DNA of 64,000 nucleotides from Flavobacterium franklandianum (lineage in GTDB: Bacteria; Bacteroidota; Bacteroidia; Flavobacteriales; Flavobacteriaceae), in the NCBI RefSeq assembly GCF_007097365.1, contig NZ_VJZR01000002.1:62001-126000 (forward strand), given 5' to 3'. The notes below the pieces were generated by a model. It saw nothing but the letters and a program-made list of their open reading frames with translations. It had not been told where the DNA came from and searched no databases. Numbering within the stretch: the stretch's first letter is position 1; each line of letters begins with the position of its first letter. The translations under genes and the position numbers were made by a program. Below, one piece after another: positions 1 to 64,000 of the stretch.

Positions 1-1
1 A

Positions 2-232
2 GGTGGTTTGAATGCTTATGAATCTGCCCTTTCTGCTTTAGAGGCGAGACAAGAAGCTTATAATTATGCCAAAGAAAAATATGCAGTTGGAATGATGAAT
101 TCTTTCGATTTTAATCAATCGCAAACATTATATACCGTTGCACAATCAGAAGTGTTAAGAACCAAATACGACTATATTTTCAAAATAAAAATACTAGAAT
201 TCTACTTTGGAATTCCAATCATAAAAAACTAA
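2..232 (+). CDS. TolC family outer-membrane efflux protein, C-terminal end (partial)
   Basis: The reading frame is open from the window edge, so only the last ~76 residues are present. The helical, Ala/Gln/Tyr-rich sequence (VGMMNSFDFNQSQTLYTVAQ, then YDYIFKIKILEFYFG) is typical of the last coiled-coil helix and final strand of TolC-like outer-membrane channels. The stop lies 6 nt before the MacA-like adaptor, so the two form an operon of a tripartite pump. The TTG at position 8 is internal, not the start. The family call rests on a short fragment plus context. Confidence 0.8.
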   Translation, partial: GGLNAYESALSALEARQEAYNYAKEKYAVGMMNSFDFNQSQTLYTVAQSEVLRTKYDYIFKIKILEFYFGIPIIKN

Positions 233-238
233 TTTATT

Positions 239-1525
239 ATGTCTAAGAAAACTATTTATATATTAATTGGAGCGACCGTTGCCATCATTGGATTGTTAAT
301 TATACTTTCTAAATCGGGTGTTATTGGTAATAAAGACAAAGGAAAATCGGTAGAAATTACCAATGTTAACGCTACAACTATTGTCGAAACTGTTTCGGCA
401 ACTGGGAAAATTCAGCCCGAAATTGAAGTGAAAATATCCTCAGAAGTTTCCGGTGAAATTATAGCTTTGAATGTAATCGAAGGACAAGTGGTCAAAAAAG
501 GAGACTTATTAGTAAAGATAAATCCAGATTTATACACTTCAGGATACAATCGTACCCTGTCTAATTTATCTGGAACTAAAGCAAATTTGAGCCAAGCCGA
601 TGCTTCCTTTAAAGAAGCCAAAGCCAATTATGACAGAAACAAAACATTATTTGATAAAGGAATTATTTCCAAATCGGATTGGGACAAAACAGTGGCGAGT
701 TTTGAAGTTGCCAAAGCCAGCAAACAATCTGCTTATTTCAATGTGCAAAGTGCTTCGGCAACTGTAAATGAAGCCAAAGACAATCTTGGCAGAACCACGA
801 TTTATGCGCCAGCCGATGGAACAATTTCGGTACTAAACGTGGAATTGGGCGAACGAGTTTTAGGAACCCAACAAATGGCGGGAACCGAAATTCTTCGTGT
901 GGCCAACCTGAATAATATGGAAGTGGAAGTCGATGTAAATGAAAATGACATCGTAAAAATAAAAGTGGGTAACGAAGCTAAGGTTGAGGTGGATGCTTAT
1001 TTGAAAAAACAATTCAAAGGCATTGTAACGAGTATTTCCAATTCGGCGAGTTCTACTTTGACAGCGGATCAAGTAACCAATTTTAAAGTAAAAATTAGAA
1101 TTTTGAAAGAATCGTATCAAGATTTATTAGAAGGGAAACCGGTGACTTATTCGCCTTTTAGACCAGGAATGACCGCAACGGTTGATATTATTACAAAAAC
1201 AAGAGCTAGCGTTTTGGCTGTGCCAATTAGTTCAGTAGTGGTCAAATCAGACACGACAGCCGTAAAAGGATTTAAAGTGGAAGACGAAGACGAGAAAAAA
1301 GCTGCCCCAAAAAGCGACAAAAAACTAGAATGTGTTTTTGTAAAAGTAGGCGATAAAGCCAAAATCCGAATCATAAAAACAGGAATTCAGGACGATACGA
1401 ATATTGAAGTTCTTACTGGACTCAAAAAAGGTGATGTTGTTATCACGGGACCTTATTCAACCGTTTCGAAGGATTTGAATTCTGGCGATAAAGTAACTAT
1501 TGATAAAGTAGAAGAAAAAAAATAG
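239..1525 (+). CDS. Efflux pump periplasmic adaptor subunit (HlyD/MacA family)
   Basis: Membrane-fusion protein linking an inner-membrane transporter to the TolC-like channel encoded just upstream. An N-terminal membrane anchor (about residues 5-27) is followed by a split lipoyl/barrel-sandwich domain (about 50-90 and 185-215; the second half contains TIYAPADGTISVL), a long helical hairpin (about 95-180), a beta-barrel domain (about 220-330) and a membrane-proximal domain ending in GLKKGDVVITGPY. A charged Lys/Glu/Asp segment around residues 345-365 looks like a flexible insert. At 428 residues it has normal length for the family. In MacAB-type operons an ABC permease accompanies the adaptor. 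None follows here, so the transporter gene is either upstream of the window or elsewhere. Confidence 0.92.
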   Translation: MSKKTIYILIGATVAIIGLLIILSKSGVIGNKDKGKSVEITNVNATTIVETVSATGKIQPEIEVKISSEVSGEIIALNVIEGQVVKKGDLLVKINPDLYTSGYNRTLSNLSGTKANLSQADASFKEAKANYDRNKTLFDKGIISKSDWDKTVASFEVAKASKQSAYFNVQSASATVNEAKDNLGRTTIYAPADGTISVLNVELGERVLGTQQMAGTEILRVANLNNMEVEVDVNENDIVKIKVGNEAKVEVDAYLKKQFKGIVTSISNSASSTLTADQVTNFKVKIRILKESYQDLLEGKPVTYSPFRPGMTATVDIITKTRASVLAVPISSVVVKSDTTAVKGFKVEDEDEKKAAPKSDKKLECVFVKVGDKAKIRIIKTGIQDDTNIEVLTGLKKGDVVITGPYSTVSKDLNSGDKVTIDKVEEKK

Positions 1526-1576
1526 TGTTCAGTTTGCAATAATCAGTTTTTAGCATTCAGTTCTTACTGCCTACTT

Positions 1577-1659
1577 ATAATCTCTAACCTTTAACTTCTA
1601 ACTTCTAACTTCTAACCTCTAACTTCAAACCTCTAACTTCTAACCTCTAACTTCAAACC
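1577..1659. repeat. Degenerate 7-mer-type intergenic repeat (CTAACTT/CTAACCT)
   Basis: About ten imperfect copies of a TCTAACYT-like word run head to tail and end directly at the TTG start of tsaB. Related strings occur upstream of clpX and elsewhere in the window. No reading frame or hairpin is apparent. Function unknown. Confidence 0.75.
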
Positions 1660-2328
1660 TTGTCTTACATTCTCAACATCGAAACCGCTACCAAAAATTG
1701 TTCTGTTGCTTTGGCAAGAGACGGAAAAACTATTCTATGCAAAGAAATTGCCGAAGAAGGCTATTCTCATGCGGAACGTTTGCACGTTTTTATTGAAGAA
1801 ATTATCAAGGAATCGGAAATAACTTTCCAAGATTTATCGGCGATTGCTGTGAGTCAAGGGCCAGGTTCTTACACCGGATTGCGTATTGGGGTTTCTGCCG
1901 CAAAAGGTTTGTGTTATGCTTTGGGAATTCCTTTGATTGCAGTAGATACTTTGCAAGTTTTGGCATCGCAAGTCAAGGTTTCCAACGGATTGATTATTCC
2001 AATGCTAGATGCCCGAAGAATGGAAGTCTATAGCGCTATTTTTACTCCAAATTTCGAAAACAAAAGAGCCGTTCAAGCCGAAGTAATCACCGAAAGCTCT
2101 TTCGAAAATTTGCGGGAAACCCTTTATTTTGTAGGTGATTGTGCCGAAAAAGGCAAGACTGTCTTGACCAAAGAAAACTTTATTTTCTTGGAAGAAATTA
2201 AATATCCATCAGCAAAAGAAATGAGCTTTTTGAGTTTTGATAAATATCAAAAAAATGACTTTGTAGATGTCGCCTACTTTGAACCGTATTATTTGAAGGA
2301 TTTTATGATGACAGTTTCGAAAAAATAA
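1660..2328 (+). CDS. tsaB: tRNA threonylcarbamoyladenosine biosynthesis protein TsaB
   Basis: Non-catalytic partner of TsaD in the complex that installs the t6A modification at position 37 of ANN-decoding tRNAs in the cytoplasm. The N-terminus (ILNIETATKNCSVALARDG) is the ASKHA-fold signature of the YeaZ/TsaB family. SQGPGSYTGLRIGVSAAKGL is the conserved glycine-rich segment, and 222 residues is the usual length. Translation starts at TTG, which fits because family members begin two or three residues before ILNIET and no ATG lies closer. The gene stands alone between the efflux operon and the convergent mscS gene. It is preceded immediately by a repetitive low-complexity tract, so its promoter is not obvious. 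Confidence 0.93.
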   Translation: MSYILNIETATKNCSVALARDGKTILCKEIAEEGYSHAERLHVFIEEIIKESEITFQDLSAIAVSQGPGSYTGLRIGVSAAKGLCYALGIPLIAVDTLQVLASQVKVSNGLIIPMLDARRMEVYSAIFTPNFENKRAVQAEVITESSFENLRETLYFVGDCAEKGKTVLTKENFIFLEEIKYPSAKEMSFLSFDKYQKNDFVDVAYFEPYYLKDFMMTVSKK

Positions 2329-2333
2329 ATAAT

Positions 2334-3161
2334 TTAATTGTTTTTTGCGGATGACTCTTTCACAAAAGGTTGAATCACAATTCCTGCAGTGTCAAAAGCC
2401 AATTTACAACTCTCCAAAGTTTCAGAGAAAACAGCACCAAAATCTTCGTTATTTGCCCAAGGCCTGACGGCGAGTTGAATCGAGCTATCAGTCAATAGCT
2501 TTACAGATACTTCTGCTTCGGGAGTTTTTAGTACCTTTGGGTTGTTTTTTAAAACTTCAGTGATAATATCTTTAGCTTTCTTGATTTCAGTGTCATAAGA
2601 AATCGAAATGGTCAAATCGGCCTTTCGAAATCTTTGCATCGAATAGTTGGTAATAATACCGTTGGACAAGGAACCATTTGGAATAAAAATCGTCTGATTG
2701 TTGGCATTGATTAATTTAGTTACAAATATTTGTATTTCGCTAACAGTTCCAATCATAGTTTGAGCCTCAATCGTATCGCCTACTTTGAACGGTTTGAATA
2801 GTATAATCAGCATTCCTCCAGCAAAATTTGACAACGATCCTTGAAGCGACAAACCTACGGCAAGTCCCATCGCCCCTAAGATTGCTACAAAGGATGAGGT
2901 TTCGATTCCTAATTTGGAAATGAAAGTTACAAACAACAACACTCTCAAAACCCAAAGCAGGATGTCGGCAAGAAATTTGGTCAAAGTAGGGTCAAGTTCC
3001 CTTTTTATCATTATTTTTCGAATGAGCCTGTTGATTACTCGAATTACGTAAAGGCCTACAAATAGAATTAGAAATGCCGATATCAATTTTGGAGAATAAT
3101 CGATTAAAACTTTGATGAAAGTTTCTGCGTAATTGGCAATGTTTTCTGTGTTAACTGTCAT
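2334..3161 (-). CDS. Small-conductance mechanosensitive channel (MscS family)
   Basis: Inner-membrane tension-gated channel that releases solutes on hypo-osmotic shock. Three transmembrane segments lie in roughly residues 20-115. The third contains the Gly/Ala-rich pore helix (GAMGLAVGLSLQGSLSNFAG) and is followed by the MscS beta-domain hallmark FKPFKVGDTIE and the PNGSLSNGIITNYS stretch. At 275 residues it matches the minimal E. coli MscS architecture with no extra domain. It converges with tsaB, the two stops being 6 bp apart. A terminator hairpin separates it from the upstream gene on the same strand, so it is probably transcribed on its own. Confidence 0.93.
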   Translation of the reverse strand: MTVNTENIANYAETFIKVLIDYSPKLISAFLILFVGLYVIRVINRLIRKIMIKRELDPTLTKFLADILLWVLRVLLFVTFISKLGIETSSFVAILGAMGLAVGLSLQGSLSNFAGGMLIILFKPFKVGDTIEAQTMIGTVSEIQIFVTKLINANNQTIFIPNGSLSNGIITNYSMQRFRKADLTISISYDTEIKKAKDIITEVLKNNPKVLKTPEAEVSVKLLTDSSIQLAVRPWANNEDFGAVFSETLESCKLAFDTAGIVIQPFVKESSAKNN

Positions 3162-3173
3162 TTTGTTTAATAA

Positions 3174-3199
3174 AAAACCTTCTCAATGGAGAAGGTTTT
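3174..3199 (-). terminator. Rho-independent terminator after the helical repeat protein
   Basis: A perfect 11-bp stem (AAAACCTTCTC / GAGAAGGTTTT) with a 4-nt loop is followed on the minus strand by a T run. It lies between the stop of the 3237-3668 gene and the start of mscS. Confidence 0.85.
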
Positions 3200-3236
3200 G
3201 GTTTACAAAGCAAATATACTTATAAATTTTAAATAA

Positions 3237-3668
3237 TTATTTTTTGTCTTCTTCGATTTTTTCAACTGTTTCTTCCGCTACAGCTTTAGTTTCTTCAATT
3301 TTTTCAACTGTTTTTTCCGCTACAGCTTCTGTTGTCGTTACAGCTTCGGAAGTTAAATCGCTTATTTTTTCTTTTACAGTTTCCGAAGTGCTTTTGGCAA
3401 GTTCTTCAGCTTTATCTGCATATTCGCTAGCTTTTTCTTTTACGGTTTCTATTGCGTTTTCTATTGCTTCCTTGGCAGCAGGAATATATTCTTTTGCTTT
3501 TTCTTTGGCCATTTCTGCAAAATCTTCCACTTTGTCCACAAGTGGTGCTGTGGCTTCTTTTGCTTTCGCAAAGGCATCGGTTGCCATAGTTTCAGCTTGA
3601 TCGGCTATCGAATCTACATCTATATTGGCTTTGCCAAATAGATTTTTAAAAAATGATGATACTCCCAT
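3237..3668 (-). CDS. Small amphipathic-helix repeat protein (apolipoprotein/LEA-like), function unknown
   Basis: 143 residues, almost all Ala, Glu, Lys, Val, Thr and Asp, with no Cys or Trp. After a short N-terminal segment (MGVSSFFKNLFGKANID) the rest is predicted by eye as one long amphipathic helix built from 11-residue-like units (AKEKAKEYIP, KEKASEYADKAEELAK). It ends in near-identical repeats of EKTVEKIEETKAVAEETVEK. Such sequences resemble YtxH-like, apolipoprotein-like or late-embryogenesis-abundant stress proteins that bind membranes or protect proteins. That resemblance is compositional only. No signal peptide is seen. It has its own terminator downstream and is probably monocistronic. 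Confidence 0.7.
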   Translation of the reverse strand: MGVSSFFKNLFGKANIDVDSIADQAETMATDAFAKAKEATAPLVDKVEDFAEMAKEKAKEYIPAAKEAIENAIETVKEKASEYADKAEELAKSTSETVKEKISDLTSEAVTTTEAVAEKTVEKIEETKAVAEETVEKIEEDKK

Positions 3669-3718
3669 AGTTTTTTGATTTTTAATTAGTTAGCAATAGT
3701 AAGCATTTTTATTTTAAG

Positions 3719-5734
3719 TTAAATTAAATTACTAACAATTTTCTGAAAATCATCAGTAGGAGTTAAACAAGTACGGTTTTGGCAAAGATAAAAAAGGGTT
3801 TGATCGGCAACAAATCGGTCTTTCAAAAAGGAAAGAGTCGAAACTTTTTTGGTTCCAGCCAAAACTACATTTGGAAAGTATAATGCATTTATTTTGCTGC
3901 AATATACCAATGCTGATTCTCCGCAAATCGCCAATTCCTTATTTTGTTCGGAATAATTCAAAGTCAAATCCATCCAATTCGAATAAGCAGACGGATATTG
4001 TATGTTTGGCATAATATTTTGCAACATTCTTTGACTTACTTTTTCGTAATAGGAGTTTTCAAAATAAATACTCAACAGAAACAAGTTTTTTCCCATAACC
4101 GAGTTCGATGCTGGAATTACATTGTCCTCAGTTTCGAAATGTGATGTTATTAGGGCTTCATCCAGATTGGAGGTAAAGGCAAAAAATCCTGATTTCTCGT
4201 CATAAAAATGTTCCAAACTATAATCTGTTAATTGTTTGGCATAGTGAAGCCATTTTTCGTCGAATGTTACTTCGTATAAACTAATAAAGGCGGAAATTAC
4301 AAAGCAATAGTCCTCTAAATAACCGTTGATGGTGCTTTTCTCGTTTTTGTAATTATGGAACAAATTCCCTTCGTTTGACCACAAATTTTTAATGATAAAA
4401 TTAGCATTTTTAAGGGCTAAAACGAGATAATTTTCATTTTCCAATGCTTTGTAAGCGTCAACAAAACCTTTGAGCATTATGGCGTTCCAAGAGGTTAGAC
4501 ATTTGTCGTCTAATCTTGGTTTTGAACGTTTTTCTCTTTTAATATAAAGGATTTGCTCCCAGAATAGTTTCTTTTTTTGAAGTGTCGAAAGGGTAATATT
4601 GTTGTTTTTTGCAATTTCGTCCAGACTTTTATTTTGAATCAAAACATAATTTCCGTCTTCCCACAATCCAAAGGTATTGATGTTGAAAACCTGACTAAAT
4701 AAATCGAAATCATCGCCAATAATGGTTTTCAATTCAGGGATTTTCCAAACATAAAAAGCACCTTCTTCGAGATGATTTTCAGGATTTAAGCTATCGGCAT
4801 CGAGGGCGCAATAAAAACCGCCTTCGGGATTCATTAATTCTCTTTCGACGAAAGAAATCGTTTTTTCGATGACTTCTTTGTACAACGGTTTTTTGGTCAA
4901 TTTGAAAGCATCACTATACAAGGAAATCAACTGGCCGTTGTCGTACAGCATTTTTTCAAAATGAGGAACGTGCCATTTATTATCTACTGAATAACGCGAA
5001 AATCCTCCATCGACTGTGTCAAAAATTCCTCCGTAAGCCATTCTTGTCAAGGTGAGATTTACAAAATCGAACAATTTCATATCATTTTTTTGGAAAGCAA
5101 AACGCAATAAAAAATGATAATTATTGGGCATCATAAACTTTGGTGATCTTGACATTCCACCAAATTCCCAATCAAAATCTTCTTTCCACTTTTCGACTAA
5201 AGGAATTAAGTCTTCTTGATTTACTGTAGTTTCCGATTTTTTATTTTCAATAATACTCAATAATTGAATCCCTTCATGCAATTTTTCGGCATAATCAATC
5301 ACTTTCTCAGGATTTGATAGATATACTTCTTGCAATTGGCCAAGAGTTTGTATCCATTCTTCCTTTCTGAAATACGTTCCGCCCCAAATGGGTCTTCCGT
5401 CAGGAAGTGTAACCACATTCAAGGGCCAACCGCCACGACGAGTCATAAGCTGAATGGCTTTCATATAAACCGCATCTACATCAGGACGTTCTTCACGATC
5501 GACTTTGATATTAACGAAATTTGTATTCATAACATCGGCCACTTCTTGGTCTTCGAAACTTTCGTGTTCCATAACGTGACACCAATGGCAAGCTGAATAA
5601 CCAATACTTATGACAATTAGACTGTTTTTTTCTTTGGCTTCGTCCAATGAATTGGTATTCCAAGCTTTCCAATGTACAGGATTATTGGCGTGTTGCAGCA
5701 AATACGGGCTGGTTTCTTGAGAAAGTAAATTCAT
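3719..5734 (-). CDS. Thioredoxin-domain protein of the YyaL/DUF255 (SPATA20-like) family
   Basis: 671 residues. The N-terminus carries the family signature (SPYLLQHANNPVHWKAW) and a thioredoxin-like fold with a CHWC active site (Cys49, Cys52), followed by FVNIKVDREERPDVD. The rest is an (alpha/alpha)6 barrel resembling glycosidases or N-acylglucosamine epimerases (for example GGFSRYSVDNKWHVPHFEKM and DADS). The whole family is uncharacterised biochemically. A redox or sugar-related role is only inferred. No signal peptide, so cytoplasmic. The N-terminus lies about 50 nt from the stop of the NifU-family gene, separated by an intergenic repeat. Confidence 0.9.
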   Translation of the reverse strand: MNLLSQETSPYLLQHANNPVHWKAWNTNSLDEAKEKNSLIVISIGYSACHWCHVMEHESFEDQEVADVMNTNFVNIKVDREERPDVDAVYMKAIQLMTRRGGWPLNVVTLPDGRPIWGGTYFRKEEWIQTLGQLQEVYLSNPEKVIDYAEKLHEGIQLLSIIENKKSETTVNQEDLIPLVEKWKEDFDWEFGGMSRSPKFMMPNNYHFLLRFAFQKNDMKLFDFVNLTLTRMAYGGIFDTVDGGFSRYSVDNKWHVPHFEKMLYDNGQLISLYSDAFKLTKKPLYKEVIEKTISFVERELMNPEGGFYCALDADSLNPENHLEEGAFYVWKIPELKTIIGDDFDLFSQVFNINTFGLWEDGNYVLIQNKSLDEIAKNNNITLSTLQKKKLFWEQILYIKREKRSKPRLDDKCLTSWNAIMLKGFVDAYKALENENYLVLALKNANFIIKNLWSNEGNLFHNYKNEKSTINGYLEDYCFVISAFISLYEVTFDEKWLHYAKQLTDYSLEHFYDEKSGFFAFTSNLDEALITSHFETEDNVIPASNSVMGKNLFLLSIYFENSYYEKVSQRMLQNIMPNIQYPSAYSNWMDLTLNYSEQNKELAICGESALVYCSKINALYFPNVVLAGTKKVSTLSFLKDRFVADQTLFYLCQNRTCLTPTDDFQKIVSNLI

Positions 5735-5749
5735 TTTTTAAGTTTTAAT

Positions 5750-5780
5750 CAATCTGAAATCTGCAATCTAAAATCTAAAA
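5750..5780. repeat. Degenerate AATCTGCAATCTAAAATC-type intergenic repeat
   Basis: Four imperfect copies of an AATCTRMA-like unit (containing CTGCAATCTAAAATCT) fill the gap between two leftward genes. The same string recurs at about 18.02 kb and, in variant form, at 28.1-28.3 and 48.36 kb. Confidence 0.7.
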
Positions 5781-5782
5781 TA

Positions 5783-6682
5783 TTAAGCGTTTATGGCTTC
5801 AACTTTAATGTCTTCGTCGTTAAGCATGCTTTTTAGCATATTTTCTATACCACTTTTTAGGGTAAATGTTGATGAAGGGCAACCGCTGCAAGCTCCTTGA
5901 AGAACTACTTTCACGGTTTTGTCGGCTTCGTTATACGATTCAAAAGCAATATTTCCACCGTCGGCTTGTACGGCTGGTTTTACATATTCTTCTAATATGT
6001 TGATGATTTGTTGCGAGGTAACATCAAGATTATCGAACTCTTTAGTTTTCGTTTTTTCTTGTTCAGCTTTGGCTACGATGATACTTTCGTCAAGAACTGT
6101 TCCACCGTTTTCGATGTATTGTTTGATAAAAGTTCTTAATTCCAATGTGATTTCGTCCCAGTTGTTGACTTCATATTTGGTTACCGAAATATAATTTTCA
6201 TCGATGAAAATTTCTTTTACATACGGAAATTTGAATAATTCTTTTGCCAATGGAGAAGCTGCTGTATCATCAATATTTTTGAATTCAACAGGGCTTTTGG
6301 TCAACATTCGGCTTACCACAAATTTCAAAGCAGCCGGATTTGGAGTAGTTTCGCCATAAACGGTTATCGGTTGTTTTTGCGCTTTATTTTCAGATGGTGT
6401 AATGATTATTCCGCCATTGGTTACAAAGGTTTCGATTTGTTCCGCTACAGCATCTTTTACATCATCCCATTCTACAATGCTGAATTTTTCGATGGCAATG
6501 AAATTTCCCGAGATGTAAACTGTTTTTACAAATGGCAGATAAAATAATTGCTGTGCGAGAGGAGAATTTTTGGTCTCATCAATGTTTTTGAATTCAAAAC
6601 TTTCATTCTGTGTGATAAAATCTTCGAATTCGAACTTTAATATACTTGCGTTTTGCGTTTCTTTAATAGCTATTTTTGACAT
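5783..6682 (-). CDS. NifU-family Fe-S cluster scaffold/carrier with two Nfu N-terminal domains
   Basis: Carrier that binds a [4Fe-4S] cluster and passes it to client proteins. Two tandem copies of the Nfu N-terminal domain occupy about residues 15-90 and 108-185. Both contain the pattern FKNIDxTxxSPLAxxLFxxP. A charged linker and the C-terminal NifU domain follow (about 220-290) with the cluster-binding CxxC (ACSGCPSS, Cys265 and Cys268) and VQADGGNIAFESY. The duplicated N-terminal domain makes it longer than one-domain Nfu proteins (~190-200 aa). I believe this arrangement occurs in other Bacteroidota, but could not check. The gene lies alone. A TATCTTTG match to the -7 box sits about 30 nt upstream, without a clear -33 TTG. 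Confidence 0.9.
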   Translation of the reverse strand: MSKIAIKETQNASILKFEFEDFITQNESFEFKNIDETKNSPLAQQLFYLPFVKTVYISGNFIAIEKFSIVEWDDVKDAVAEQIETFVTNGGIIITPSENKAQKQPITVYGETTPNPAALKFVVSRMLTKSPVEFKNIDDTAASPLAKELFKFPYVKEIFIDENYISVTKYEVNNWDEITLELRTFIKQYIENGGTVLDESIIVAKAEQEKTKTKEFDNLDVTSQQIINILEEYVKPAVQADGGNIAFESYNEADKTVKVVLQGACSGCPSSTFTLKSGIENMLKSMLNDEDIKVEAINA

Positions 6683-6834
6683 AATTTTTTAATTTTTTAC
6701 AAATTTAACAAAGATATTTTCTACTATTAACTATATTTGATTTTTTAAAGAATAAATTAACTTATATAACGTTTTAAGTTGATTAATAATTATTTTTTAA
6801 TCGTTTGCCCCATTTTAAATGTAATTTTTTTTGA

Positions 6835-7833
6835 ATGTACGATAAATTTAAGATTTTTATAGTTCTATTTTTTATAGCACATAATTCCTTTTCACAAATA
6901 GGAATTCCTGTCTATTCAGATTATTTATCGGATAATTATTATTTGCTTCATCCTTCGATGGCTGGGGCAGCAAATTGCGACAAAATAAGACTTACTGCAA
7001 GGAAACAATGGTTTGACCAGACAGATGCTCCAGCACTTCAGACCTTAAGTTATAATGGAAGAGCGGGCGAGAAATCTGGTCTTGGAATTATTCTTTTTAA
7101 TGACAAAAACGGATATCACTCTCAAAAAGGCGCAAAATTAACTTATGCGCATCATCTTATGTTTTCTAGAGATGATATCGATTTGAATCAATTGTCATTT
7201 GGTATGAGTGCTGATTTTTCCCAAAGCCAATTAGATGAAACAGAGTGGTTGCAATCCGGAGATTTTGATCCAATTGTGAACGGAATTATTGTTCAAGATG
7301 CTTCTTATTTTAATATTGACTTAGGTGCTTCCTATAATTATCTTGATTTTTATGTTCACGGAACTATTCAAAATGTGATTGAAACAAAAAGAAAAATTTA
7401 CACAGAGTACGAAAGTACTAATTTGAGAAGATATTTATTTAGTGCTGGTTATGTTTTTGGGGATAGAGACAAAATTTTGTGGGAGCCATCTCTGATGTTT
7501 CAACTTGTAGATCAAACCAAAGAAAAATCGATTGACATCAATATGAAAGCTTACAAGAGCTTCGATTTTGGTAGGCTTTGGGCAGCTTTATCGTATCGTA
7601 CAAGTTTTGATGGTTCAGAATATCTTAGTGGTAGTGGGGTTTCTTCTCAAAAACTGCAATACTTATCGCCAGTTTTTGGAATCAATTACAATAAATTTAT
7701 GTTTGCCTATACGTATTCTTATCTTTCTGGCGATGTGAATTTTGACACCGGGGGCTTTCATCAAATTACTTTGGGAATCGATTTGTTTTGCAAGCGCGAA
7801 AAATACGAATGTAATTGTCCTGCTATTAATTAG
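6835..7833 (+). CDS. PorP/SprF family type IX secretion membrane protein
   Basis: 332 residues with a signal peptide (about residues 1-20, ending NSFSQ). The start of the mature protein, IGIPVYSDYLSDNYYLLHPSMAGA, is the hallmark of PorP/SprF proteins: they begin with a short strand and an NPA-like turn, then a 14-strand-type outer-membrane barrel with alternating hydrophobic strands. In T9SS bacteria some of these barrels anchor or export partner proteins carrying type B sorting domains (SprF with SprB is the known case). No adhesin partner is adjacent. The closest type B cargo in the window is the 32-36 kb adhesin. The C-terminus has CKREKYECNCP, unusually Cys-rich for this protein. Confidence 0.88.
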   Translation: MYDKFKIFIVLFFIAHNSFSQIGIPVYSDYLSDNYYLLHPSMAGAANCDKIRLTARKQWFDQTDAPALQTLSYNGRAGEKSGLGIILFNDKNGYHSQKGAKLTYAHHLMFSRDDIDLNQLSFGMSADFSQSQLDETEWLQSGDFDPIVNGIIVQDASYFNIDLGASYNYLDFYVHGTIQNVIETKRKIYTEYESTNLRRYLFSAGYVFGDRDKILWEPSLMFQLVDQTKEKSIDINMKAYKSFDFGRLWAALSYRTSFDGSEYLSGSGVSSQKLQYLSPVFGINYNKFMFAYTYSYLSGDVNFDTGGFHQITLGIDLFCKREKYECNCPAIN

Positions 7834-7866
7834 ATTTTAAATTTATCCAATTTTAATTTCCATAAA

Positions 7867-8379
7867 ATGCTAATAAAATCTGTAAACGGAAAAACACCTA
7901 TTATTCCTGAGGATTGCTATGTGGCTGAAAATGCTACTATTGTTGGCGATGTTATCTTTGGACATTCTTGTAGTGTTTGGTTTAATGCTGTGGTTAGAGG
8001 TGATGTTCATTTTATAACCATTGGAAATAAAGTAAATATTCAAGATGGAGCCATTATTCATTGTACTTACCTAAAACACCCTACAATTATTGGGAACAAT
8101 GTATCTATTGGTCACAATGCAATGGTTCACGGATGTGTGATTCACGACAATGTTTTAATAGGAATGGGTGCTATTGTTATGGATAATTGTGTTGTAAATA
8201 GTAATTCGATTATTGCTGCGGGTGCTGTTGTGACTCAAAATACAGTAGTTGAATCGGGTAGTATTTATGCTGGAATTCCAGCAAAAAAGGTAAAAGACAT
8301 TGATCAATCAGATTTCGCCGGAGAAATTGAGCGCATTGCCAATAATTATGTGATGTATTCCGGTTGGTACAAAACTTAA
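7867..8379 (+). CDS. Gamma carbonic anhydrase family protein
   Basis: Left-handed beta-helix (hexapeptide repeat) protein of 170 residues, residues about 10-140 showing the I/V-G-x-x-x-x rhythm. Three candidate metal-ligand histidines are present: His65 (GAIIHC), His83 and His88 (IGHNAMVHGC), the last two five residues apart as in the archaeal Cam enzyme. The acidic proton-shuttle loop of Cam is absent, as in CamH/YrdA-like proteins, so catalytic carbonic anhydrase activity is not assured. It follows the SprF-like gene by 33 nt on the same strand and may be co-transcribed. It converges with murI. Confidence 0.9.
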   Translation: MLIKSVNGKTPIIPEDCYVAENATIVGDVIFGHSCSVWFNAVVRGDVHFITIGNKVNIQDGAIIHCTYLKHPTIIGNNVSIGHNAMVHGCVIHDNVLIGMGAIVMDNCVVNSNSIIAAGAVVTQNTVVESGSIYAGIPAKKVKDIDQSDFAGEIERIANNYVMYSGWYKT

Positions 8380-8394
8380 GAATAATTTAATTCC

Positions 8395-9171
8395 TTAGAA
8401 ATTTTTTTCGATTACTTCATATTGGTTTCCTAAAATTTCTGAAAGTACTTTTGGGTCAGAATTAGTATAAAATAGGGGTTCTCTATTTTTTAGATTTGAC
8501 AATCCCACTTTTTTCTTCAAAACATTTTGAGTTTGGCGAGCCGCTGCTTCTCCCGAGTCTATGATTTGGATGTGAGCAGGAAGAATTTTTTTGATTTGGG
8601 GTATTAAATAGGGGTAATGACTGCATCCTAAGACGAGATAATCGATGTTTGCCTCAATCATTGGTGTGAGATAGGATTTAAGAAGAGTTGTCATTTCAGG
8701 CGAATTTATTTCACCTTTTTCAATAAGTTGCACAAATCCGTGACCTACTTGTTCTACAATTTTTGTGTTATGAAACTTTTCGACATTTTTATTAAAAAGC
8801 TCACTGTTTAAAGTTCCTTGAGTTGCTAAAATTCCAATGGTTTGAGTTTTCGAATGAGTTGCAGCTGGTTTTATCGCAGGCTCTATTCCGATAAAGGGCA
8901 CTTTGTATTTTGCTCGTAATTCCTGAATAGCATTTGTAGTGGCGGTATTGCAAGCTACAACAATTAATTTGCAGTCCATATCGAGCAAAAATTCGGTATT
9001 CTTACAACTCAAAGCTATTATTTCGGCTTTAGATTTTTGACCATAAGGAGCGTTTTTGCTATCGGCTAGATAAATAGTTTTTTCGTCAGGAAGTAACTGA
9101 TGAATTTCGGACCATATAGAAGTTCCTCCAATGCCTGAGTCAAAAATTCCTATAGGTTTATTGTTATCCAT
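8395..9171 (-). CDS. murI: Glutamate racemase
   Basis: Converts L-glutamate to D-glutamate for peptidoglycan precursor synthesis in the cytoplasm. The substrate-binding IGIFDSGIGGTS (residues 7-18) is present, as are both catalytic cysteines: Cys74 in VVACNTATTN and Cys183 in LVLGCSHYPYL. At 258 residues it has normal length. It lies downstream of the OmpH genes on the same strand, but a strong terminator and about 100 bp separate them, so it probably has its own promoter. A TAACTTTG match to the -7 box lies 6-13 nt upstream of the ATG, which would give an almost leaderless message. This is tentative because no -33 box is seen. Confidence 0.95.
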   Translation of the reverse strand: MDNNKPIGIFDSGIGGTSIWSEIHQLLPDEKTIYLADSKNAPYGQKSKAEIIALSCKNTEFLLDMDCKLIVVACNTATTNAIQELRAKYKVPFIGIEPAIKPAATHSKTQTIGILATQGTLNSELFNKNVEKFHNTKIVEQVGHGFVQLIEKGEINSPEMTTLLKSYLTPMIEANIDYLVLGCSHYPYLIPQIKKILPAHIQIIDSGEAAARQTQNVLKKKVGLSNLKNREPLFYTNSDPKVLSEILGNQYEVIEKNF

Positions 9172-9225
9172 AGTAACAAAGTTAGTTGCATCTTTTTTAA
9201 AAACCTAAAAATTGATATTATAAAA

Positions 9226-9260
9226 AAAACGCTCAACCAAAAAAATTAGTTGAGCGCTTT
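9226..9260 (-). terminator. Terminator of the envelope (uppS-bamA-ompH) cluster
   Basis: An 8-bp stem (CGCTCAAC / GTTGAGCG) lies just after the stop of the small ompH gene and is followed on the minus strand by eight Ts. It ends the leftward envelope transcript before murI. Confidence 0.85.
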
Positions 9261-9278
9261 TGAGAAGATAGATTTTTA

Positions 9279-9779
9279 TTAGAAACCTAATTCTTTTTTT
9301 ACATCTACAGTCAAGTTAGGACCGTCAGCAAGTAAAAGATTTGATCCATCAAGAACATATTGAAAACCTTTTGCTTTACCCACTTTCTGGATAGCAGCTC
9401 TTACTTTTTCGTAAATTGGTTTTGTTATTTCCTCTTGTTTAGTTTGCAATTCTTTTTGTGCATTTTGACCAAAATCTTGGATTCTTTTTTGCATGTCTTG
9501 AACTTCTTTTTGACGTTCAGCATTTACAGCATCTGTAACAGTTGCAGCTTCAGTATCATATTTCTTTAATTTGGCTTGAAATTCTTCGGCCATTTTTTTG
9601 TAATCTGCATCATAGGTGGCACTCAGTTTTTCTAGTTGTTTTTGAGCATCAAGCATTGCAGGCAATTTTGTCATAATGTCGCTTACATCAACGTGAGCTG
9701 CTTTTGCTTGAGCATTTATAGTTTGGCTAGCTCCTAAAACAAGTATTGCAGCAATTAGTAAAGTTTTGATTTGTTTCAT
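9279..9779 (-). CDS. OmpH/Skp family periplasmic chaperone (small paralogue)
   Basis: Skp-like holdase that keeps nascent outer-membrane proteins soluble in the periplasm before BamA inserts them. A signal peptide (residues 1-23) is followed by AAHVDVSDIM, a long charged coiled coil (about 45-125) and a C-terminal beta segment (GFQYVLDGSNLLLADGPNLTVDVKKELGF) that completes the trimerisation body. At 166 residues it is the usual Skp length. It is the last gene of the leftward cluster, 15 nt after a longer OmpH paralogue that itself follows bamA. Confidence 0.93.
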   Translation of the reverse strand: MKQIKTLLIAAILVLGASQTINAQAKAAHVDVSDIMTKLPAMLDAQKQLEKLSATYDADYKKMAEEFQAKLKKYDTEAATVTDAVNAERQKEVQDMQKRIQDFGQNAQKELQTKQEEITKPIYEKVRAAIQKVGKAKGFQYVLDGSNLLLADGPNLTVDVKKELGF

Positions 9780-9794
9780 TGTTTAAAATATTAA

Positions 9795-11297
9795 TTAATT
9801 ATTGTTTGTATTCTCTTTTGTTGTTTTTAATTTTTCTTCGTTTGCTTTTTTAGCGGCTTCTCTATCTTCTAGTATTTTTTTCTTTTTTTCTTCCAAAGCT
9901 TTTTTGCGTTCTTCTATTACTTTGTTTCTGTCCTCGATTGCTTTTGCTCTAGCTTCAGCTTGTTTTTGTTTTGCTTCTTCTGCAGGTGTTTTAGCTGTAG
10001 TGTCTTTTGTAACGGCTGTTTCTGTTGCAGTTTTATCTGGTTCAGTTGCTGTAGATGTTGGAGTATTTCCATCTCCTTTTACTGTATTGTCAGAAACCGT
10101 GCCAGTTTTTTTAGTGTCTTTTGCTTCTAAGGCTTGTTTTCTTTTTTCTTCTTGAGCTTTTTTATTTTCTTCTGCCGCTTTTTTGCGGTCCTCTAGCGTT
10201 TTTGCTCTAGCTTCAGCTTGTTTTTGTTTTGCCTCTGCAGCTGTTGAAGCGGCAGTTTTTGCACCCTGATTTTGTGCATCAGGGTTTGCAGTTGCTTCCG
10301 TTGTTTTGTTCGTTGTAGGAAGTGCAGCTGATTTTTTTGCTACTCTTTCATCAAGAATTTGTTGTCTTCTTTCTTCTAAAGCTTTTTTCTTGTCTTCAAC
10401 TGCTTGTTGTCGAATTCTAAGCGTTTCAGCTCTTTGATCGGCTTGTGCTTGTTTTGCTTCTGCAGCAGCGGTTGCAGCGGCTTCTTTGTCTATACTATTA
10501 TCAGATGAAGTTGTCGTTTTAGTTGTTGATGGAGCGGTTCCATTCTTTTTCGCTTCTCTATCGGCCGCAATTTGTAATTTTCTATCTTCAGCAGCTTTTC
10601 GTCTTTCTTCTTGTGCTGCTAATCTATCAGCAATAACTGCATCTCGAGTTGCTTTTTTTGCATCCAAAGATTTTTGTTTTTTTGCCAATTCAGGATTGTC
10701 ATACAATGCTTCTTCTTTGGCTTCTCGATCTGCTTCTTCTTTGAGTTGTTTTTTTGTTAATTGTTCTCTTTTTTCTGTTCTATTCAAAACACGAACTATT
10801 TGGTCACTGATGTCAAATCGTTTTGCTGCAAAAAGCATGGTCATATCTGACGTTTTGTCAAAAATAAAATCATATTTTTTGGTTTCAGCTATATCTTGAA
10901 CTATAGTAAATACTTGGTCTTGAATGGGTTTTGTTAAAGCATTTTTTTGCGTCATTAAATCACCGTTTGGGCCAAATCTTTTTTGTTGGTATTCTAAATT
11001 TTCATTTTCAAGGAAAGCAATCTCACTAATCCTTTCTTCAATAAGACCTTTTGTCAATAAGGCTTTTTCGGCTTTTAAAGCTTCTTTTAGTTTATTGATT
11101 TCATTTTTTTTGGCTTCAACTTCTTGCTTCCATTTTTGGGCTTTTTGTTCTAGTTGGTTTTGCGCTTCGGTGTAATCGGGTACATTTTGCAAAATGTATT
11201 CCATATCAATATACCCCACTTTCGTGCCTTTAGTTTGTGCCTGAACCGTATTCGCTACAGTTAGGGCTAAAAATATAAATAAAAATTCTTTTCTCAT
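9795..11297 (-). CDS. OmpH/Skp family protein with a long charged C-terminal extension
   Basis: Residues 1-21 are a signal peptide. Residues ~25-175 form a complete OmpH/Skp domain (KVGYIDMEYILQNVPDY at the start; KKYDFIFDKTSDMTMLFA near its end). Beyond residue ~185 comes an extension of more than 300 residues, rich in Lys, Glu, Ala, Arg and Gln. It contains several near-repeats of the type EAKQKQAEARAKxLEDRxKxxEE separated by Thr/Ser/Asn-rich linkers. It is probably a set of coiled-coil or single-helix arms. The tail makes the protein three times the size of a normal Skp (~160-170 aa). It sits between bamA and the small ompH gene (gaps of 35 and 15 nt), so an outer-membrane assembly role is likely. 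Confidence 0.9.
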   Translation of the reverse strand: MRKEFLFIFLALTVANTVQAQTKGTKVGYIDMEYILQNVPDYTEAQNQLEQKAQKWKQEVEAKKNEINKLKEALKAEKALLTKGLIEERISEIAFLENENLEYQQKRFGPNGDLMTQKNALTKPIQDQVFTIVQDIAETKKYDFIFDKTSDMTMLFAAKRFDISDQIVRVLNRTEKREQLTKKQLKEEADREAKEEALYDNPELAKKQKSLDAKKATRDAVIADRLAAQEERRKAAEDRKLQIAADREAKKNGTAPSTTKTTTSSDNSIDKEAAATAAAEAKQAQADQRAETLRIRQQAVEDKKKALEERRQQILDERVAKKSAALPTTNKTTEATANPDAQNQGAKTAASTAAEAKQKQAEARAKTLEDRKKAAEENKKAQEEKRKQALEAKDTKKTGTVSDNTVKGDGNTPTSTATEPDKTATETAVTKDTTAKTPAEEAKQKQAEARAKAIEDRNKVIEERKKALEEKKKKILEDREAAKKANEEKLKTTKENTNNN

Positions 11298-11332
11298 AAC
11301 GTAGATGTATTAGAAAAATTTATATCCAACTA

Positions 11333-14026
11333 TTAAAATTGTTGGCCAATAATAAAGTGCGTTTCCCAACCATTTGCTTTTGGAGATAGTTGACCATTTG
11401 CCATTGGCAATCCATCAAATCCATATCCAAAATCTATTCCCAATAATCCAAATGCAGGCATAAAAACTCTTAATCCTACTCCTGCAGAACGGCTTAAAGC
11501 AAAAGGATTGTAATTCTTGAAGGTGTCAAACGAAGATCCTGCTTCTAAGAATGTTAGTGCATATATTGAGGCCGATGCTTTTAAGGTTATAGGATATCTC
11601 AATTCCAATGAAAACTTATTGTAAATGTTTGCACCATTTGATTCTTGACCATCGCTAACAGGGGTTAATGAGCCATTAGGATATCCTCTTAAGGCTACTG
11701 TTTCTCTACCGTCCATTGAATAATTTGCCATACCATCACCTCCTAAAAAGAATCTTTCGAAAGGAATAATTCCTCTTTCTTGATTATAAGCCCCTAAGAA
11801 ACCAAATTCGATTAATGACCTTAAAACTAATGGACTCTTATTTGTTCCAGCTACTTTTGTGTACCAATCTGCTTTGAATTTTACTTTGTAATATTCTAGC
11901 CAATTGTATTTTTTCTGATCTACTTTTGCAGGGTCAGCAGCACCATCTTTATAATCTGCAACACTGCTTGGTGTCGGATTTGTTGTACTTGGAATAGCCT
12001 CTAAGTAATCTCCATTATTTACTCTAATTCCATTATTTCCGGTGTATGAAGGTCCAGAATAAATGTATTTATATTCTTTTTGATCGCCTAAGGTTGCATA
12101 ATCCACACCATTAAATAAAGAGTAAGGCAGTGTAAACTTTCCAGTTAGACTAAATTCTGCACCATATATTGGAAATATTGGATTGATTCCTTTGTTGCTA
12201 CGCGAAAATCCTATTGTATAAGCTAAGTTTCTTGATGCTCCATCGCCAAAAGTAAATAGACCTGTATTATAATTTTTTAAGTCGTAATGTTGGTAACTTA
12301 TAGTTTGTGATAATCCGAAGTAATCATCAGGAATGGTAAGTCTTTTGTATATACCTGCTGAAATTGTTAAGATGTTAAAACTTCTACTTTTGTCTACTCT
12401 TTGAGTTTGAAAATTATTGTAATACTGACTTGTGTAAGATAACGAAGTGTTTAATTGTACCGGTTTTCTTTTTCCAAACCAAGGTTCTGAAAACGAAAGA
12501 CTGTAGGTTCTATAGTACGAACTTGCTTGTAATCGTAGTGATACTTTTTGACCATCACCCATAGGAAGAGGTTTGTAAGCTTCTTTCTTAAATAGATTTC
12601 TGGCAGAAAAATTATTAAACGACAGTCCTAAAGTCCCTATGAAACCACCTCCACCATAACCACCTTGCAATTCTATTTGACTGGCTCCTTTTTCTGTCAA
12701 AGGATATTCTATATCAACAGTTCCAGCTGCCGCATCAACATTTTTGAATTTGGGTTCAATAGTTTCAGGATCAAAAAATCCCAATTGTCCAATTTCACGA
12801 ATAGTTCTGATAAGCAAATCTTTATTGTATTTTTCTCCTGGTTTTGTTCTCAACTCACGATACACAACATGATCGTTTGTTTTGTCATTTCCTGTTACCG
12901 TAATTTTGTTGAAGTACGCAATTGGGCCTTCGGTAATTCGAATTTCAAAATCGATGGAATCATTTGCTGTTTTGGTTTCCACTACGTTAATATTAGAAAA
13001 CAAATATCCGTTATTTTGATATAAATTGGTGATATCATCTCCATCTGGTTTTGACTTATCTGCAATTCTTTTTTCTAAAAGTACTCCATTATAAGTATCC
13101 CCTTTTTTGATACCAATCATTCCCATAAGTCCTTCGTCTGAATACATTGTATTTCCAAGGAATTTGATATTTCCAAAACGGTATTTATTGCCTTCTTCAA
13201 CTTTTATTATTATCATTAAAGCCTTTAAATCTTCATTGTAAGCTACTGAATCTGATATAATTCGGGCATCTCTGTATCCACGTTCTTTGTAAGCTGCAAT
13301 CACTTTTTCTATGTCATCATCGTATTTTGCTTGGATAAATTTAGATGTTTTGATGCTGATTAGCGTTTTTCTCTTTGTATCTTTCATCGCTGCACGTAGG
13401 GTTTCAGATTTTATTTCCTTATTTCCTTCGAATACAATATCTTTAATTTTGACTTTCGATCCTCTATCAATTTTTACAACCATATTAACATGGTTTACTA
13501 GCGAAGTATCAATAACGGTATTTATGGTTACTTTGGTATTGTAAAAACCATCTTTTTTGTATTTATTTTCGATGTAATTTTTGGTGGTAGTGATTAAATT
13601 TTCATTGACTACTTTCTCTTTTGTAAGGCCGTTGTCTTTTATTAATCCTTCAATTTTGCTTTTATTAATGCCAACAAATTTTACTTCATTTAATTTCGGC
13701 AATTCTTCGACAAGTAAATCAAGGTAAATACTGTCTTTTTCAATTCTGTTTATATAAAAGGAAATTTCGTCAAAAAGTCCTAGCTTCCCTAGTTTTTTGA
13801 TTGCATTACTTATTTCTTCACCTGGAACAGTGATTTCCTGACCTTTTTCTAGACCTGCAAATGTAGTTACAGTATTTGCGTTAAAACTTATTTTTCCGAC
13901 TATATCAACCTTAGCTAGTATGTACGTTTTTCCTTGGTCGAATGGTACTCGTTCTTGTGCTTTAATTTGCGAAAAACTTCCAAAAATCAATAGGCCTATG
14001 AGTAACTTTATGCTTTTTTGTAACAC
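11333..14026 (-). CDS. bamA: Outer-membrane protein assembly factor BamA
   Basis: Central Omp85 subunit that inserts beta-barrel proteins into the outer membrane. Five POTRA domains (about residues 35-440; for example VDIVGKISFNANT, GTVDIEYPLTEKG) precede a 16-strand barrel. The barrel carries conserved lid-loop motifs such as RGYPNGSLTP and ends in GWETHFIIGQQF with the terminal aromatic. I place the start at GTG 14026-14024, giving MLQKSIKLLIGLL, a signal peptide ending QIKAQ, and a 7-nt gap from the uppS stop. Extending the frame to 14164 would overlap uppS by about 130 nt and add a non-secretory N-terminus, so that longer start is rejected. The mature ORF of 897 aa is normal for Bacteroidota. 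Confidence 0.95.
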   Translation of the reverse strand: MLQKSIKLLIGLLIFGSFSQIKAQERVPFDQGKTYILAKVDIVGKISFNANTVTTFAGLEKGQEITVPGEEISNAIKKLGKLGLFDEISFYINRIEKDSIYLDLLVEELPKLNEVKFVGINKSKIEGLIKDNGLTKEKVVNENLITTTKNYIENKYKKDGFYNTKVTINTVIDTSLVNHVNMVVKIDRGSKVKIKDIVFEGNKEIKSETLRAAMKDTKRKTLISIKTSKFIQAKYDDDIEKVIAAYKERGYRDARIISDSVAYNEDLKALMIIIKVEEGNKYRFGNIKFLGNTMYSDEGLMGMIGIKKGDTYNGVLLEKRIADKSKPDGDDITNLYQNNGYLFSNINVVETKTANDSIDFEIRITEGPIAYFNKITVTGNDKTNDHVVYRELRTKPGEKYNKDLLIRTIREIGQLGFFDPETIEPKFKNVDAAAGTVDIEYPLTEKGASQIELQGGYGGGGFIGTLGLSFNNFSARNLFKKEAYKPLPMGDGQKVSLRLQASSYYRTYSLSFSEPWFGKRKPVQLNTSLSYTSQYYNNFQTQRVDKSRSFNILTISAGIYKRLTIPDDYFGLSQTISYQHYDLKNYNTGLFTFGDGASRNLAYTIGFSRSNKGINPIFPIYGAEFSLTGKFTLPYSLFNGVDYATLGDQKEYKYIYSGPSYTGNNGIRVNNGDYLEAIPSTTNPTPSSVADYKDGAADPAKVDQKKYNWLEYYKVKFKADWYTKVAGTNKSPLVLRSLIEFGFLGAYNQERGIIPFERFFLGGDGMANYSMDGRETVALRGYPNGSLTPVSDGQESNGANIYNKFSLELRYPITLKASASIYALTFLEAGSSFDTFKNYNPFALSRSAGVGLRVFMPAFGLLGIDFGYGFDGLPMANGQLSPKANGWETHFIIGQQF

Positions 14027-14033
14027 TAAAAAA

Positions 14034-14774
14034 TTATTTAATTTGTTCACTTGTTTTTCCAAATCTACGCTCTCTTTTTTGATAACTAATGATAGCCTCA
14101 TACAAATCTTGTTCTTTAAAGTCTGGCCATAATATATCGGTAAAATATAACTCTGCGTAGGCAATTTGCCATAACAAAAAATTACTTATTCTATGCTCTC
14201 CACTTGTTCTGATTAATAAATCTACCTCTGGTAAATTTCGCGTGTAAAGATGCTCATTTATAATTGAATCGTCAATAGAGTCTATTGAAATTATATTATT
14301 TTTAACTTTATCGCTAATGTTTCTTACAGCATTTACTATTTCATCTCTTGAACCATAGCTTAAGGCTAGGGTTAGTGTCATTCGAGAATTGTTCTTTGTT
14401 TTTTCAATGACGTCCAGAAGTTCGTTTTGTGCTGATTTAGGTAATTTTTCTAAGTTGCCAATGGTGTTTAATTTGATGTCGTTGTCTTGCAAAGTTTTAA
14501 GCTCTTTCTTCAATGATCTGACTAAAATTTTCATCAAAGTGTCGACTTCAATTTTGGGTCTGTTCCAGTTTTCGGTAGAAAAAGCATAAAGTGTAAGATT
14601 TTCTATTCCTAATTTAGCACAAGACTTTATTATTTCTTTTACCGATTTTGTTCCACTTTCGTGACCTAAAGTTCTTAAAAAGCCTTGCTTTTTTGCCCAG
14701 CGACCATTGCCGTCCATAATGATAGCTAAATGTTTGGGTAAATTTGTTAAGTCTATTTTATCTTTTAAATTCAT
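14034..14774 (-). CDS. uppS: Isoprenyl transferase (undecaprenyl diphosphate synthase)
   Basis: Condenses isopentenyl diphosphate onto farnesyl diphosphate to make the C55 carrier lipid used for peptidoglycan and O-antigen. The catalytic Asp21 lies in IIMDGNGRWAKK. The conserved NLTLYAFSTENWNRP and the C-terminal DLLIRTSGEHRISNFLLWQ, FTDILWPDF motifs are all present. 246 residues is usual. Three nt separate its start from the preceding DUF6089 gene and 7 nt its stop from bamA, so it is an operon member of the envelope cluster. Confidence 0.96.
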   Translation of the reverse strand: MNLKDKIDLTNLPKHLAIIMDGNGRWAKKQGFLRTLGHESGTKSVKEIIKSCAKLGIENLTLYAFSTENWNRPKIEVDTLMKILVRSLKKELKTLQDNDIKLNTIGNLEKLPKSAQNELLDVIEKTKNNSRMTLTLALSYGSRDEIVNAVRNISDKVKNNIISIDSIDDSIINEHLYTRNLPEVDLLIRTSGEHRISNFLLWQIAYAELYFTDILWPDFKEQDLYEAIISYQKRERRFGKTSEQIK

Positions 14775-14777
14775 TTT

Positions 14778-15452
14778 TTATTCTGCGCAATAACAGGGTT
14801 TGTTTCCAAAGGTATAAGTTAGTGTCACCCCCGAAAAAACATACCAATCGTTATTATTTATATTTCCAAATTTCATCAAGGCACCGTCCTTTGGATTGCT
14901 GCCATCTAAATTATCCGTAAAGGTATATCTTGCTCCAACTTCTAATGCTAAAATCACATGAGGGAATACATTCGATTTTATTCCCAATGTCATTGGAATA
15001 GCGAATGCACCCGTTCTTTGCTCTGTTACAATATTGTTAGATTTTAAATAGCTATCCCGAAATCTCAAATAATTTAATCCTGAATGAACATAAGGCGTGT
15101 ATTTCATTTTTACTTCGTGCAAATTAAAATCAAAAAAATTAAATTCAAGGCCTAAAGATACTTCTTTTATACTATTTCTAAAATGATATCCTCTTTGATT
15201 TCTACTTGGTTCGTCAGAATCAAGGTCGTTAGCTGAATAATAGGCGCCATTTAATGAAAAACGATAGGCGAGTCTGGGATTTTTATTCCATTTATATAAA
15301 ATCCCCATCGCAAGTTCGTTCGGGGCAATATATGTGGTAGATCCAACGTCACCAATATAGTTACTACCACCAACAAAAACACCAATTTCATGAATTTGTG
15401 CATTCATAGAAAAGAAGAAAAACAAGAAAATTAGATTAAATAATTTATACAT
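14778..15452 (-). CDS. DUF6089-type outer-membrane beta-barrel protein
   Basis: 224 residues with a signal peptide (residues 1-18, ending FSMNAQ). The mature sequence starts HEIGVFVGGSNYIGDVG and is an alternating pattern of strands fitting an 8-10-strand barrel. It ends in a short Cys-containing tail (NKPCYCAE). I recall proteins of this type encoded immediately before uppS-bamA in Flavobacteria. Their function is unknown, but the context suggests a link to outer-membrane assembly. A TATATTTG match to the -7 promoter box lies about 19-26 nt upstream of the start, so the uppS-bamA-ompH transcript may begin here. Confidence 0.82.
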   Translation of the reverse strand: MYKLFNLIFLFFFFSMNAQIHEIGVFVGGSNYIGDVGSTTYIAPNELAMGILYKWNKNPRLAYRFSLNGAYYSANDLDSDEPSRNQRGYHFRNSIKEVSLGLEFNFFDFNLHEVKMKYTPYVHSGLNYLRFRDSYLKSNNIVTEQRTGAFAIPMTLGIKSNVFPHVILALEVGARYTFTDNLDGSNPKDGALMKFGNINNNDWYVFSGVTLTYTFGNKPCYCAE

Positions 15453-15623
15453 TTAATTAAAAATTGCGTGCAAATATAATAATTATCAACGCCAATAAAC
15501 ATTCATTCTGTTAAATGTATAAATAATTGGATAATTGAAACTAAAATTATTTGGGAATCACTGTCTATAATAGTACAGAAACGGCAAAAAACGGAATATT
15601 GTATATCGTAGCGCTAATTTGAT

Positions 15624-16508
15624 TTAATTTCTACGATCCTCTCCCCAAAACAACTTATTTCGTAATGTTTTCAAGAAGGTTGCATCTGGAATTTCTACCA
15701 TATTTATTTCAAAAGGAGATTTCTTGATGTATAAAATAGTATCATTCTTGACAGAAAATAATCTTGAATCTAAAGAAACTAAATAATGGTCGTCTCTCCC
15801 TGAAACTTTGAGTCTAATTTCTGTTTCATCGGTAACCACTAGCGGGCGCGCATTAAGATTATGCGGTGCAATTGGAGTAATTACAAAACTTTCCACATTT
15901 GGAGTCAAAATTGGACCTCCGCAACTCAGAGAATATCCTGTAGAACCTGTTGGCGTTGCTATAATCAAACCGTCGGCCCAATAGGAATTTAGGTATTCGT
16001 TGTTCAAATATGTTTCGATGGTTATCATCGATGTGGTTTCTTTCCTGCTTACAGAAATTTCATTAATGGCAAAATTTAGGTCTTTTATGGCTTCATTTTC
16101 TGGCAAACAAGATAAACTGAGCAAGGTTCTTTTAGATATAGTATACTTTTTATCGATAATAAACTGCAAGAATTCAGCAATATTGTCTTTTTGAACTGTA
16201 GCCAAAAACCCCAAACGACCTGAGTTTATTCCTAAAATAGGGACCCCAGAATCTCTGACTAATGTTGCTGCTCTTAAAATAGTTCCGTCTCCGCCAATGC
16301 TTATCAGAACATCAAAACTGCTGTCTAGTTCAGTATGAGACTCAAATGTAGGATACTCTTTTTTGATAAGTTTTTTTTCGAATAAGATTTCTAGAAAATA
16401 GGATTCGATAATCATCTCAACATTATTCTTAATCAAAAAAGCAAAAATATCTTTTATGATGGGTTCTGTACTATTTTGATAGTATTGACCGTAAATGGCT
16501 ATTTTCAT
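15624..16508 (-). CDS. nadK: NAD kinase
   Basis: Phosphorylates NAD+ to NADP+ in the cytoplasm. The GGDGT nucleotide-binding motif (about residues 72-76, ISIGGDGTILRAATL) and the second signature with NE and SPTGS-like ATPTGSTGYSLSCGGP (about 182-197) are present. 294 residues is typical. The start lies 3 nt after the stop of the CBS-domain gene, so both are co-transcribed. The 170-nt gap to the DUF6089 gene downstream on the same strand shows no clear gene and may hold the promoter for the uppS-bamA part. Confidence 0.96.
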   Translation of the reverse strand: MKIAIYGQYYQNSTEPIIKDIFAFLIKNNVEMIIESYFLEILFEKKLIKKEYPTFESHTELDSSFDVLISIGGDGTILRAATLVRDSGVPILGINSGRLGFLATVQKDNIAEFLQFIIDKKYTISKRTLLSLSCLPENEAIKDLNFAINEISVSRKETTSMITIETYLNNEYLNSYWADGLIIATPTGSTGYSLSCGGPILTPNVESFVITPIAPHNLNARPLVVTDETEIRLKVSGRDDHYLVSLDSRLFSVKNDTILYIKKSPFEINMVEIPDATFLKTLRNKLFWGEDRRN

Positions 16509-16511
16509 TTA

Positions 16512-17171
16512 TTAGATATTGAGATATTTGTCTAAATAATCCGAACGTTCCTTTAATGTGTTGATGTAATTGTCTTCATAATGTTCCGAAATTATTTCAT
16601 AGTTGTATCTTCTAAAAGATTGAATTATTTCGTTCATCACTCCTAAACTAATTTTTATAGTTACTTGTGTGCTGTCTGAATCAGCTTCTGATATAAATAA
16701 ACCCAAGATTTTGCCATTATTACTTTCGATGATTTGGGTGATCTCTCCCATCGAATACCCTGATGTATTTTTTTTAACCACAAGTATTCCGCCAGATTCT
16801 TGTAAAAAAGGAGTTTCGTGAAAAAAATTCAGGATGTCTCTAATTTCATAATAACCTAAATATTGGTTTTTTTGGTCCAAAACAGGAACTAAATTGGAAT
16901 GGTTTTTAGCAAAAACTTCCAAAACATCGAGCCAAATCATATTTTCTCTGGCAAAAAAACCTTCGAGAGAATAGCGATAATCCAAAACTTTTTTGACTCC
17001 ATCAAGCGTTTCAATATCATCGGAACCAATGCTACCTATATATATTCCTTCTTCGACAACAGGAAAATGCGAAAAAGTTAATTCGTTAAAAAACTCTTGA
17101 ACAGCCGCAATAGTTTCCTGACTGTCAATCGCTTTGTAATCATTACTAATATAGTTTGTAATCTCCGTCAT
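16512..17171 (-). CDS. CBS-domain protein with a C-terminal ACT-like region
   Basis: 219 residues. A tandem CBS pair spans about residues 5-125 (FSHFPVVEEGIYIGSI and SNLVPVLDQKNQYLGYYEIRDI are the strand-turn motifs). About 70 residues follow with an ACT-like pattern (GGILVVKKNTSGYSMGEITQ). CBS pairs bind adenine nucleotides, so a sensory role next to nadK is plausible, but this is inference. It is the first gene of the leftward nadK unit and is divergent from pdxJ across 99 nt. Confidence 0.87.
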   Translation of the reverse strand: MTEITNYISNDYKAIDSQETIAAVQEFFNELTFSHFPVVEEGIYIGSIGSDDIETLDGVKKVLDYRYSLEGFFARENMIWLDVLEVFAKNHSNLVPVLDQKNQYLGYYEIRDILNFFHETPFLQESGGILVVKKNTSGYSMGEITQIIESNNGKILGLFISEADSDSTQVTIKISLGVMNEIIQSFRRYNYEIISEHYEDNYINTLKERSDYLDKYLNI

Positions 17172-17270
17172 ATATTCATCCTAAATATTTGATGCAAAAT
17201 AATCAAAATTATGCAATAACAGCAAATTTTACTTTGTATTTTTGCCCTTCAAAGCCTGAAAATTATTCCA

Positions 17271-17984
17271 ATGACAAAGTTAAGCGTAAATATTAACAAA
17301 ATAGCTACTTTACGAAACGCTCGTGGAGGAAATGTTCCCGATTTACTAAAAGTAGCCACCGATATTCAAAAATTTGGTGGACAGGGAATCACTATTCATC
17401 CAAGACCCGACGAAAGGCATATTCGTTATCAAGATGCCCGAGATTTGAAATCGATCGTTTACACCGAATACAATATCGAAGGAAATCCTGAGAGGAGCTT
17501 CATCGATTTGGTTCTCGAAATCAAACCCGAACAAGTGACTTTGGTGCCCGATGCAGTTGATGCAATAACCTCAAATGCAGGTTGGGACACTATTAAAAAC
17601 AAGGATTTTTTAACCGAAATGGTACAAGAATTTCAAAGAAACGGAATCAGAACTTCTATTTTTGTGGACCCTGTTCTCGAAATGATTGAAGGTGCCAAAA
17701 TTATTGGAACCGAAAGAATCGAATTGTATACTGAAGCTTTTGCCCACGATTACGGTTTGGGAAACAAAAATGGAATTGACCCTTATGTTAAATCTGCAGT
17801 TTTGGCAAATGAATTGGGCTTGGGGATCAATGCGGGGCACGATTTGAGTCTCGACAATATTCAGTTTTTTAATCAAAATATTCCCGGATTATTGGAGGTT
17901 TCTATTGGTCACGCACTCATTTCCGAAGCTATTTATTTGGGATTGGACAATGTAGTCAATATGTATTTGCAAAAATTGAAATAG
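17271..17984 (+). CDS. pdxJ: Pyridoxine 5'-phosphate synthase
   Basis: Last step of the DXP-dependent vitamin B6 route: condenses 1-deoxyxylulose 5-phosphate with 3-amino-2-oxopropyl phosphate. A TIM barrel of 237 residues. Motifs recognised: [17 protein letters not shown] at the N-terminus, [35 protein letters not shown], and [13 protein letters not shown] with the catalytic His. A TATTTTTG -7 box (17237-17244) lies 26 nt before the ATG. The alpha/beta hydrolase follows after a repeat-filled gap. Confidence 0.96.
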
Positions 17985-18014
17985 TTTTTAATAAATAGAA
18001 AAGAATTTGGAAAG

Positions 18015-18054
18015 CAATCTGCAATCTAAAATCTGCAATCTGCAATCTAAAATT
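18015..18054. repeat. Degenerate AATCTGCAATCTAAAATC-type intergenic repeat
   Basis: Five head-to-tail copies of an AATCTGC/AATCTAA unit end two bases before the ATG of the hydrolase gene. Same word as at 5.75 kb. Confidence 0.75.
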
Positions 18055-18056
18055 TA

Positions 18057-18848
18057 ATGTTGTATTCAAAAATAGAAGGCGAAGGCACCCGAGCCGAAGG
18101 TGAATCGAGCGAAGCTAAACCACTACTAATTATTCATGGATTTCTAGGGATGTCTGATAATTGGAAAACAATCGGGACGCAATTCGCAGCCGATGGATTT
18201 CATGTACATTTACTTGATTTGCGCAATCACGGCAAGAGTTTTCATTCGGATGAGTTTAGTTACGCAATAATGGCTCAGGATGTTTTTGATTATTGTCAAG
18301 CCAATAATCTCCAAAAAATCAATATTCTAGGGCATTCGATGGGCGGAAAAACAGCTATGCTTTTTGCCGCAAAGTATCCAGAAATGGTTGAAAAATTAAT
18401 TGTTGCCGACATTGGTCCAAAATTTTATCCTCAACATCATCAAACTATTTTCGAAGGATTGAATGCAGTGGATTTTACATTAAAACCTAGTCGAAATGAA
18501 GTCGAAGAAATTTTATCGAAATATATTTTCGATTTTGGAACACGTCAATTTCTGATGAAAAGTTTGTTCTGGCAAGAGCCGGGACAATTGGCTTTTCGAT
18601 TTAATTTGGCCGTTTTCAATGTCAATATGGATGAAATTGGAAAGCCACTTCCGGAGGATGCTATTTTCAATAAACCAACACTTTTTATTCGGGGAGGTAA
18701 TTCGAATTATATACTCGATGAAGATTTCGAATACATTAAAAAACATTTTCCAGATTCTAGAATTGAAACTATTCCGAATGTTGGGCATTGGCTTCACGCC
18801 GAAAACCCAAAATTGTTTTATGAAATTACGAGTTCTTTTTTGAAATAA
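18057..18848 (+). CDS. Alpha/beta fold hydrolase (YbfF-like esterase)
   Basis: 263 residues. The oxyanion segment IIHGFLGMSDNWKT, the nucleophile elbow GHSMGG (about Ser100), and the late catalytic His in NVGHWLHAE are all present. HLLDLRNHGKSFHS places it with the YbfF-type thioesterases/esterases; substrate unknown. No signal peptide, so cytoplasmic. Oddity: after MLYSKIEG comes an extra Glu/Ser/Arg-rich stretch (EGTRAEGESSEAK) before PLLIIHG. This segment is normally very short in such proteins, and its DNA is more GC-rich than the surroundings, so it may be a small insertion. Converges on a T9SS cargo gene, sharing a bidirectional terminator. Confidence 0.9.
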   Translation: MLYSKIEGEGTRAEGESSEAKPLLIIHGFLGMSDNWKTIGTQFAADGFHVHLLDLRNHGKSFHSDEFSYAIMAQDVFDYCQANNLQKINILGHSMGGKTAMLFAAKYPEMVEKLIVADIGPKFYPQHHQTIFEGLNAVDFTLKPSRNEVEEILSKYIFDFGTRQFLMKSLFWQEPGQLAFRFNLAVFNVNMDEIGKPLPEDAIFNKPTLFIRGGNSNYILDEDFEYIKKHFPDSRIETIPNVGHWLHAENPKLFYEITSSFLK

Positions 18849-18857
18849 AAGCATAAA

Positions 18858-18889
18858 AAAGCCCTTTTCATCAATTTGAAAAGGGCTTT
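18858..18889. terminator. Bidirectional terminator
   Basis: A perfect 13-bp stem (AAAGCCCTTTTCA / TGAAAAGGGCTTT) with a 6-nt loop lies between convergent genes. Flanking As and Ts give a U-run in both directions. Confidence 0.9.
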
Positions 18890-18908
18890 ATCTTTGAAAA
18901 ACTACGAT

Positions 18909-20225
18909 TTAGTTTTTCATAATTTTTATAGTTTCTGTTTTTCCAGAATCAGAAGTTACTTTCAATAAATAGGCACCAGTTTGTAGCGATTTTAAATCTA
19001 AGTTAACATTATTTAACGCCGAAAAATTAGATTTATAAACTTGTTTTCCTAGTAAATCAAAAACGGAAGCTTCTTTTATTAGGGATGTTTCAGACTTTAG
19101 ATATAATGTTCCATTTGTTGGATTTGGATACGCAGCAATTTGTTTATTATTATCAAAACTAGGGTTTTTTAAAGGTATTCCTGTGAATTTAGATATCCCT
19201 CCGGTTGTTGCGTCAGTATTCATTCCAGCCGAAAATCCAAAACTATCATTCAAGAAAGCTAATGTTCCGTGAAAAACCGCTGTGTCTATAGTTGTCCAGG
19301 TTAATCCATTGTCTATGCTGTAAGAAGAACCAAAAGGGTTTGCTGCAGCTCCGGCAATAACTGTTGACGTTCCTGGTATATAGGCAATTACGGTTTTGTA
19401 AAAATCAGGTGTCGTAATTGGAGTCCAAGTTGTACCGCCATCTGTAGTTTTATAAAGTTTTTGAGTGTCTTCAACCATTAAAATGCCCTTGTTTGCATCT
19501 GAAAAGCTAAATCTATCTAATCCAAAATCAATACTAACCACAGAATCTGTAACAGTCCAAGACAAACCTTTATCCATAGATTTAAAAATTCTACCTGCTG
19601 ATGTGCCAAACCAAAAAGTGTTTCCACTAATAGAAGTCACTCCCACATAACCTGTTTCCCCAGCTAAAGAATCGGGAATGTTTGCTCCAATAACTCGGTT
19701 CCAATTGTTTCCTCCGTCTGATGTCGTGTAAATTTCGAAACTTCCACTTTCTGTATCGCCACCTGTAACGCCATTTAAGGCATCCCAAAAATGAACAAAA
19801 CTTGTGTAAGAATCGGTAGGATTGTTGAACAAAGCGGTAGTTTGTTTAGTCCAAGTAAGCCCACCATCGGTTGTTTTCCATACACCACCAAGATCGCTAA
19901 CGTCTGGAGCGGCTGATATCCAAGCGATTTGATCTGAAATAGCTGAAATACTCGTAATCCCCAATCCAGCGGTATTAGTGCCTAAATTTATCGTTCCAGG
20001 AGTCCAAGTTTCTCCGCCATCAGTGCTTTTAGTAAATTCTTTTATGGTATAGTCTGGTATCGCAGAATTATCTAAAGCAATACCCCAAATCACGCTCGCG
20101 TCTACAATTGAAATACTACTTAAAGTTCTGTTAGCAGTTGCAAATCCAGTTGCTTTTTCAGACCAAAATTGGGCATTTGCAACAAACGAACTCATCATTA
20201 TCAGGAAAAGTAATAGTTTTTTCAT
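18909..20225 (-). CDS. Secreted YCF48/sialidase-like beta-propeller with T9SS type A sorting domain
   Basis: About 438 residues. A signal peptide (MKKLLLFLIMMSSFVANAQ) supports the start at 20225 rather than an upstream in-frame ATG. The body has at least five Asp-box-like repeats (TTDGGLTWT, TSDGGNNWN, SMDKGLSWT, TTDGGTTWT, SIDNGLTWT), indicating a beta-propeller of the YCF48/sialidase kind. The last ~75 residues (from AAYPNPTNGTLYLKSE to GAYLLKVTSDSGKTETIKI) are a type A T9SS C-terminal sorting domain, so the protein should be exported through the outer membrane and attached or released. Substrate unknown. Confidence 0.9.
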   Translation of the reverse strand: MKKLLLFLIMMSSFVANAQFWSEKATGFATANRTLSSISIVDASVIWGIALDNSAIPDYTIKEFTKSTDGGETWTPGTINLGTNTAGLGITSISAISDQIAWISAAPDVSDLGGVWKTTDGGLTWTKQTTALFNNPTDSYTSFVHFWDALNGVTGGDTESGSFEIYTTSDGGNNWNRVIGANIPDSLAGETGYVGVTSISGNTFWFGTSAGRIFKSMDKGLSWTVTDSVVSIDFGLDRFSFSDANKGILMVEDTQKLYKTTDGGTTWTPITTPDFYKTVIAYIPGTSTVIAGAAANPFGSSYSIDNGLTWTTIDTAVFHGTLAFLNDSFGFSAGMNTDATTGGISKFTGIPLKNPSFDNNKQIAAYPNPTNGTLYLKSETSLIKEASVFDLLGKQVYKSNFSALNNVNLDLKSLQTGAYLLKVTSDSGKTETIKIMKN

Positions 20226-20427
20226 AGTTTTAAATTTAAGAATATAAAACAAAGATAAAGAAAATCATACATATTTAGAAAATTTATTTTACTTTTGAAA
20301 TAAAAAAAAACATGAAATGAGCATAAATGATAATTGGTTGCAGACACCAATGAAGATAAGCGACGCGAGCTTTCGCGAACAGTCGAAGCAATTACATACG
20401 AACAATAAAAACAGTAAATATTTACAT

Positions 20428-20769
20428 ATGAAACTACTTGTCAGGATTATTATTACATCGGTATTGGTTTTGGTTATTTCCAATTTTATGACCGGCGTTC
20501 ACGTTGCTGGTTTTGTTACATCATTGCTTGTAGCCGTTGTGTTGGGATTACTCAATATTTTCATAAAACCAATATTTGTATTGTTAACACTTCCGTTTAC
20601 CATTATTACTTTAGGGTTATTTTTGCTGGTTATCAACGCTATAATTATCTTGTTATGTACCAATATAGTTGGGGGATTTAGTGTAGATACTTTTTGGACA
20701 GCATTGCTTTTTAGTGTTGTATTGTCTCTTTCTCAGTCTATTTTGTTTGCAATTGTAGGCAAAGATTAA
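20428..20769 (+). CDS. Small four-helix membrane protein, YvlD/phage holin IV-like family
   Basis: 113 residues starting MKLLVRIIITSVLVLV, with four predicted transmembrane helices. The family signature GLLNIFIKPIFVLLTLPFTI is in the middle, followed by LGLFLLVINAIIILL. Called 'phage holin family' in databases, but chromosomal YvlD-like proteins are not lysis proteins; role unknown. The frame is open back to 20317, but the extra 37 residues are hydrophilic, unlike the family, and cross a GC-rich inverted repeat, so I start at the ATG at 20428. Confidence 0.82.
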   Translation: MKLLVRIIITSVLVLVISNFMTGVHVAGFVTSLLVAVVLGLLNIFIKPIFVLLTLPFTIITLGLFLLVINAIIILLCTNIVGGFSVDTFWTALLFSVVLSLSQSILFAIVGKD

Positions 20770-20827
20770 TAAAAAGGTATCGGATTTAAAGAGTAAATAC
20801 GAAGCGAAAATTCAATAGCTTAAAAAC

Positions 20828-20858
20828 TTGTTTGGGTTGTAAAATTTTTATAATTTTG
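20828..20858 (+). promoter_or_regulatory. Predicted Bacteroidota promoter of tig
   Basis: TTG (20828-20830), 20 nt, then TAATTTTG (20851-20858) matches the TTG / TAnnTTTG consensus of the Bacteroidota housekeeping sigma factor. The ATG of tig is 35 nt downstream. Confidence 0.7.
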
Positions 20859-20892
20859 CAACCCAATTTTATTATGTAAATTAACGAAGAAG

Positions 20893-22218
20893 ATGGATAT
20901 CAAAAGAGTAGCATTAGACGCAGTAAACGAAACAATTGTAATGACAGTTGTTCACATGGATTACAAAGGTCAAGTAGCAAAAAGAATAAACGAAAAAATG
21001 CCTTTGGCAACCGTAAAAGGTTTTAGAAAAGGGGCTGTACCAAAAGACCTTGTTGAAAAACAATATGGTAAACCAATCAAACAAGAAGAAGTTAAAAAAG
21101 TAGTTGACTTGGCTTTAGAGCGTTACTTAGCTTCAGAAAGATTAAATCTTCTAGGAACTCCTCTAGCTAAAGAAAACGAAAATTTCAATTGGGATGCTGA
21201 AGAATTAACTTTTGAATATGAAATCGGTTTGGTTCCAGCTTTCGAAATTGATTTAGATGCCAAAAATGACATCGTAAAATATATAGTAAAAGCCGATGAT
21301 AAATTAATCGACGGTCAAGTAGAACGCATACAAAAGCAATTTGGCAATCCAATTCCTCAAGAAGTGGTTGTTGAAGGTGTTGATATTAAAGGAGTTTTTA
21401 CAAACGAAGCCGAAGGAATCGGAAATACTACAACTATTACTTTGTCAATTTTCAAAGATAAAGCTACTGCTGATAAATTCATTGGTAAAAAAGTAGGTGA
21501 TGTAGTAACTGTAAATACTAAAGGTTTATTCGAAGACGATCATCAATTGATGGACTATCTTAAAGTTGGTCACGACAATGTTCACGGTATTGAAATCGAT
21601 GTTGATTTTACAATCGAAGCAATTGCTATTTCGGAACCAGCGGAGTTGAATCAAGAATTGTTCGATAAATTGTTTGGTGCTGGAATCGTAGCTTCATTAG
21701 AAGACTTGAAAGCAAAAATCAAAGAAGATGCTGAAGCTCAATTTGCGCAACAAGCCGATCAAAAATTATTAGGTGATGTAACGGAGTTTTTAATCGAAAA
21801 CACCAAATTCGATTTACCATCCGAATTCCTTAAAAAATGGTTGCAAACAGTTGGTGAGAAAAAATTATCTCCAGAAGAAGCTGAAGTAGAATATGCACGT
21901 TCTGAAAAAGGATTGCGTTTTCAATTGATCGAAGGAAAAGCGTTGGCTCAAAACGATATCAAAATCACTTTCGAAGATTTGAAAACCTTTACTACAAAAA
22001 ATATTCGTCAGCAAATGGCCCAATTCGGACAAACAAATCCAACTGACGAAGAAGTTCAAGGAATTGTTGCAAGAGTTTTGTCTAACCAAGACGAAGTAAA
22101 AAGACTTTCAGACCAAGTGGTTGCCGAGAAATTATTGGAAATCTTCAAAGTGAAAGCGAATCCAACAACTAAAGAAGTGACTTACGACGAATTTATTGCT
22201 GCTTCTTACGGAGAATAA
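20893..22218 (+). CDS. tig: Trigger factor (ribosome-associated chaperone)
   Basis: Binds at the ribosome exit tunnel and helps new proteins fold. 441 residues: an N-terminal ribosome-binding domain with the signature loop GFRKGAVPKDLVEKQYG (about residues 43-59), a middle region of about 100 residues at the FKBP-domain position but divergent, and a long helical C-terminal domain (about 250-430). The gene has its own promoter and terminator and is followed by clpP and clpX, the same order as in many bacteria (tig-clpP-clpX). Confidence 0.94.
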   Translation: MDIKRVALDAVNETIVMTVVHMDYKGQVAKRINEKMPLATVKGFRKGAVPKDLVEKQYGKPIKQEEVKKVVDLALERYLASERLNLLGTPLAKENENFNWDAEELTFEYEIGLVPAFEIDLDAKNDIVKYIVKADDKLIDGQVERIQKQFGNPIPQEVVVEGVDIKGVFTNEAEGIGNTTTITLSIFKDKATADKFIGKKVGDVVTVNTKGLFEDDHQLMDYLKVGHDNVHGIEIDVDFTIEAIAISEPAELNQELFDKLFGAGIVASLEDLKAKIKEDAEAQFAQQADQKLLGDVTEFLIENTKFDLPSEFLKKWLQTVGEKKLSPEEAEVEYARSEKGLRFQLIEGKALAQNDIKITFEDLKTFTTKNIRQQMAQFGQTNPTDEEVQGIVARVLSNQDEVKRLSDQVVAEKLLEIFKVKANPTTKEVTYDEFIAASYGE

Positions 22219-22332
22219 ATTAAAGTTGGAAGCGGGGAGTTGGAAGTTGGAAGACGTGAAAATTTCAAAGCAAAACCTGAATAACTTTATGATTTTATTA
22301 CAAAGCCAAAACAATAAAAAATAAGTATATTT

Positions 22333-22362
22333 GAGCGTCAGAAAAAATATTTTTTGACGCTC
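22333..22362 (+). terminator. Terminator after tig
   Basis: GAGCGTCA ... TGACGCTC closes a stem whose inner part (AAAAAA/TTTTTT) also pairs; TTTTG follows. It separates tig from clpP, so clpP needs its own promoter or read-through. Confidence 0.8.
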
Positions 22363-22439
22363 TTTTGTTTGAGGATTTTAAGGCTTCTAGTTGAACCACC
22401 TTAAACCTTTGAACCTTTAAACTTTTAAACTTTTTAAAA

Positions 22440-23111
22440 ATGAACTACGGTAAAGAATTTAAAAAATTTGCTACAAAACACCAAGGTGTAAACGCAATGT
22501 ACTACGACAAAATCGTAGCAGCGATGAATCCAACAAATATGACGCCTTATATTATTGAAGAACGTCAGCTGAATATTTCTCAATTAGACGTTTTTTCGAG
22601 ATTGATGATGGATAGAATTATTTTCTTGGGAACAGGAATCGATGACCAAATCGCTAATATCGTTCAAGCGCAATTGCTTTTCCTAGAAAGTGCCGATGCC
22701 TCAAAAGACATTCAAATTTATTTGAACTCTCCAGGAGGAAGCGTCTATGCAGGATTGGGAATTTATGATACGATGCAATACATCAAACCAGATGTTGCTA
22801 CAATTTGTACCGGAATGGCAGCTTCAATGGGAGCGGTTCTTTTGTGTGCTGGTGCAGCTGGAAAACGTTCGGCATTGCCGCATTCAAGAGTAATGATTCA
22901 CCAACCATCGGGCGGAGCACAAGGTGTTGCAACGGATATGGAAATCAACTTGCGTGAAATGTTGAAATTAAAAGACGAATTATACCAAATCATTTCGAGT
23001 CATTCAGGACAAACATTCGATAAAGTGCACAAAGACAGCGAGCGCGATTATTGGATGATTGCCGATGAAGCAAAAGAATACGGAATGATTGATGAAGTAT
23101 TAAGAAGATAA
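22440..23111 (+). CDS. clpP: ATP-dependent Clp protease proteolytic subunit
   Basis: Serine peptidase that forms the tetradecameric chamber of ClpXP. Catalytic triad: Ser129 (TGMAASMGAVL), His154 (MIHQPSGGAQG) and Asp203 (SERDYW), with the same 25- and 49-residue spacings as in E. coli ClpP. 223 residues, including a longer N-terminal part (about 40 residues before the conserved ISQLDVFSRLMMDRIIFLG) that may be a propeptide. The 60 nt before the ATG are a low-complexity TTAAACCTTTGAACCT-type tract. clpX lies 77 nt downstream. Confidence 0.97.
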   Translation: MNYGKEFKKFATKHQGVNAMYYDKIVAAMNPTNMTPYIIEERQLNISQLDVFSRLMMDRIIFLGTGIDDQIANIVQAQLLFLESADASKDIQIYLNSPGGSVYAGLGIYDTMQYIKPDVATICTGMAASMGAVLLCAGAAGKRSALPHSRVMIHQPSGGAQGVATDMEINLREMLKLKDELYQIISSHSGQTFDKVHKDSERDYWMIADEAKEYGMIDEVLRR

Positions 23112-23114
23112 ATT

Positions 23115-23186
23115 AAAGTTAGAGGTTAGAAATTAGAGGTACGATTGCGGACTTCTAACCTCTAACCTCTGACCTCCAACCTCAAA
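23115..23186. repeat. Degenerate CTAACCTCTAACCTC-type repeat between clpP and clpX
   Basis: The first half reads GTTAGAGGTTAGAAATTAGAGG and the second half CTTCTAACCTCTAACCTCTG, so the two halves can pair as an imperfect hairpin. The second half matches the tract upstream of tsaB. It ends at the clpX start. Confidence 0.7.
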
Positions 23187-23188
23187 AG

Positions 23189-24421
23189 ATGGCAAAACCA
23201 AAATTAGAATGTTCTTTCTGTGGAAGAAAAAAACCGGAAACCAATTTATTGATTGCTGGAATCGATGCGCACATTTGTGATAAATGTATCGAACAAGCCC
23301 ACGGAATTGTATTAGAAGAATTAAAATCAAGCGGAAAAGTAAATTTACCAACCGACTTGGTGTTGAAAAAACCAAAAGAAATTAGAGCTTTCTTGGATCA
23401 ATATGTTATTGGTCAAGACCAAACTAAAAAAGTAATGGCAGTTGCAGTTTACAATCACTACAAACGTTTGATGCAACAAGAATTGCACGACGAGGTAGAG
23501 ATCGAGAAAAGTAACATCATTATGGTAGGTCAAACCGGAACTGGTAAAACATTGGTAGCAAAAACTATTGCAAAAATGCTAGATGTTCCTTTGGCTATTG
23601 TCGATGCAACTGTTCTTACAGAAGCTGGTTATGTTGGAGAAGATGTCGAAAGTATTTTGACACGTTTACTTCAAGCTGCTGATTATGATGTCGCCAAAGC
23701 CGAAAGAGGTATTGTTTTTATTGACGAAATCGATAAAATTGCCCGCAAAAGCGATAATCCATCTATCACGCGTGATGTTTCTGGAGAAGGAGTTCAACAA
23801 GCTTTATTGAAATTATTAGAAGGAACTGTGGTAAATGTGCCGCCAAAAGGAGGAAGAAAACATCCAGACCAGAAATTCGTTGAGGTAAATACCCAAAATA
23901 TTTTGTTTATTGCTGGAGGTGCTTTCGACGGAATCGAGCGAATTATTTCCAAACGTTTGAATCGTCAGGCTGTGGGATATTCTACTTCTAAAAATGTGGA
24001 TAATATCGACAAAGACAATTTGTTACAATACATTATCCCAAAAGACATCAAGGATTTTGGTTTAATTCCAGAGATTATTGGTCGATTACCAGTTTTGACT
24101 CATATGGATCCATTAGACAGGGAAACTCTGAGAGCGATTTTGACACAACCTAAAAATGCCCTAATTAAACAATACAAAAAATTGTTTATGATGGATGAGG
24201 TTGAATTTACGATTACAGACGAAGCTTTGGATTTTATTGTCGAAAAAGCTTTGGAATACAAACTCGGAGCTCGTGGATTGCGTTCTTTATGCGAAGCTAT
24301 CCTAACCGATGCGATGTATGAATTGCCAAGTTCTGATGATAAAACATTAGAAATCGACGTAGATTATGCCAAAGAAACCTTGAATAGAAATTTATTGAAA
24401 CGATTGGAGATTGCTTCGTAA
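23189..24421 (+). CDS. clpX: ATP-dependent Clp protease ATP-binding subunit ClpX
   Basis: AAA+ unfoldase that feeds substrates to ClpP. 410 residues. The N-terminal zinc-binding domain has Cys8, Cys11, Cys30 and Cys33 ([15 protein letters not shown]). Walker A GQTGTGKT is at residues 114-121, Walker [11 protein letters not shown] follows, and the pore-loop GYVGEDV and the IGF-type ClpP-docking region are present. C-terminal sensor 2 GARGLRS. Pairs with clpP directly upstream. A strong terminator follows. Confidence 0.97.
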
Positions 24422-24451
24422 GTAAATTTCAGGCTCAATAAAATGCAAAAC

Positions 24452-24481
24452 AAAGCTCAAAAACAGATGTTTTTGAGCTTT
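24452..24481 (+). terminator. Terminator after clpX
   Basis: A perfect 13-bp stem (AAAGCTCAAAAAC / GTTTTTGAGCTTT) with AGAT loop, 30 nt after the clpX stop. The remaining ~230 nt up to serB hold no gene that I can see. Confidence 0.88.
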
Positions 24482-24709
24482 ATTCGTTAATGGTGGGAGC
24501 TCGAAAGCCTTAAATTTTATGAATGTCAGTTTGTTAATTGTTTATGATAAATTCCTGAGGGATTTAATGTTTATATAAAACCTATTTTATTAAATCCGAA
24601 AATAAAATAATAAACTCAACCATTTGCTCTTCCCAAAAAAACATCCAATATCCTTTTTTATAACCAATAGATTGTCGATTTTTGCCCATCTTAAATTAAT
24701 ACAATAAAA

Positions 24710-25945
24710 ATGGCAACAGTAGATAAAGAGATTATTTTATTAAAAGTTTCTGGACAGGACAAACCTGGTGTAACTGCGGGTTTAACCGCTATATTGGCCA
24801 CTTATGGGGCTACCATTTTAGATATTGGTCAAGCCGATATACACGATACGCTATCTTTAGGAATTTTATTTGAAGTAAAAGCAGGTTCGGGTTCAGGCAG
24901 TGTGCTAAAAGATTTATTATTTAAGGGTTATGAATTGGGAATTAAGGTCAAATTTATTCCGATTTCGATTCCTGACTACGAAATTTGGGTAAAAGGACAA
25001 AGCAAACAACGGTATATCATTAATGTATTGGGTGAAACTTTGACCGCAACTCAATTAGCGGCTGTAACCAAAATAATGTCGGATCAAAATTTGAATATCG
25101 ACTCCATTATTAGATTAACAGGACGAACCTCAGTAGTCGATATAGAAGAATATCCTCGTTCTTGCGTGCAATTATCAGTTACAGGAACCATAGTAAACAA
25201 GGCAGCGATGACCGCCCGTTTTATGGAAGTTTCTGGAGAATTGAATGTCGATATCTCTTTTCAAGAAGACAATATGTACAGAAGAAATCGTCGTTTGGTG
25301 TGTTTCGATATGGATTCGACTTTGATTCAAACCGAAGTAATCGATGAATTGGCAGAATTAGCTGGTGTTGGCGAACAAGTGAGAGCCATTACTGAATCAG
25401 CGATGAATGGCGAAATTGATTTTAGCGAAAGCTTCAAAAAAAGAATGGCTTTGCTAGAAGGTTTGAGCGAAGATGTGTTGCACAATGTGGCTATTAATTT
25501 ACCAATAACTAAAGGCGCACATCGCTTGATGAAAGCCTTGAAATATTATGGTTATAAAACGGCTATTCTATCTGGAGGATTTACTTATTTTGGTGATTAT
25601 TTGCAAAAAGAATTAGGGATTGATTACGTTTACGCCAATCAATTGGAGATAAAAGACGGCAAACTAACAGGGAAATATCTTGGCGAAATTGTAGATGGTG
25701 CAAAAAAAGCAGAATACCTAAAAGCCATCGCCGAAAAAGAAGGCATTCACATCAACCAAACCATTGCCGTGGGTGATGGAGCGAACGATTTGCCTATGTT
25801 GAATTTGGCAGGTTTAGGAATTGCTTTTCACGCCAAACCAAAAGTTAGAGAAAGTGCTTCGACTTCTATTTCTAGCTTGGGTCTCGACGGAGTTTTATAT
25901 TTATTGGGCTATCACGATAGACATATTGATATGATGCAGGAGTAA
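24710..25945 (+). CDS. serB: Phosphoserine phosphatase with N-terminal ACT domains
   Basis: Last step of L-serine synthesis, dephosphorylating O-phosphoserine. The N-terminal ~185 residues contain two ACT-like regulatory domains (VSGQDKPGVTAGLTAILA; then about 100-180). The HAD catalytic domain begins at RRLVCFDMDSTLIQTE with nucleophile Asp200 and Asp202, and continues with motif II (AILSGGFTYFGD) and motif III/IV (AVGDGANDLPML). 411 residues matches the long ACT-containing form found in actinobacteria and Bacteroidota. The ACT domains suggest allosteric control by serine or a related amino acid. Confidence 0.95.
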   Translation: MATVDKEIILLKVSGQDKPGVTAGLTAILATYGATILDIGQADIHDTLSLGILFEVKAGSGSGSVLKDLLFKGYELGIKVKFIPISIPDYEIWVKGQSKQRYIINVLGETLTATQLAAVTKIMSDQNLNIDSIIRLTGRTSVVDIEEYPRSCVQLSVTGTIVNKAAMTARFMEVSGELNVDISFQEDNMYRRNRRLVCFDMDSTLIQTEVIDELAELAGVGEQVRAITESAMNGEIDFSESFKKRMALLEGLSEDVLHNVAINLPITKGAHRLMKALKYYGYKTAILSGGFTYFGDYLQKELGIDYVYANQLEIKDGKLTGKYLGEIVDGAKKAEYLKAIAEKEGIHINQTIAVGDGANDLPMLNLAGLGIAFHAKPKVRESASTSISSLGLDGVLYLLGYHDRHIDMMQE

Positions 25946-25967
25946 AAAATCTTGTAGCTTAAATTAC

Positions 25968-26001
25968 AAAAGCCTTAGTTCTCATTTGAGCTAAGGCTTT
26001 T
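25968..26001. terminator. Bidirectional terminator after serB
   Basis: AAAAGCCTTAG / CTAAGGCTTTT, an 11-bp perfect stem with a 12-nt loop followed by TTTTTTG. It also lies 4 nt beyond the stop of the leftward toxin remnant. Confidence 0.88.
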
Positions 26002-26004
26002 TTG

Positions 26005-26282
26005 TTAATACAATTGTTCAGATTGATTGAATATAAATGTGATGATTTCTATTGTTTCATTTTCAACTCTGTAAATCAAAGAAATATGTTGGTTAATTAC
26101 ACATTTGTGTAAATTGGCAATTTTTGATTTTGGGCAAATATGATTGTGATTTTCTACTCTATCAATTAGTTCGATTGTTTCCTTCTCAAATAATTCGACA
26201 ATATCAATATTCCATTTTTCGAAAAGTTGCTCAATAATGAAAATGTAATATTCCTTTGCAAAGCTGACCAGACAACCTTCAT
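26005..26282 (-). pseudogene. RelE/ParE-family toxin gene, frameshifted
   Basis: The minus strand starts ATG AAG GTT GTC TGG TCA (MKVVWS, the usual ParE-like start), whose A overlaps the last base of the antitoxin stop (TAATG). That frame ends after about 40 codons. Continuous homology resumes in the next frame from VSFAKEYYIFIIEQLFEKWN through ICPKSKIANLHKCVINQHISL to EIITFIFNQSEQLY, where it reaches a TAA. The resumed frame has no ATG, GTG or TTG. The total, 278 nt, is one base short of 93 codons. A single-base deletion near 26263-26266 therefore looks likely, inactivating the toxin. A sequencing error at that spot would be the alternative. Confidence 0.72.
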
Positions 26283-26452
26283 TATTTATTTTTTAATGCT
26301 GCAATTCTCTTTTTTGCCAAAGTCATCACTTCATTATGAGAAAAACCCCTTCCATTCTCAATATCATCAATTCCTTTTTGAATGTTTTTTTTCTCTGAAG
26401 ACGAAAGGTTTTCATACCAATCTTCCTCGTTTTCAATAGATATAAAGTCCAT
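26282..26452 (-). CDS. Putative antitoxin of a RelE/ParE-type module
   Basis: 56 residues from the ATG at 26452 (a TTG 4 codons earlier is possible). Acidic N-terminal half (DFISIENEEDWYENLSSSEKK) and a C-terminal GRGFSHNEVMTLAKKRIAALK that resembles the toxin-wrapping tail of small Bacteroidota antitoxins. Its stop overlaps the start of the broken ParE-like gene by one base, the usual antitoxin-toxin order. Function is inferred from this context. It has no obvious DNA-binding domain, but is short enough that one could be missing. Confidence 0.6.
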   Translation of the reverse strand: MDFISIENEEDWYENLSSSEKKNIQKGIDDIENGRGFSHNEVMTLAKKRIAALKNK

Positions 26453-26535
26453 ACTTTTTATCAATTCTAAAAAGAACGAATATTTTTTTTTTCAATATTT
26501 ATTGTTATTTTCTTCATAATGATAAAATTAGGGAT

Positions 26536-28068
26536 TTATTTTAAACCAAAAACTTCCGACTGCATTTTTTTTAATTGCTCCAAATAATCTCTTTCGTTCG
26601 ACAATCTTGGAATTTTGTGTTGACCGCCTAATTTATGTTTTTCTTTCAACCAATCGTAAAATAAATTCGGTCTGGCAAGATTAATTATCAAAGGATTCAG
26701 AGTCATATTATTGTAACGTTTCGCCTCATAATCCGAATTTAAGGATTGCAAAGTTTCGTCCAATACTTTTTGGAAATGAGCAAGGTCATCTGGGTTTTTC
26801 TTGAATTCGATAATCCATTCATGTGCACCTTTTTCCTTGTCTTTCATAAAAACGGGAGCAACGGTATAATCTACTATTTCGGTTCTAGTAATATGACAGG
26901 CTTTGGCAATGGCTTGATCCGTATTTTCGACCATTAGCTCTTCGCCAAAAACATTAATATGGTGTTTGGTTCTTCCAGTTACCCGAATTTTATAAGGACT
27001 CAAGGAAGTAAAACGCACCGTGTCGCCAATCATATAACGCCACAAACCGGAATTGGTGGTGATGATGATGGCATAATTTTTAAAAAGTTCCACATCCGCT
27101 AATCGAACGGTTTTTTGATCTGGTGTTCCAAAGGTATCCATTGGAATGAATTCATAGAAAATGCCATAATCCAACATCAACAATAAATCGCTAGAATAAT
27201 TCAAATCCTGAATCGCAAAAAATCCTTCGGAAGCATTGTATATTTCGTAGTATTTAAAATCTTTTTTAGGTAAAATCTTTTGATATTGTTCTCGATACGG
27301 TTCAAAATTAACACCACCGTGAAAATACACTTCGAGATTAGGCCAAAATTCAAGTAAATTTCCTTTACCCGTTTCTGCGAGTAATTTGTTCATTAAAACC
27401 AATAGCCACGAAGGAACACCTGCAAAACTGGTTACATTTTCGTTTTTGACTTCGTTGATTATCGCGGGAAGTTTTGTTTCCCAATCGCTCATCAACGAAA
27501 TTTCCTTATTTGGCGTACTACTAAATTCTGCCCAAAGTGGCATGTTTTCGATTAAAATGGCCGATAAATCGCCAAAAGAAGTATTGTTGTCTTCATAAAT
27601 TTGGGCACTTCCGCCAAGACGAAGGCTTTTGCCCAAAAACATTTCGGAATTTTCGTTGTTGTTCAAGTACATACACAACAAATCCTTGCCTGCTTTGTAA
27701 TGACAATCTTCCAACGCTTCTGGACTTACAGGGATGAATTTGCTTTTGGCATTGGTCGTTCCACTGGATTTGGCAAACCATTTTATGGGGGTTTCCCAAA
27801 AAACATTTTGCTCCCCTTTTCGGGTGCGTTCTATCAAAGGCTGCAATTCTTCGTAAGTAGAAACGGGTACTCTTTCTGTAAAAGTTGCGTAAGAATGAAT
27901 AGAATCATAATCGTATTTCTTACCAACAACCGTATTTTCGGCTGCTCGAATCAAATTCATTAGCAATTCTTCCTGAACTTCATTTGGGTACTTCAAAAAA
28001 AGTTCTATTTGATGAATTCGTTGTTTTAGAACCCAAGAAGCAAATGAATTGATTACGGTTATTGGCAT
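26536..28068 (-). CDS. GH3 auxin-responsive promoter family protein (acyl-adenylate-type ligase)
   Basis: 510 residues of the GH3/ANL superfamily. Plant members conjugate amino acids to acids via adenylates. The bacterial substrate is unknown. Recognisable are the phosphate-binding SSGTTNAKSKFIPVS (about residues 105-119), EIYNASEGFFAIQD (about 275-288) and the C-terminal domain start INVFGEELMVENTDQAI. No signal peptide. Divergent from the DUF2797 gene across 220 nt containing low-complexity AATCTAAAATC-like repeats on both sides. Confidence 0.9.
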   Translation of the reverse strand: MPITVINSFASWVLKQRIHQIELFLKYPNEVQEELLMNLIRAAENTVVGKKYDYDSIHSYATFTERVPVSTYEELQPLIERTRKGEQNVFWETPIKWFAKSSGTTNAKSKFIPVSPEALEDCHYKAGKDLLCMYLNNNENSEMFLGKSLRLGGSAQIYEDNNTSFGDLSAILIENMPLWAEFSSTPNKEISLMSDWETKLPAIINEVKNENVTSFAGVPSWLLVLMNKLLAETGKGNLLEFWPNLEVYFHGGVNFEPYREQYQKILPKKDFKYYEIYNASEGFFAIQDLNYSSDLLLMLDYGIFYEFIPMDTFGTPDQKTVRLADVELFKNYAIIITTNSGLWRYMIGDTVRFTSLSPYKIRVTGRTKHHINVFGEELMVENTDQAIAKACHITRTEIVDYTVAPVFMKDKEKGAHEWIIEFKKNPDDLAHFQKVLDETLQSLNSDYEAKRYNNMTLNPLIINLARPNLFYDWLKEKHKLGGQHKIPRLSNERDYLEQLKKMQSEVFGLK

Positions 28069-28075
28069 TGAGATT

Positions 28076-28286
28076 TATGATTTTAGAGTGCTGATTCTAG
28101 ATTTTAGATTTGATTATCGATTTACAAATACTAACTTTGCATTCGTATCAAAAATAGTGTTTTTTTATAAAAAACAATTCTATTTACTATAAAGATTCTG
28201 ATGTAGATGTGGTTTCCAATAAAAAGAAATCTAAAATTCGCACCTCAAATCTAAAATCAGAAATTGTTAATCTACAATCAGATATC
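28076..28286. repeat. Two degenerate AATCTAAAAT-type tracts in a divergent intergenic region
   Basis: 28076-28112 (TTTTAGATTTGATT-like) and 28228-28286 (AAATCTAAAATTCGCACCTC...) flank the two divergent genes, each copy next to a start codon. Between them the sequence is AT-rich with no gene visible. Confidence 0.6.
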
Positions 28287-28288
28287 AA

Positions 28289-29083
28289 ATGACTTACGAA
28301 GGCACGCTTACTAAAATGCAAACCGAATTTGCAAATCCAATTCAATATTATTTGGTTTTTGAGAATAGTTTTTTGAATGTAAATCAATTACTGAACAAGA
28401 ATCTGGAAATTAATTTTGTGGGTTACCAATGTTTGAATTGTGGTAAAAAAAAGAAAATATACCGTCAGGGATTTTGTTACGATTGTTTTTATTCGAGTCC
28501 AGCCGTTGGCGATTGGATTATGAAACCCGAATTGAGCACGGCGCATCTTGGAATTCAAGATCGAGATTTAGTGTATGAAGAAAAAGTACAATTGCAACCG
28601 CATATTGTGTATTTGGCTTTGTCCAGCGAAGTAAAAGTTGGGGTAACGAGAAAGACTCAAATGCCTACAAGATGGATTGACCAAGGCGCATCCCAAGCCA
28701 TTTCTATTGTTGAAGTTCCCAATCGATATTTGGCAGGAATTACTGAAGTCGCCTTGAAAAATCATTTTGCTGATAAAACCAATTGGCGAAAAATGCTTCA
28801 AAACGATGTAGAACAAGTAGATTTAATTGCTGAAAGATTGAAAGTCGAAAACCTGATTCCATCCGAAGTTCAGGAATATTTCTACTCAGAGAAAAATGAT
28901 TTATACGAAATGCACTTTCCTGTTCTTGAATATCCGAAAAAAATAAATAGTCTGAGTTTAGAAAAAACACCCAGTTTTCAAGGTAAATTGACCGGAATAA
29001 AAGGGCAATATTTAATCTTTGAAGACGGAACTGTTTTTAATGTCCGCAGCTCCGAAGGGTATGTGGTGCGAATTAATGTTTAA
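28289..29083 (+). CDS. DUF2797 domain-containing protein
   Basis: 264 residues. A zinc-finger-like cluster (CLNCGKKKKIYRQGFCYDC, Cys at about residues 50, 53, 66 and 69) lies in the N-terminal third. The DUF2797 core follows with HIVYLALSSEVKVGVTRKTQMPTRWIDQGA, a GIY-YIG-like arrangement (YLA...KVGVTR). The family is uncharacterised; the GIY-YIG resemblance suggests a nuclease-related fold, which is inference. Lies alone between GH3 and sppA. Confidence 0.88.
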   Translation: MTYEGTLTKMQTEFANPIQYYLVFENSFLNVNQLLNKNLEINFVGYQCLNCGKKKKIYRQGFCYDCFYSSPAVGDWIMKPELSTAHLGIQDRDLVYEEKVQLQPHIVYLALSSEVKVGVTRKTQMPTRWIDQGASQAISIVEVPNRYLAGITEVALKNHFADKTNWRKMLQNDVEQVDLIAERLKVENLIPSEVQEYFYSEKNDLYEMHFPVLEYPKKINSLSLEKTPSFQGKLTGIKGQYLIFEDGTVFNVRSSEGYVVRINV

Positions 29084-29091
29084 AAAACAAA

Positions 29092-29124
29092 CCCTTTCAA
29101 TCCAATGGCATAGGGTTGAAAGGG
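29092..29124. terminator. Convergent terminator DUF2797/sppA
   Basis: CCCTTTCAATCC / GGGTTGAAAGGG, a 12-bp stem with one G-U pair between convergent stops. The U-run is weak. Confidence 0.6.
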
Positions 29125-29141
29125 CCAACTATTAAAAAAAA

Positions 29142-30902
29142 TTATTGAATAGTAATTTCAAAAGGCATCATGGCTTGAACTCCTTTTCGAGCTTGAACTC
29201 TTTTTATTTGTTCCATCAAACGGAAGGTTTCTTCGCCTAATTCTTCTTTGATAAAAGATTCTTTAGATTTTGCAAAAGGGAAATTCTTAAAAATATCATT
29301 CATATCTTTTTCGAATTCTGGAAAATTCTGGGTGCCGTATTTTTTCGTTTTTGCCAAAGATGCTGCTTCTTTTATAGCATCATCCAAACCTCCAATTTTA
29401 TCTACAAGACCAATTTTTAAAGCTTGTGAACCAGACCAAACTCTACCTTGCCCGATTGAATCTACTTGTGCAACAGTCATTTTTCTTCCTGCGGCAACGT
29501 GTGATACGAATGTTTTGTAAATGTGTTCGACACTTTCGAGAGTAATAGCTTTAAATTTTTCGTCCATTGGTACAAACGGACTGTATTCTGAGGCGTTTTC
29601 ATTGGTTTTAATTTGTTCGGTGTGAATGCCAATTTTTGTTGCCAATTGAGTAAAATTAGGCAATATTCCAAAAACGCCTATCGAACCCGTAATGGTGTTG
29701 CTTTCGGCAAATATTTTATTGGCATTACAGGCAATATAATAACCTCCGGAAGCCGCATAATTCCCCATGGAAACCACGACAGGCTTTACTTTTTTGGTCA
29801 GTTCAATTTCTCTCCAAATCAAATCTGATGTTAAAGCATTTCCGCCAGGACTATCAATTCTTAGCACAATGGCTTTTACATTTTCGTCTTTTCGGGCTTC
29901 AATCAGAGAGCGATTCATTGAGCCTTCGCCAATGGTATTGGTATCGCCTTCACCACTCATAATTTCACCTTGAGCATAAATAACTGCAATTTTATCTTGC
30001 GAATCGTTGCTTTCAGAAGTGGTAGCTACTTTTCGAGCATAATCTTTAATGCTTATTTTGTTGTAATCCTCGTCTTTGTCAACTTTTAATTTTTTTCTTA
30101 TTGCATCGTGGTATACATCTTCATATGCAATGACATCGACCATTTTTTCTGCTTTGGCCATTTCGGGAGTTCGAGCCATAAGTCCGTTGGCAATTTCATT
30201 TAATTTGGTTACCGAAATATTTCTACTTTTCGAAATGTCAGCTAATACGGAACTCCAAACCGAATTTAATAATGACATTGTTTGTTCCCTATTGGCTTCG
30301 CTCATTTTGTTGTCAAGGAAAGGTTCAACGGCACTTTTATATTTTCCGTGGCGGATAACTTCCATTTTTACACCCGATTTTTCTTGTAAATCTTTGAAAA
30401 ACATCAATTCGGCCGATAATCCTTTGAAATCAAAATCACCTACTGGATTGATGTAAATAGTATTTGCTACAGAATTTAAATAATATTCTTTTTGTGAATA
30501 GGTATTGGCATAAGACATAACAAATTTCCCTGATTTTTTGAAGTCTTCCAAAGCATCTCTAAGTGCTTTTCTTTGCGCTATTCCTAATTCAGATTCGTTA
30601 TTCAAAATCGAAATTCCTTTGATATCCTTGTCTGTTTTTGCGGCTTCAATAGCATTGATAATGTCCGAAAGACCTATATTCTCACCTTCGGATAGGATGG
30701 TTACCCATGGGTCTTTATATTTTCCAGCATAATCGTTTTTGATGTTTTCTAATTTCAATTCAATAACCGAATCACTTTTTACGGATACTTCTTCAGAATC
30801 ACCGCCAAAAACAGCAGCAATTAAGATTATTCCAAAAAAGAATAGCATCAAAAAAACGAATAAACCAACGATGGTTGCTAATACATTTCCTAAAAATCTC
30901 AT
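29142..30902 (-). CDS. sppA: Signal peptide peptidase SppA, 67-kDa (tandem S49) type
   Basis: Inner-membrane serine protease that degrades signal peptides. An N-terminal transmembrane anchor (about residues 8-30) is followed by two tandem S49 domains: the first (about 90-240) supplies the general-base Lys (YANTYSQKEYYL, about Lys153), the second (about 300-520) the nucleophile Ser (MGNYAASGGYYIACNANKIF, about Ser385). 586 residues is the normal long-form length. Single gene, convergent with DUF2797 and divergent from folK. A TATATTTG box (minus strand, 30990-30997) lies about 90 nt upstream. Confidence 0.95.
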   Translation of the reverse strand: MRFLGNVLATIVGLFVFLMLFFFGIILIAAVFGGDSEEVSVKSDSVIELKLENIKNDYAGKYKDPWVTILSEGENIGLSDIINAIEAAKTDKDIKGISILNNESELGIAQRKALRDALEDFKKSGKFVMSYANTYSQKEYYLNSVANTIYINPVGDFDFKGLSAELMFFKDLQEKSGVKMEVIRHGKYKSAVEPFLDNKMSEANREQTMSLLNSVWSSVLADISKSRNISVTKLNEIANGLMARTPEMAKAEKMVDVIAYEDVYHDAIRKKLKVDKDEDYNKISIKDYARKVATTSESNDSQDKIAVIYAQGEIMSGEGDTNTIGEGSMNRSLIEARKDENVKAIVLRIDSPGGNALTSDLIWREIELTKKVKPVVVSMGNYAASGGYYIACNANKIFAESNTITGSIGVFGILPNFTQLATKIGIHTEQIKTNENASEYSPFVPMDEKFKAITLESVEHIYKTFVSHVAAGRKMTVAQVDSIGQGRVWSGSQALKIGLVDKIGGLDDAIKEAASLAKTKKYGTQNFPEFEKDMNDIFKNFPFAKSKESFIKEELGEETFRLMEQIKRVQARKGVQAMMPFEITIQ

Positions 30903-31036
30903 AATTATTTTTTTTAATAAGTAGTAAAAAGGGGCAATGTGTTACAATTTTAGATTTAAAAACGGTAAAAATAGTTATCAACACGAGTGCAAATATAGTT
31001 CAATTCTGAAATTGTTTTAGTTAATTTGTGGTTATT

Positions 31037-32173
31037 ATGAAATCACAACATCAGGTCGTTTTATCGCTAGGAACCAATAAGGGCAATCGTCTTCTAAATA
31101 TTGAAAATTGTATCCAATTGATTCATCAAGAAGTGGGAACGGTTATCAAAATTTCCAAATTATACGAAACACCTTCTTGGGGTTTTGACAGTGATGTGTT
31201 TTATAATTGCGCCTTAGTTTTACATACATTTAAGTCGGCGAATACCATTTTAACCAAAATTTTGAATATTGAAAAACAATTGGGACGTATTCGTGGCGAA
31301 ACTTTAGAATACCAATCTCGAATTATCGATATCGATTTGATTGCATTCAACGAAGAAATTATTGATGCTGAAAAACTTCAAGTTCCACACCCGTTGATGC
31401 AAAATAGAAAGTTTGTGTTGATGCCCATGCTGGATTTGAATTTAAATTGGGTTCATCCTGTTTTTCATAAAAAAATAGCGGAATTACTCGAAATTTCTCC
31501 TGACGAAAGTGTTTGTAGCGTTGTACAAAAAATGGAAATTCCTTTGGATAAAATTCCTTTGGATCAATTCAATTATATTGCTTTTGAAGGGAATATTGGA
31601 GCAGGAAAAACAACTTTGTCCACAAAAATTGCCGAAGATTTTAATGCCAAAACCGTTTTGGAACGCTTTGCCGATAATCCGTTTCTACCTAAATTTTACG
31701 AAGATCAAAACCGCTATGCTTTTCCACTCGAAATGTCATTTCTTGCCGATAGATATAAACAATTGTCGGACGATTTAGCGCAATTCGATTTGTTTAAGGA
31801 TTTTATTGTGGCTGATTATCATATTTTTAAATCCTTGATTTTTGCCAAAATAACGCTGGCCGAAGACGAGTATCGACTCTATCGAACGCTTTTTGACATT
31901 GTTTACAGAGAAATGCCCAAGCCAGATTTGTATATTTATTTATACCAAAATACGGAGCGTTTATTAGAGAATATCAAAAAAAGAGGCAGAAGTTACGAGC
32001 AAAATATTCCGGCCGATTATTTAGACAAAATTAATAGTGGCTACTTGGATTACATCAAATCTCAAACCGATTTGAATGTTTTGATTATCGATGTTTCGGA
32101 CAGAGATTTTGTAGAAAACCAAGAAGATTATCTTTATATTTTGGAAGAAATTAGACAAAAAATTTGTAAATAA
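31037..32173 (+). CDS. FolK-deoxynucleoside kinase fusion protein
   Basis: 378 residues from the ATG at 31037 (a GTG 9 nt earlier is possible). Residues ~1-165 are 6-hydroxymethyl-7,8-dihydropterin pyrophosphokinase (FolK, folate synthesis): VVLSLGTNKGNRLLNI, LGRIRGETLEYQSRIIDIDLI and PHPLMQNRKFVLMPM. From ~175 comes a deoxynucleoside kinase: P-loop FEGNIGAGKTTL (about 184-195), LERFADNPFLPKFYED, and IYLYQNTERLLENIKKRGRSYEQ (the lid region). The join occurs in one open frame without a stop. I recall this fusion in Bacteroidota, where it couples folate-dependent thymidylate supply with nucleoside salvage. The functional link is inference. Confidence 0.93.
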   Translation: MKSQHQVVLSLGTNKGNRLLNIENCIQLIHQEVGTVIKISKLYETPSWGFDSDVFYNCALVLHTFKSANTILTKILNIEKQLGRIRGETLEYQSRIIDIDLIAFNEEIIDAEKLQVPHPLMQNRKFVLMPMLDLNLNWVHPVFHKKIAELLEISPDESVCSVVQKMEIPLDKIPLDQFNYIAFEGNIGAGKTTLSTKIAEDFNAKTVLERFADNPFLPKFYEDQNRYAFPLEMSFLADRYKQLSDDLAQFDLFKDFIVADYHIFKSLIFAKITLAEDEYRLYRTLFDIVYREMPKPDLYIYLYQNTERLLENIKKRGRSYEQNIPADYLDKINSGYLDYIKSQTDLNVLIIDVSDRDFVENQEDYLYILEEIRQKICK

Positions 32174-32188
32174 AATCAATCTCTTTTA

Positions 32189-32213
32189 AAACCCTCACCT
32201 TCTGAGAGGGTTT
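32189..32213. terminator. Convergent terminator folK-dNK / adhesin
   Basis: AAACCCTC / GAGGGTTT, an 8-bp stem with a 9-nt loop between convergent stops. Confidence 0.7.
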
Positions 32214-32222
32214 GCAGGATTC

Positions 32223-35200
32223 TTATCTTTTTAGCGAAAAATGCCCTTTTGCTTCTCTACCGTCTTCCAATTTTAGTGTGAACCAATAATCATCTGTAGG
32301 TAAAGGGACTCCGTTGAAAGTACCATCCCAACCTTGATTTAAAGAGGGAACCCATTGTTTTAAGAGTTTTCCGTATCTGTTAAAAATGTAGATTATAGAT
32401 TTTGAATTAAAAGTTTGATTCACCCCTTTTACACTCCAATAATCATTATAGCCATCACCGTTTGGCGTGAAAAATTTTGGCACACCTACTATTACAATTT
32501 CTTGATTAACTGAGCCACAGCCATTTTTATCATTGACATAGACAGTATGAATTCCAGCGGGAACATTGTTAAAGAAATTAGAATCCTGCCAAAATCCATT
32601 GGGTTCATCAATACTGTATTCGTATAATCCGGGTCCGGTTACGTTAACAGTTACGGTATTTACATCGGTTAAATCTACAACATCAACAGAGACAATACTT
32701 GCTTTATTAGAAGCGGTAACAGTTATGGTTCGAATCCTGCTGCATCCCAAATTATTGGTAACTTCTACAGTGTAAATTCCTTCTTCATTTACATCTAATG
32801 TTGGCGAATTAGTGCCAATTGGGTTTCCATCTTTTGTCCAAATATAATCGTAATTGCTTGCTGGGGAACCGTCGGTAATTCCAGCATCAAGGGTTGCAAA
32901 AAAGGTCGAAAGATTAGAACATACCAATTCATTGTCAAGACCATCCAAATTCAAGTCAATATTTGGAACCGGTTTCACAACAAAATTTAATGTTGTCGAT
33001 GCAGAGCAAATGGTATTGTTTGGGTTTTGAACGTTAACCGTGACTGTCTGTGTTGCTGTCGAAAAAGGATTGGACAATCCTGGCAAAAGCACATTATTTT
33101 GGTCGTAATATTTAACAATCATTCCCGTTTGTCCGCCTAGAATTGTGGTTTCGAATGTTGAGGTGTCAAAAGCAAATTTTCCGTCTTGATCGATCGGATC
33201 AGCTTCGTCATCACAAGTAGTTGTCAAAGTTGAAGGAACAGCAAAAGCTACGGGTGAATCATCTACTATAAATTGAATGGCGACTTCGTCAAAACAGAGC
33301 TGAGGACTGTTATTAGTTACAACAGCTTTGATGGTTTGAGATGTAGAAGTGAAAGTTGGAGGAAATGGACTTGAAATCAATACTCCATTTGCGTCTTCCA
33401 GGGGGTTATTAGTTTGGTCGAAATAAGTAACAGTTACGTTATTTTGTCCTTTTAATAAATCAGTTTCCAACGTAGAAGTATTGAAAGTGAAGATTCCATC
33501 AGTATCGTCGTCACATTGTCTAGGTATTCCTACGGAATTAGCAACAGGTAAGGCTTCAACATTTAAAGTTAAATACGGACCTAAGCCGTAACAAGCATTG
33601 TACATATCGCTATCGATACGTATCCAAATGTCTTGCGAATTGGGATAGCCAATGTTTCTGTAATTTGAAATATTGGTAATTACATTAATTTCTGCCAAGG
33701 CATCCGATTCATTTTTGTAGTAATTAATGTTGTACACTTGATTTAAGGGCAATTGGGTCAATATAATAGCTTTGGTCGCAGAGAAATCAAAAGTAGTAAT
33801 GCCATCACGATTGTTGTTGTTGGCAGTATTATTTCCATTGATATCTAAAAAATCATCGCAAACTGGTGTGAATGGAATTTTGTAGTTTGGATTAATGTTG
33901 GTGGCGGGAACTTTCAATGTTATTTTGGCAACACTTGCACAGCCAGTTATTTTATTGGATATTCTCGACCAAATGTCCATTAATGTTGGAGTCGTGTTTT
34001 CAAAAGCCAGTTCATTAAGAATTAAATCAGCGGGAACGGCATTATTTGCGCCGTTTAACGTAGTGTAATATGTAAAATTTTCATTGGCAGAATTTGTTGA
34101 AATATCAGTATTATTTACGGTTAAATTAAACAATGTCTTTCCATCTGATATAAGGTCTGTATCACATTGAGTAATTGTAACATCGTTGACAATAGGCAAT
34201 GGATTAATAGTCACTATGATTTCTGATCTTGGTCCTTCGCAACTTGTGGCTGTTATGGTTTGACTTACATAATATTTTATTGTACCCACAGTGGCTGTCG
34301 ATGGAGTGGGGCTTGTTGCGCTTGATGTACCTCCTGTTGAATTCGTGTACCAATTTAAAGTACAATTTGCCGATGCAGTTGCTGTAAGTGGTGATGCAAT
34401 TTCATTATGACAATAGTCAATATTACTTACTGTTGGAGCTGTAGGTAATGGATTTATGGTTACAATGATTTCTGCTCTTGGTCCTTCGCAACCTGTGGAA
34501 GTTATGGTTTGACTCACATAGTAATTTGTTGAGCCTAAAGTTGTTGTTGATGGAGTTGGAGGTGTTGCGCTTGGCGTACCTCCCGTTGCTGTTGTGTACC
34601 AATTTAGAGTGCAATTTGCAGAAGCTGTTGCTGTTAAAGGCACAGCGGTTTCATTATTACAATAGTTTACATTACTCACAATTGGCGCTGTAGGCAATGG
34701 ATTTACGGTTACTATTATGGCTGCTCTTGGACTTTCGCAACCGCTTATAGTATTGGTTTGACTCACATAATAAGTGGTAGAGCCTGCAACGGATGTAATT
34801 GGTGTAGGACTTGTAGCTGAAGCAACGCCTCCAGATGGCAAAGTGTACCAATTTAAAATGCAATCTGTCGATGAAGTTGCCGCTAAAGGAATAGCAGGTG
34901 CATTCAAACAATATAAAACAGGACTTGAAGAAGAAACAGCAATTACAGGTGGATTAGGCAAAGCTTTTATCGTGGCAATAATTTCTGTTCTTGGACCATT
35001 TGGGCAACTTCCATTTGAAGCATCTACATAATAAGAAGTTGTAGTGGTAAGAGTTGGAGTTGTAAATGAATTTCCTGTAAATAATTTTGTCCCTCCAGTT
35101 GGGGTTTCGTACCAATCTACGGCGCCATCAGTTGCAGTTGCTTGAAGAGTTAGACTTCCTGAACCACAAATGGAACTTGGAGTTGTGCTGATTATTTTAG

Positions 35201-36161
35201 GAATTGTGATTTTTGTACTTGCCGAAATTTTAAGAGTTGGATCGCCAGGCATTCCTCCGTATTCAACTATATAGCCTTGGGGGTAGTAATTAGGGTTAGT
35301 AATTGGATCTCCTGTTTCTCTAAGATCGTTCCAGGTTCCTATTCTATTTAGTGCAGGTGCTGTTATGTGAGCATAATCTTCATTGCCTGAGTCATTAGGT
35401 TCATTGCCAGAGGTGTTCCAATTGGCATAATTAAAAGGAGGAGTTGTTACTCCATTGCCTTTTCCAATCCAAAAAGTAGTACCTGCTTCTGGTCCGGTTA
35501 CCCATTTCCAAGTGCCTTCTGTTGCTGCGTCACTACCGCCAATCCACCCCGTTCCTGGTGCTTGAGCTCCTGCTAATTGAGTTTCGTCTGCAGCTGTTAA
35601 CGTTGCTAAATAGCCTTGTAAGCCATAATAAGTTTTTCCAGCAGCCTCGTCTCTTGCTTTTGTCCAATTAATCCCTAAACTTGGAACATATTCATAAAAA
35701 TGTCCATTTGAAGGCAAGTAATTGGCTGAACCAAAACCTAAATTGATAGAAAAATCTCTAGTTCCAGAAGGAGATATTGACGAATTAGTAAATGTTACAT
35801 CTTTGATTGCGGCTTCAAAATCTGAATAAGTAACCGGAATTCCTGTTGGACTATATAGTTTTAGTTTTCCTTCTAAAGAACTCCAAGATGTGGTAATTGT
35901 GGGATGTAAAAGCGGATTAGCTAGCGCTAATAAATCCTGACCATTTATGTAACCTGAAGATATTTGAATATAAATGGCATCTGTAGCGGGTTCAGTTGGG
36001 TCATTTGTAATCGAAATGGTTTCAATAATTTTTAAAGAAGTACCTGAACAATACGTTTGATTTCCTGTTGCTGTAATTACTGGAGGGTCGATTGCATAAA
36101 TCGATTTTGGAATGAGGAAAATCAAACCTAATATTATTTTATAAAAAACATTCAATTTCAT
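32223..36161 (-). CDS. Large secreted adhesin: C-type lectin-like domain, Ig-like repeats, T9SS type B (gliding motility-associated) C-terminus
   Basis: 1312 residues. Signal peptide (about 1-23, ending KSIYA). A C-type-lectin-like domain lies at about 155-300, with WTKARDEAA, GWIGGSDAATEGTWKW, the EPN carbohydrate-binding tripeptide and WNDL. Four or so Ig-like 83-residue repeats follow (about 330-660; each contains LNWYTxxxGG and YYVSQT), then further beta-sandwich modules with Asp-rich loops (CDDDTDGIF, CDDEADPIDQDGKF). The terminal ~90 residues (VPKFFTPNGDGYNDYW ... YWFTLKLEDGREAKGHFSLKR) are the type B sorting domain used by SprB-like proteins, usually exported with a PorP/SprF partner. 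Sugar binding and surface location are inferred from domains. Confidence 0.92.
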   Translation of the reverse strand: MKLNVFYKIILGLIFLIPKSIYAIDPPVITATGNQTYCSGTSLKIIETISITNDPTEPATDAIYIQISSGYINGQDLLALANPLLHPTITTSWSSLEGKLKLYSPTGIPVTYSDFEAAIKDVTFTNSSISPSGTRDFSINLGFGSANYLPSNGHFYEYVPSLGINWTKARDEAAGKTYYGLQGYLATLTAADETQLAGAQAPGTGWIGGSDAATEGTWKWVTGPEAGTTFWIGKGNGVTTPPFNYANWNTSGNEPNDSGNEDYAHITAPALNRIGTWNDLRETGDPITNPNYYPQGYIVEYGGMPGDPTLKISASTKITIPKIISTTPSSICGSGSLTLQATATDGAVDWYETPTGGTKLFTGNSFTTPTLTTTTSYYVDASNGSCPNGPRTEIIATIKALPNPPVIAVSSSSPVLYCLNAPAIPLAATSSTDCILNWYTLPSGGVASATSPTPITSVAGSTTYYVSQTNTISGCESPRAAIIVTVNPLPTAPIVSNVNYCNNETAVPLTATASANCTLNWYTTATGGTPSATPPTPSTTTLGSTNYYVSQTITSTGCEGPRAEIIVTINPLPTAPTVSNIDYCHNEIASPLTATASANCTLNWYTNSTGGTSSATSPTPSTATVGTIKYYVSQTITATSCEGPRSEIIVTINPLPIVNDVTITQCDTDLISDGKTLFNLTVNNTDISTNSANENFTYYTTLNGANNAVPADLILNELAFENTTPTLMDIWSRISNKITGCASVAKITLKVPATNINPNYKIPFTPVCDDFLDINGNNTANNNNRDGITTFDFSATKAIILTQLPLNQVYNINYYKNESDALAEINVITNISNYRNIGYPNSQDIWIRIDSDMYNACYGLGPYLTLNVEALPVANSVGIPRQCDDDTDGIFTFNTSTLETDLLKGQNNVTVTYFDQTNNPLEDANGVLISSPFPPTFTSTSQTIKAVVTNNSPQLCFDEVAIQFIVDDSPVAFAVPSTLTTTCDDEADPIDQDGKFAFDTSTFETTILGGQTGMIVKYYDQNNVLLPGLSNPFSTATQTVTVNVQNPNNTICSASTTLNFVVKPVPNIDLNLDGLDNELVCSNLSTFFATLDAGITDGSPASNYDYIWTKDGNPIGTNSPTLDVNEEGIYTVEVTNNLGCSRIRTITVTASNKASIVSVDVVDLTDVNTVTVNVTGPGLYEYSIDEPNGFWQDSNFFNNVPAGIHTVYVNDKNGCGSVNQEIVIVGVPKFFTPNGDGYNDYWSVKGVNQTFNSKSIIYIFNRYGKLLKQWVPSLNQGWDGTFNGVPLPTDDYWFTLKLEDGREAKGHFSLKR
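34195..34941. repeat. 249-bp tandem repeats inside the adhesin gene
   Basis: The marker GGYAATGG recurs at 34195, 34444 and 34693, exactly 249 bp (83 codons) apart. The intervening DNA is highly similar, especially between the first two copies. A fourth, more diverged unit follows at a 264-bp step. Each unit encodes one Ig-like domain. Confidence 0.8.
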
Positions 36162-36196
36162 TTCATAAAAGTATTAATTTTCTTTTTAAATAGCTA

Positions 36197-36733
36197 TTAT
36201 TTAGACCATTTCATTTTTTGGAACAAATCCCAAACCACAATTCCAGCACTTACCGAAATATTTAAGGAATGTTTGGTCCCCAACTGAGGAATTTCGATAC
36301 AACCATCACATAGTTCAACTGCTTTCTGTGAGACTCCAAACACTTCATTGCCAAAAACCAAAGCGTATTTTTTGTTTTTTTCAATTTTAAAATCCTGAAG
36401 AAAAATTGCGCTTTCCACTTGTTCGATAGCCAATACGGTGACTTTTTCGTCTTTCAGATTTTGAATAACTTCAAGAACGTCTTTAGAATGTTCCCAAGCC
36501 ACAGTTTCTGTTGCGCCGAGAGCTGTTTTGTGAATTTCCTTGTTTGGTGGTGTTGCAGTTATACCACACAAAACTATTTTTTCAACCAAAAAAGCATCGG
36601 CTGTTCTAAATACAGATCCAATATTATGCAGACTTCGGATGTCATCTAAAACAATAATGATTGGAGTTTTTTCAGATTTTTTAAAATCTTCAATAGATTT
36701 TCGATCGAGTTCGCTGTTTTCAAGCTTTCGCAT
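36197..36733 (-). CDS. SpoU/TrmH-family RNA 2'-O-methyltransferase
   Basis: 178 residues, only the SPOUT catalytic domain. Motif 1 IIIVLDDIRSLHNIGSVFRTADAF, motif 2 ALVFGNEVFGVSQKAVELCDGCIEIPQ and motif 3 KHSLNISVSAGIVVWDLF form the trefoil knot that binds S-adenosylmethionine. It lacks the N-terminal RNA-binding domain of RlmB, so the target (rRNA or tRNA) cannot be assigned. No close operon partner: a terminator separates it from the upstream DUF1573 gene. Confidence 0.92.
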   Translation of the reverse strand: MRKLENSELDRKSIEDFKKSEKTPIIIVLDDIRSLHNIGSVFRTADAFLVEKIVLCGITATPPNKEIHKTALGATETVAWEHSKDVLEVIQNLKDEKVTVLAIEQVESAIFLQDFKIEKNKKYALVFGNEVFGVSQKAVELCDGCIEIPQLGTKHSLNISVSAGIVVWDLFQKMKWSK

Positions 36734-36758
36734 AGGGATTGGATGGGTGTTAAAATAA

Positions 36759-36788
36759 AAAAAGCTTCCAAAATTACGGAAGCTTTTT
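36759..36788 (-). terminator. Terminator after the DUF1573 gene
   Basis: AAAAAGCTTCC / GGAAGCTTTTT, 11-bp stem with 8-nt loop; Ts follow on the minus strand. Confidence 0.85.
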
Positions 36789-36807
36789 AATGCTATTATT
36801 TTAAAAT

Positions 36808-37272
36808 TTAGCTTTTTGGAGCCTCAAGGGCAAGTACATTACCTTTTATGGTAAGTGTTTTTGAAGGACTTCCGGCTGCATTTGAAGTGATTGTTACTGT
36901 TTTTGTAAAAGGTTGTCCAGCTCTTGAAGTGTCATATTTCACTCCAATAACACCTTTTGCTCCTGGAGCAATTGGCTCTTTTGAATAAGTTGGAACTGTG
37001 CATCCGCAAGAACCAACAGCATTTGTTATAATTAAAGGTTTGTTGCCGTTATTGGTAAATACAAATTCGCGTTTTCCGTCTGAATTTGCAGCAACAGTCC
37101 CGTAATCAATCGTTTCTGATACGAAAATCATTCCTGCGCCTTCAACTTTCGGTAAAGCTGGTGTAGTTGCTTTTGTGGTTTTTGTTGTCTTTTTTGTAAT
37201 TTTTGTAGTTTCTTGAGCATTAGAAAAAGTAAATGTCAAAATGGCTATTGAAAGGGCAATAATTTTTTTCAT
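36808..37272 (-). CDS. Secreted DUF1573 domain protein
   Basis: 154 residues. Signal peptide (residues 1-19, ending FSNAQ), then a Thr/Lys-rich linker (TTKITKKTTKTTKATTP) and one DUF1573 Ig-like domain with EFVFTNNGNKPLIITNAVGSCGCTVP and YSKEPIAPGAKGVIGVKYD. The GSCGC cysteines are conserved in the family. Periplasmic or surface protein of unknown role, common in Bacteroidota. Divergent from mutS across about 150 nt. Confidence 0.88.
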   Translation of the reverse strand: MKKIIALSIAILTFTFSNAQETTKITKKTTKTTKATTPALPKVEGAGMIFVSETIDYGTVAANSDGKREFVFTNNGNKPLIITNAVGSCGCTVPTYSKEPIAPGAKGVIGVKYDTSRAGQPFTKTVTITSNAAGSPSKTLTIKGNVLALEAPKS

Positions 37273-37423
37273 TTCGTTTTATTTTATGATTGAGTGACAA
37301 ATTTATATAAAAAATTAAAAATCCCTCCTAAATTTTTCTTAAAAATATTTTAAATTTCCAGAGTGTTCTTTATTCGCTTTAAAATATATAAATTCGCTTT
37401 CTAATAAATTTAAAGAATACATT

Positions 37424-40030
37424 TTGTCATCAAAAGAAAAAGTAACCAAGGAAACGCCTTTAATGAAACAATACAACGAAATCAAAAGGAAATATCCTGA
37501 TGCTTGCTTGTTGTTTAGAGTGGGGGATTTTTACGAAACATTTGGTGAAGATGCCGTTCGCGCCTCTAAAATTCTGGGCATAACATTGACAAAACGTGGT
37601 GCAGGCTCCGAGACCGAAACGGCTTTGGCAGGTTTTCCGCATCATTCTATAAATACCTATTTGCCAAAATTAGTAAAAGCAGGACTTCGTGTAGCGATTT
37701 GCGATCAACTCGAAGATCCAAAAATGACCAAAACCATCGTGAAACGTGGCGTTACCGAATTAGTAACTCCAGGAGTTTCGATGAATGATGAGGTTTTGCA
37801 ATCGAAGACAAACAATTTCTTGGCAGCCATTTATTTTGCCAATAAATCTATCGGGATTTCATTTTTGGATGTTTCCACAGGTGAATTTCTAACAGCCCAA
37901 GGGAATGCCGAATATATAGACAAATTGTTGCAGAATTTCAATCCAAGTGAAGTTTTAATTCCAAAAAACAATAAAAATGATTTCCGAGAAACTTTTGGAG
38001 AAGATTTTCATAGTTTCTATCTCGAAGACTGGATTTACAAAGAAGATTATGCTTTTGAAACTTTGACTAAGCATTTTCAAACGACATCTTTGAAAGGTTT
38101 TGGTGTCGAAGAATTGAAGGAAGGAATTATTGCCTCGGGAGCGATTTTGTATTATTTGTCCGAAACACAACATAATAGAGTGCAACACATCACGGCGATT
38201 CAGCGTATTGCCGAAGATGCTTATGTTTGGATGGATCGATTTACGATTCGAAATCTCGAATTGTATCATAGTTACAATCCCAATGCGGTGACGCTTCTGG
38301 ATGTTATAGATAAAACGCTTTCGCCAATGGGTGGACGTTTGCTCAAACGTTGGTTGGCTTTGCCTTTGAAAGATGCTAATAAAATAAGAAGCCGCCATCA
38401 GGTAGTTTCTTATTTGAAAGCGAATCAAGAAGTCTTGAAGAATATCCAAAAACAAATCAAACAGATTTCCGATTTGGAACGTTTGATTTCGAAAATTGCT
38501 GCTGGAAAAGTATCGCCTCGTGAAGTGGTTTATTTAAAAGAATCATTGGATGCCATTATTCCAATAAAAACTTTAGCGTTGCAAAGTCCTCATGAAGCCG
38601 TGAAAGTCATTGGCGACAGCCTGCACAGTTGCGATTTATTGCGTGAAAAAATTAAAACAGTCTTGAATCAAGATGCGCCGGTGGCTGTCGCCAAAGGGAA
38701 TGCCATTGCCAAAGGTATCAATGCAGAATTAGACGAATTGCGCGCCATATCAACATCTGGAAAAGAATATTTGGAAGGAATCGAAAAACGAGAATCCGAA
38801 AGAACGGGAATTTCGTCTTTGAAAATTTCCTTCAATAATGTTTTTGGATATTACATCGAAGTTCGAAACACGCATAAAGATAAAGTCCCAACGGAATGGA
38901 TTCGAAAACAAACTTTGGTCAATGCTGAACGTTACATTACCGAGGAATTAAAAGAATATGAAACTAAAATTCTAGGTGCCGAGGAAAAAATTCATAAAAT
39001 TGAAGTGGAGTTATTCGAGCAATTAGTTGGTTGGATTGCAACTTATATCAAACCGGTTCAAATGAACGCCAATTTGGTGGCGCAACTGGATTGTTTGTGT
39101 TCCTTCACGCAATTGGCAATCGAAAATAAATACGTTTGTCCTGAACTAGATGAGACTTTCGAATTGGAGATCAAAAACGGAAGGCATCCCGTTATCGAAA
39201 AACAATTGCCCGTTGGTGTGCCTTATATTGCCAATGATGTTTTCTTAGATAGAGAAACGCAGCAGCTAATAATGATAACTGGGCCAAATATGTCTGGAAA
39301 ATCAGCTATTTTGCGTCAAACCGCTTTAATTGTACTCTTGGCTCAAATGGGAAGTTTTGTCCCGGCAGATAGCGTGAGAATGGGGATTATAGATAAAATA
39401 TTCACCAGAGTAGGAGCTTCAGATAATATTTCGATGGGAGAATCTACTTTTATGGTCGAAATGAACGAAACCGCTTCTATTTTGAATAATATTTCAGACC
39501 GAAGTTTGGTTTTGTTAGACGAAATCGGAAGAGGAACTAGTACCTATGACGGAATTTCTATCGCTTGGGCAATTGCTGAGTTCTTGCACGAACATCCATC
39601 AAAGCCGAAAACGCTTTTTGCAACGCATTATCACGAGTTGAATGAAATGAGCGAATCCTTGCCGAGAATCCAGAATTATAATGTTTCGGTCAAAGAGTTA
39701 AAAGATACCGTTCTTTTTATTCGAAAACTGGTAAAAGGAGGAAGTGCGCATAGTTTTGGAATTCACGTCGCAAAAATGGCAGGAATGCCACAAATCGTAA
39801 TTTTGAAAGCCCAAAAGCTTTTGAAAAAATTAGAGAAAGACCATTCCAGCGATGCTTTAAACGGAATAAAATCTGCGAAAGATGACATGCAAATGAGTTT
39901 CTTTAATTTAGACGATCCTTTGTTGGAAGAAATCAAAAATGAGATTTTAAGCTTGGACATCAACACAATTACACCAATGGAAGCCTTGATGAAACTCAAC
40001 GAAATCAAGAGAATGCTGACTAAAAAATAG
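37424..40030 (+). CDS. mutS: DNA mismatch repair protein MutS
   Basis: Recognises mismatches and starts repair with MutL. 868 residues: mismatch-binding domain with the [11 protein letters not shown] (Phe-x-Glu wedge: FYETFGEDA) near residue 35, connector and lever domains, and a C-terminal ABC-type ATPase with Walker [10 protein letters not shown] (about 620), Walker [17 protein letters not shown] (about 695) and [10 protein letters not shown]. The start is TTG, giving [17 protein letters not shown], which is where family members begin. No ATG lies close upstream in frame. Its stop is about 90 nt from the promoter of the tRNA pair. Confidence 0.96.
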
Positions 40031-40099
40031 TTCTATTGCTTTTAAAGTTTGGGTTTTCAGTAGCTTAGCTTTTGACGGTGTTTTTTTTATAAAAAACGC

Positions 40100-40129
40100 T
40101 TGTATAATTGAATTAATGTATTAAATTTG
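40100..40129 (+). promoter_or_regulatory. Predicted Bacteroidota promoter of the tRNA genes
   Basis: TTG (40100-40102), 19 nt, then TAAATTTG (40122-40129), a full consensus match. The first base of tRNA-Gly is 46 nt downstream. Confidence 0.75.
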
Positions 40130-40174
40130 CATCCGCAATACGGTTAAGTATTGAGTTCTTTTTAAAATGAAAAT

Positions 40175-40247
40175 GCGAAAATAGCTCAGTTGGTAGAGCG
40201 CGACCTTGCCAAGGTCGAGGTCGCGGGTTCGAGCCCCGTTTTTCGCT
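40175..40247 (+). tRNA. tRNA-Gly (anticodon GCC)
   Basis: A 73-nt cloverleaf: acceptor GCGAAAA / TTTTCGC, D-arm GCTCAGTTGGTAGAGC, anticodon stem CGACC / GGTCG with loop TTGCCAA (anticodon GCC at 40208-40210), T-arm GCGGGTTCGAGCCCCGT. No encoded CCA is seen. Reads GGC and GGU glycine codons. A promoter matching consensus lies just upstream. Confidence 0.97.
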
Positions 40248-40265
40248 CAAAACCATACGCTTAGT

Positions 40266-40526
40266 AGGTGTTAGATTTAATTGAATTTTTCAATTGGGTT
40301 TAAAATCAAAAAGTAAAGTGCTCGGATGGTGTTGTATTTAATTAATTTTTATAAAAATTAGATATAACATTTAAAAGTAAAATTGAAACGCTCGGATGGT
40401 GCTATATTTAATTAATTTTTTCTAAAAATTAGATATAACATTTAAAAGCAAAAATTGAAACGCTCGGATGGTGCTATATTTAATTAATTTTTTCTAAAAA
40501 TTAGATATAACATTTAAAAGCAAAAT
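40266..40526 (+). repeat. Tandem hairpin repeats carrying copies of the tRNA-Leu 5' end
   Basis: Three units (40320-40389, 40390-40461, 40462-40526) each begin with GCTCGGATGGTG, the exact first 12 nt of the downstream tRNA-Leu. Each continues with a T-rich segment, a small hairpin (TAATTTTT / AAAAATTA) and ATATAACATTTAAAAG. A fourth, diverged unit (about 40266-40319) has GGTGTTAGATTTAATT and a different hairpin (AATTGA / TCAATT) at the same place but no tRNA fragment. The units fill the whole spacer between the two tRNA genes and should be part of their primary transcript. Confidence 0.88.
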
Positions 40527-40612
40527 GCTCGGATGGTGAAATTGGTAGACACGCTGGACTTAAAATCCAGTGAACAGTAATGTTCGTGCGGGTTCAAGTC
40601 CCGCTCTGAGTA
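40527..40612 (+). tRNA. tRNA-Leu (anticodon UAA)
   Basis: An 86-nt class II tRNA: acceptor GCTCGGA / TCTGAGT (a G-U first pair), D-arm with GAAATTGGTAGACAC, anticodon stem CTGGA / TCCAG with loop CTTAAAA (anticodon TAA at 40561-40563), a long variable arm (TGAACAGTAATGTTCGT) and T-arm GCGGGTTCAAGTCCCGC. Its first 12 nt are repeated three times upstream. A terminator follows within 10 nt. Confidence 0.97.
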
Positions 40613-40618
40613 CTGAAA

Positions 40619-40660
40619 AAAAGCCGTAAAGAATTAATTTTTAATTCTTTTCGGTTTTTT
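40619..40660 (+). terminator. Terminator of the tRNA transcript
   Basis: CCG-AAAGAATTAA / TTAATTCTTT-CGG stem with a T-T mismatch and 3-nt loop, followed by eight Ts. Confidence 0.85.
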
Positions 40661-40973
40661 TTATGCCTTGTTGCTAAACTCTTCCTCAGCAAATCTTCCT
40701 TTTTAGACTAACTAATATTTATGCTTAATTTTTATCGATCCACAGGTTTTGGGATTGATCCAGCAATTCTTTCTATTCAAAGGCTATTTCAGTATAACTT
40801 AAAAAAGATAGTTTAAATTAAACAAAAAAGCCATAACATTTTACTGTGTATGGCTTTCTGTTTTTCGAAAATTAAATTGCTCTATAATACATATAAACGC
40901 TAATTCAAAATTTTGACATCAAGGCAAAAAAAAAGCTACGCAATGCGTAGCTTATTTTTTCTGTAATTTAGAA
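40661..40973. other. Intergenic stretch without a visible gene, two hairpins
   Basis: No convincing ORF on either strand. It contains a hairpin AAAGCCATA / TATGGCTTT (40827-40857) of terminator type with no recognisable gene attached, and AAGCTACG / CGTAGCTT (40933-40953), a terminator for the leftward lipoprotein gene (minus-strand T run follows). Confidence 0.6.
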
Positions 40974-41171
40974 TTACTTAGCAGCTGGAGCTTCAGGAGC
41001 AACAGCAGTTGTGTCAGTAACTACAGTAGTTGAGTCAGTAACTACAGCAGTAGTGTCCATAACAACAGCAGTAGTGTCTACAGTTGTAGTTTCAGCAGCT
41101 GGTTCAGCTTTTTTACATGATACAACAGTCAATACAGCAACAACGGCTAAACTTAAAAGTACTTTTTTCAT
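40974..41171 (-). CDS. Small lipoprotein with DTTAVV repeats
   Basis: 65 residues. A lipoprotein signal peptide with lipobox VVSC (Cys19) is followed by KKAEPAAE and then four imperfect copies of a six- to eight-residue TDTTAVV-like unit, ending in APEAPAAK. The mature chain has only Thr, Val, Ala, Asp and a few others; it should be disordered or elongated. A TATCTTTG -7 box lies about 40 nt upstream. Function unknown; such tiny Thr-rich lipoproteins look common in Flavobacteria. Confidence 0.8.
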   Translation of the reverse strand: MKKVLLSLAVVAVLTVVSCKKAEPAAETTTVDTTAVVMDTTAVVTDSTTVVTDTTAVAPEAPAAK

Positions 41172-41393
41172 CTTACTTAATTATAAAAGGTTAATTATTA
41201 ATTCGGGGCAAAGATATAAATTTTTTAATAGTTAAAATATTTTTTCATTATTTTTTTAAAATATTTTTTTTCTTTCAAAAACTTGAAATGGAATTACATC
41301 TAATTTGACTTTATAAATAAATACTTAATAAATAGTCAGCATTCTAATAGAACTCTTTTTTTTGTAATATTTTGAGTGTCATTTCCCTTAGTT

Positions 41394-43532
41394 TTATTTT
41401 TTTGGATGAACCAATTTCAACTCATTTATTATATTTTTTGCACCTGCATATTTGTCTATGATGAAAAGAATATAGCGTGCATCTACCATAATATTTCGGC
41501 ATATATTTGGGTCATAATAAATGTCGCTCATCGTTCCTTCCCAAACTCTATCAAAATTAAGGCCTATTAAATTCCCTTTAGAATCAATAGCTGGACTCCC
41601 TGAATTGCCTCCAGTGGTGTGATTTGTGCCTATAAAACAAACTGGCATTTTGCCGTTTTCAGCATATTGACCGTAGTTTTTAGTTTTGTATAATTCGATT
41701 AATTTTTCTGGTACATCAAATTCATAATCACCGGGAATGTATTTTTCCATAACACCGTCCAAATAGGTTATTGCAGTGTACAAAGTAGCGTCTTTCGGCG
41801 CATATCCTTTTACTTTTCCGTAGGCAACTCTTAAAGTGCTATTGGCGTCAGGAAATATCCTTGCGTCATTGTTTAATTCTAATTGAGCTTTCATATAAGT
41901 TCGTTGCAAAGCCGTAATTTTCAAATTAATTTCATCATATTTTGGAGCAACATCTTTAAGAAATTTTTCGGACATATTTTTTATTAAGATATAGCCTTTG
42001 TCCAAATTTAAGTTGGTTAAAACCGTTTTCGAATCGCCAGAAAGTAATTCTTTAAGGCTGTTATAATTGACCAATTTCGAATGTCCGTAAATTTCAGATG
42101 CCAAATTTGTCGCATTTGTATTTGATAAAGAATTTGGTAAAAATTCCTTAGGCACTTTTGTGGCATACACATGAATCAATTGTTCAAAAACTTTTTGATC
42201 CACATTTGGATTAAAATCTTTATAAAAACTTCCCAAACTAGCAATTAAATTATTTTTTCTATCTGTAAAAGCTTGTTCTCCTTTGGAATTGTAAACTTGT
42301 TCTAATTGATATAATTTATATCCAACACTCAAAAGTTCTGTGTTTCTTAAAGCAACTTCCGAAAAATAATCTCTCGCCAAGGCATAAGGTGAAATTTCTG
42401 AGTAATTCTTTTCAAAATCTGACAGCAAATTACCATATTCGGCTTGTTTTCCAGCCTTCACAACTTTTTCTTGGAACACGATTTCTTGATTCCTTTTGAT
42501 GGCTACAGCATCCGATTTAAGCAAACCTTGTGTTTCTCCAATCCATTTCTTCCAATAATTAGCAATACTGGCGTATTTCGAAGCATATTGAATTTTGATG
42601 GCATTGTCTTTTCGCATAAATCCATCGGCTACTTTCAATGCTTGATCTCTAATTTCGATTTTTGCAGGATTTAATTCGTTGGCAATTTGTGCAATGGCAA
42701 CTGCCGGCAAATATTCATTTGTTTTTCCGGGATAACCAAAAACCATCGTAAAATCATCTTCTTTTACACCATCCAACGAAATGGGTAAAAAATGTTTTGG
42801 TGTATACGGAACGTTATCTTTTGAATAATTTGCTGGACGATTATTTTTGTCAGCATAGATTCTGAATAACGAAAAATCTCCAGTATGTCTGGGCCAAACC
42901 CAATTATCAGTGTCGTTTCCAAATTTTCCAATGGAGGATGGCGGTGCTCCAACCAATCGGACATCTTTGAAAGTTTCGGTTACAAAAAGCATATATTGAT
43001 TGCCTTCAAAAAAGGTTCTAATTTTATTTTCTTGCCAATTTTCTTTGGGTAATGAATTGCTCAAAACAGTGATATTGTCTTGAATTTTTTTTTGTTTTTC
43101 CGCTTCCGAAGTTAAATTTTGGGTGCCTTCCAAAACTTTTGTGGTAACATCTTCAATTCTTACGATGAAAGTTACGACTAAATTTTCATTAGGTAATTCA
43201 TCATCCATTTTATAAGCCCAAAATCCATTAGCCAAATAATCGTGATCTACTGTTGAATGATTTTGAATGGCATCAAAACCACAATGATGATTGGTTAAAA
43301 TCAGTCCTTTTGGAGAAATCACTTCCGAAGTGCAACCTCCGTTAAAATGGGGAACGGCATCTTTTAAACTCGATTGATTCACATCATAAATATCTTTTAT
43401 GGACATTTTCATCCCTAAATTTTTCATTTCTTTTTCATTCATTCCTTTTAAAAGAGAAGGAATCCACATTCCGCCTTGTTGGGCTTGTATTTGAAGGACG
43501 AAGAATAATAAGAGGACTTTTAAAATTTTCAT
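41394..43532 (-). CDS. S46 family dipeptidyl-peptidase, DPP11-like
   Basis: Periplasmic exopeptidase that removes N-terminal dipeptides during protein use. Signal peptide (residues 1-18, ending QIQAQ), then the family start GGMWIPSLL. Catalytic His in LTNHHCGFDAIQ (His82/83), an Asp region around GDFSLFRIYAD, and the nucleophile Ser644 in GGNSGSPAID. Arg662 (LNFDRVWEG) lies 18 residues after the Ser, the same spacing as Ser655 and Arg673 of Porphyromonas DPP11, where that Arg sets preference for Asp/Glu at P1. I therefore infer DPP11 rather than DPP7 specificity. 712 residues is normal. Confidence 0.9.
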   Translation of the reverse strand: MKILKVLLLFFVLQIQAQQGGMWIPSLLKGMNEKEMKNLGMKMSIKDIYDVNQSSLKDAVPHFNGGCTSEVISPKGLILTNHHCGFDAIQNHSTVDHDYLANGFWAYKMDDELPNENLVVTFIVRIEDVTTKVLEGTQNLTSEAEKQKKIQDNITVLSNSLPKENWQENKIRTFFEGNQYMLFVTETFKDVRLVGAPPSSIGKFGNDTDNWVWPRHTGDFSLFRIYADKNNRPANYSKDNVPYTPKHFLPISLDGVKEDDFTMVFGYPGKTNEYLPAVAIAQIANELNPAKIEIRDQALKVADGFMRKDNAIKIQYASKYASIANYWKKWIGETQGLLKSDAVAIKRNQEIVFQEKVVKAGKQAEYGNLLSDFEKNYSEISPYALARDYFSEVALRNTELLSVGYKLYQLEQVYNSKGEQAFTDRKNNLIASLGSFYKDFNPNVDQKVFEQLIHVYATKVPKEFLPNSLSNTNATNLASEIYGHSKLVNYNSLKELLSGDSKTVLTNLNLDKGYILIKNMSEKFLKDVAPKYDEINLKITALQRTYMKAQLELNNDARIFPDANSTLRVAYGKVKGYAPKDATLYTAITYLDGVMEKYIPGDYEFDVPEKLIELYKTKNYGQYAENGKMPVCFIGTNHTTGGNSGSPAIDSKGNLIGLNFDRVWEGTMSDIYYDPNICRNIMVDARYILFIIDKYAGAKNIINELKLVHPKK

Positions 43533-43572
43533 AGTATGGGATTTAGGTTGTAATTTATTGGGGGTATTATAT

Positions 43573-44817
43573 TTAATCTTCCGAAATGTGTTTTAGAATA
43601 ATAGAAGTTGCGCCTTTATTCATTTGCACGAAAGTGCTGCAAATATGTCCTTTTTCGTGTCGGACGTCGTTGTTTCTGATTAAATTCGAAAAAGCATCGG
43701 AAAGCTCATTTTTATTGGCAATAGAAATGCAGCCTCCCATATTTACCAAAGCTGTTGCTTCTGCAAAATGACTGAAATTGGAGCCAATAACAATCGGCAC
43801 GCCAAATGTAGCAGGTTCTAAGATATTATGAACGCCAGGATTGCCAAAACCGCCACCAACGTAAGCAATATCTGCATAACTGTAAATTTTAGTCAGAATT
43901 CCGATGGTGTCGATGATGAAAACATCAAAATCTTGTAGAGACGCGATTAATCGCGTCTCTACCTCTGAAAACAAAACTGTTTTTTTTGAAATAGAATTTT
44001 TCAATTCTTGAATTTGTTCATTTTTAATGTTGTGGGGAGCGATGATAAACTTAATTTTCTCGTTAGTTTGATTGATGTATTCTACTAAAAGGCTTTCGTC
44101 TTTTGGCCACGAACTTCCTATTACAATAGTTAACGTATCGTTTTTGAAAGCTTCAATAAAATCCAGAGAATTGTCTTTTTCTAAAATGGTTGCGACTCTA
44201 TCAAAACGAGTGTCGCCAGAAACAGCAACATTAGTTTTGCCTAATTGCAATAACAATTTTTTAGAACTTTCATTTTGTACAAAAAAGTACGTGAATGTGT
44301 CTAGCGCTTTTCTGTAAAATCCGCCATACCATTTGAAGAACATTTGGTTTTTCCTGAAAATTCCCGAAATCAAATAGGTTGGTGTTTCTAGTTTTCGAAG
44401 TTCATTCAAATAATTGGGCCAATATTCATATTTGATGAAAAATGCCATTTCTGGATGAACCAGTTTTATAAATGCTGTAGCATTTTTTTTGGTGTCCAAA
44501 GGCAAATAGACGGTAATATCGGCAACGGTGTTGTTTTTCCGGACTTCATAACCAGAAGGCGAGAAAAAAGTAATCACGATTTTATGATTAGGAAATTTTT
44601 CTTTGATTTTTTCAATCACAGGTAAACCTTGCTCATATTCGCCTAATGAAGCGGCGTGAAACCAAATCGTTTTGTCGGTAGGCTTAATTTTGGCTGTCAA
44701 AATCTTGAAAACAGGCTTTCGACCGTCGATAAAAAGTTTGATTTTCGGACTGAATTGAGCGATGATTTTCAATGAAAAATTCGCAATTTGAACAATTATG
44801 TTGTAGAGAAAAAGCAT
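43573..44817 (-). CDS. waaA: 3-deoxy-D-manno-octulosonic acid (Kdo) transferase
   Basis: Adds Kdo to lipid A precursor at the inner membrane. 414 residues: N-terminal membrane-associated segment, WFHAASLGEYEQGLPVIEKI (the catalytic Glu region), then GT-B fold with VSGDTRFDRV, IGSSWPKDESLL and the C-terminal YVGGGFGNPGVHNILEPATFGVPIVIGSNF. Around residues 293-302 the reading VETRLIASL is encoded by a perfect 28-bp palindrome and looks like an in-frame insertion before DFDVFIIDTIG. The gene is otherwise intact. It is divergent from the sugar operon, also an envelope polysaccharide function. Confidence 0.93.
   Translation of the reverse strand: MLFLYNIIVQIANFSLKIIAQFSPKIKLFIDGRKPVFKILTAKIKPTDKTIWFHAASLGEYEQGLPVIEKIKEKFPNHKIVITFFSPSGYEVRKNNTVADITVYLPLDTKKNATAFIKLVHPEMAFFIKYEYWPNYLNELRKLETPTYLISGIFRKNQMFFKWYGGFYRKALDTFTYFFVQNESSKKLLLQLGKTNVAVSGDTRFDRVATILEKDNSLDFIEAFKNDTLTIVIGSSWPKDESLLVEYINQTNEKIKFIIAPHNIKNEQIQELKNSISKKTVLFSEVETRLIASLQDFDVFIIDTIGILTKIYSYADIAYVGGGFGNPGVHNILEPATFGVPIVIGSNFSHFAEATALVNMGGCISIANKNELSDAFSNLIRNNDVRHEKGHICSTFVQMNKGATSIILKHISED
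43935..43962. repeat. Perfect 28-bp palindrome within waaA
   Basis: The half-site GTAGAGACGCGATT is followed directly by its exact reverse complement. Read in the waaA frame it encodes V-E-T-R-L-I-A-S-L. The GC-rich core (GAGACGCG) contrasts with the flanking AT-rich DNA. Confidence 0.92.
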
Positions 44818-44960
44818 ATCAAAAAATTTCTGCGGCTAAAATACGTTTTCTTTTAAATATCTATAAAATCATTCTCCTAAAATCCCTATTTTTGTTCTGA
44901 ATTTAAAACTTAATGAGCGATGCAGATTTTGTTTTAAGTGAACTTTAAACTAAAGATTAA

Positions 44961-46094
44961 ATGAAAAAATTGCAAATGGTTGACTTAAAAAGTCAATATG
45001 ATAAAATAAAAGAAACGGTGAACACTTCAATTCAAGAAGTATTAGATACCAATACCTACATTAATGGGCCACAAGTCCACAAATTTCAAAAAAACCTTGA
45101 AGAATATCTCGATGTTAAGCACGTAATTCCTTGTGCAAACGGTACGGATGCTTTGCAAATAGCGATGATGGGACTGGATTTAAAACCAGGCGATGAGGTA
45201 ATTACAGCTGATTTCACCTTTGCAGCAACTGTTGAAGTGATTGCATTGTTGCAACTCACGCCAGTTTTGGTAGATGTAGATTTAGTTAATATGAACATTT
45301 CTATCGAAGCAATCAAAAAAGCAATTACACCAAAAACAAAAGCTATTGTACCAGTACATTTATTTGGTCGTGCTGCCAATATGGAAGCGATAATGGCTAT
45401 CGCCAAAGAATTTAATTTATATGTTATTGAAGACAATGCACAAGCTATTGGAGCCAATTGCAGGTTTTCGGACGGAACCAAAAAGAAAGCTGGTGTGATT
45501 GGAAACGTTGGCTCAACTTCCTTTTTTCCTTCTAAAAATCTAGGTTGTTATGGCGATGGTGGGGCTATTTTTACCAATGACGATGCTTTGGCACACAAAA
45601 TTCGAGGAATCGTAAACCACGGAATGTACGAGCGTTACCATCACGATGTAGTTGGTGTGAATTCACGTTTAGACAGTATTCAAGCGGCAGTTTTGAATGC
45701 TAAATTACCTTTGTTAGACGAATACAATACAGCACGTCAAAATGCTGCCAGAAAATATACAGCAGCTTTTGAAGGTCATAAAAACATCATTGCGCCAAGT
45801 ATTTGCGACATATGCGATTGTCACGTTTTTCATCAATATGTGTTGCGAATTATTGATGCCGATAGAGATGCTTTGATGCAACATTTGTTGAATAAAGGAA
45901 TTCCTTGTGCGATTTATTATCCAATTCCATTGCATTCCCAAAAAGCGTATTTGGATGTTCGTTACAAAGAAGACCATTTTCCAGTAACCAATCAATTGGT
46001 GAAAGAAGTAATTGCGTTGCCAATGCACACCGAATTAGATGATGAGCAAATTCAATTTATAACAGATAGCATTTTGGAATTTTTAAACAAATAA
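44961..46094 (+). CDS. DegT/DnrJ/EryC1/StrS family sugar aminotransferase
   Basis: PLP-dependent transaminase that aminates nucleotide-linked keto-sugars for polysaccharide building blocks. 377 residues: MVDLKSQYDKIKE, IPCANGTDALQIAMMGL, the PLP Lys in SFFPSKNLGCYGDGGAIFT (about Lys190), and HVFHQYVLRI. The SFFPSKNLGCYGDGGA segment resembles WbpE-type enzymes acting on UDP-3-keto-hexuronates, but the substrate is not proven. A TATTTTTG match (44887-44894) lies upstream. Followed by an NTF2-like gene (2 nt gap) and galE, so probably one operon for surface sugars. Confidence 0.92.
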   Translation: MKKLQMVDLKSQYDKIKETVNTSIQEVLDTNTYINGPQVHKFQKNLEEYLDVKHVIPCANGTDALQIAMMGLDLKPGDEVITADFTFAATVEVIALLQLTPVLVDVDLVNMNISIEAIKKAITPKTKAIVPVHLFGRAANMEAIMAIAKEFNLYVIEDNAQAIGANCRFSDGTKKKAGVIGNVGSTSFFPSKNLGCYGDGGAIFTNDDALAHKIRGIVNHGMYERYHHDVVGVNSRLDSIQAAVLNAKLPLLDEYNTARQNAARKYTAAFEGHKNIIAPSICDICDCHVFHQYVLRIIDADRDALMQHLLNKGIPCAIYYPIPLHSQKAYLDVRYKEDHFPVTNQLVKEVIALPMHTELDDEQIQFITDSILEFLNK

Positions 46095-46096
46095 CG

Positions 46097-46537
46097 ATGA
46101 AATACTTTTTGACAATTTTTGCGGTAGTTTTGTTTCATTTTTCAGGTTCAGCTCAGAATAAATCTAAAGACGAAATGGATGTTGCTAATCGTGTCGAAAC
46201 TTTGCGTCAAGCAATGATTGATGCCGATGGTGCTAAATTAAAAGAACTCACTTCGGCTGGTTTAAGCTATGGACATTCTAATGGTAATGTCCAAAATCAA
46301 GCCGTTTTTGTTGAAAAAATCACCAATGGTGAATCTGATTTTGTGACGATTGAGTTTCAAAATCAAACCATTGAAATTGTGGGAGATAATGCCATTGTTC
46401 GCCACAATTTAGTCGCTCACACCAAAGATGGCGGAATAGATAAAGATATAAAAATTGGGATAATGCTGGTTTGGCAAAAACAAAAAAACAAATGGTTACT
46501 CATTGCCAGACAGGCATATAAATTACCTACAACATAA
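46097..46537 (+). CDS. Secreted SnoaL/NTF2-like protein
   Basis: 146 residues. Signal peptide (about residues 1-20, ending FSGSAQ), then an NTF2-like/DUF4440 fold of about 120 residues (VETLRQAMIDADGAKLKEL, SYGHSNGNVQNQAVFVEKI, WLLIARQAYKL). NTF2-like folds bind small ligands or act as dehydratases; no catalytic residues can be assigned. It lies between DegT and galE with 2- and 6-nt gaps, so it is co-transcribed with sugar-nucleotide genes, though a periplasmic location makes a direct step in the cytoplasmic pathway unlikely. Confidence 0.85.
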   Translation: MKYFLTIFAVVLFHFSGSAQNKSKDEMDVANRVETLRQAMIDADGAKLKELTSAGLSYGHSNGNVQNQAVFVEKITNGESDFVTIEFQNQTIEIVGDNAIVRHNLVAHTKDGGIDKDIKIGIMLVWQKQKNKWLLIARQAYKLPTT

Positions 46538-46543
46538 AAAAAG

Positions 46544-47560
46544 ATGAAAATACTAGTAACAGGAGGGTTAGGTTTTATCGGTTCACATACTGTTGTCGAA
46601 TTGCAAAATCAGGGTTTTGAAGTCGTGATTGTTGATGACCTTTCGAATTCATCGGAAGAAGTTTTAAAAGGAATTGTTGCTATTACCAATAAAAAACCAT
46701 TATTCGAAAAGCTGGATTTGCGTGAAAAAGGACAAGTGCAGGATTTTTTCAAAAAGCACCAAGATATTTCGGGAGTCATTCATTTTGCAGCTTCGAAAGC
46801 GGTAGGAGAAAGTGTTGGAAACCCATTGTTGTATTATGAAAACAACATCAACAGTTTGGTTTACTTGCTTCAGGAATTGCAGAAATTACCGGAGTCCAAC
46901 TTCATTTTTAGTTCGTCTTGCACGGTTTACGGTCAAGCCGAAAAAATGCCGATTACCGAAGATGCATCTATTCAAACCGCAATGTCACCTTACGGAAATA
47001 CAAAACAAATAGGAGAAGAAATCATAACGGATACCGCCAAAGTAACTAATATCAATGCGATTTTGTTGCGTTATTTCAACCCAATTGGAGCGCATTCATC
47101 GGCTGAGATTGGTGAATTGCCTTTGGGAGTTCCTCAAAATTTAGTGCCGTTTATCACTCAAACTGGATTGGGTTTGCGTGCAGAATTATCTGTTTATGGA
47201 GACGATTATCCAACGCCTGACGGAACTTGTATTCGGGATTATATTCACGTAGTCGATTTGGCGAAAGCCCACGTGATTGCAATGAAACGTTTGTTGGATA
47301 AAAAGAATTTGGACAAAGTCGAAATTTTCAATCTGGGAACTGGAACAGGAAGTTCGGTTCTGGAAGTGATTCACGCATTCGAGAAAGTAAGCGGACAAAA
47401 ACTACCTTATAAAATCGTGCCTCGCAGAGAAGGTGATGTGATTTCAGCTTATGCTAATACCAATAAAGCAAATAATGTTCTAGGCTGGAAAGCAGAATCA
47501 ACATTAGACGAAGCGATAGAAAGTGCCTGGAAATGGGAACAAAAGGTCAGACAGCAGTAA
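46544..47560 (+). CDS. galE: UDP-glucose 4-epimerase
   Basis: Interconverts UDP-glucose and UDP-galactose using bound NAD. 338 residues of the extended SDR family: NAD motif TGGLGFIG (residues 6-13), catalytic Ser/Tyr/Lys in SSSCTVYG and SPYGNTKQIGE, and RYFNPIGAH, DGTCIRDYIHVVDLA. Third gene of the DegT operon, with a terminator 27 nt downstream. UDP-GalNAc use cannot be excluded. Confidence 0.95.
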   Translation: MKILVTGGLGFIGSHTVVELQNQGFEVVIVDDLSNSSEEVLKGIVAITNKKPLFEKLDLREKGQVQDFFKKHQDISGVIHFAASKAVGESVGNPLLYYENNINSLVYLLQELQKLPESNFIFSSSCTVYGQAEKMPITEDASIQTAMSPYGNTKQIGEEIITDTAKVTNINAILLRYFNPIGAHSSAEIGELPLGVPQNLVPFITQTGLGLRAELSVYGDDYPTPDGTCIRDYIHVVDLAKAHVIAMKRLLDKKNLDKVEIFNLGTGTGSSVLEVIHAFEKVSGQKLPYKIVPRREGDVISAYANTNKANNVLGWKAESTLDEAIESAWKWEQKVRQQ

Positions 47561-47586
47561 TCAGATTACAGATTTTAGTTAACAAG

Positions 47587-47623
47587 AATCCTAAATTACC
47601 TTTGTGATAATTTAGGATTTTTT
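47587..47623 (+). terminator. Terminator after galE
   Basis: AATCCTAAATTA / TAATTTAGGATT, a perfect 12-bp stem with 9-nt loop followed by TTTTT. Confidence 0.9.
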
Positions 47624-47667
47624 GGTTTGAAGAATTAGTTGTAAATTAGTTACGTAAAACAAAAGTT

Positions 47668-47862
47668 ATGAATCCTAAAAAAGAAAATCCGAAAATATCC
47701 AAAGTAGAAGAGCCCAACGTGGTTTGTGAATTTTCGAAGATTAAATTTAAAGGAATTGATAAAGTTACTTTTGATTTCGATGAAGAATTTAAAAATGGAT
47801 TAACTCCAGAGTAAGCCAAAGCAGAATCCAATAGAAGAATTAGAGAATGGTGGGGAAAATAA
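47668..47862 (+). pseudogene. Small ORF interrupted by an in-frame stop
   Basis: ATG at 47668 opens a frame of 48 codons (MNPKKENPKISKVEEPNVV ... NGLTPE) ended by TAA at 47812-47814. Without that stop the frame continues for 15 more codons (AKAESNRRIREWWGK) to a second TAA at 47860. The composition runs smoothly across the stop (LTPE-stop-AKAESNRRIREWW), which suggests an original Glu codon changed GAA to TAA. Either the gene is decaying or a shorter product is made. No domain recognised. Confidence 0.55.
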
Positions 47863-47869
47863 TATTTTT

Positions 47870-48259
47870 TTATTTTTTTAGTATTTGAAGAACAAGTTTA
47901 TCTGAAGTCAACCCAACTATTTTTCTTTTCTCATAAACGTTCCCATTCCAATTTTTATATTCTAAATGGATTATAGAATCGGTAGTCATTTTCCATTTTC
48001 CATCAACAATTTCATAAGTTATGGGAGATGTTCCGCACCAGCCAACATTTTGCTTAACTTTAAGAATCCCATTTTCTTTCAATTCTATTCCAGAAGATTT
48101 TTTTGAAAAATTTCTTTGACTTTTGTATGTTAAGATTTCATTATTATAATTTTCATAAGTCCAAACTTTAAGCAATAAATTGTCTTCTTTTCTAATATTA
48201 GAAAATGATGTTAAAAACAGAATTGATATAGTTATTAAAATGTATTTAGTTTTTTTCAT
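47870..48259 (-). CDS. Secreted small protein, possibly lipocalin-like
   Basis: 129 residues. Signal-like N-terminus (about residues 1-20, KYILITISILFLTSF). The mature part is mostly beta (LLLKVWTYENYNNEI, GIELKENGILKVKQNVGWCGTSP, GKWKMTTDSIIHLEY, KIVGLTSDKLVLQIL), the pattern of lipocalin-like domains of Bacteroidota (GxW, then a turn with the strand pair W...TxxDSI). The match is weak, so the function is unknown. Only 8 nt separate its stop from the broken ORF on the other strand. Confidence 0.75.
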   Translation of the reverse strand: MKKTKYILITISILFLTSFSNIRKEDNLLLKVWTYENYNNEILTYKSQRNFSKKSSGIELKENGILKVKQNVGWCGTSPITYEIVDGKWKMTTDSIIHLEYKNWNGNVYEKRKIVGLTSDKLVLQILKK

Positions 48260-48307
48260 CTTATTAATGCTACATCACTTCGTAAATATACAACTTCTAA
48301 TTCAAAA

Positions 48308-48340
48308 AAAATCCTCGCAAACATAAGTTTACGAGGATTT
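48308..48340 (-). terminator. Terminator after fabD
   Basis: A 14-bp stem with one mismatch (AAATCCTCGCAAAC / GTTTACGAGGATTT), 3-nt loop, and Ts on the minus strand. The tract 48353-48387 next to it is another AATCTGCAATCT-type intergenic repeat. Confidence 0.85.
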
Positions 48341-48387
48341 TCAATATAATAGCTGAAATCTAAATTCTGCCATCTGCAATCTAAATT

Positions 48388-49260
48388 TTAAGCGTTAGCC
48401 GTCGCAGCTTCTCTATTAATTTTTCCAATTAATCCAGCCAATACTTTTCCAGGACCCACTTCGGTAAACAAAGTTGCACCATCGGCAATCATTTGTTGTA
48501 CGGATTGCGTCCATTTTACAGGAGCTGTCAATTGGATGATTAAGTTTTTTTTGATTTCATCCGGATTAGAAACGGCAGAAGCTGTCACGTTTTGATATAT
48601 TGGGCAAATAGGAGTGGAGAATGTTGTCGCTTTAATAGCTGCGGCCAATTCCTCTCTTGCTGGTTCCATCATTGGAGAGTGAAAGCCACCACCTACAGGT
48701 AAAATTAAAGCTCTTTTTGCTCCTGCAGCTTTCATTGCTTCGCAAGCCTTTTCTACAGCTGAAGTTTCTCCTGAAATCACTAATTGTCCAGGACAGTTAT
48801 AATTGGCGGCTACCACAATTCCGTCAATCGAAGCGCAAACTTCTTCCACAACATTATCCGCTAATGCTAGAACAGCCGCCATTGTCGAAGGTTTTATTTC
48901 ACATGCTTTTTGCATTGCTAAGGCTCGTTGTGAAACTAATTTTAATCCGTCTTCGAATGATAAAACGCCATTGGCAACCAAGGCTGAAAATTCGCCTAAA
49001 GAATGTCCCGCCACCATTTCTGGTTTGAAATCTTCCAGAGTTTTAGCCAAAATAACCGAGTGCAAGAAAATAGCTGGTTGGGTAACTTTGGTTTCCTTTA
49101 ATTCTTCGGCGGTGCCTTCAAACATAATGTCTGTGATGCGGAAACCTAGAATTTCATTCGCTTTTTCGAAAAGTGATTTTGCTAATTCGGAGTTTTCATA
49201 TAAGTCTTTGCCCATTCCTATAAATTGTGCGCCTTGACCAGGAAATACGTATGCTTTCAT
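48388..49260 (-). CDS. fabD: Malonyl-CoA:ACP transacylase
   Basis: Loads malonyl groups onto acyl carrier protein for fatty-acid synthesis. 290 residues: N-terminal FPGQGAQFIGMG, nucleophile Ser87 in AGHSLGEFSAL, catalytic His194 in GGGFHSPMMEP, and Gln-containing QPAIFLHS. Normal length. Stands alone here, outside any fab cluster, with about 225 nt of upstream sequence in which I see no gene. Confidence 0.96.
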   Translation of the reverse strand: MKAYVFPGQGAQFIGMGKDLYENSELAKSLFEKANEILGFRITDIMFEGTAEELKETKVTQPAIFLHSVILAKTLEDFKPEMVAGHSLGEFSALVANGVLSFEDGLKLVSQRALAMQKACEIKPSTMAAVLALADNVVEEVCASIDGIVVAANYNCPGQLVISGETSAVEKACEAMKAAGAKRALILPVGGGFHSPMMEPAREELAAAIKATTFSTPICPIYQNVTASAVSNPDEIKKNLIIQLTAPVKWTQSVQQMIADGATLFTEVGPGKVLAGLIGKINREAATANA

Positions 49261-49486
49261 ATTTTTTCTGAAATTATTGCAGTATCATTGTGTACTGATG
49301 ATTAGTAAAAGTTTTTTATTTAATTGTAAAACACACCCTACGATTTTGTATCTAAAGAAAAGAAAAATAATTTATGTAAATTTTTTTTCATCAATGTGAT
49401 TTAATTCTATCAAACAAAAATACTTACTTTGTAACAAACTAAAAAAATAAATGTCTAATTATAGATAAAACTAAACAGAAATTAAA

Positions 49487-51115
49487 ATGAGAAAAATTTT
49501 CCCCATCGCAATTATCCTATTAATCACGTTATTCTACTTTTATCTAACACTACCAGTATTAAATTATGGTTTTGTAGGAGTTACAGCCTTATTTTTAATT
49601 ATTTCTGCCATATTGTTTTTCTCTTTTTCTAAATTTACTATTAGTTCAGACGGGAAAAGCTACAAACCAATAACAGTGTTCTGGAAAATTCCGGCTTTAT
49701 TAGTAGGTATTTCTATTATATATTCATTTGTACTTCCTTTTTTTACATCGCACCCTGTTTTTAGAAATCAAGACTTTAGAAATTTAATTGGGAATGTGGC
49801 AAACGGCGAAAAATTGACCAATCATATCGCTCCCATATCTATGAACGAAATTAGAGTTGTAGATGAAAGTTTAGCGCATTTATTAGGCGAAAAAATATTA
49901 GGTTCTCAACCTGCATTGGGTAGTCAGGCACAATTGCAAGAATTTTTTATTCAGAAAGTTGACGGCAAATTATATTGGATTGCACCTTTAGAGCATTCGG
50001 GTTTTTTTAAATGGTTAAATAATAAACAAGGTACAACTGGTTACGTGATGGTGTCGGCAACAAACGAACGTGACGTAAAATTAGTACAAGAAGTAAATGG
50101 AAAACCACTATTTTTAAAATACCAAAGGGAAGCCTATTTTGGTAGTAATTTGCACCGATATTTATATTTTAATGGGTATAACACCGTTGGTTTAGCAGAT
50201 TTTAGTTTTGAAATCGACGACGATGGAGTGCCTTACTGGGTGGTTACAAAATATGCTAAAAAAGTTGGCTTTTCTGGAAACGATGCCACGGGTGTTGTAA
50301 TTGTAAATGCGCAAAATGGAGCTATAAAAGAATATAATATTAAGAATACACCACTATGGGTAGATAGAATTCAGCCGATTTCATTTATTAAAGATCAGTT
50401 GAATGACTGGGGCGAATATGTAAAAGGGTATTGGAATTTTTCTAACGAAAATAAACTTCAAATTACGGAAGATTTAACCTTAGTTTATGGAAAAGATAAT
50501 AAATCCTATTGGTACACAGGAATTACTTCGGTAGGAAAAGATGAATCTGCAGTTGGATTTGTTTTAGTAGATACAAGAACTAAAGAAACTACTTTCTACA
50601 AGCAAAGTGGTGCCACAGAATTTGCTGCACAAAGCTCTGCACAAGGGAAAGTGCAAGAAAAAGGTTTTGTAGCTTCCTTGCCCATTCCGTATAACATTAA
50701 TAATATTCCAACGTATGTAATGACGTTAAAAGACAATGGTGGATTGGTAAAAATGTACGCTATGGTTTCAATTTCAGATTACACCATTGTTGGGACAGGA
50801 AATACTATGCGTGAGGCTTTAACGGCTTATAAAACTGCGTTTAACTCTTCAGGAAACAAAATAAATTCAGGTGAAAAATCCGCACGAAAAGTAGTCGAAT
50901 CGGTTGTGGTTCGAATTCAGAATGATGTCAAAAACGGGAATAGTTTTTATTATTTTACGGTAAAAGATTATCCTAATATTTTTGTAGGGTCGTCTCAAAT
51001 ATCCAATCAATTGCCCATAACAGTGGCTGGCGATAAGGTGAAAATTTCCTTCGATTTAGATAATGAAGAGATTGTTGATGTTTCTACATTTGAGAACATC
51101 AGTATGAAAAAATAA
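49487..51115 (+). CDS. Membrane-anchored protein of unknown function
   Basis: 542 residues. Three predicted transmembrane helices in the first ~90 residues (about 4-24, 30-50, 66-88). The remaining ~450 residues are extracytoplasmic and mostly beta-rich. It contains repeating segments of the form KLYWIAPLEHSGFFKW, GVPYWVVTKYAKKVGF and KSYWYTGITSVGKDES, that is three Y-W-containing hairpins each followed by a GVVIVNAQNG- or GFVLVDTRTK-like strand. I recognise no named family. Single gene with an upstream 225-nt gap and a strong terminator. Confidence 0.8.
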   Translation: MRKIFPIAIILLITLFYFYLTLPVLNYGFVGVTALFLIISAILFFSFSKFTISSDGKSYKPITVFWKIPALLVGISIIYSFVLPFFTSHPVFRNQDFRNLIGNVANGEKLTNHIAPISMNEIRVVDESLAHLLGEKILGSQPALGSQAQLQEFFIQKVDGKLYWIAPLEHSGFFKWLNNKQGTTGYVMVSATNERDVKLVQEVNGKPLFLKYQREAYFGSNLHRYLYFNGYNTVGLADFSFEIDDDGVPYWVVTKYAKKVGFSGNDATGVVIVNAQNGAIKEYNIKNTPLWVDRIQPISFIKDQLNDWGEYVKGYWNFSNENKLQITEDLTLVYGKDNKSYWYTGITSVGKDESAVGFVLVDTRTKETTFYKQSGATEFAAQSSAQGKVQEKGFVASLPIPYNINNIPTYVMTLKDNGGLVKMYAMVSISDYTIVGTGNTMREALTAYKTAFNSSGNKINSGEKSARKVVESVVVRIQNDVKNGNSFYYFTVKDYPNIFVGSSQISNQLPITVAGDKVKISFDLDNEEIVDVSTFENISMKK

Positions 51116-51160
51116 TGCCTATCCTATTTTTAAAATAGTTCGAAGATGTTTGTCTAAAAT

Positions 51161-51197
51161 AAAAAAGGGAAGCTCAATTGCTGAACTTCCCTTTTTT
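51161..51197. terminator. Terminator after the 542-residue membrane protein
   Basis: AAAAAAGGGAAG ... CTTCCCTTTTTT stem with inner pairing, followed by more Ts. May also serve the convergent pirin gene. Confidence 0.85.
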
Positions 51198-51258
51198 TTA
51201 TTTAAAATTTACAGTTTAATATTTAAAATTAATTTTTTAACGGAACACTGATTATTAT

Positions 51259-51975
51259 TTATTGTTCCATTGGAATCTCCATTAACAAAAATTTCGCATC
51301 AGTTGTTGCTTTAATGTCTAATGTTTTGAAATCAGTAATTCCCAAACCATCACGAGTTTGCAATTCCTGACCATCGACAGTTATTGTTCCAGATATTACA
51401 AAAACATAAAGACCATTTCCTTCTTTTTTCAATTCGTAAGTTTTAGCAAATTCTGCCTCGAAATCGGCTAAATGAAACCAAGCATCTTGATGAATCCAAA
51501 CTCCGGCATCGTCAGGATTTGGAGATAATATCTGAGCAAAATTGTTTTTTTGTTCAGTAATGTCTAAAGTGATTTGTTGGTAACGAGGTTCCACATTTCT
51601 CACTTTTGGGAATACCCAAATTTGGAAAAGTTTGGTGCGTTGATCTGCATTGGGATTGAATTCACTATGTTTAATTCCAGTTCCCGCACTCATTACCTGT
51701 ACATCGCCCGTTTTTATGGTCGATTCAGTTCCCATACTATCTTTGTGTGCCAAATCACCTTCCAAGGGAATGGTAATAATTTCCATATTGTCGTGTGGAT
51801 GTGTTCCAAAACCCATTCCGGCAGCCACGGTATCGTCGTTTAAAACGCGCAACATTCCAAATTGAATTCTATCTGGATTGTACCAACTGGCAAAACTAAA
51901 ACTATGATAAGCGTTAAGCCATCCGTGATCTGCGTGTCCTCTTGTATCTGCTTTGTGTAAAAGGGTAGATGTCAT
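51259..51975 (-). CDS. Pirin family protein
   Basis: 238 residues from the ATG at 51975, giving MTSTLLHKADTRGHADHGW (an in-frame start 33 nt upstream adds an atypical hydrophilic leader). Bicupin with the N-terminal metal site GTHPHDNMEIITIPLEG and AGTGIKHSEFNP (two His, His, Glu), the pirin signature. Some bacterial pirins are quercetin dioxygenases or enzyme regulators; the role here is unknown. The same-strand Crp-type regulator lies about 800 bp upstream, with a broken gene between. Confidence 0.92.
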   Translation of the reverse strand: MTSTLLHKADTRGHADHGWLNAYHSFSFASWYNPDRIQFGMLRVLNDDTVAAGMGFGTHPHDNMEIITIPLEGDLAHKDSMGTESTIKTGDVQVMSAGTGIKHSEFNPNADQRTKLFQIWVFPKVRNVEPRYQQITLDITEQKNNFAQILSPNPDDAGVWIHQDAWFHLADFEAEFAKTYELKKEGNGLYVFVISGTITVDGQELQTRDGLGITDFKTLDIKATTDAKFLLMEIPMEQ

Positions 51976-52084
51976 AATAAATAAATTTAGTTGTTTTTTG
52001 TTATACAAATTTACGCTGGAAGTAAGAAAAGGTACTTAATGTAGATTAAGAAATTATTTTAGCAACATTATTAAAAAAAACAAA

Positions 52085-52735
52085 TTATTCTTTTAAGTTG
52101 ATAAAGAAAACTGTATCAATGAAGAATAGTACATTTGAATTCACGATTACATTTTCATCGTGGATGTCTTCTAATATTAATCCCAATTCAGGATTATAAT
52201 AATCATTTCTGCGTGTGTTTGTAAAACCATTAAATTCCAATAAATACTTAACATCATCCAAATTTACGGGTTTGTCAGAAATAATAAAAGCTTGTTTTAG
52301 AACGGCAAAAAGTGTTTCGTTTGAACTTTTGAAGCCAAGTAATTCATATTTTGTTCCCTCAAAGAATAAATTATGAATAAATAAGCTGTTGAAAGAATCC
52401 AACCAAGTGAAATAATAAATAGCATCGTTAAGTTTAATTACACTTTTATTGTCTTTGCCGAAATAGATTTTGGCCTCGCCTCCTTCGGTAAGATAATTTT
52501 CCTGATCTGAAAAGTCAGTTATACAAAGATTATTTTAAGAAATATAATCGGTTAGCTGTTTTTCCTGCTCTTTTTTGATTTCGCATTGTTTGTCGAAATC
52601 TCTTTTAGTAGTTGTATCTGTTCTAAAGCTTGTGCATAATTGATTTCGGGTTGTTGTGAGCGTATCATTTTTGCCTTCAATGATAGTTCCGCTAATGATA
52701 TTTTTAAGAGTTTGTTTGGTATCATTTGAAATCAT
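52085..52735 (-). pseudogene. PolyVal-type protein kinase-like gene with an in-frame nonsense codon
   Basis: One continuous frame on the minus strand, from MISNDTKQTLKNIISG to the stop at 52085, is interrupted only by TAA at 52537-52535. Downstream of that stop the frame continues NNLCITDFSDQENYLTEGGEAK and IYFGKDNKSVIKLND, then the kinase-like catalytic loop LILEDIHDENVIV and LFFIDTVFF. These match the pattern (glycine-rich GGEAxxY, IKLND, EDxHxxNV, FIDxxxF) of the kinase domain found in polyvalent proteins. 217 codons in total. An original GAA read as TAA is the simplest reading. The downstream 105 codons alone lack the glycine-rich loop, so the product should be inactive. Confidence 0.68.
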
Positions 52736-52779
52736 TTTTATACAAATGTAATAATTATTTTTTATTTAATAATTGTTGA

Positions 52780-53355
52780 TTATTTCCTCAAAAGCTTACT
52801 TTTCATTTTGCTGAAAAATTCCGGAGTTACTCCTAAATAAGAGGCAATTTGTTTTTGGGGAACTTTCTGGATTAAGTCGTGGTGTTTGTTGCAGAATTTT
52901 TCGAAGCGTTCCTCGGCGGTTAAGCTTAAATTATCCATTAATCGTTCCTGATGTGCTACCAATGAATTTTCGGTTAGAATTCTAAAGAACCGTTCGAGTT
53001 TGGGTATCTCTTTAAAGAGTATTTCCTGATTTTCTTTAGATAATAAAACCACTTCTGCATCTTCTATGACTTGAATGAAAAGATTGCCTGGCTTTTGCGA
53101 AAGCAAGCTGTACATATCGCTAATCCACCAACCGCTACAAGCAAAACTCATCACGTGTTCCACAATATTGTCGTTGATGTTGAAACTTCGCAACACACCC
53201 GAATTCACAAAATAGGAAGTCTTGCAAACCTCGCCGGCATTGAGCAAAATGGTTTTGGCTTTATACTGACAAATTTCTGTTTTAGACAAAAAAAGTTCCT
53301 GCTCTTGCGGAGTCAGTGAAATGTGTTTGGAGAGATTGTCTATCAGTAAACGCAT
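52780..53355 (-). CDS. Crp/Fnr family transcriptional regulator
   Basis: 191 residues. N-terminal cyclic-nucleotide-binding-like beta-roll (about residues 15-115; ILLNAGEVCKTSYFVNSGVLRSF, WWISDMYSLL) and a C-terminal winged-helix with the recognition region QKQIASYLGVTPEFFSKMKSKL (split here as QKQIASYLGV and TPEFFSKM). No Cys cluster for an Fe-S cofactor, so not Fnr-type; ligand unknown. A TAAATTTG box lies about 20 nt upstream of the start (53372-53379, minus strand). May control the nearby pirin gene, as Crp-type genes often sit beside stress enzymes, but this is inference. Confidence 0.9.
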   Translation of the reverse strand: MRLLIDNLSKHISLTPQEQELFLSKTEICQYKAKTILLNAGEVCKTSYFVNSGVLRSFNINDNIVEHVMSFACSGWWISDMYSLLSQKPGNLFIQVIEDAEVVLLSKENQEILFKEIPKLERFFRILTENSLVAHQERLMDNLSLTAEERFEKFCNKHHDLIQKVPQKQIASYLGVTPEFFSKMKSKLLRK

Positions 53356-53475
53356 AGCTTTTTAGTAGTTTCAAATTTAGTCTAAAACTAGATGTTTTAG
53401 GTAATTGTTTTTTGTTTTTTACCGCAAATTAATGATAGTATTTAACTGAGATTTGAGAATTTGCGTTAAAAGAAA

Positions 53476-53510
53476 AAAACCGATGCCTTTTTATGTAAAG
53501 CATCGGTTTT
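53476..53510 (-). terminator. Terminator after the U32 peptidase gene
   Basis: AAAACCGATGC / GCATCGGTTTT, a perfect 11-bp stem 6 nt past the stop; minus-strand T run follows. Confidence 0.9.
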
Positions 53511-53515
53511 GTGTT

Positions 53516-55387
53516 TTAATGAAAATGATCTTCCTCGATTTCGAATTCAGCATCTTTTTCCCAAATTTCCATTTCGCAAGGTTTGCAGTTGAATTTGAGT
53601 TTGTATTCCAATTCGCCTTGTTTCAAAACCAACGGTTCTTTGAGTCTGCCATCCATATTGGGATGGTATTTTGGGCATTTTTCCAATTCGTATTTGATGC
53701 AATATTTGGTGGTCATTACTCGTGATTTTCCGGGTTCCCATTGCAATTCAAAAGCTTTTTCAATTTCGGTTACACCGTGACGCTCGTAGAATTTGCGTGC
53801 CAATTTATTCGAAACATTGTACATAAAATCCAATTTGGTTTCCGGATAAGGATGTGTTGTTTTGACCAATTGATGTTCTTTGACCTTGTAGTTTGCCAAA
53901 CGAATTTCAGATAATTGTTCGAAAACCGTTCTTCGCATTTCGTTGATTTTGGAAATAGGAAGAAACCAGTTTTCAGAAAATAGAATCGTTATTTCATCTG
54001 CAGTGTAAGGTGTGAAACCTGTTTTTGCCAAATTAATTTTGAAATTATCCTCGATAGATTCGTTATTTTTGGTTCTTTCTTTTGGATGAACTAAATTCAC
54101 GCTGCTCACGTTTCCGTCTTCGTCGGTGGCGATGAGTTCAAAACCATTTTCGTTTTCGGACAACAATAAATTCGTACTGATTTTTCGAACCGCACTGTCT
54201 TCTCGTTCCACAATTTTGATGAAAGCAGCGTCATTGTTGCGGTAAATGAACGTTCCAGGTTTAATTTCTTTCAAAACATTCGGAAAAGCCAACCCGTTTT
54301 CTGCTTTGTTGACATAAATTCCGTCAGCTTCGTTGTTTTCGTTGATGAAACAAAGTCCATCACCATTGTTTAGCAATTCCCCGTTTTCAATTTCATAAGC
54401 GTTTGCAGTGGTTTTTATGAGTTTGCCAATGTATTGTCCTTTCGATTTTGGACTTTCCCAAGAACCGATTGATTGGTGTCTTTCGTTTACAAAATAATCG
54501 GTATAACCACGATTGAAACTTTTGTTCAAAGCCGAATCAAAAGTATAACTGCATTTTCCCGAAGAAGCTTTGGTGTAGTTGTTGCCACCTTCACCTTCCA
54601 GAAATGCATCTAGTTTTTGGCGTAAGTAAGAAACATTGTTTTTTACATAAACTATATCTTTCAAACGTCCTTCGATTTTGAAAGAGCAAATTCCAGCTTC
54701 AATCAGATTCGGAATTTGGTCAGAAACATCAAAATCTTTGATGGAAAGCAAGTGACTGTTTTTGATTAAGGTTTCGCCGTGACCATCGATGAGGTTGTAC
54801 GGTAAACGACAGTTTTGAGCACAAGAACCACGATTGGCAGAGCGTTCGCCATTGGCCACACTCATATAACAATTTCCGCTGAAGGAAACGCAGAGCGCAC
54901 CAGTCACGAAAAATTCGAGTTCCACATCGCTAGTTTCGCTGATTTCTTTGATTTGGTGCAGGTTCAATTCGCGAGCCAAAACTACACGTTTCATTCCGGC
55001 ATCTTTCAGGAATTTGATTTTGTGAGCATCGCGATTGTTGGCTTGTGTGCTGGCGTGTAAAACGATAGGAGGCAACTCCATTTCCATAATCGACATATCC
55101 TGAACAATCAAGGCGTCAACACCAATATCGTATAATTTCCAAATCATTTGACGACAGGTCTCGAGTTCGTTGTCGTATAAAATGGTGTTGATAACAACAA
55201 AAACTTGTGCGTTGAATAAATGCGCATATTTTACTAATTCCGCTACATCTTCGATGGAATTGGTGGCATTAGATCGTGCGCCAAATTGTGGTGCTCCAAT
55301 ATAAACGGCATCAGCTCCAGCGTTTATGGCTGCCATTCCGTGAATTAAATCTTTTGCAGGAGCGAGTATTTCTATTTTCTTTTTCAT
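53516..55387 (-). CDS. U32 family peptidase-like protein (RNA-hydroxylation type)
   Basis: 623 residues. TIM-barrel half with the N-terminal EILAPAKDLIHGMAAINAGADAVYIG and the U32 signature ELEFFVTGALCVSFSGNCYMS followed by Cys-rich RGSCAQNCRLPY. A C-terminal extension has FNCKPCEMEIW and KYCIKYELEKCPKY (further Cys, likely Fe-S or Zn). In E. coli, U32 proteins TrhP and RlhA are needed for tRNA and 23S rRNA C-hydroxylation rather than proteolysis; the long length fits RlhA better than TrhP. This assignment is from length and motif, not proof. Confidence 0.87.
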   Translation of the reverse strand: MKKKIEILAPAKDLIHGMAAINAGADAVYIGAPQFGARSNATNSIEDVAELVKYAHLFNAQVFVVINTILYDNELETCRQMIWKLYDIGVDALIVQDMSIMEMELPPIVLHASTQANNRDAHKIKFLKDAGMKRVVLARELNLHQIKEISETSDVELEFFVTGALCVSFSGNCYMSVANGERSANRGSCAQNCRLPYNLIDGHGETLIKNSHLLSIKDFDVSDQIPNLIEAGICSFKIEGRLKDIVYVKNNVSYLRQKLDAFLEGEGGNNYTKASSGKCSYTFDSALNKSFNRGYTDYFVNERHQSIGSWESPKSKGQYIGKLIKTTANAYEIENGELLNNGDGLCFINENNEADGIYVNKAENGLAFPNVLKEIKPGTFIYRNNDAAFIKIVEREDSAVRKISTNLLLSENENGFELIATDEDGNVSSVNLVHPKERTKNNESIEDNFKINLAKTGFTPYTADEITILFSENWFLPISKINEMRRTVFEQLSEIRLANYKVKEHQLVKTTHPYPETKLDFMYNVSNKLARKFYERHGVTEIEKAFELQWEPGKSRVMTTKYCIKYELEKCPKYHPNMDGRLKEPLVLKQGELEYKLKFNCKPCEMEIWEKDAEFEIEEDHFH

Positions 55388-55578
55388 CTATGGGATGATA
55401 ATTTTATAATGAGTGGAATTTTAGGCTTTTAAGCTTTCGCCCAAAAAGTCTGCAAAGTTCTTATAAATAATTCGGGATTTCTAATTTGGGAAAGGATTTT
55501 TTGGAAAAATAGTTGTTCTAGGAAAGAATAGGTTTAATTTGGAAGTGGGATTTTTATTTATAATGATTAACGGGAATT

Positions 55579-56028
55579 TTATAGAGCGTTGGAATTGTTT
55601 TTTAATTTAAAAATAAAAATAATAAATACGATTGCTACAAGATTTACATTAATAAACAAATTAGAATTTGAACTTAAATTCAAAATCCAACTATTAAAAC
55701 CGGCATTATAATTAATTATTGTATCATTTGTTAAATTTAAACCTAGGCTTACGAAAATTCCAGGGAAATACTCAAAAGCAAAACCAGATATACCAAAACC
55801 TAAAATTTGAATAAGTTGATTATAGATAGATAAATCTAATCCTTTTTCAAAGTTTTTTTTAAGTAATGAATACCCAGCATATATAGAAAATGAATATAAA
55901 CCAGTTATTATTATAAATAGGGTTGAAGAACTTTTTAAGTTTATAAATAATAAAAATAATATTCCCAAAACGCCTGTTAATATTTGATAGGATGCTAAGA
56001 TTTTTATTTTATTTTGAATAGTTTTCAT
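55579..56028 (-). CDS. Small four-helix membrane protein, unknown
   Basis: 149 residues, almost all hydrophobic, with four predicted transmembrane helices (about 10-30, 32-52, 72-95, 118-145). No recognisable family. Very AT-rich, Asn/Ile/Phe-rich at the C-terminus (IFKLKNNSNAL). Upstream is the 113-residue CxxC protein gene on the same strand, 81 nt away. Both lie in a low-GC patch without homologues that I recognise. Confidence 0.6.
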   Translation of the reverse strand: MKTIQNKIKILASYQILTGVLGILFLLFINLKSSSTLFIIITGLYSFSIYAGYSLLKKNFEKGLDLSIYNQLIQILGFGISGFAFEYFPGIFVSLGLNLTNDTIINYNAGFNSWILNLSSNSNLFINVNLVAIVFIIFIFKLKNNSNAL

Positions 56029-56109
56029 TTTTTAAAAGGCTTTAATAATTGTTCTATTTCTATATCGAAAGAGAAAATGACTTGATACAGCTGATGCATA
56101 ATTTCATTT

Positions 56110-56451
56110 TTAAAATATGAAGACTTTTATTGAAATAAAAATTAATAATAGAATAACTATTAAGCAGCCATATTTTATTAATTTTCCTTTTTCTTCATCT
56201 GTGTCAATAATTTTTTTTGCATTTTTCTCTTTTAAAAAATAACCACGCCAGTGATTATCAGGATCAGAAAGCCACCATATTTGTTCACAAGTTTTACATT
56301 TATAAACATTGTGAAAATCTGTTTTGTATTTATCAGTGCTAACAAAGAGAATTGTTTTGGAAATTTTTGAATCAAATTCGTTGTTGAATTTGTTGAATTC
56401 AGCTGTGGAATTAAATTTGTAATATTCGGATTCAAAACAGTCTTTACACAT
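56110..56451 (-). CDS. Small CxxC protein with C-terminal transmembrane helix, unknown
   Basis: 113 residues. Two Cys pairs: CKDCF at residues 2-6 and CKTCEQIW at about 53-60, the latter followed by WLSDPDNHWRGYF. They are spaced as in a small zinc-ribbon. A charged stretch (KEKNAKKIIDTDEEKGKL) and a hydrophobic C-terminal helix (about 93-111) follow. No named family. Possibly a zinc-binding, membrane-tethered small protein. Start uncertain: the next ATG-like codons are downstream of the first Cys pair, so this start is favoured. Confidence 0.65.
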   Translation of the reverse strand: MCKDCFESEYYKFNSTAEFNKFNNEFDSKISKTILFVSTDKYKTDFHNVYKCKTCEQIWWLSDPDNHWRGYFLKEKNAKKIIDTDEEKGKLIKYGCLIVILLLIFISIKVFIF

Positions 56452-56550
56452 AAATTTTAATTACATCTAATTCGTTTGTATTTAAGTAGGTTTATCCTCT
56501 TTTTATAGTTTTTCAAATATACTTTTTTTCTTGTAAAAATGTTAGTTTTT

Positions 56551-56650
56551 AGCAGGATTTGCGTGAGGGATAGAAGTGAAAATCCTTTATATTTTTTCTT
56601 TAAAAATATAAAGATTGCAACGTATAGCCCGACCCTTGTGGTCACGCCAT
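56551..56650 (+). ncRNA. Candidate structured RNA / conserved intergenic element
   Basis: Three stems can be drawn. GGATTT (56555-56560) pairs with AAATCC (56580-56585). A 12-bp hairpin CTTTATATTTTT / AAAAATATAAAG (56585-56613) shares the last base. GCGTGA (56561-56566) can pair at long range with TCACGC (56642-56647). Between them lie the unpaired-looking strings GGGATAGAAGTG and GTATAGCCCGACCC. I have seen similar strings (GCGTGAGGGATAGAAGTG ... GCCCGACC) between Flavobacterium genes, but cannot name the family with certainty; the Rfam flavo-1 RNA is one candidate. No coding gene overlaps. It lies on the strand opposite to its neighbours. Confidence 0.55.
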
Positions 56651-56674
56651 ACATTTGAAAAACTCAGTAAGATC

Positions 56675-56702
56675 AAAAAAGCCCCAAGTTTCCTTGAGGC
56701 TT
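56675..56702 (-). terminator. Terminator after the PLP aminotransferase gene
   Basis: AAGCCCCAAG / CTTGAGGCTT, a 10-bp stem with one mismatch and a TTTC loop; minus-strand T run follows. Confidence 0.82.
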
Positions 56703-56723
56703 ATGGTATAAAAAAATTTTCGA

Positions 56724-57914
56724 CTATCCTGCCAAAGCGTCTTTGATTCTTTTTAAAGCTTCGATTAATTGGTCTTCGCTAGTGGCGTAAGAGAAACGAA
56801 TACAATCTGGGTTCCCAAATGCATCTCCTGTTACAGTAGCTACACAAGCTTCGGCCAAAAGGTACATTGAAACGTCGTTTGCATTGTTGATTTCTGTTCC
56901 TTTCAATGTTTTTCCGAAGTATGAAGAAACGTCTGGGAATACGTAAAATGCTCCTTCTGGAACGTTGATTTTAATTCCTGGAATTTCTTTCAACAATCCA
57001 ACCACTAAATCTCTACGAGAATGGAACGCTTGAACCATATGATTCAATACACTCGGGTCAGCATCTACAGCAGTTATAGCAGCTCTTTGTGCCACTGAAT
57101 TTGCTCCTGAAGTTACTTGGCCTTGAATTTTGGTACACGCTTTTGCGATAAATTCTGGTGCTCCTATATATCCAATTCTGTATCCTGTCATTGCGAAAGC
57201 TTTGGCAAGTCCGTTTACGGTAACTGTTTTTTCTAACATTCCTGGGATTGAACCAATACTGCAAAAAGTTCCAGAGAAATTGATGTGCTCGTAGATTTCG
57301 TCTGCAACTACTATTATGTTTGGATGTTTTTCTAATACTTTGGCCAAAGCAGTTAATTCTTCTCTGTTATAAACTGATCCAGATGGATTACAAGGAGAAG
57401 AGAACCACATCATTTTTGTTTTTGGTGTGATGGCTGCTTCCAATTGTGCTGGCGTGATTTTGAAATCACTTTCTATAGAAGTTGGTACTTCAACTGGAAC
57501 TCCTCCAGATAATTTCACGATTTCGAAGTAAGAAACCCAGTAAGGTGCTGGTAAAATAACTTCGTCACCGTCGTTTAGCATTACTTGCGCAATATTGTAC
57601 AATGATTGTTTTGCCCCTGTTGAAACTACGATTTGAGATGGTTTGTAATCCAATCCGTTATCTCTTTTGAATTTTCTGCAAATAGCTTCTTTCAAGTCAC
57701 CGTAACCGTCAACTGGAGAATACGTACTATAGTTTTCGTCGATGGCTTTTTTTGCAGCTTCTTTGATGAAATCAGGAGTGTTGAAGTCTGGTTCCCCCAA
57801 ACTTAAACTGATAATATCTTTTCCTTGAGCTTTTAATTCTCTGGCCAATGCAGCCATTGCTAATGTTTGTGATGTAGCTAAATTATTGATTCTGTCTGAA
57901 AGCAAATTGTTCAT
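56724..57914 (-). CDS. Class I PLP-dependent aminotransferase (aspartate aminotransferase type)
   Basis: 396 residues. Motifs: LSLGEPDFNTPDFI near the N-terminus, PAPYWVSYFEIVKL, NPSG (CNPSGSVYNREEL), the PLP-binding Lys238 in VNGLAKAFAMTGYRIGYIG, and the C-terminal IRFSYATSEDQL with the substrate-binding Arg. Most similar by motif to the Ib subgroup of aspartate aminotransferases. Substrate range (Asp or prephenate) cannot be settled from sequence. Single gene with terminator. Confidence 0.93.
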   Translation of the reverse strand: MNNLLSDRINNLATSQTLAMAALARELKAQGKDIISLSLGEPDFNTPDFIKEAAKKAIDENYSTYSPVDGYGDLKEAICRKFKRDNGLDYKPSQIVVSTGAKQSLYNIAQVMLNDGDEVILPAPYWVSYFEIVKLSGGVPVEVPTSIESDFKITPAQLEAAITPKTKMMWFSSPCNPSGSVYNREELTALAKVLEKHPNIIVVADEIYEHINFSGTFCSIGSIPGMLEKTVTVNGLAKAFAMTGYRIGYIGAPEFIAKACTKIQGQVTSGANSVAQRAAITAVDADPSVLNHMVQAFHSRRDLVVGLLKEIPGIKINVPEGAFYVFPDVSSYFGKTLKGTEINNANDVSMYLLAEACVATVTGDAFGNPDCIRFSYATSEDQLIEALKRIKDALAG

Positions 57915-57982
57915 TAATTGTAATTTTGGGTTTATAAAGTTGGTTGTTTGTTGTTTTTGTTGAGACGTATTGCAATGTGTCT

Positions 57983-59080
57983 TTACTCTAAAGCAGGTTT
58001 TACTCCTAGTTCTTTCAAATGTTTGAAATGGGCAATTACGGCACTTCTAAATGTTTTGTATTCGTAATAAGGCAATTGACATTCTAGCGCGGTTTCTTTC
58101 ACCAATTTTGCAATTTTGCCATAATGAATGTGACTAATATTTGGAAATAAATGATGTTCAATTTGATGGTTTAATCCTCCGGTGTACCAATTGATAATAA
58201 AGTTTTTTGGAGCAAAATTTACGGTTGTTAATAATTGATGAATGGCCCAAGTAGATTCTAATTCACCATTTTCATTAGGATGTGGATTAGTAGTTTCGTC
58301 TGTAATATGTGCTAATTGAAAAACAATACTTAAAATTAGTCCCGCGGTATAATGCATTACAAAAAACCCAATCAATACTTTCCACCACGAAATGCCTATT
58401 ATCATTGGGATAACAATCCAAATGGCAAAATATATAATTTTTGTAATCACTAAAGTTGTCCAAAGAATTTTTGGATTTTTTGCCTTTCCATAAGACAAAT
58501 TTCTTTTTAAGTATGCCTTCATTTGTTTAAAATCAGTAGTCAAAGACCAATTAAAAGTCAATAAACCATATAAGAAAACGGAGTAATAATGTTGAAATTG
58601 ATGAAAATTATACCATTTTGCTTCTTTAGTAAAACGAATCACACGTCCAGCATCTAAATCTTCGTCGTGTCCAGGAATATTGGTGTAAGTGTGGTGTAAA
58701 ACATTGTGTTGCACTTGCCAATTATAAACGTTTCCGGCTAAAATGTAAATGGTGCCACCCATAAATTTGTTAATCCAGTTTTTGTTTGAATAAGAGCCGT
58801 GGTTTCCGTCGTGCATCACGTTCATTCCGATTCCGGCCATACCAATTCCTATGACTACAGAAAGTACGATGAAAAGCCAAAAGGGCATTTGAGTTAAAAA
58901 TATAATTAAAAAATAGGGTGTTAAAAAAACAGTGAATAAAATTATAGTTTTTAAATACAATTTCCAATTACCTGTTTTTTCAATATTATTTTCTTTAAAA
59001 TAATTGTTCACGCGAGAGTTAAGCGTTCTGAAAAACTTTAAAGTGTCTTGTTTAGCGAATGTTGGAGCGAGGTTATTCAT
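57983..59080 (-). CDS. Membrane fatty-acid desaturase (acyl-CoA/phospholipid type)
   Basis: 365 residues with about four transmembrane segments and the three His boxes of the di-iron site: HDGNH (about residues 110-114), HNVLHH (about 145-150) and HQIEHH (about 305-310; the initial H instead of Q is unusual for front-end desaturases, where QxxHH is common; here HQIEHH contains both). Introduces double bonds in acyl chains to keep membranes fluid. No cytochrome b5 domain. Divergent from rsmG; a TACCTTTG box lies about 25 nt upstream. Confidence 0.92.
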   Translation of the reverse strand: MNNLAPTFAKQDTLKFFRTLNSRVNNYFKENNIEKTGNWKLYLKTIILFTVFLTPYFLIIFLTQMPFWLFIVLSVVIGIGMAGIGMNVMHDGNHGSYSNKNWINKFMGGTIYILAGNVYNWQVQHNVLHHTYTNIPGHDEDLDAGRVIRFTKEAKWYNFHQFQHYYSVFLYGLLTFNWSLTTDFKQMKAYLKRNLSYGKAKNPKILWTTLVITKIIYFAIWIVIPMIIGISWWKVLIGFFVMHYTAGLILSIVFQLAHITDETTNPHPNENGELESTWAIHQLLTTVNFAPKNFIINWYTGGLNHQIEHHLFPNISHIHYGKIAKLVKETALECQLPYYEYKTFRSAVIAHFKHLKELGVKPALE

Positions 59081-59187
59081 CTTTAATTTTAAATAAGTTA
59101 CAAAGGTAATTATTAATAATTTTCAAGCTGTAAAATTGCGTTAAATATTCAAAACTAAAAGCTGTACATTTGTTAAAATTTATAGTA

Positions 59188-59817
59188 ATGCAAGAAATTC
59201 TTAAATATTTCCCCAATTTAACCGACGCCCAAAAGGAACAATTCGCAAAATTGGATTTTTTATACCACGATTGGAATGCCAAAATCAACGTAATTTCCCG
59301 AAAAGATATCGACGAATTGTACACCAAACACATTTTGCATTCTTTAGGAATTGCCAAAATCATCAAATTCGAACCCGGAACTTTTGTCTTGGATGTAGGA
59401 ACTGGCGGAGGATTTCCAGGAATTCCTTTGGCGATTCTTTTCCCAGAAACGCGTTTTTATTTGATAGATGTCATTGCCAAAAAAATAAAAGTCGTTCAGG
59501 CTGTCGCCGAAGCGTTGGAGCTCAAAAACGTGAAAGCGGAACAAATGCGTGCCGAATTGGTAAAAGGCGATTTCGATTTTATCGTGAGTCGCGCCGTGAC
59601 CAATATGCCCGATTTTGTTTCTTGGGTGAAAGATAAAATCAAAAAGAAAAGCAAACACGAACTCCGCAACGGAATTCTCTATCTCAAAGGCGGTGATTTA
59701 ACCGAAGAATTGAAAGATTTCCCGAAAGCGACGGAATATAATTTAGCCGATTTTTTTGAAGACGCCTTTTTTGAGACTAAGAAAGTGGTGCATTTGCCTT
59801 TGAAGTTTGTGGTTTAA
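59188..59817 (+). CDS. rsmG: 16S rRNA (guanine-N7)-methyltransferase RsmG
   Basis: Methylates G527 of 16S rRNA (E. coli numbering) using S-adenosylmethionine. 209 residues: NVISRKDIDELYTKHILHSL, the SAM motif VLDVGTGGGFPGIPLAIL and DFIVSRAVTNMPDF. I start at the ATG at 59188 (MQEILKYFPNLTD). A TTG 18 nt upstream is open, but it falls inside the apparent -7 box TACATTTG (59165-59172), which argues for the later start. Confidence 0.95.
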   Translation: MQEILKYFPNLTDAQKEQFAKLDFLYHDWNAKINVISRKDIDELYTKHILHSLGIAKIIKFEPGTFVLDVGTGGGFPGIPLAILFPETRFYLIDVIAKKIKVVQAVAEALELKNVKAEQMRAELVKGDFDFIVSRAVTNMPDFVSWVKDKIKKKSKHELRNGILYLKGGDLTEELKDFPKATEYNLADFFEDAFFETKKVVHLPLKFVV

Positions 59818-59855
59818 AATTAGTTAGTAATATGAGTTTTTAATTTCAAAATTAA

Positions 59856-60530
59856 ATGATGAATAAATTACAATCCTTTTGCTTGTTGTTGGTATTATTT
59901 TTAGCAACCAATGCCAATGCACAAAAAACAGACGTAGGGAACTGGTTTCTTTATTTCGGAAATCAAAAAATAAACAACCGATGGAATTTTCACAACGAAG
60001 TGCAATATCGAAACTATAATTTCGCAGGAGATTTAGAGCAATTGTTGTTGAGAACAGGTATTGGTTACAATTTGTCCGAAAACAATAATAACTTATTGTT
60101 AGGTTATGCTTACATTCATTCAGAACCTTATATCGCTGGAACGGATGAAAAATTGAACACCAACGAACACAGGATTTTTCAGCAATTCATAACCAAACAA
60201 CAATTTGGAAGAGTCAATTTCCAGCACCGTTATCGTTTTGAACAACGATTTATCGAAGATGATTTCAAGATGCGAGCGCGTTATTTTCTCTCTTTGAATA
60301 TTCCGATTAACAAAAAAGCGATGGATAAAAATACAATTTATGCTTCTGCCTATAATGAAATTTTTATCAATACCGAAGGCAATTATTTTGACAGAGATCG
60401 TATTTATGGCGGTCTGGGCTATTGTTTCAGTAAAAGTTTGAAAATGGAATTAGGAGTAATGTCACAAATTCAGCAAAATTCTAGCAGAACTCAATTTCAA
60501 ATTATGTTTTTTAATAGTTTGCCTTTTTAG
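59856..60530 (+). CDS. DUF2490 outer-membrane beta-barrel protein
   Basis: 224 residues (a second ATG directly follows the first). Signal peptide (about residues 1-22, ending ANAQ), then KTDVGNWFLYFGNQKINNRWNFHNEVQYRNYNF and further alternating strands rich in Arg/Tyr/Asn, typical of the DUF2490 barrel. Ends in FNSLPF, an aromatic terminal strand suited to BamA insertion. Function unknown. Follows rsmG by 38 nt, so probably read-through transcription. Confidence 0.85.
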   Translation: MMNKLQSFCLLLVLFLATNANAQKTDVGNWFLYFGNQKINNRWNFHNEVQYRNYNFAGDLEQLLLRTGIGYNLSENNNNLLLGYAYIHSEPYIAGTDEKLNTNEHRIFQQFITKQQFGRVNFQHRYRFEQRFIEDDFKMRARYFLSLNIPINKKAMDKNTIYASAYNEIFINTEGNYFDRDRIYGGLGYCFSKSLKMELGVMSQIQQNSSRTQFQIMFFNSLPF

Positions 60531-60550
60531 TTTTTTTAAAATTTAAAATG

Positions 60551-60590
60551 AAACCCACAAAAACTCAATTATCTTGATTCTTGTGGGTTT
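60551..60590. terminator. Convergent terminator DUF2490 / pruA
   Basis: AAACCCACAA / TTGTGGGTTT, a perfect 10-bp stem with a 20-nt loop that itself has some pairing. T-rich flanks on both sides. Confidence 0.8.
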
Positions 60591-60632
60591 TTAAATTTTG
60601 TACTTCGTATATCTAACCTCGTACCTCTAAAA

Positions 60633-62261
60633 CTATTCTCCCAAAAATGGATATCTATAATCTTCCGGAGTTACAAAAGTTTCTTTGATCGTTCTTGGCG
60701 AAGCCCAACGCAATAAGTTCAAGGCAGAACCCGCTTTGTCATTCGTTCCAGAAGCTCTTGCGCCGCCAAAAGGCTGCATTCCTACAACTGCTCCAGTTGG
60801 TTTGTCGTTGATGTAGAAATTCCCCGCTGCGTTTTGCAAAGCCTCTGTTGCTTGCTCAATCGCGTAACGATCTTTACTGAAAATTGCTCCAGTTAATGCA
60901 TATTCTGAAGTGTTGTCTACTAATTTCAATGTTTCTTCCCACTTATCGTCTTCATAAACAAAAATCGTCATAACGGGCCCAAACAATTCGGTTTCCATAG
61001 TAGAATAATGTGGATTTGTGGTCACGATTATCGTTGGCACAATAAAATAACCAACCGATTTATCATAGTTTCCACCAACGATGATTTCAGCATCCGAATC
61101 TTTTTTGGCTTGGTCAATAAAGCTAGCCAATTTATCAAATGAACCTTCGTGAATTACGGCGGTAATAAAATTACCAAAATCTTCTGGCGAACCCATTTTC
61201 ATTGATTTCACATCGGTAATCAATTGTTTTTTGAGTTCGGACCACATACTCTGAGGAACATAAGCTCTAGAAGCTGCGGAACATTTTTGTCCTTGAAATT
61301 CGAAAGCACCACGAACAATTCCGGTTGCCACTTGTTTCACATTCGCACTTGGATGCGCCACAACAAAATCTTTTCCGCCTGTTTCACCCACAATCCTTGG
61401 GTAGGTTTTATAATGGTGAATATTAGTTCCAATTTTTGCCCAAATATCTTTGAATACGTGAGTGGAACCTGTGAAATGGATTCCGGCAAAATCACGGCTG
61501 GCCAAAACAGTATCGGTAATCATTAAAGCATCACCAAAAACAACGTTGATAACACCATCAGGAAGTCCTGCTTCTTTGAAAACATCGATGATGATTTTTG
61601 CGGAGAAAACTTGACTGTCACTTGGTTTCCAAATCACGACATTTCCCATCATTGCTGCACTTGCCGGAAGATTTCCTGCAATTGCCGTAAAGTTGAAAGG
61701 CGTAATGGCATAAACAAAACCTTCCAGCGGACGGTATTCCAATCTATTCCAAACATCGGAAGTGGATTTGGGTTGATCGGCATAAATTTGCGTCATAAAC
61801 TCTACGTTGTAACGCAAGAAATCTATGAATTCGCAAGAAGCGTCAATCTCGGCTTGAAAAATATTTTTGGATTGCGCAATCATTGTTGCTGCATTTATTT
61901 TGGCTCTGTAAGGTCCAGCAATTAGTTCGGCGGCTTTAAGGAAAATAGCGGCACGTTGTTCCCACGCCATATTGGCCCATTTTGCTTTTGAATCCAATGC
62001 ATTGGTTATGGCTTTTTCGATATGCGATTTTTCAGCTAGATGATAGGTTCCCACAACGTGTTTATGGTCGTGTGGTGCCGTCATATTTTGGGTATTTCCG
62101 GTTCTAATTTCTTCGCTTCCAATGTATAAAGGAACATCGATAGTTGTATTCCACATTGTTTTATAAGCGGCAAGAACGGCAGCTTTTTCGGGAGAATTGG
62201 GTGCGTACGATTTTACGGGTTCGTTTACGGCTTTTGGCGCATTGAAAAATCCTTTCAGCAT
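60633..62261 (-). CDS. pruA: L-glutamate gamma-semialdehyde dehydrogenase (1-pyrroline-5-carboxylate dehydrogenase)
   Basis: Second step of proline catabolism: oxidises glutamate semialdehyde to glutamate with NAD. 542 residues of the ALDH superfamily, single-domain (not fused to proline dehydrogenase as in PutA). Catalytic Cys in EFQGQKCSAASRAYVP (about residue 323), catalytic Glu in VGETGGKDF (about 290), and the typical NFTAIAGNLPASAAMMGN and ELFGPVMTIFVYED. No proline dehydrogenase gene is adjacent in the window. Confidence 0.95.
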   Translation of the reverse strand: MLKGFFNAPKAVNEPVKSYAPNSPEKAAVLAAYKTMWNTTIDVPLYIGSEEIRTGNTQNMTAPHDHKHVVGTYHLAEKSHIEKAITNALDSKAKWANMAWEQRAAIFLKAAELIAGPYRAKINAATMIAQSKNIFQAEIDASCEFIDFLRYNVEFMTQIYADQPKSTSDVWNRLEYRPLEGFVYAITPFNFTAIAGNLPASAAMMGNVVIWKPSDSQVFSAKIIIDVFKEAGLPDGVINVVFGDALMITDTVLASRDFAGIHFTGSTHVFKDIWAKIGTNIHHYKTYPRIVGETGGKDFVVAHPSANVKQVATGIVRGAFEFQGQKCSAASRAYVPQSMWSELKKQLITDVKSMKMGSPEDFGNFITAVIHEGSFDKLASFIDQAKKDSDAEIIVGGNYDKSVGYFIVPTIIVTTNPHYSTMETELFGPVMTIFVYEDDKWEETLKLVDNTSEYALTGAIFSKDRYAIEQATEALQNAAGNFYINDKPTGAVVGMQPFGGARASGTNDKAGSALNLLRWASPRTIKETFVTPEDYRYPFLGE

Positions 62262-62398
62262 ATCTTTATTTTTTTGAGAATTAGAAAATTTTCACAAAAG
62301 TACAAAGGATTGTTTTAAAAATTTGCAATTAATGGTTTAAATCTGATGATTCTATTTTTGGATTTAGCCTAGATCGAAATGAAAACCTCGGATTGAGA

Positions 62399-62507
62399 AA
62401 AGCTATTTTTTCTTGTAATTGTAGAGCGACCAAAGAAACCTCCTGCAATTGCATTAGAAAAAAAGATTTTTGAAGGAGGAGTTGCAATGAAGAGCTGGAA
62501 ATAGCTT
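62399..62507. other. Intergenic stretch with nested inverted repeats
   Basis: The 289-nt gap between pruA and apaG holds no convincing gene. It can be folded with an outer stem AAGCTATTT / AAATAGCTT, an inner CCTCCT / AGGAGG and an AAAAAAGATTTTT-type loop. Part of it reads as an open frame on the minus strand for about 45 codons, but without a good start. Possible structured or repeated element. Confidence 0.4.
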
Positions 62508-62550
62508 ATAAAAAAAATTATTGAGATTGCTTAGTTCCTCGAAACGACTT

Positions 62551-62937
62551 TTAATTCATAGCAAACGGAGCACACAACTTGAATGTAGGGACGATAACTT
62601 TGAAATTTTTTGTGGAAGTAAAATTGATCATATTGAAATAGCCTTTCATTGCACCATATGGAGAAGCCAAAAGGCAGCCAGAATTGTAAGTATGCAATTC
62701 GCCTGGTTTTAAAACGGGTTTTTTGCCTACAACACCTTCTCCGTCAACCACTTCGTTGCTATTCAGGGAATCGAAAATTTCCCAATGACGCGAAATTAAT
62801 TGTACCGAATCCTTGCTGTGGTTTTCGATGGTAATTTCATAACTAAAGGCAAAATGGATCTTGTAGTTTTTGAAGTAAGTGCCTTCAAAACTAGTCAAAA
62901 CCGAAATTTTTATGCCTCTTGTTATTTGAGAAACCAT
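62551..62937 (-). CDS. apaG: ApaG (Co2+/Mg2+ efflux-associated) protein
   Basis: 128 residues, one fibronectin-III-like domain: RGIKISVLTSFEGTYF, YEITIENHSKDSVQLISRHWEIFDS, VVGKKPVLKPGELHTYNSG and GAMKGYFNMI, the family hallmarks. In enterobacteria ApaG mutants show cobalt and magnesium phenotypes; the biochemical role is unknown. Immediately downstream on the same strand of the DUF5103 gene. Confidence 0.94.
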   Translation of the reverse strand: MVSQITRGIKISVLTSFEGTYFKNYKIHFAFSYEITIENHSKDSVQLISRHWEIFDSLNSNEVVDGEGVVGKKPVLKPGELHTYNSGCLLASPYGAMKGYFNMINFTSTKNFKVIVPTFKLCAPFAMN

Positions 62938-63016
62938 AGCAAAGTATTACGAATGAGTTTAATAATTGCAAATTTACAAAAAAAAGGGTTACTAGTACTT
63001 TTTTGAGAAATGTTTT

Positions 63017-64000
63017 TTAGTTGGTGATTATAGTTGAATTTGTTGTAGCTTTTCCTATGACTTTTTGGTAACGGTCATTGTTTTCGCGGTAATACACTAA
63101 AATGGTGTAATCGTTTTCAGTTTGCCAAAAATTGCCGTCAATGGCATTTTCTCCATCGATATTTCCTTTGTCGTCGGCAATTTGATATTGAAAATTGGTA
63201 AATCCTTGTTTGATGAGAATGGCTTTTTCGTAGGTGTTTTTTTCTTTGTTGAAATCCATTTTGTATTCGGGTGATAAGCTATAATTGTTGAACATTCCCG
63301 TGATATAAATGCCTTTATTCTTCATAAAAGTAGGGGCCGAAACACTAAAATAAACCCAAGCATAATCGGCTTCAATTTCGTTTTTTGCGGCACCGATGTT
63401 ACGAACTACAAAATTTCCATTCACGTCTGGATTTAGTGTATAAGGGTAATTTCCTCTCGCATTGTTGGTAAACAAATTAGAATTATAAATTCCGTTGCTG
63501 GAATCTATTCTCGAGATAGTATTGCCAGCTGATCTAATATTGCTGTTGTCAAAATATAAAAATTCATTTCCTGCCCAAAATTGAGTTTCAGTATCGTATT
63601 TGTAAATTAATTCATTGCCAATGGTGTATTGCGGAACGATGTTTTTGATAGCTTGGTTCAATTGTCCGTTTTGAAACAATGCAATTTTTATATTCTTTAT
63701 CGGGGTTTGAAAATTGATAGCAAGCGACTTTATCGAAAATTCGATATTGTGTTTGTACTCCAAATAATTTGCTGTTCTCGCTCTTCTAATTTGCATAGGA
63801 ATAGTTACGAGATCTTCGTAAACGATGAATTTTCGTGACAAAATAACCTCTCGACTTTCGTCTAAAATTTTCAAGATATAATTGCCGCTGATTCGTAATT
63901 GCATAAACTGATTGGGAACTGGCAATATGTAGTGCGAATAAATCTGTAATGTATTGATGGAGTTTTCGTATTGTATGATTCTTTGCCCGTCGAAACCTGT
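63017..64000 (-). CDS. DUF5103 / type IX secretion plug-like protein (partial, runs off window)
   Basis: At least 328 residues; the frame is open through position 64000, so the N-terminus is missing (a TTG at 63925 is internal). Sequence such as NSINTLQIYSHYILPVPNQF, EYKMDFNKEKNTYEKAILIKQGF and NFQYQIADDKGNIDGENAI matches the DUF5103 pattern, a family that includes the Plug protein blocking the SprA translocon of the T9SS when no cargo is bound. Outer-membrane-associated by inference. Fits the other T9SS genes in the window. Confidence 0.82.
   Translation of the reverse strand, partial: TGFDGQRIIQYENSINTLQIYSHYILPVPNQFMQLRISGNYILKILDESREVILSRKFIVYEDLVTIPMQIRRARTANYLEYKHNIEFSIKSLAINFQTPIKNIKIALFQNGQLNQAIKNIVPQYTIGNELIYKYDTETQFWAGNEFLYFDNSNIRSAGNTISRIDSSNGIYNSNLFTNNARGNYPYTLNPDVNGNFVVRNIGAAKNEIEADYAWVYFSVSAPTFMKNKGIYITGMFNNYSLSPEYKMDFNKEKNTYEKAILIKQGFTNFQYQIADDKGNIDGENAIDGNFWQTENDYTILVYYRENNDRYQKVIGKATTNSTIITN

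Follow-up and report, generated by a model that had tools for sequence, protein, structure and literature searches.

A Palindromic Core Between Duplicated Gene Ends in Flavobacterium Looks Like a Miniature Insertion at tRNA and a Few Other Genes

Introduction

Large mobile elements classically integrate at transfer RNA genes, and integrase attachment sites are gene-end targets at which the gene is rebuilt. MITEs are short and palindromic, and produce target duplications of a fixed, short length. Moreover, the tyrT/rtT repeats of enteric bacteria are tandem units located beside a tRNA gene, in which the tRNA end is repeated. The rtT RNA is listed as a strain-variable repeat of varying copy number (PMC2658671), and tagged REPs are defined by GTAG/CGTC tags, a high copy number and a link to a transposase (PMC3733652).

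Here, we describe a tandem array between tRNA-Gly(GCC) and tRNA-Leu(UAA) of Flavobacterium franklandianum, in a 64,000-nucleotide stretch of the genome (hereafter, the window). Its units carry a palindromic core of 25 nt with arms TAATTTTT/AAAAATTA, which recurs at other gene ends of the genus. The core resembles REP/REPtron systems in its palindrome of about 20-40 bp (here, 25 nt), extragenic position, lineage-restricted distribution and arrangement in arrays. Unlike REPs, it occurs in few copies (no more than 8 per genome) at strict gene-end targets with duplication; of 418 cores, only 22 had GTAG/CTAC within 12 nt on the left and 2 on the right, none had CGTC/GACG, and there was no tie to an IS200/IS605-type tyrosine transposase (Fisher p 0.83). 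With tyrT/rtT, the array shares tandem tRNA-end units beside a tRNA gene and a variable copy number, whereas here one palindrome is common to eight genes in many species and sits at either the 5' or the 3' end. The rtT family was absent from the 12 Rfam matches with E up to 1 in the region 39900-41200, where only the two tRNAs reached the gathering score.

Likeness to MITEs includes the short palindrome, the target duplication and the empty sites in relatives at Leu(UAA), Leu(CAA) and Ser; however, the duplicates range from 11 to about 80 bp across targets, the targets are strictly gene ends, and this candidate element is without a known parent transposase. Integrase attachment sites likewise have a gene-end target and a rebuilt gene, but the insert here comprises tens of bases and 5' ends are also used. 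No integrase gene was present in the inserts, which at the sites read span about 20 to 54 bp and contain no gene at all. A literature search by title and abstract opening, with most subscription journals outside its coverage, returned no description of these repeats.

Results

Array Between tRNA-Gly and tRNA-Leu(UAA)

A preliminary description of the window, made from the sequence alone, had recognized three close units between the two tRNA genes as tandem repeats headed by an exact copy of tRNA-Leu nucleotides 1-12, each with a hairpin, and these repeats were borne out (Table 1). A tandem array was detected at 40299-40525 (TRF: period 72, 3.2 copies, 91% matches), and GCTCGGATGGTG, which corresponds to tRNA-Leu nucleotides 1-12, occurs exactly in units 1 to 3 and at the start of the tRNA itself, successive starts being spaced 70, 72, and 65 nt. 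No further position of the window matched with 2 mismatches allowed (4 matches in total; at this level, the shuffle mean was 1.26 and 4 matches were reached in 5/100 shuffles). In each unit the tRNA piece is followed by 5 nt and the palindromic core, TTTAATTAATTTTTTCTAAAAATTA, which is perfect in units 2 and 3 (chance expectation 0.01 within 3 mismatches) and one base shorter in unit 1.

The same description had added a fourth, older unit lacking the tRNA piece. This unit 0 is indeed decayed, but the piece is not simply missing: its position is taken by GCTTAGTAGGTG, which equals GCTCGGATGGTG at 8/12 letters and is followed by a decayed core, TTTAATTGAATTTTTCAATTG. Similarly decayed first units were found in relatives (L225, L223, L071).

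Table 1. Positions of the two tRNA genes and of the array units within the window.
Feature	Position	Strand	Basis
tRNA-Gly(GCC), upstream partner of the pair	40175..40248	+	tRNA prediction, Rfam
Unit 0 (oldest), decayed copy of tRNA-Leu nt 1-12, 8/12 letters equal	40259..40270	+	Read from sequence; comparable first units seen in relatives
Unit 0, decayed palindromic core	40276..40296	+	Read from sequence; RNA fold of 40258-40315 has z -3.76
Unit 1, exact copy of tRNA-Leu nt 1-12	40320..40331	+	Motif search
Unit 1, core shorter by one base	40337..40360	+	Read from sequence
Unit 2, exact copy of tRNA-Leu nt 1-12	40390..40401	+	Motif search
Unit 2, perfect 25-nt core	40407..40431	+	Motif search
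Unit 3, exact copy of tRNA-Leu nt 1-12	40462..40473	+	Motif search
Unit 3, perfect 25-nt core	40479..40503	+	Motif search
Stretch from last core to tRNA-Leu, absent from empty sites	40504..40526	+	Comparison with relatives
tRNA-Leu(UAA), intact target gene	40527..40613	+	tRNA prediction; next best genome match at most 75% identical

Upstream of the tRNA pair lies an ORF of 868 aa (37424-40030), which, from its translation, we take to be mutS. A simple scan placed a single terminator-like site inside tRNA-Gly and none in the Gly-Leu spacer, and the array is probably transcribed together with both tRNAs. An assembly artefact is unlikely, because such arrays recur in many genomes, some of them single-contig.

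Core Family Across Flavobacterium

With up to 2 mismatches, the core was identified in 164/398 genomes of the genus, against 6 for a reversed-pattern control, the most matches in one genome being 8 (G068). When the spacer was used as query, 108/199 genus genomes gave matches, many of the core alone; each of the 30 best loci contained a tRNA, namely Leu(UAA) with Gly, and also Leu(CAA), Cys, Ser(GGA), and Ala(GGC). Among loci fetched by the core alone, 28/30 had a tRNA or 5S gene no more than 1 kb away; the other two were a contig edge with tRNA-Cys pieces (L097) and a locus with neither gene (L077). In all, eight targets were recognized (one of the underlying group tables runs to L192): the 5' ends of Leu(UAA), Leu(CAA), and ribBA, and the 3' ends of Cys, Ser(GGA), Ala(GGC), 5S (L183, L075), and trxB, the last gene and ribBA being named from our reading of their translations. 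Both protein genes are single cases: ribBA in Flavobacterium sp. UBA8409 (L229), and trxB in G152, where units of 68 nt consist of the last trxB codons and the core. The G152 assembly breaks within this array (L248 and L249, at G152:C16 start and G152:C4 end).

At family level, 12/299 genomes matched, 2 of them from the genus itself (reversed control, 3). The ten out-of-genus matches comprise five at tRNA-Cys (L104, L105, L106, L108, L109) and five elsewhere. The insertion at Cys may thus predate the genus. A Leu-type duplicate of any sequence was present in 4/249 family genomes: the window's own, two with another palindrome, and one unrelated. An exact search of named genomes yielded 117 stretches, including scattered ones in AT-rich organisms (e.g., Prochlorococcus) away from tRNA genes. 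The core was further detected beside tRNA genes on MAG contigs labelled Candidatus Nitrotoga, Bifidobacterium breve, Rhizobium, and Klebsiella pneumoniae (L114, L145, L161, L225), labels that are probably wrong.

Unit Anatomy, Orientation, and Duplication

Read from outside the gene inward, a unit presents a gene end, the break, about 5 nt (often TAAC, TATC, or TATA), the core, a flank, and the next gene end. In most cases a copy of the gene end stands on either side of the core, and one gene copy stays whole. At the Leu genes, the array is upstream and the repeated piece covers nucleotides 1-12 (UAA) or about 1-11 (CAA). At Cys, Ser, and Ala, the array is downstream and the piece is the 3' end from the T-loop (for Cys, from the anticodon loop in some genomes). 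At these three genes and at 5S, the core is downstream in the orientation opposite to that of the gene, and at Cys and 5S it is past the terminator. The inner break falls within a tRNA hairpin loop or next to one, namely the D-loop for Leu, the T-loop or anticodon loop for Cys, and the T-loop for Ser and Ala. Among cores with up to 2 mismatches in L001-L100, 177/183 lay within 900 nt of a tRNA and the orientation rule was kept in 177/177, some of these loci covering the same place.

A local duplication (score above 20 shuffles) accompanied 377/411 tRNA- or 5S-linked cores with up to 3 mismatches, and was absent at 34. Units measured 65-72 nt at Leu, Ser, and Ala, 68 at trxB, and 88-122 at Cys, with the terminator included; one Leu row had a double unit of 134 (16 locus-level rows). 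At L240 the core stands beside tRNA-Cys with no tRNA piece beyond it, and the cores of L077 and L230-L232 are likewise without duplicated gene ends. In these last three, each from a different genome, a histidine-kinase gene and a TolC-like gene flank a variant of the core ending in ATGA.

At Cys loci found through the core, identity was 0.93 for the core and 0.78 for the tRNA piece, a comparison biased by the search itself. In 30 loci found through tRNA-Cys (10 of them with 18 units), the values were 0.81 and 0.72, with a best-fit background of 0.55, a weak sign only that the core may decay more slowly than the piece.

Empty Sites, Occupied Sites, and Copy Number

The Leu(UAA) site was empty in 96/199 genomes, in which the Gly-Leu pair is separated by 8-28 nt only. 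Where empty genomes (G002, G146) read AAAACCATACT GCTCGGATGGTG, the occupied locus L006 reads AAAACCATACT GCTCGGATGGTG, 54 bp with the core, and GCTCGGATGGTG again; L006 is thus 66 bp longer and contains a 12-bp direct repeat (13 to 15 bp at some loci, counting equal neighbouring letters). The same pattern was repeated at Leu(CAA) (L326 vs. L011) and Ser (L344 vs. L024), and empty sites of both Leu genes are devoid of the core and of the stretch adjoining it.

At tRNA-Cys, a terminator follows the gene in the 30/30 genomes read by eye. After it, TAATTTTT is present at two sites with no visible duplicate (L282, L289), and the last trxB copy is similar. The outer TAATTTTT part at Cys and trxB may therefore be native flank. 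Given these two sites, either the Cys insert may measure only about 20 bp with a long duplicate, or they may be leftovers of loss.

In a mutS tree of 56 loci (26 occupied and 30 empty, after removal of 9 duplicates from 65), the Leu(UAA) state required 10 changes, 8 of them forced by well-supported branches; not all of them are gains, since loss between repeats is easy. Unit number (cores at up to 5 mismatches) also differed between relatives, with relatedness taken as identity of the gene's other flank: 4 vs. 2 (L002, L003; 91.9%) and 1 vs. 0 (L015, L253; 91.8%) at Leu, and 5, 3, or 1 vs. 0 at Ser (L024, L171, L356 vs. L358; 91.7-96.6%). Many Cys pairs of relatives differed as well. As the preliminary description had envisaged, unit number varies among relatives and the tRNA piece and palindrome persist.

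A search with ribBA, in which the core was not used, returned the window's own genome (L393), where a decayed copy of the ribBA 5' end lies upstream of ribBA and is followed by a decayed core with 4 mismatches. The alignment score of the ribBA copy was 56, against 37 for the best of 500 shuffles, 16-35 in 14 relatives, and 154 in UBA8409 (16 loci, with L405 left unscored). At least two such insertions, of which one is young and the other old, are therefore present in the window's genome.

RNA Folding and Arm Complementarity

In equilibrium folds of the Gly-array-Leu RNA, the 3' acceptor strand of tRNA-Leu had 5.9 expected pairs with the unit 1 piece and 0.01 with its own 5' strand. Across loci up to L279, with repeated value sets dropped, at least 3 pairs between this strand and sequence upstream were expected in 22/30 occupied and 0/25 empty loci, and the own acceptor stem had fewer than 3 in 24/30 occupied versus 6/25 empty loci. 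Such folds represent thermodynamics, apart from kinetics, co-transcriptional folding, and proteins. The tRNA-Leu(UAA) gene presumably matures in vivo, because it is the sole match above 75% identity in its genome.

The suggestion that the fold is what is kept fared differently by target. At Leu(UAA), arm complementarity was higher within than between units and 0/500 permutations reached the observed mean, a result compatible with selection acting locally on a transcribed array or with copying by fold-back. The mean was reached in 43 of 500 permutations at Ser, in 107 at Leu(CAA), which is not significant, and in 497 at Cys, where no within-unit excess was seen; Ala (4) and 5S (2) were too few. 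Compensated arms (TC/GA) were seen in 3/89 Cys segments. The hairpin as a general function was rejected, as arm complementarity exceeds permutation at Leu(UAA) only.

Two window units folded as RNA with z -1.73 and -3.07, and the oldest with -3.76; as single-stranded DNA, one window unit folded no better than shuffles (z -0.47). At four Leu(CAA) loci (L019, L012, L011, L043), CATCC or CCATC(C) follows the core; since this stretch complements the duplicated piece GGATGG, it could close that piece into a hairpin of its own. For the L019 unit, folding gave z -4.86 as DNA and -3.77 as RNA.

Discussion

The core occurs with other gene ends at Cys, Ser, Ala, 5S, trxB, and ribBA, which points to a common cause at the DNA level and not to a device for tRNA-Leu processing. 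We consider it somewhat likelier than an even chance (probability of roughly 0.55) that each unit is a copy of a palindromic miniature DNA insertion found in Flavobacterium, which duplicates its target and is then subject to tandem changes in copy number. The direct observations are a conserved core in a fixed orientation, duplications, alternation of empty and occupied sites, copy-number variation, and few targets, mostly stable-RNA genes. Against an insertion, no enzyme was found, the core was not seen in viral contigs, insert and duplicate lengths differ by target, and the expected duplicate is lacking at the exceptions described above (34/411 linked cores, L240, L077, L230-L232).

The element looks like an undescribed kind of miniature insertion. 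Tentatively, and at odds below even, it could represent a new system in which exposed hairpin loops close to an essential gene's end receive a fixed palindrome from a putative enzyme, the end being duplicated and the host gene rebuilt each time. A recombinase or transposase would place the palindrome at sites of the tRNA-loop type, perhaps exposed as single-stranded hairpins at the time of insertion. Offset breaks and subsequent filling would give the gene-end duplication, and arrays would grow or shrink through unequal recombination or slippage between units. No association of the core with Y1_Tnp was found (with/without Y1_Tnp, 31/14 in genomes with the core and 37/19 in those lacking it; Fisher p 0.83), and an IS200-type transposase was rejected as the mobiliser, 14 genomes having the core in the absence of Y1_Tnp.

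The main rival dispenses with a mobile element: slippage or template switching at hairpins would duplicate gene ends, and the core would be copied from an existing array by way of short stretches in common (TAATTTTT on the outside, T-loop or Leu 5' sequence on the inside) or would persist as a cis element of some use. Indeed, TAATTTTT follows the Cys terminator where no duplicate is seen (L282, L289) and also the last trxB copy, T-loop sequence is common to Cys, Ser, and Ala, the two Leu genes share their 5' ends, and unit number changes readily. However, trxB and ribBA share no tRNA sequence, the same 25 nt stand in a single orientation at eight genes, and empty Leu(UAA) and Leu(CAA) sites lack both the core and the stretch beside it. 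The slippage origin first put forward holds insofar as the units are duplications, and plain slippage alone does not account for one core at eight genes; we regard this rival as unlikely, though it deserves serious weight. Far less credible is that the units are attachment-site scars of larger integrative elements using tRNA or other gene ends, with the core as an element arm left after deletion. Although gene-rebuilding end targets and breaks in tRNA loops are typical of integrases, 5' ends are targets too, and the repeated gene end is common to both sides, whereas the bases between gene end and core differ from the native ones beside the break, which may speak against a common crossover segment. 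Furthermore, exact 24- and 21-nt core patterns had no match in the viral collection, and phages and plasmids gave weak AT-rich matches only, in other bacteria.

Equally improbable, in our judgment, is that the array is kept for its effect on tRNA-Leu maturation, each unit acting as a decoy of the tRNA 5' strand, a possible effect that had been raised at the outset. Such pairing with the tRNA-Leu 3' half did appear in the equilibrium folds, both in the window and in the contrast between occupied and empty loci, and the within-unit complementarity at Leu(UAA) speaks for it as well. As an explanation it fails to cover cores at 3' ends past terminators and at protein genes; besides, the Leu site is empty in nearly half of the genomes, 6/25 empty loci fold badly too, and the folds leave aside co-transcriptional folding and proteins. 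Under the favored reading of a miniature insertion, the predicted decoy pairing would be a local side effect, in which tRNA pieces at Leu may compete with the real 5' strand.

A palindrome of ~25 nt that recurs across the genus at only a few gene ends, with the gene still functional, would, if mobile, offer a minimal model for the spread of small palindromes and the targeting of tRNA-gene hairpin loops. The arrays are quickly changing markers, and those at Leu(UAA) let one ask, in a natural setting, how maturation of an essential tRNA proceeds past decoys of its own 5' end.

Second palindromes, TCCCGATAGCTATCGGGA and CCCGAAGCTTCGGG, were observed in pseudo-copies of tRNA-Leu, Cys, and 5S, where they occupy positions of the D- or T-loop, or at other places of these loci (L371, L372, L046, L062, L075, L092, L136, L148, L238, L291, L292, L297). 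Since TCCCGATAGCTATCGGGA lies in the D-loop of a tRNA-Leu pseudo-copy of another genus (L372), with a similar palindrome in a further genus (L371), and CCCGAAGCTTCGGG within duplicated Cys and 5S pieces, it is hinted that tRNA loops may be attractive to small palindromes. Downstream of the array, the window also contains a short Ala/Thr/Val-rich ORF with a lipoprotein-like start (40974-41171, minus strand) and a 21-bp tandem repeat at 40993-41078 (4.1 copies).
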